Assembly (NCBI GenBank): GCA_016946835.1
Contig: JACVTC010000003.1
Location: 1,117,501-1,137,500 of the forward strand
Direction: 5' to 3'
DNA length: 20,000 bases
Source of the DNA: Neocallimastix lanati (nom. inval.)
Taxonomy: Eukaryota; Neocallimastigomycota; Neocallimastigomycetes; Neocallimastigales; Neocallimastigaceae
The notes under the pieces were generated by a model. It saw only the letters and a program-made list of their open reading frames with translations. It did not search any database and was not told where the DNA came from. The position numbers and the translations under genes were made by a program. Below, piece after piece: positions 1 to 20,000 of the stretch (its first letter is position 1; every line of letters starts with the position of its first letter).

Positions 1-262
1 AATAATAATAAATATTAAATTACAAAGAATATAACATGAATGAATGTTAAAAATAAATATAATATTAATATAATATTAATATAGTACAATAAATTTGAAT
101 TTTTTTTGTTATGTTCAATAAATGATAAAATGATATATTTATATACTAATAATAAAATATTACATACTAAATATAAAAACATAATAATAAAAGAAATAAA
201 TAAAATATTAATAATAAGGAATAGTATTTTAAATAAATTGTATTTATAATTTTTTTTTTGCC

Positions 263-311
<49 letters not shown>

Positions 312-354
312 ATGTCTATTTTATGATATATTTTGTTGTTTAGATTATGTCATT
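1..354. other. 3' flank of the chitin synthase gene, no gene seen
   Basis: AT-rich sequence downstream of the minus-strand chitin synthase stop codon. It presumably contains that gene's 3' UTR and polyadenylation region. It includes an uninterrupted run of 45 T at 266-310 (45 A in the sense of the gene) starting 45 bases beyond the stop. No open frame of useful length is seen on either strand. Confidence 0.6.
266..310. repeat. homopolymer tract, T45
   Basis: An uninterrupted run of 45 T follows a short GC-containing word (gccagc). It lies just 3' of the chitin synthase coding region. The length may be limited or altered by assembly. Confidence 0.9.
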
Positions 355-3300
355 TTATTCGTTATTGTTGTAATATGAAGATCTACGATTATCTAATGTT
401 ATATTATTAAATGAACTAAAACGTTTTGTGTTTGTAGCTGTACTAAGTTGAGATGGCTGTGTTTCATTATAGAATGTAGAATAATTTCCCATATCTCCTT
501 CATTCTTTTCGGTGGTTTGTAAAAAGAATTCATTAGCAAGTATTTCTGCTCTTCGAATTTTTTCCCATTCTTCCCAAGTTTTCATAATAATACCACTACT
601 ATCAAATTCACCATCTGATTCGTGATTTCCTTTACTATCTGGTTTTTCTCCTTCCACTAAACGAGTTTGACCCCAACTAAAATCATCAAAATGCCAAAAA
701 GAATATACTGGAAATATAAAATTCCATACTGGAAGAGCTAAAAGATAAACAAACATCCATAAAATATACTTCATTTCTCGGGAAGTTAAGGCAATAAGAA
801 TGGCAGGTAATCCCATAATTAATACCATAAGTAAAAATGCCATTACATTTTTAGAACTAGAAAATATTAGGCTTCCTATAAGATAATAGGTGAAAAATAC
901 AGCTGCTGGTAATACCACTGTTCCTATCAATTCCATAAAAACTACAAATTGCATAGATATACAAAAAGTACCACAGAGATCATTAACAAGAACTAATTCT
1001 AAAAGGTTATGAACAGTACTATTAATCCAACGACGTCTTTGAGAAAGAAGAACTTTAAATTCTGCAGGAACAACAGTTTGACAAGTGGCCTGTGGTACAA
1101 ATACCATCTTTCTTTTAGGAAATTCTCTCAACATCAAAGTAGAAAGATAACGATCTTCTCCTAAAAGTAATAAATTTTTTTTATGAAGAGTATCTACTTT
1201 ATTTTCAGAATATTGTTCCACAATTTCTGGATTGGCAAGAATAGGAACCCAATAACCGTGAGAACCCTTTCTTGATTTAATTCGATACATACAGAAACAT
1301 CCAGGAAGACAGGTTACACCACCAAAGACAGATTCAAAAGCTTTAGACAAATGATGAGAAATATAATATTCAAATACTTGAATCATGCTAACCCAGCTCT
1401 CAGTTTTATTGGCAATTTGAGTTTCACCACAAAGACCCATAATTTTAGGATCCTCAATAAGGCATGCTACTAAATGAGACAAGGAATCTCTATCAACAAT
1501 GGTATCAGCATCAATCATCATTATGCTTTCATAGACATCGGCATATACTCCAGTTAATTCATGAATTTTAGTGAAAAGATCAAAATCAAATTCGGTCATA
1601 CGATCATTAAACATCACGCGACTTAAAAATCCTAAAAGAAGAATTTGTGAATCTCTTTTACCACGATTTCCTGGTTTAGGAGCTTTATTTGGTCCCAAAC
1701 GTTCACTTTCAGTACCACATTTAACAATACCAATCATCGGAATTTTACTTCCAAGGGTGGTTAACGCATTGCGATACCATCCTGCATATATTTTAGCCAT
1801 ATTATGTCTCTTTTTACCTTCAGCAATGGCTACATAACTTTTTGGCTCAGGTTCATCATCATGATAATTACTACCATCCCCAGGATCAATCATATCTATC
1901 ACAATATCTGGTGTTAATTTATCATTTCCCTCTCCTTTAACTAATCCATCACATATAACAACAATTAATTTAAGAGAATCGGGATAATTAGTTTCAGATA
2001 AGGAATCTAATGAATTTGCAATACCATCATGACCTTCAGAATAACAAGTTACCAAAAGAATTGTATGAAGTAAATCTTTAATTGTAGAACTTGATGTTAA
2101 AGGTCCACCAGAGGAAACGTTTTCTTCGGGTTCCATGACAGATGTACCACTCGTTAAAAGACCTACCGTTGACATTCTTTTATCATTCATAAGAGTAGGA
2201 GCAAGACTTAATCTTTTACTAGCAGGTGAATTAACGTCAGAGGGAGAAATCTCATCATCTAATATACCAACATTTGGTAATGTTGGTTCTGGTAATTCAT
2301 TCTTATGATTGTCATTTAATGGTGTAGAATCCCCTAACATTGGTGAGGAATGAACTTGAGTATTTTTAAAAATAGTATCTAAAGAAGGAGTACTCACAGT
2401 GGAAAAAATACTTTTTCTTTTATTATTATTTCCAATATTAGGACTTTGAGAACTGACTAAAGGAGATAATGGATCCCAACTACTAATACTATTTCTTTTA
2501 GGTTTTGTTAATTCAGCTAATGAACTGGGTGAAGAAATACCATTACTTTTAAATGGATTTGGATAATTTGGTAAGGAAAAATTACTATTACTTTTAATAA
2601 TGCTATTTCTGGAACCTTCTCCTGGCATAGGAATGGAAAAACGACTAGTCATACTTTTTCTATTTTGCTGTTTATTATTAACAGCTTTTTTGTCTTCATT
2701 ATTATCTTCAAAGTTTAAATTAAATATTTGACCAGTACTATTTCTACGACTTTTTTCATCAAATATATTAATACTTGCTCTTTTTGAAGTATTATTATTT
2801 ACTAATGAAGAAATGGAAAGACTATCTCTTAATACATGTCTCCTACTATCATAACCTTTAGATAAAGACTCCTGAAACTGATTCATTCTTTTTTCTTCTT
2901 CAGCTATTTTTCGAATGTAACCAAAGCGATCACCCATTTTCCATTTTAAAAACCAGTTAAAAACAAGTGCCATACAGAATTTAATAAAAATAACGCCAAT
3001 AACAAATACAAAAGTTAACACTAAAAAAATATTGCTAATAATACAGCCAGCTGTACTTTTTCCAATGGTTCCCACATTATAGAGTTCATTCATACATTTA
3101 ATAGAATCTTTAAATTTTTTATTTTTACTCATTGTGTAAGATATGTCTTTTCCTGCTTTGTCTCTAATAGCATCCGTAAATTTATTACCAAACTTACTGA
3201 TACCATTGGCAATATAATCGGTAATATCCAAAACATTACCATTATATACAACTAATTTTCTATTCTTTACTTCATTTAATCTTTTTAAATCATCCCAATT

Positions 3301-4653
3301 GTAATAAACAACACCTAACTTTCTAGCGGATATCTCTGGATTATTAAGAAGATCATTCATTCCATAGCAAGTTTTATCTTCTCTATGCTCCTTAATCAAA
3401 GATGTTTCAATAGTTTTCGATTGACAACTGTTAATACTATAATTATATCTTAACACTTTTTGACATGGACTCTTTGGATCAATTTCTAAAAAGTATTGAC
3501 CCATATCATGATCTTTTGAGGCACTAATAACACTATGGAGTCTTTTAGTTTCATTAAAATTTTTAATATAGATATCATAAGCAACACCATGAACAGAAAA
3601 TACAGTATCCGAATAATGAACCTTTGCAGTTTTATTGTTACATAAAAGATCATTAATACCAAAAGTGAAAAATCCTGAAATAAAACAAAAAATTAAAACT
3701 ATTGTGCAAAGAGTAACTTTTTCTCTCCATGCTTGTTGAACCCCTGGATCAGTTTTATGACATCTTTCTAAAAATACATTTGGAATATAGCATGTACATG
3801 CATTAGAGGCCATGTTCCACCATATGTTTTTAAGTGATTCCTTTTTAATTAATGTACTATTATCTTCTTCTGATCTTCCAAAATCAGGATCAATGGCATT
3901 CTTTTTAACAAATATATTACTTTGTCTTTTTAATTTTTCTTCCTCTGTCATGAATTTTATATTTGGAATGGTTTCATTGTTTTTACTGGAGTTATCGAAA
4001 TCATTAAAACTAGAATAATTGAAGGCATCATCATTATTAGAATTATTATTATATTCACTATTATTATTATTACTTTTATTGTAATTATCACTATTATAAT
4101 TATTATTCATGTCTGATGAATATGGATAAATTGGATAGGGTTCATCATTATCTTCAAAACTATTTTCTAATATTACATAATTTGGATTTTCAATAGCATA
4201 ATTCATATACTTATTTCTTCTTCTTGAACGTTCCGGTCTAATAAGGGAACGTTTTCTTCTAATTCCATTTGAATTACTTCTGGACGTATGACCTTCTTCT
4301 ACTGTACGGTCATCAATGGAGTAGCTAATTCTTTTATTTTTTGAATGTTTCTTTTTTTTATCATTATTATGATTTCTATTTGATGGAGGAGTAATATAGG
4401 CATTATCAGGATAGCCATTTTGATAATAATCATTGCGTTGATAGCATGTACTAATATCACCATTATCTGGATAATTAAAATTTTGATTTGGATTTTGATA
4501 TGAATATGGATTTGTGTTTAATTTCCTATTTTCATTAATATTATTATTTAAATCAGATATATGTTCATCTTGTGGAGTAGTTATAGGAATTGATAAAGAA
4601 TCAACAATTAATCCTGATGCTTGATTATCATCATTATTATAATTATCATCTTA

Positions 4654-4722
<69 letters not shown>

Positions 4723-5391
4723 GTATATTAATAAATATAATATTTAATAATATTTATTATAAATAATATATTTAATATAATTTTATTGTAAATAATAAAT
4801 TTAATAAATAATGAATTTAATTTTTTTTAATAATATAATATGAATTATTAAATTTAAAAAAATTTACCGTAATTATCATATTTATACTGGTTATTATTTT
4901 GAAAAATTTCATTATTATTATTTTTATTATCGTAATACTGATTATTTGTATATTTATTTAGAGATGGGTGGTTATTATTGTTGCTATTACTGATATTGTT
5001 ATAGTTTTCATAATTATTAGTATTATTATAGTTTTCAAAATTATTATACTGATTGTTGTAATCATCATAATAATCATTATTTGCCAGACTTTCCGAAGGT
5101 ATATAATTATTTTGATTTTCTTGATTCATATTATAATTAAATTGATAATTATCTCCATTATCATTGGAATTTAAGTCTGGTATTTCTTCATAATTAGTTG
5201 AAGGGTATGGTAATTTAATTTGTGGAATACTATCAAAATAAGGTGAGGTTATATATAGGCTTGTTTTTCTGTTTTTCTTTTTATTTATTAATGGTTTTGC
5301 AGAATCTAATGATGCAGGTGAAGCACAACCTTGATATAAAGAATTAATATCCATGCTATTTTTTCTTTTATTAATCAATATGTCATCAAAA

Positions 5392-5437
<46 letters not shown>

Positions 5438-6271
5438 AATCGGGAATTACTAATGAAGAGCATTTATTATTTAAAGAAGGCATATTTTCATTATTAAAGC
5501 TTGATATTACATGGGGTGAATATGATCTATTTCTATGTTTTTTACGACTTTCTTTAACATTATTTCTTTGGGAATCTAATGAATGTCGACGAAAATTATG
5601 AGAATTTGGATTATCAGACCAACGATATTGAGGTCTTGATGGACGTTCATCTGGTAAATAATTATCATTACTTAAAATATTATTATTATCATAATAAAAA
5701 TCTATAATATAAAATAAAATATATATATATATTATTTTTATTATATTTATATTATTAATAAAAATTATTATAAATATTTATATAATATTTTATTATTTTC
5801 ATTTTATATAATTATTAATTAAAATTTACCATCTTCAGTTTTTATGGGTATATCAGAATATGGATAATAATTTGATGAAATAAATGAAAAGTCACCATCT
5901 TCATATTGCTCTAAATAGTTATTATAGTTATTAATGTTATTTTTATTATTATTGTTATTATTGTTATTATTGTTGTTATTATTAAAGGCTTCATGGTTAT
6001 TTAAATATTGATATTCATTATTTGATAAGTAAAACTCTTCATTATCAAAATTCATATTTGAGTGATTATTTGATATGTATGCTTTGTTATTTCTTTTTGG
6101 TCTGTTAGATTTTGAAGATTGGTTATGAGAAGTTAAATACGATTCATGATTTTTTCTATTTTGTCTGTTTGTTTTATCATTAAAAGTTTTATTAAGTAAA
6201 ATATTCATTTCCTTAGAAAGTTCATCGGCCATTGACTTTCTTTTATTTTTATGATGAGGTACAGAGGACAT
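355..6271 (-). CDS. chitin synthase, division 2 (class IV / Chs3-like), Asn-rich N-terminal extension, three exons
   Basis: Membrane glycosyltransferase that polymerises UDP-GlcNAc into chitin. Model: exons 6271-5830, 5701-4868, 4649-355 (1856 aa). Introns 5829-5702 and 4867-4650 both begin GTAAAT and end AG, both in phase 1, and both junctions rebuild a GAT codon. The start is bounded by an in-frame TAA two codons upstream. Residues 1-573 are Asn/Ser/Asp-rich and unrecognised. Then come a membrane segment (about 735-755), a cytochrome-b5-like region (about 875-930), a second membrane segment (about 960-993) and a basic/Ser-rich linker. The GT2 catalytic core follows: TCYSEG (about 1287), DADT (about 1469), LPGCFCMYR, LGEDRY (about 1588) and QRRRW (1629-1633). 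After that come several membrane helices and WGQTR. All hallmark chitin synthase motifs are intact. There is no myosin motor, which argues against class V/VII. The family call is very secure; the class is by resemblance to yeast Chs3. Starting at Met 4206 would drop an open, correctly spliced upstream frame. Confidence 0.93.
4650..4867 (-). other. intron 2 of the chitin synthase gene
   Basis: 218-bp GT-AG intron. The donor GTAAAT follows TACG, and the acceptor TATAAG precedes ATGATAAT. The split codon is G|AT (Asp). The 3' part is an AAT tandem repeat running almost to the acceptor, with no pyrimidine tract. Unspliced reading hits a stop codon shortly after the donor. Confidence 0.85.
4655..4722. 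repeat. ATT/AAT microsatellite inside intron 2
   Basis: About 22 uninterrupted ATT units on the plus strand (AAT in the sense of the chitin synthase gene). They fill the last third of the intron and end about five bases before the acceptor. Confidence 0.9.
5396..5437. repeat. coding AAT repeat giving a run of 14 Asn
   Basis: Tandem ATT on the plus strand lies inside exon 2 of the chitin synthase gene and encodes 14 consecutive asparagines. A shorter, impure Asn run lies in exon 1 near 5940-5985, where AAC codons interrupt the AAT series. Confidence 0.9.
5702..5829 (-). other. intron 1 of the chitin synthase gene
   Basis: 128-bp GT-AG intron with donor GTAAATTT after GATG and acceptor ATTATAG before ATTTTTAT. 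The split codon is G|AT (Asp), phase 1. Correct phase on both sides, plus continuation of the same Asn/basic/Ser composition, supports joining exons 1 and 2. Confidence 0.8.
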
Positions 6272-7532
6272 ATTTTATTTATTTATTTATATTATTATAT
6301 TATATTATATATTTGAAATTATAATAATACAATTATTTTTGTTTTTTGTATTTATATATATTTTTAACTTTTAAAAATTTTCAAACTATAATTGTTATTC
6401 TTTCATAACTAAACATAAAATTATTACAGTAATTTTTATTTAAAAAAATATTTACAATAATTAATTTTTCTTATATTTTTACGAAAAATAAAAAAATAAA
6501 GGCACAAGAAAGAAAATAAAAATTGAAATAAAAAATAATAAAAATAAATATATATTGTGCAAAATTAATTAATTAATTAATTTAACAAAAAAAAAAAATA
6601 AATAAAAAAAAAAAATAAAAGAAAAAGAAAAAAAAAAATAATTTATTAATTAAATTTTTAATCAAAAAAATTTTTTTTTAAAATTAAAATAATATAAATT
6701 TATATTTTTTAAAATAAAATATTTTTCATACATCAAAATAAAATAATACTGTATATTTACAAAATTTCTTATTATGTTATATACTAATTAATTTAAGTAT
6801 GATAATAATTCAATAAATTATTAAATTGCCATATTTATTGGATTATTTTATATTCATTTGATTATTATTATATATTATCATAATGATTGCTTTATTACTT
6901 TCTATGTAATTTATATAATATATACAATAATTCTATTTTCTTTATAGTATAATAATAATAATAATTCTTTTAATAATTGGGTTAATATTATTTATAACTA
7001 CTCATGAAATAATTTAGTATATCTTTTTCAAAATAAATCCAATATTAATTACTATTAAAATTAATAAAAATTTAAAGTTTAATATAATTTGAAAAAATAT
7101 TAGTGTAACATATTAAAAAAAATTCATTCTATAGTAAAATAATTAATTTTTAATAATAAATTATTAATATAAAAAATTTTATTAAAAAAAAATAAATTAA
7201 ATACAATAAATTTTATAATATATTTATTTAATTATATATTTAAATATAACATAGATTTTTGTAAAATTTAGCATTAATTTATTTGAGCAAATGTAACATC
7301 ATTTAATGAGTTTAAATGATTTAGATTATTTATAAATTATATGATTATATAATTTAATTAAACTTTTACTTTCATAAAAAAATAAAATTAAATAATTAAT
7401 TAAAAATAATTTAATGAACAGACTTATATTTCTAATAAAATTTGTTTTATTGACTAGTATGTTACATTAAAACTTTTAAAAAAAATAAGAATTATAAAAA
7501 AAAAAAAAGGTTTAAATAGTTATAAAATTTGT

Positions 7533-7573
7533 GAAATGTAAGATAGAGACATGTTGTTACATTTCTCTATCTT
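7533..7573. repeat. nested inverted repeat with two alternative hairpins
   Basis: AAGATAGAGA (7540-7549) is the exact reverse complement of TCTCTATCTT (7564-7573). GAAATGTAA (7533-7541) is the exact reverse complement of TTACATTTC (7558-7566). The two pairings overlap, so the strand can fold one way or the other but not both. The arms contain G/C words that are rare in this spacer. Function unknown. Confidence 0.7.
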
Positions 7574-8958
7574 TAAAAAGTTTATAAAAGAATTAATTAT
7601 ATATTATAACAAATAAAAAAGAAAATTTTGTAAATAAAAGTTACACTTGAACAAAACATATAGAAAAACAATAACAAAAAGTTATGGAAGGCCTCTGTAT
7701 AATAATTATTTATTCATTTTCTGCTTTATATATTAAATATTTTTAAAAAAATTCTATTTATATGTAAATATAATATAATTTTTTTTTTTTTTTTGAATTA
7801 TTCATATATAAATTATTTATTTATTTATTAGATAAATATGCTAGTGGAATTATTAAATTATTAAATATATTTAATTTTATCTTTATATACTTTTATATAC
7901 TCGTATGTTTAGTTATTAGTAGCTGACTTTTTTAAAGAAAAAATTATTATAAAAAAGGATATATTAAAAAATTATATATATATATATAAGTTATAAAAAC
8001 GTGGGTTTCTATTTATTTATCTATTTATTTATTTATTTTAATAAAAAATTTTAATATTACATTTAAATTGTTCATATCTTTCATTTCCTTTTTTCTCTTA
8101 ACATAAAAAAAATTAAATTAAATGGTATATTATTAATAATAATTTATTATATTAAAATTGAATATTTTATTTCATATATCTGGAAAAATAAAAATAGTAA
8201 AATAATTTATTAAAATATAATCATTAATATAAATATATTATTCTTTTAATACATTACAACAAAATATCACAATTATTATATTTACATATTTCCTATATAA
8301 AATAATAAAAATAATTATTATATAACGAATGCTAATGAAGCAATAATATTATTTACATTATCACTCATATTATCATAATTTAATTATTGTTATTTATAAT
8401 ATTATAATTTATATTATTATTATTTATATTATTATTATTATTATTATTATTTAAGTTATTATTTACAAACACAGTTTTAATATAATTTATTATTTCTTAT
8501 TATATTTATTCTATACAATAATAAAATAACTGATTATCAATTAAAAAAATATATCATAGTAAATATGATATACGTCATTCTATAAATAATAATTTATTGA
8601 AAAAAATTTACGTATTATTAATAGAATTTATATTTATAAACCCTTTTTGATTATATATAAATTTAATAAATGAAATATTTGAAATTATTTATATTCTAAT
8701 AAAAAACAAAATTTTTATTTCTTTATCATAGTAATTAAATATTCATTCTTTAATAAATTAAAAATTTTTAATTATAATATTATTTAATTTTATATTAACC
8801 TAAATAACGTCATATCATCTATAAATATTTTATATTTTTATATAATTATTTAATATTTAAAAATTTAAAAAATAAAAATAAAAATCACATAATACATACT
8901 TTTTTCATTTTTATAAAAAATTACATTTTTATATAATATCATTTAGACATTTAATTGT

Positions 8959-8962
<4 letters not shown>

Positions 8963-9012
<50 letters not shown>
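8963..9012. repeat. homopolymer tract, A50
   Basis: Uninterrupted run of 50 A in gene-free DNA. It could be a retroposed poly(A) tail or simple slippage expansion; no retrocopy is recognisable beside it. Confidence 0.9.
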
Positions 9013-9014
<2 letters not shown>

Positions 9015-9357
9015 TTAATTATATTTTTTAAAAAATAATAAGAAAAAGAAGAATAACTAAATTATAATATTTAATTAAAATATTAATTTTTAAAATTTTT
9101 TTTATATATTTTTTAAAACTTCTATTATAATTAAATATTATTATTTATTATTACTAATATTATTAAAATTTTCTTTACTACTTTAATATATCAAATTTAA
9201 TTAAATATATAATTAAATGATGTTTAATATATAAATTAAAAGAAGATTTTTAATTATTGGTACAAAATGATATAAATTATGTATATATATATTATTTTTT
9301 TTTTTTTTTTTTTTTTATGAAAAGAAGAGTAAAATAAATAAATTATTTTTTTTTTGA

Positions 9358-9400
9358 AAAATCTTCAGATTAAAAGTCTAACGCCTTATCCGATTAGCAT
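9358..9400 (-). pseudogene. tRNA-like fragment (Arg-like body, anticodon-loop TTT)
   Basis: The minus strand reads a D-arm-like GCTAATCGGATAAGGC. A five-base-pair anticodon stem TTAGA/TCTGA follows, around the seven-base loop CTTTTAA, and then GAAGATT. The loop places TTT at anticodon positions 34-36, which reads Lys. The body otherwise resembles eukaryotic tRNA-Arg(TCT), with compensatory-looking stem changes. What follows is A/T-only sequence without a credible T-arm, and the acceptor strands do not pair convincingly. It is therefore called a truncated tRNA-derived sequence rather than a working tRNA gene. A tRNA scan would settle it. Confidence 0.4.
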
Positions 9401-10092
<692 letters not shown>

Positions 10093-10800
10093 ATAAAATT
10101 TGATCTGATTCAAACTCAAGTGACCATCTCATACGCACAATTGCTGGATGTTTGTCCTAAGATCAGGGCGGAACTAAAAAACTTAAAATTGGATAAAAAT
10201 AACCCCAAAGCAGGTCTAGTGCATAGAGGAAGAATTGCTACTTCAAAATATAAAATGCTAGAGGTACCTTCTAAAGAGTACTTCGATAAATTACAAAAAA
10301 AAAAAAAAAAAAAAACTGGAACCAATTGGTATTACTTACTACTCTATATTCAAGTGCTCTCTGGCACTGACTCCACTCCTGGACTCATTTATAAATTCCC
10401 CATTACTATTGGTTCTTACATTTTAAGAACTAGTCGATAGGGAAATTTTTCACTTTGATACTATTACATGTTACGAGATTATTGTAGAGAATAGCTTATT
10501 TACTAATCTAATAAATCTAGAAGTATGTAAAATGAATTCCAATATTGGAACTTCAAAAATAAAGAAAATATTCAAAGAAATTCAAGAAAAGTATAAGGTC
10601 TGGGAAGTAATTGAAATTTGGAGGAGTTGGATAGAAGTGATGAGGAATCTCTTTAGGCTATAAGGACTTCAAAAAGTGAGAAAATAGGATTCTTAAGTTT
10701 CGTGTTGTTATATGGTAAGTGTGATCGACAACCCTTAGAACTCCTGGTAAATACTGATTGGGCTGACCCACATAACTCTCGTGTCAAATAAAGTGATCGC
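10093..10800 (+). pseudogene. gag C-terminus / retropepsin-like remnant
   Basis: A frame open to 10440 encodes about 106 residues from 10120. It includes ISYAQLLDVCPKIRAEL, the type of segment seen between Gag and protease in fungal Ty3/gypsy elements. An A run near 10297-10315 gives an artificial-looking Lys tract, a likely slippage site. Immediately past the stop, another frame reads LVD where a retropepsin LVDTG would be expected. A second candidate at about 10723-10786 reads RQPLELLVNT followed by a decayed DTG-A-like stretch. Either could be the old protease active site; neither is functional. No zinc knuckle is seen. The assignment to gag/protease is by resemblance only. Confidence 0.5.
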
Positions 10801-10870
10801 AATTTATTTTTAAATCATCTGAATTAACTTTACAATATTCATTCAATAAAATATATTAATTATTTCTCGG

Positions 10871-11090
10871 GGTCATGCTGCCATGACATAAATAATTAAT
10901 AAAAATTCAATTTTAAACAATTATAAAATTATTAATTAGAAATCAGTTGCAATTTTAAAATCAGAAATCTTCCTTATATATTTCTTATATGAGGAGTTAA
11001 AGCAATTCTGAGTACATTTTCTGAAAGTACTCTGAATATACTATATAAAGGTATTTAAATCATATTCCTAACTTGAATATTAAAGGAGTA
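10871..11090 (+). repeat. LTR-like segment with palindromic end and TATA box
   Basis: GTCATG (10872-10877) and CATGAC (10882-10887) form a perfect short palindrome around CTGC. Short palindromes of this type are common at Ty3/gypsy LTR termini. About 130 bp downstream is a second inverted repeat with 10-base arms and one mismatch (11006-11015 with 11027-11036). It is followed by TATATAAAG at 11042-11050, which fits a U3 promoter. The right boundary is a guess, no second copy is present in the window, and minus orientation cannot be excluded (the complement starts TGTCATGG). Confidence 0.4.
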
Positions 11091-11814
11091 ATGACCATTT
11101 AAAAATGAACACTGATTTTTTATTAAACAATAGATGCAATTAATTAATAATTTTTATGACTCAAAATTAAATAATTAATTTTATATTAATGATAATTACT
11201 ATTATGGAATAATTTTAAATACTCTAAAGAAAATCATTTTTATTATTATTTTTAAATATTATTTTTATTATAATAATTATTAATAATTATTTTTTTATGA
11301 TAATTATTATATTTTAGAATTCATAAATAAGTCTTTTGATAGTTTTAAGATATTCTTCTAAAACAAAACAATATTTTAATAATTCTTAACAATAACAATA
11401 TTAATATAAATAATAATCATTAGTTTTAGTCATAATAAATATTATTGTTAGTTTAGTATTATTTTATTTAATAGTTTAGTATTAAAATATATAGTTTTAT
11501 TTAAAAATCATAAATAAATATATAAATAATTATTATTTTAAAAGAAATAATAATAAATTTTTTCAATTAAATATATTATTAAATAGCTATTTTAAAAGAA
11601 ATAATAATATATTCTATTAAAAAAGAATTATAAAAATTATTTTTATAATTGAATATTAATAAATTATATGTATAAAAAAAAGAACATTTATTATTTATTT
11701 AATTATTAAAAACAAGCCACATACAAAAATATGCCATGTTTCGAAATTAAATTAATTTTTCATCTAACCTTTAAATTAAAGATTATAATTACATGTGTTG
11801 TGTTTATCTAGTAA
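11091..11814. other. AT-rich spacer inside the retroelement remains, no gene seen
   Basis: Very AT-rich, with stops in every frame and no recognisable pol motif. It may be eroded internal element sequence, or host DNA between two insertions. Confidence 0.4.
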
Positions 11815-12720
11815 TCTCAATTGGAAATTTTAACTTTTCATAACGAGTATTAATTACCTAAAAACCACACAAAAAATTTGACACCTTCCAAAGGGAGATG
11901 AATAAGATATTTGTTGATTTAATTGGCAATTGTGTTTTTAATTTTTATTTATGACCTAATGGTATTTTCATATTCTTGAGAGTAACATACAAAAAATCTG
12001 GAAAAAGTTTTTACAATGTTGATGAATAATGGATTGAAAATGAACATTGAGAAGTGCCATTTCTTCTATGAAGTTGAACTCATTGGGCATATTTTTGTTA
12101 CCAAAGGAATTACACCAATACATGAGAAAGTAAAAGTTATAACCGAATGGGCTCCACAGAAAAATGTAAATAAACTACATTTTTTTTAGGCGCTGCAGGT
12201 TATTATAGGAAGTATATTAAAATGTTTACCTTGAAAGAAAAACCTTTTTTCAAATTGTTAAAGAAAAATGTTGAATTTAATTGGAGCAACGAAGCGGATA
12301 TATATTTTAAGGCATTAAAAGAAAAATTAATACAAGCGCCAATTTTAGTACCACCAAACTTTGACAAAACGTTTATTATTAAAACAGACGATTCTCATAA
12401 TAGAATAGAAGGTGTAATTATGCAAAAAAATGAAAACAAAAGAAGAAACCAATATATTTTTTAAGTAGAGCTCTTAGCAAGGCTGAAGAAATCTAGTGGG
12501 TTACCGATTTGGAAGGAACAGCAACTTTATATTGTATTAAGAGATTCAAGCATAATATATTGAGAAATAAATTTGAAATAACATTAATAACTGACCATAA
12601 ACCGTTAGTTGGGATTTGTAATAAAACATAGTCTAGAGTCGACATTAATAAAGTAAAGTGAAGAAAAAAGACATTTGAGGAAATTTATATTTCTTCTAGA
12701 AATATATTGAAATTATTTAG
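11815..12720 (+). pseudogene. Ty3/gypsy reverse transcriptase / RNase H remnant
   Basis: Successive frames read RT then RNase H in the correct order. Near 11892 is a TFQREMNKIF-like block (the palm segment before the catalytic site). The YxDD box at about 11950 is reduced to YD followed by LMVFS. Next come NNGLKMNIEKCHFF and ELIGH at 12030-12095. After a frame change in a T run (about 12180-12189) comes LGAAGYYRKYI. Then FNWSNEAD leads into an RNase H-like KTDDS (about 12380). A further frame change near 12462 leads to FLSRALSKAEE and TDHKPL (about 12590-12608). There are at least two frameshifts and several in-frame stops. The catalytic Asp pair is lost, so it is inactive. Confidence 0.88.
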
Positions 12721-13606
12721 TCTATTTAAATATACATATTTTATTAATTTTTCCAGATATTGCTTTACATTCAATTTAAATTTTTATATAGAAATAAAAA
12801 AAATTTTAGTATAGGTGTCGATATGAGTACTTAGATAATAACATAAAAAATTAAATTTATAATTCAAAAAATTATTTTACTTTACTTTATTTCATTTATA
12901 TTTTTTTTTAATCATGGTAATAAATTTATTTTATACTAAAAATTAAAAAAAAAAAAAGTTTATTTATATATAAAATCAAAAATTTATTGAATAATTAACA
13001 TCAGTGTTTGAAAAATTAAAAATTAAGATATTAAATGAATTTAATATATAATAATTTTAAATACCACTATCAATTTAGATATTTTCTAAAAAAAATAATT
13101 AGACAATATCATTATTAAGTTCATTTATAGTATCTTTTTCTAAAAAATATATGTAAATTAATATTCTCTATAAAGACATATTTTTATCTAATAATTTATT
13201 AATTTTGAAAAAAATTGCAAAATTTAAAAGGATTAGTTCTAAGTTCAGAAAAATACTTTAAATATTTTAATATGGTTTAATATAAAATTTTAATTTTCAA
13301 TATAAAAAAATATGTTTTATTAACTTATTATTAATAAATATATATATATATATATATAAATTGTAGTAATTTTAAATATTCGACCTTTGTATCTTTAAAT
13401 ATTTATACAATTTTTTTTTATATTTATTACCCAAATTTAAAAATGCTTTATTTATTAAAAATATAAATCTATATTGTATGTAATATTTATCAATATTATT
13501 GATTTAATATTATTAATATATATAACCAAAATTATATTTATTTTATTTTATTATATTAAATTTTATTCTTTAAAAGGTAAAGTCGCTATTTAATTATAAT
13601 AAATCT

Positions 13607-13662
<56 letters not shown>

Positions 13663-13687
13663 ATATAAATTATATAATTATAATTTT

Positions 13688-13724
<37 letters not shown>

Positions 13725-13899
13725 TTTTTATAATAAATTTTAAAAAATAAAATTATTAATGATTATAGTTTAAACTTTAAATTCTTTATTTTTTGACTAT
13801 AAAAAATAATTATATTACTTTTTGCTAAATAATTTCCATAATATATAGTTATAATTAAAAATATTATTATAATTATTGCTATTTTAATATATTAATAAA
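12721..13899. other. AT-rich intergenic region 5' of the CotH gene, no gene seen
   Basis: Holds an AT dinucleotide run near 13339-13359, a run of 50 A (13611-13660) and a run of 29 T (13691-13719). The last few hundred bases should include the CotH promoter and 5' UTR, but no distinct element can be assigned against the AT-rich background. Confidence 0.5.
13611..13660. repeat. homopolymer tract A50, with T29 at 13691-13719
   Basis: An uninterrupted run of 50 A, a 30-base A/T spacer and 29 T. Together they form an imperfect inverted repeat able to fold into a long A:T hairpin about 180-290 bp upstream of the CotH start codon. Confidence 0.85.
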
Positions 13900-15656
13900 A
13901 TGATGAAAATGAAACAGCATTTGCTTATGGGATTTATTTTTGTAATTTGTAAATATTTATTATTATATAAAATAATTAATATTATCATGAATTATTATTG
14001 TCTTATTAATTTTTATATTATGATATTATTATAAAAAATTTTTTTCTCTAATAATGGTAAATAGTATTACAATTAATTGAATGTAGTGATTTTCTTCGTG
14101 GGACTAATCGAGCAAAACTTTTTGAAATTACAGATTTTAATATTCCAAAAATTTATATTAATGTATCAGAATCGGATTGGAAATTATTAATCCAACCTAA
14201 AACGAACGAGAAAAATGAATTTATAAAAGTAGATTCAATGAATTTTGTACTTAATGATACAATTAAATCATCTTTTTCTTCTGTAAAAATAAATATTAGT
14301 GGACATACAAAAAATTACAAAAAACTTGAATATACTATTAAAATATTAGATTCGGATAAAGATTTATTTGGAAGAAGAAGTATTCAATTAAGATCAGATA
14401 TGCGTGATGCATCAATGATGAGAACAAAATTGACAAGTGATTTATTAAATCATTTAGGAATACCATCATTATCAGCAAATTACTGTCACCTATATATTAA
14501 TGGTGAATTTATGGGTTTATATATATTACAAGATATTTATAAACAATATTGGATTAAAAATTATTATAAAAATATAAATTTAAAAAAAGTTATTCTTTAC
14601 CAATGTAATAAAGAACAATCAGATTTAACTGAAAATAATTTAAGAACATGTGTGAATTTAAGTGATTCACCTTCATATCAACCTTTAGCTAATTTTATAA
14701 ATTTAATAAAAAATATTTCTTCTCGATCTCAGGTTGAATCAATAATGGATGTTGATGAATTTATAAAAACATGGATTGTTGAATGGTTAATTGGTTCTTG
14801 GGATCATATGTTACAGTCAGGAAAAAATTATTATTTATATCAACAAAATAATGGTAAATGGCAAATATTACTTTATGATTTCGATTCAACTTTTGGTCAA
14901 TTTTTACCATCGAAAGAGGAAATTTTACTAGAAAATAATAATGAAACTCAAGGTTTAGATAATGATACATTAATTTTAAAAAGTACTGAATTTAATGACT
15001 TATCAAATAAAATAAAAAGAAATAATTTATTGCAAAATATTGGCCCTTACATGAATGCATCTAGTTGCTTTATAGATTTCCCATATTGGTATGTAGATCG
15101 TCCTGTTGTTGATGGTCTTATTGCTAGTGATTACAAATCTTTTTTGAAAAATTTGTATGAAATTATTCAAAATGGTTTTAATCCTAAAATTTTATTTCCA
15201 AGAATTGATGAACTCAAGGAATGGCTTGATCCATATATTAAAGAAGACAGAACGATAGTAAATGATATTTTACCAGGCCGTATAAATAATAATGGAACAA
15301 GTTATGATTCAACATATGAAGAGTTTAAATTAAATACTGAATATACAACAGTAAATTATGGGGTTGGAATTAAAAAATGGATACAAGATCGCTTTGATTT
15401 TGTATGTGAGCAATATAAATTGAATTGCAATGGTTCCACGAATTCAACTATTGATTTTTATGATTTAATAAATAATTATAATAATACAAATGAAAGTAAT
15501 AACTTTAGAAATGAACATTTTAATAAATATTTTGGAAATTTAAATAAAAATCAAACTTGTTTTATTGCAAGTGAGAGTTCAGCAATTAAAAATTATTTAG
15601 TGACATTTAAATATATAATTGTAATCATTGGTTTAATAATATCATTAATCTATTAA
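13900..15656 (+). CDS. CotH-family (spore-coat kinase-like) secreted or surface protein, two exons
   Basis: CotH proteins are atypical kinases of the secretory pathway in bacteria and adhesin/invasin-like surface proteins in Mucorales. They are numerous in gut fungi, where their role is unclear. Model: exons 13900-13948 and 14065-15656 (546 aa). The 116-bp intron has donor GTAAAT and acceptor AATAG, phase 1. Splicing rebuilds a signal peptide, MKQHLLMGFIFVILLQLIEC, which neither exon encodes alone. The CotH core includes the RSDMRDASMMR segment, GEFMGLYILQD, then WDHMLQSGKNYYLY (Asp about 263) and LYDFDSTFG (Asp 288 and 290). The last two resemble the family's catalytic and metal-binding motifs. 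Several NxT/S sites lie in the C-terminal third. The protein ends in a hydrophobic stretch of about 20 residues with almost nothing after it, consistent with a GPI signal or a tail anchor. No dockerin is present. Confidence 0.9.
13949..14064 (+). other. intron of the CotH gene
   Basis: 116-bp GT-AG intron, donor GTAAATAT after GTAATTT, acceptor AAATAG before TATTACAATT. One base on the left plus two on the right makes a Leu codon. It interrupts the signal peptide. Confidence 0.85.
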
Positions 15657-16595
15657 AATATAAATTTAATTATTAAGTGGTAATTTTTTTTTTTTTTTTT
15701 TCGAATATTCTATTTTTGTATATAATTTTTATTATTAAAATAATTATTAATAAAAGAAAATAATAATAAATAAATATTCATAAAAAATTCATAGGTAATT
15801 TATTACCGCTTATAATATATCGTTTGTAAATTTCATTTCATTTATATTATATTTTTTTTAATTGTTAAAATATTAATTTATATGTACATTATTTATAATT
15901 AATGTATACAAAAAATATTTATTATTTTTTTTTTTAATTTTATTTTATTAAATAAATATATATATTTATATGTTTTTTAATAAAAATTAAATATGAATAA
16001 AAAATAATATATTAAAAATTACCAGAACCCATTACGTAAATAAAATAAAATAAACTTTAAAAAAAGTTAAAATTTTTTGGTTATTAAAATGCTGATAAAA
16101 ACAAAGAATATCCAATGTAAAGTATATGTTCATCGAGAATTTAATATTTAATAGTTAAATTGTGAATAATATATAAGTAAATATGAAATATGTATAACAA
16201 CTAATAAATTAATATAAAATATTTTATTATAATTATTTCTTAAAAATAAAGATAATTAAATCAAAAAAAAAATTTTTTTTTTGATTTTTTCTTTATTATT
16301 CCATACTTCGAATATTAATAAAAAATGAATAATATATTAAAATATATTAAATTAATTAATTTTTATTAACAGGTTAAAACAAAGTTTTTAAATTTTTGGT
16401 TTTGAATTAATATTTTAATTATAAATAATTGTTATAATAATAAAAACAAATCACAATTAGAATAAAATATAAAAATTTAAAATTTATATAAATATTATTA
16501 ATAATCAAAAATAGATAATTATTATAATATTAAAATAGAAAAAAATTAAAAGAAAGAAAAATTATAATAAAGATATTTGAAATTAATATCTCAAA
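15657..16595. other. intergenic region between CotH and RIC8
   Basis: Tandem plus-strand genes flank this 0.94-kb AT-rich region, which must contain the CotH 3' UTR and the RIC8 promoter. A T run (about 15687-15701) follows the CotH stop. A 30-bp perfect A/T palindrome lies at 16258-16287. No gene is seen. Confidence 0.55.
16258..16287. repeat. perfect 30-bp palindrome (A10T10 core)
   Basis: AAATC followed by ten A, ten T and GATTT, with no spacer and no mismatch. It lies about 310 bp upstream of the RIC8 start codon. It could form a cruciform or an RNA hairpin, or mark transcript ends; no function can be assigned. Confidence 0.9.
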
Positions 16596-17195
16596 ATGAT
16601 ACAAGCCGCCACTGAAGAAGATAATAATAATATAGTAAAATTATATTATATATATATATTAATATTTATTTAATTTTAAACATATTTATATAATAATATT
16701 AAAATATTGTTTATTTATTTATATATATTTATATTTCATTTTATATTCATTTATAATTTCAAATTTCAAAGATTGAAAAATTCATTGATGTCAATGTTAG
16801 AAAGGAAAATGAAGTTAATAGTCGATTAACAGAATTTTATGAAACATACAAAAATATCCTTTTATATAAATAATTTCATTATATATTAAAATAATATTTT
16901 AGTATAAAATAAATTATTTATTTTATATTAATGTCATTGTTAATTTTTTTAATATATAAATAATATAAAACAATTATCCCTTAACCTGAATATACATAGT
17001 TCAACATTTATTGGACCTGAAGTTACTTCTGGCGCAAAAACTGCATTTGTTGATTCATTAATCGATAGTTTATCTTCTTGTATACATAATGAACTTGAAT
17101 GGAGTGATAAAAGTATGAATTTCAATTAATTATTAAATATAATTATTTATTGAAAACAATGTATTAATAATTTTTATTTTAAAAAATTGAAATTT

Positions 17196-17247
<52 letters not shown>

Positions 17248-17465
17248 TATATTAAGCTAAATTCCTTGCATTACAAGCTTTAAGAATATTATGTCGTGAA
17301 CCAGAAGGTTGTGAAGGTGTTTTCACTTCTTCTGTATGTATAAAAAAATTATGGATAATGAACATAGAATAGTTGAATATAATGGCCAATTTCTATATAT
17401 CTTTTATTCGTTAACTATTAGAAGGAAAACAAATGAAAACAAAGCAAAACAAAACAAAACAAAAC

Positions 17466-17496
<31 letters not shown>

Positions 17497-18488
17497 AACT
17501 AATATATTTATAATATATTTAAAATATATATATAATAGGGAATATCATTATTAATGGAATATGCAGGATTAAAACCAACCGGAAAAGGTAAAAAGAGCGA
17601 AGATATTATTGAACCAACAAAAGAATTTAATAACATTGTTATTGAATCAATGAAGTGCTTATCCAATGCTTTATTACAAAACCGTCAATCCCAAGAATTC
17701 TTTGATAACAATAATGGAATAAAATCCTTACTTGTTAATTTAAAAGTAGGTTTATAAAAATATATATTATCAAAAAATGAATATAATATATAAATATTAA
17801 TAATATACAAATATTAATACTATTTTGTTTATTTTCTATTTGTAATAATCACTTAATTAGGAAGTTAAAAATAATTCATTACAAGCACAATTTTTAATTT
17901 TAAGATTAATTTTTTTATCTACAATTTATCAAGAGAATACAAGTGAAGTTATGGATGAATATAATGCTATTGAAGATTTGATTGACGTAATTCATCACAA
18001 CATAAAATTAAAATTTCACTTTTAATTTTATTAATAATTTTATTATTATATACAATTTTATTTTAATAGAATTATATATTTATTAATTATTATTTTGATA
18101 TATATTTTAAAAATATTATTTATATTAAATATTTTGATTTAGTTATTCCAACCAATTTTGGAAAATATTTCTGAATCATCTAAAACATTTTCAACTACAA
18201 TTTTACCAGGAGAAATTTCATATTCAATTGTAATTAGTGAAATCTTAAAAGTTTTATTTAATATGATGGTTAATGAAAAAAAGAAAGATACAGATATTCA
18301 AAGTAGTGCATCAATTACTGTTGATGAAGAAATAGCTAAAAAATATGAAAGGTTACTATAAAATTTCATATAATTTTCATAACACAAATTTAAATATTAA
18401 ATTATATTTATAAAAATTCTAAATTATTTAATAATTTATTTTTATTAATTTTTTATACATTATATACTGTATATTTTATTATATGTTA

Positions 18489-18526
<38 letters not shown>

Positions 18527-19852
18527 CTGTTTACTATTATTATAATTATTATTTATAAAAAAGGTTTATCCCATTAATTGTTGAATATTTTGTAAAATCT
18601 AATATGCCAAATCCGCCATTATCACCACCATATACTCATGCTATACATGCTTTAATGAATTTCCCAGTTAAAGGATTTGAATCAAAATTCTTTCCGAATG
18701 AAGATTATTCTATCATTGATGTTTTAAGTGATGTATTAGAAGTTACCATAAAACAATCAAATATAAGTCATAGTATGGAAAATGATGATGCAGCATTAAT
18801 CAATGGATCCCCAGCTGATTCTGTTCTTCCACCATTAATCATTTTAATGACTAATCTTGTAAAAGATAACACTGAAGCAAGATCAAAATTAAAAGAAAGA
18901 ATATTACCATCTGAATTGTAAATATATTATTATATTATTATTATTTATTTTTTTCTCATTATGATCTTTACATATATATACAAAGTTCAACTACATTTAA
19001 AATTAATAATATTTACAATAATATTTTAATTCTTCCTTATAATTATTAATATTAAAATTTGTTTTATTTTATAAATAATTTTTTTTTTTTTTTGTTATTT
19101 TTTTAAAAAAAAATAGTAATAGATCAAAGCCATTGAATGTTGGTGAAAGTATTAGAGCTTGTCTAATTAGATTAATGACTAATACTCTTTTAGGAAATTC
19201 AAGAGAAACTATTTCAACATTATTATATACACTTTGTGATAGTAATGGTAATTATATTTTAAAAAAAAATAAAATAACATAAATTCATAAATTTATCTAT
19301 AAATAAAATAACATAAAAATTAATATTTTGAATATACGTATATAATTTCAATATATTATTTTTATATAAAATATTATTATAATTAAATTATAATTATTAA
19401 TTATTAATTATTAATTATTAATTATTAATTATTAATTGTTATTTGTTATTTGTTAATTATTATTTATTATTTAATAAAAAAATTTTTATTAAAAATATAT
19501 ATGATTAATCATTATTAATAATGTATATATTATTATTGTTAATATAGCTAATGTATTTGTTAACCAAGTTGGTTATGGTAATGCTATTGGTTATTTAGTT
19601 AATCATCAATTAATGGGTGAGTTAAATAATACTGTTGATGAAAATGCTCCAAATGATCAGAATATTAACCCAATTACAGGACAAATTGAAGATGATAATA
19701 AGGAGGACCCATTTAAAAATATGACTGATGAAGAAAAAGAAAGAGAAGCTGAAAGATTATTTGTTTTATTCGATAGATTAAATAAGACTGGTGTAATAAA
19801 AGTTATGCCAAAACCAGCTGACGCTGATAATATTGTCAATGATTTAGATTAA
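16596..19852 (+). CDS. RIC8: synembryn / RIC8, chaperone and guanine-nucleotide exchange factor for G-alpha, ten exons
   Basis: Ric-8 is a cytosolic armadillo-like protein that folds G-alpha subunits and promotes their GDP/GTP exchange. Exons: 16596-16634, 16772-16853, 16996-17112, 17257-17333, 17539-17745, 17861-17986, 18143-18351, 18564-18917, 19117-19247, 19548-19852. The total is 1647 nt, 548 aa, close to the usual 530-600. All ten exons join in phase. Family-like blocks in order are: KFLALQALRILCREPEGCE, ESMKCLSNALLQNRQSQEF, QFLILRLIFLSTIYQENT, SEILKVLFNMMVN, YTHAIHALMNFP, PPLIILMTNLVKDNTEAR, ACLIRLMTN and NQVGYGNAIGYLVNHQLM. The C-terminus is acidic and ends at TAA. Eight introns are GT-AG, with donors GTAAAA, GTATGA, GTATGT, GTAGGT, GTAATT, GTTACT (weak), GTAAAT and GTAATT. 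Intron 2 is AT-AC with U12-type signals. No exon is missing. Confidence 0.92.
16854..16995 (+). other. RIC8 intron 2, U12-type AT-AC intron
   Basis: The 142-bp intron begins ATATCCTTTT, an exact match to the U12 AT-AC 5' splice-site consensus ATATCCTT. It contains TCCCTTAAC at 16977-16985, one mismatch from the U12 branch consensus TTCCTTAAC. It ends TATAC 11 nt after the branch adenosine (16984). Exon 2 ends in phase 1 (A) and exon 3 starts AT, giving Asn and an open frame on both sides. No GT lies between the last conserved codons and the in-frame TAA. The nearby AG (16998-16999) would break phase. Confidence 0.88.
17197..17251. repeat. A run followed by an AT dinucleotide run in RIC8 intron 3
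   Basis: About 35 A followed by roughly ten AT units, ending five bases before the acceptor TTAAG of exon 4. Confidence 0.85.
17425..17494. repeat. AAAAC pentanucleotide repeat and A run in RIC8 intron 4
   Basis: Imperfect AAAAC/AAATG units grade into pure AAAAC, then a run of about 27 A, within the intron between exons 4 and 5. The open frame across it is fortuitous. Confidence 0.8.
18496..18521. repeat. AT dinucleotide run in RIC8 intron 7
   Basis: About 13 AT units, about 40 bases upstream of the acceptor of exon 8. Confidence 0.85.
19390..19437. repeat. heptanucleotide tandem repeat (TAATTAT) in RIC8 intron 9
   Basis: Six to seven units of a 7-base motif, then degenerate ATTTGTT units up to about 19455. 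It is intronic and has no protein effect. Confidence 0.85.
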
Positions 19853-20000
19853 ATAGATTTATTACAATTTTTTAATTAAAGAATATATATGAATATATAT
19901 ATAGATATAAAATCACAAAAAAAAATTTTTAAAACAAAAAGCAACATTAATAACAACTGTTTATAAAATTATAAATAAAAACCCAAAACTAAATACCAAT
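19853..20000 (+). other. 3' flank of RIC8
   Basis: AT-rich sequence after the RIC8 stop, presumably 3' UTR. No distinct terminator or further gene start is visible before the window ends. Confidence 0.5.

Follow-up and report, generated by a model that had tools for sequence, protein, structure and literature searches.

Is the interruption between the second and third exons of the RIC8 gene in this anaerobic gut fungus an intron of the minor, U12-dependent class, and does the same genome hold the machinery that would remove it? The gene lies in the window (i.e., the whole 20,000-nucleotide stretch of DNA analysed here), which comes from a 199-Mb genome in 762 contigs. From the exon model, Pfam Ric8, solved relatives and homologues, we placed a gene of the RIC8 (guanine nucleotide exchange factor synembryn) family, with 10 exons and 548 aa, at 16596–19852 (+). 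With 16853 spliced onto 16996 in phase 1 and eight GT-AG introns removed, we obtained a stop-free protein of that length, which matched Pfam Ric8 with an E-value of 9e-101 (338.5 bits) and whose solved-structure matches were Ric-8A/synembryn, in agreement with the gene identity that had been predicted from the letters. In the exon model the first of the GT-AG introns (16635–16771, +; 137 nt) is ordinary, and seven others also have GT-AG ends. The original prediction had further placed the DNA in an anaerobic gut fungus, and this too was supported: leaving aside metagenome proteins without a name and the cluster to which the window itself belongs, the best named relatives of the window's chitin synthase were from Anaeromyces and Piromyces. 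Two proteins named Neocallimastix matched it at 59% and look like paralogues. This chitin synthase is a single ORF at 355–4206 (−) with Chitin_synth_2 and a CHS4-like domain, and a CotH kinase-family protein with a hydrophobic C-terminus is found at 14238–15656 (+).

The putative minor intron (16854–16995, +; 142 nt, phase 1) was placed by its motifs, the exon model, homologues and a second gene copy. It separates exon 2 (16772–16853, +; exon model, with its protein identical in the homologue P0002) from exon 3 (16996–17112, +; exon model and homologue alignment), and its ends read ATATCCTTTTAT...TTATCCCTTAACCTGAATATAC. The 5' splice site ATATCCTTTT (16854–16863, +), which is predicted to pair with AAAAAGGG of U11, contains an exact match to the consensus RTATCCTT (ATATCCTT at 16854–16861). 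The branch site TCCCTTAAC (16977–16985, +), predicted to pair with GUAAGGAU of U12, is one base off TTCCTTAAC and so close to the general form TTCCTTRAC. The terminal AC (16994–16995, +) is the first AC past the branch site and gives a short branch-to-AC distance of 10 nt (motif end to AC end). An AT-AC intron of U12 type had been claimed on precisely these signals, and the claim stands. We simulated the window 5,363 times with a first-order Markov model and counted, on both strands, the signature (i.e., ATATCCTT, YCCTTAAC 25–200 nt on and an AC within 8–14 nt; patterns picked post hoc) and a looser form. The signature appeared 4 times and the looser form 41 times; one of each is present in the real window.

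It had also been claimed that reading phase is kept only by the AT-AC junction. The AT-AC join does keep the frame, but so does a GT-AG pair at 16821–17022, the single in-frame and stop-free choice among 26 GT/GC-AG pairs between exons 2 and 3. When any termini were allowed, 38 in-frame, stop-free pairs were found in the range tested, the AT-AC pair and the GT-AG pair among them; because frame alone is thus insufficient, it is the motifs and the homologues that single out the AT-AC junction. If 16821–17022 were the true intron, or the frame were misread, no AT-AC splicing would take place at all. However, the donor of this GT-AG pair, GTCGATTAA, looks weak next to the gene's other donors, and its use would cost the protein 20 residues in a part that is present in each of the 12 homologues spanning the junction. 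On the strength of the 26-pair test and the homologues we rejected the GT-AG reading and consider it extremely improbable.

These homologues came from a protein search in which 7,995 candidates were scored and 74 relatives returned, 13 of them at 84–99% identity. Twelve of the 13 (P0001–P0012) cross the junction without a gap, reading YKN, YKD or YQN and then SSTFI, while P0013 is without the N-terminus. The longest contigs of the twelve measure 1,641–2,085 nt against 3,257 nt for the gene, from which we infer that these proteins, deduced from other contigs, derive from spliced RNA; AT-AC splicing at this junction is thus supported by 12 transcript-sized homologues. Every aligned homologue fell short of full-length identity to the window's protein: P0001 differs at 6 sites and P0002 first differs at alignment column 264. 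Cross-species comparison of RIC8 was made at the protein level.

Ric8 exons were also detected on another contig (C9, locus L069), and at the exon 2/3 boundary of this second copy we found ATATCCTTTG, the branch site ATCCTTAAC and an AC 10 nt on, in identical phase. Compared with the window, 75 of 82 and 107 of 117 aligned bases were identical in the two exons, and the intron alignment had 103 identical, 39 mismatched and 38 gap columns; the interior of the intron has diverged between the copies while the splice signals are intact. P0004 is close to the second copy on either side of the junction. The two gene copies have diverged to about 80–84% DNA identity in long matches, and P0001 and P0002 have the look of mosaics of the two, which assembly or recombination would explain.

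The original prediction had gone on to infer a working minor spliceosome and had proposed a search for its snRNAs and specific proteins. Using Rfam models across the genome, we found a U12 gene (56.8 bits, cut-off 53), two U6atac genes (L010 and L011; 57.4 and 56.4 bits, cut-off 33) and a U11 gene (40.5 bits, cut-off 39), together with a candidate that scored 47.2 bits, below the cut-off of 53, and is probably U4atac. The U12 and U6atac models had no match in 14 control genomes (a weak control, as the two named ones are prokaryotes), where U4atac and U11 each had one below-cut-off match at E ≤ 1. U12 carries GUAAGGAU opposite the branch site. An altered U11 5' end was considered and rejected, as the Rfam match starts too far downstream; judging from the sequence, the true 5' end is probably AAAAAGGGCUUAUG, located ~130 nt upstream of that match (about position 1367 of L013), and this putative end keeps the classic motif. 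In U11, GCUUAUG pairs over 7 bp with CGUGAGC. The minor-specific proteins searched for, U11/U12-25K and CENATAC, were both found. U11/U12-25K matched PF18036 with 36.2 bits (cut-off 22.8) and, once the upstream exon was added, its solved matches were an uninformatively named mouse protein (E 2.9e-6) and U11/U12-25K itself (E 2.9e-5). CENATAC, which serves AT-AN minor introns, was recognised through PF14968 in three exons, in order and on one contig, two of them above the cut-off and one below; the joined pieces scored 93.5 bits. The snRNAs, the two proteins, the transcript-sized homologues and the further AT-AC introns described below all support the idea of a working minor spliceosome. U12 introns are not the only ones to have AT-AC termini (relevant passages of PMC3584512), and the major spliceosome could in principle remove the RIC8 intron as a non-canonical, U2-type AT-AC intron. 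Against this, both the ATATCCTT start and the YCCTTAAC-type branch site are signals of the minor type and recur in the second copy, and the genome contains minor snRNAs, so that we regard U2-type removal as very improbable. We conclude that 16854–16995 is almost certainly a minor-spliceosome AT-AC intron in an anaerobic gut fungus RIC8 gene.

Further AT-AC introns were sought with two patterns, each controlled by its reversed form. The first (RTATCCTT, then TCCTTRAC 41–101 nt on) gave 39 matches versus 36 in the control, i.e., no total excess, and most matches look coding. We examined 35 of the 39, calling the other 4 coding from the letters alone, and accepted by eye those with an A+T-rich insert whose removal at the first AC past the branch site joined open frames. 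Ten of the 35 were accepted as AT-AC introns; three A+T-rich matches (L033, L038 and L043) were judged and none was accepted. The second pattern (RTATCCTTTT with a gap of 98–158) gave 8 matches versus 0 in the control, of which 6 were accepted and 2 look coding. The total beyond RIC8 is 16 predicted introns in 14 genes (RPL27 and a Urb2-like gene having two each), and all 16 are AT-AC. Over both searches, 13 of 47 matches start with GTATCCTT; we accepted none of the 12 examined as a GT-AG minor intron, and L047 came closest to an intron.

Pfam matches at E ≤ 0.01 were obtained for nine of the 14 joined peptides tested; three (RPL27e, eIF2A and RhoGAP) passed the cut-off set by Pfam and six (POLR3C, IFT TPR, RasGEF_N, CDC24 OB, Urb2 and EF-hand) fell short of it. 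Over its whole length, the joined RPL27 protein was 100% identical to cluster P0105 (named Anaeromyces robustus), whose named member may differ from its representative and whose large genomic contigs mean that by itself it is not RNA evidence. In three cases (L023, L044 and L048) the first AG keeps an open frame too and the AC end is not forced; in L018 the AC and AG are 2 nt apart, and in L073 just 13 downstream codons are readable before masked sequence.

Intron length ranged from 107 to 236 nt in the 17 AT-AC introns measured. The distance from branch site to AC is 10 nt in both RIC8 copies, and so short a distance is not general among the genome's other predicted introns, where it spans 10–89 nt (10, 12, 12, 17, 27, 31, 31, 32, 34, 39, 41, 52, 73, 74, 81 and 89 nt), although both this distribution and the apparent first-AC rule are biased by the method, as the gap limit of the first search favours long distances and only the first AC was tested. 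The literature optimum is 11–13 nt according to the passages of PMC3584512 that deal with it. In L016, L018, L019, L042, L046, L049 and L071 the branch site lies 39–89 nt from the AC used, which is the first AC past it. The long-distance introns are candidates for unusual 3' splice site choice.

The unusual part of this system was U6atac. Both copies are full length, score over the cut-off and keep the stem II region that pairs with U4atac, yet they differ from Rfam U6atac (RF00619) in reading UAUGAGCCGAGAGACAGUUGGCAC (the AGCCGAGAG form) where Rfam has UAUGAAAGGAGAGAAGGUUAGCAC: the AAAGGA element is replaced by AGCCGA, AGC has become GGC, and one base is inserted at position 31. The canonical pairing of AAAGGA with +4 to +9 is absent from both copies. 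Positions 13 and 14, facing +7 and +6, are C (GCC at 12–14), so that both pairs are lost in each copy, and the predicted energy of the duplex between U6atac and the 5' splice site goes from −6.8 to −2.5 kcal/mol. A pattern in which the changed positions were left free found just these two U6atac places in the genome, and U6atac patterns had 0 matches in viral_contigs and genome_contigs. The copies are identical over their first 54 nt, and their flanks differ in 1 of 150 columns just downstream and 11 of 150 upstream; being recent duplicates, they are not independent. The human P120 minigene has the wild-type site AUAUCCUU. In human cells a CC5/6GG change at the 5' splice site was rescued by U6atac GG14/15CC (as described in part of PMC4980772), and therefore +6/+7 pairing matters there. 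When we searched the fungal genome with +6/+7 left free, CT was present in 9 of 17 matches (the reversed control had 35 in total); 7 of these 9 were accepted introns and the other two coding. Among the eight matches with other letters, none of the three examined was a convincing intron. With CT kept at +6/+7 in the accepted introns, it follows that the change lies in U6atac, the motif being retained in the introns found.

Two further ideas on U6atac were considered. Fungal U12 (UUGCC) and U4atac (UGCC) can pair with the GGC of U6atac; U12/U6atac coevolution was unsupported, as consensus U12 pairs with fungal U6atac at −6.6 kcal/mol versus −6.1 kcal/mol for fungal U12. Likewise unsupported was a new U6atac hairpin between 12–14 and 26–28 (z −0.58, with 48 of 200 shuffles equally good).

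One explanation of the altered U6atac is decay, i.e., that the snRNA genes are relics of a failing minor spliceosome and the U6atac helix with the 5' splice site was lost by drift. The replacement of AAAGGA in both copies fits such a scenario (their agreement proving little in near-identical recent duplicates), as do the below-cut-off U4atac score and a U4atac/U6atac stem I predicted to be weaker in the fungus than in the consensus (−7.6 versus −11.7 kcal/mol). By contrast, stem II (−26.7 kcal/mol) still has 11 consecutive paired bases, pairing of fungal U4atac with Rfam-consensus U6atac is weaker (−17.2 kcal/mol), and RPL27 and eIF2A are among the genes interrupted by the 18 predicted AT-AC introns. 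We therefore consider decay very improbable. For fungal U6atac, consensus U4atac (−26.9 kcal/mol) is as good a partner as fungal U4atac, so that coevolution of the two RNAs would be on one side only.

For a working minor spliceosome, the snRNAs found would act on the RIC8 intron itself: U11 would pair with AUAUCCUUUU and U12 with UCCCUUAAC, U4atac/U6atac.U5 would then displace U11, and the first AC past the branch site would serve as the 3' splice site. Because AGCCGA has taken the place of AAAGGA, U6atac would probably touch the 5' splice site via a short or interrupted helix. We tentatively extend this to the genome as a whole, in a proposal that we rate as plausible though slightly short of an even chance: the fungus would run a minor spliceosome whose U6atac gave up the AAAGGA helix while its introns keep AUAUCCUUUU for U11. 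The choice of 5' splice site would then fall to U11 alone, the catalytic helix with U6atac would be short, like that of the major spliceosome, and the intron set would be almost purely AT-AC, with the first AC chosen at distances of up to about 90 nt from the branch site. Among open-licence papers we found none on the U6atac change, which may be new. The altered U6atac offers a natural test of the need for pairing between U6atac and the 5' splice site in minor splicing, in an AT-rich gut fungus where a working minor spliceosome is supported and the small intron set is so far purely AT-AC.

Minor introns in Neocallimastigomycetes were covered by a 2023 survey from Larue and Roy. The novelty of such introns here, which the original prediction implied, does not hold, since the pertinent parts of PMC10639083 (2023) already list this class among the fungi with minor introns and minor snRNAs. 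An earlier paper mentions minor RNAs in Zygomycota and Chytridiomycota (PMC2846911, 2010; passage concerned). Among the papers searched we found no report besides PMC10639083 on minor introns with Neocallimastix, none on Neocallimastigomycota with U12-type introns, and none on anaerobic gut fungi with spliceosome and intron. The RIC8 intron is genuine and looks like an ordinary minor intron, and its lineage was already known to have such introns. The members of the same class covered by the survey include Piromyces finnis and Neocallimastix californiae, described as having minor introns and many if not all minor snRNAs; the passages of PMC10639083 on these fungi make no mention of RIC8, the AT-AC share, the U6atac sequence or the branch-to-AC spacing. 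Rhizophagus irregularis, as presented in the same passages, is also a fungus, with minor introns that have canonical motifs and with all four minor snRNAs; 205 minor introns were predicted there, compared with 18 here, all AT-AC, from a partial pattern search. A strong AT-AC excess is shared with Blastocystis (196 of 253 in the corresponding part of PMC10639083), which is, however, a stramenopile with introns of median 39 bp, whereas the 17 measured here are 107–236 nt long.
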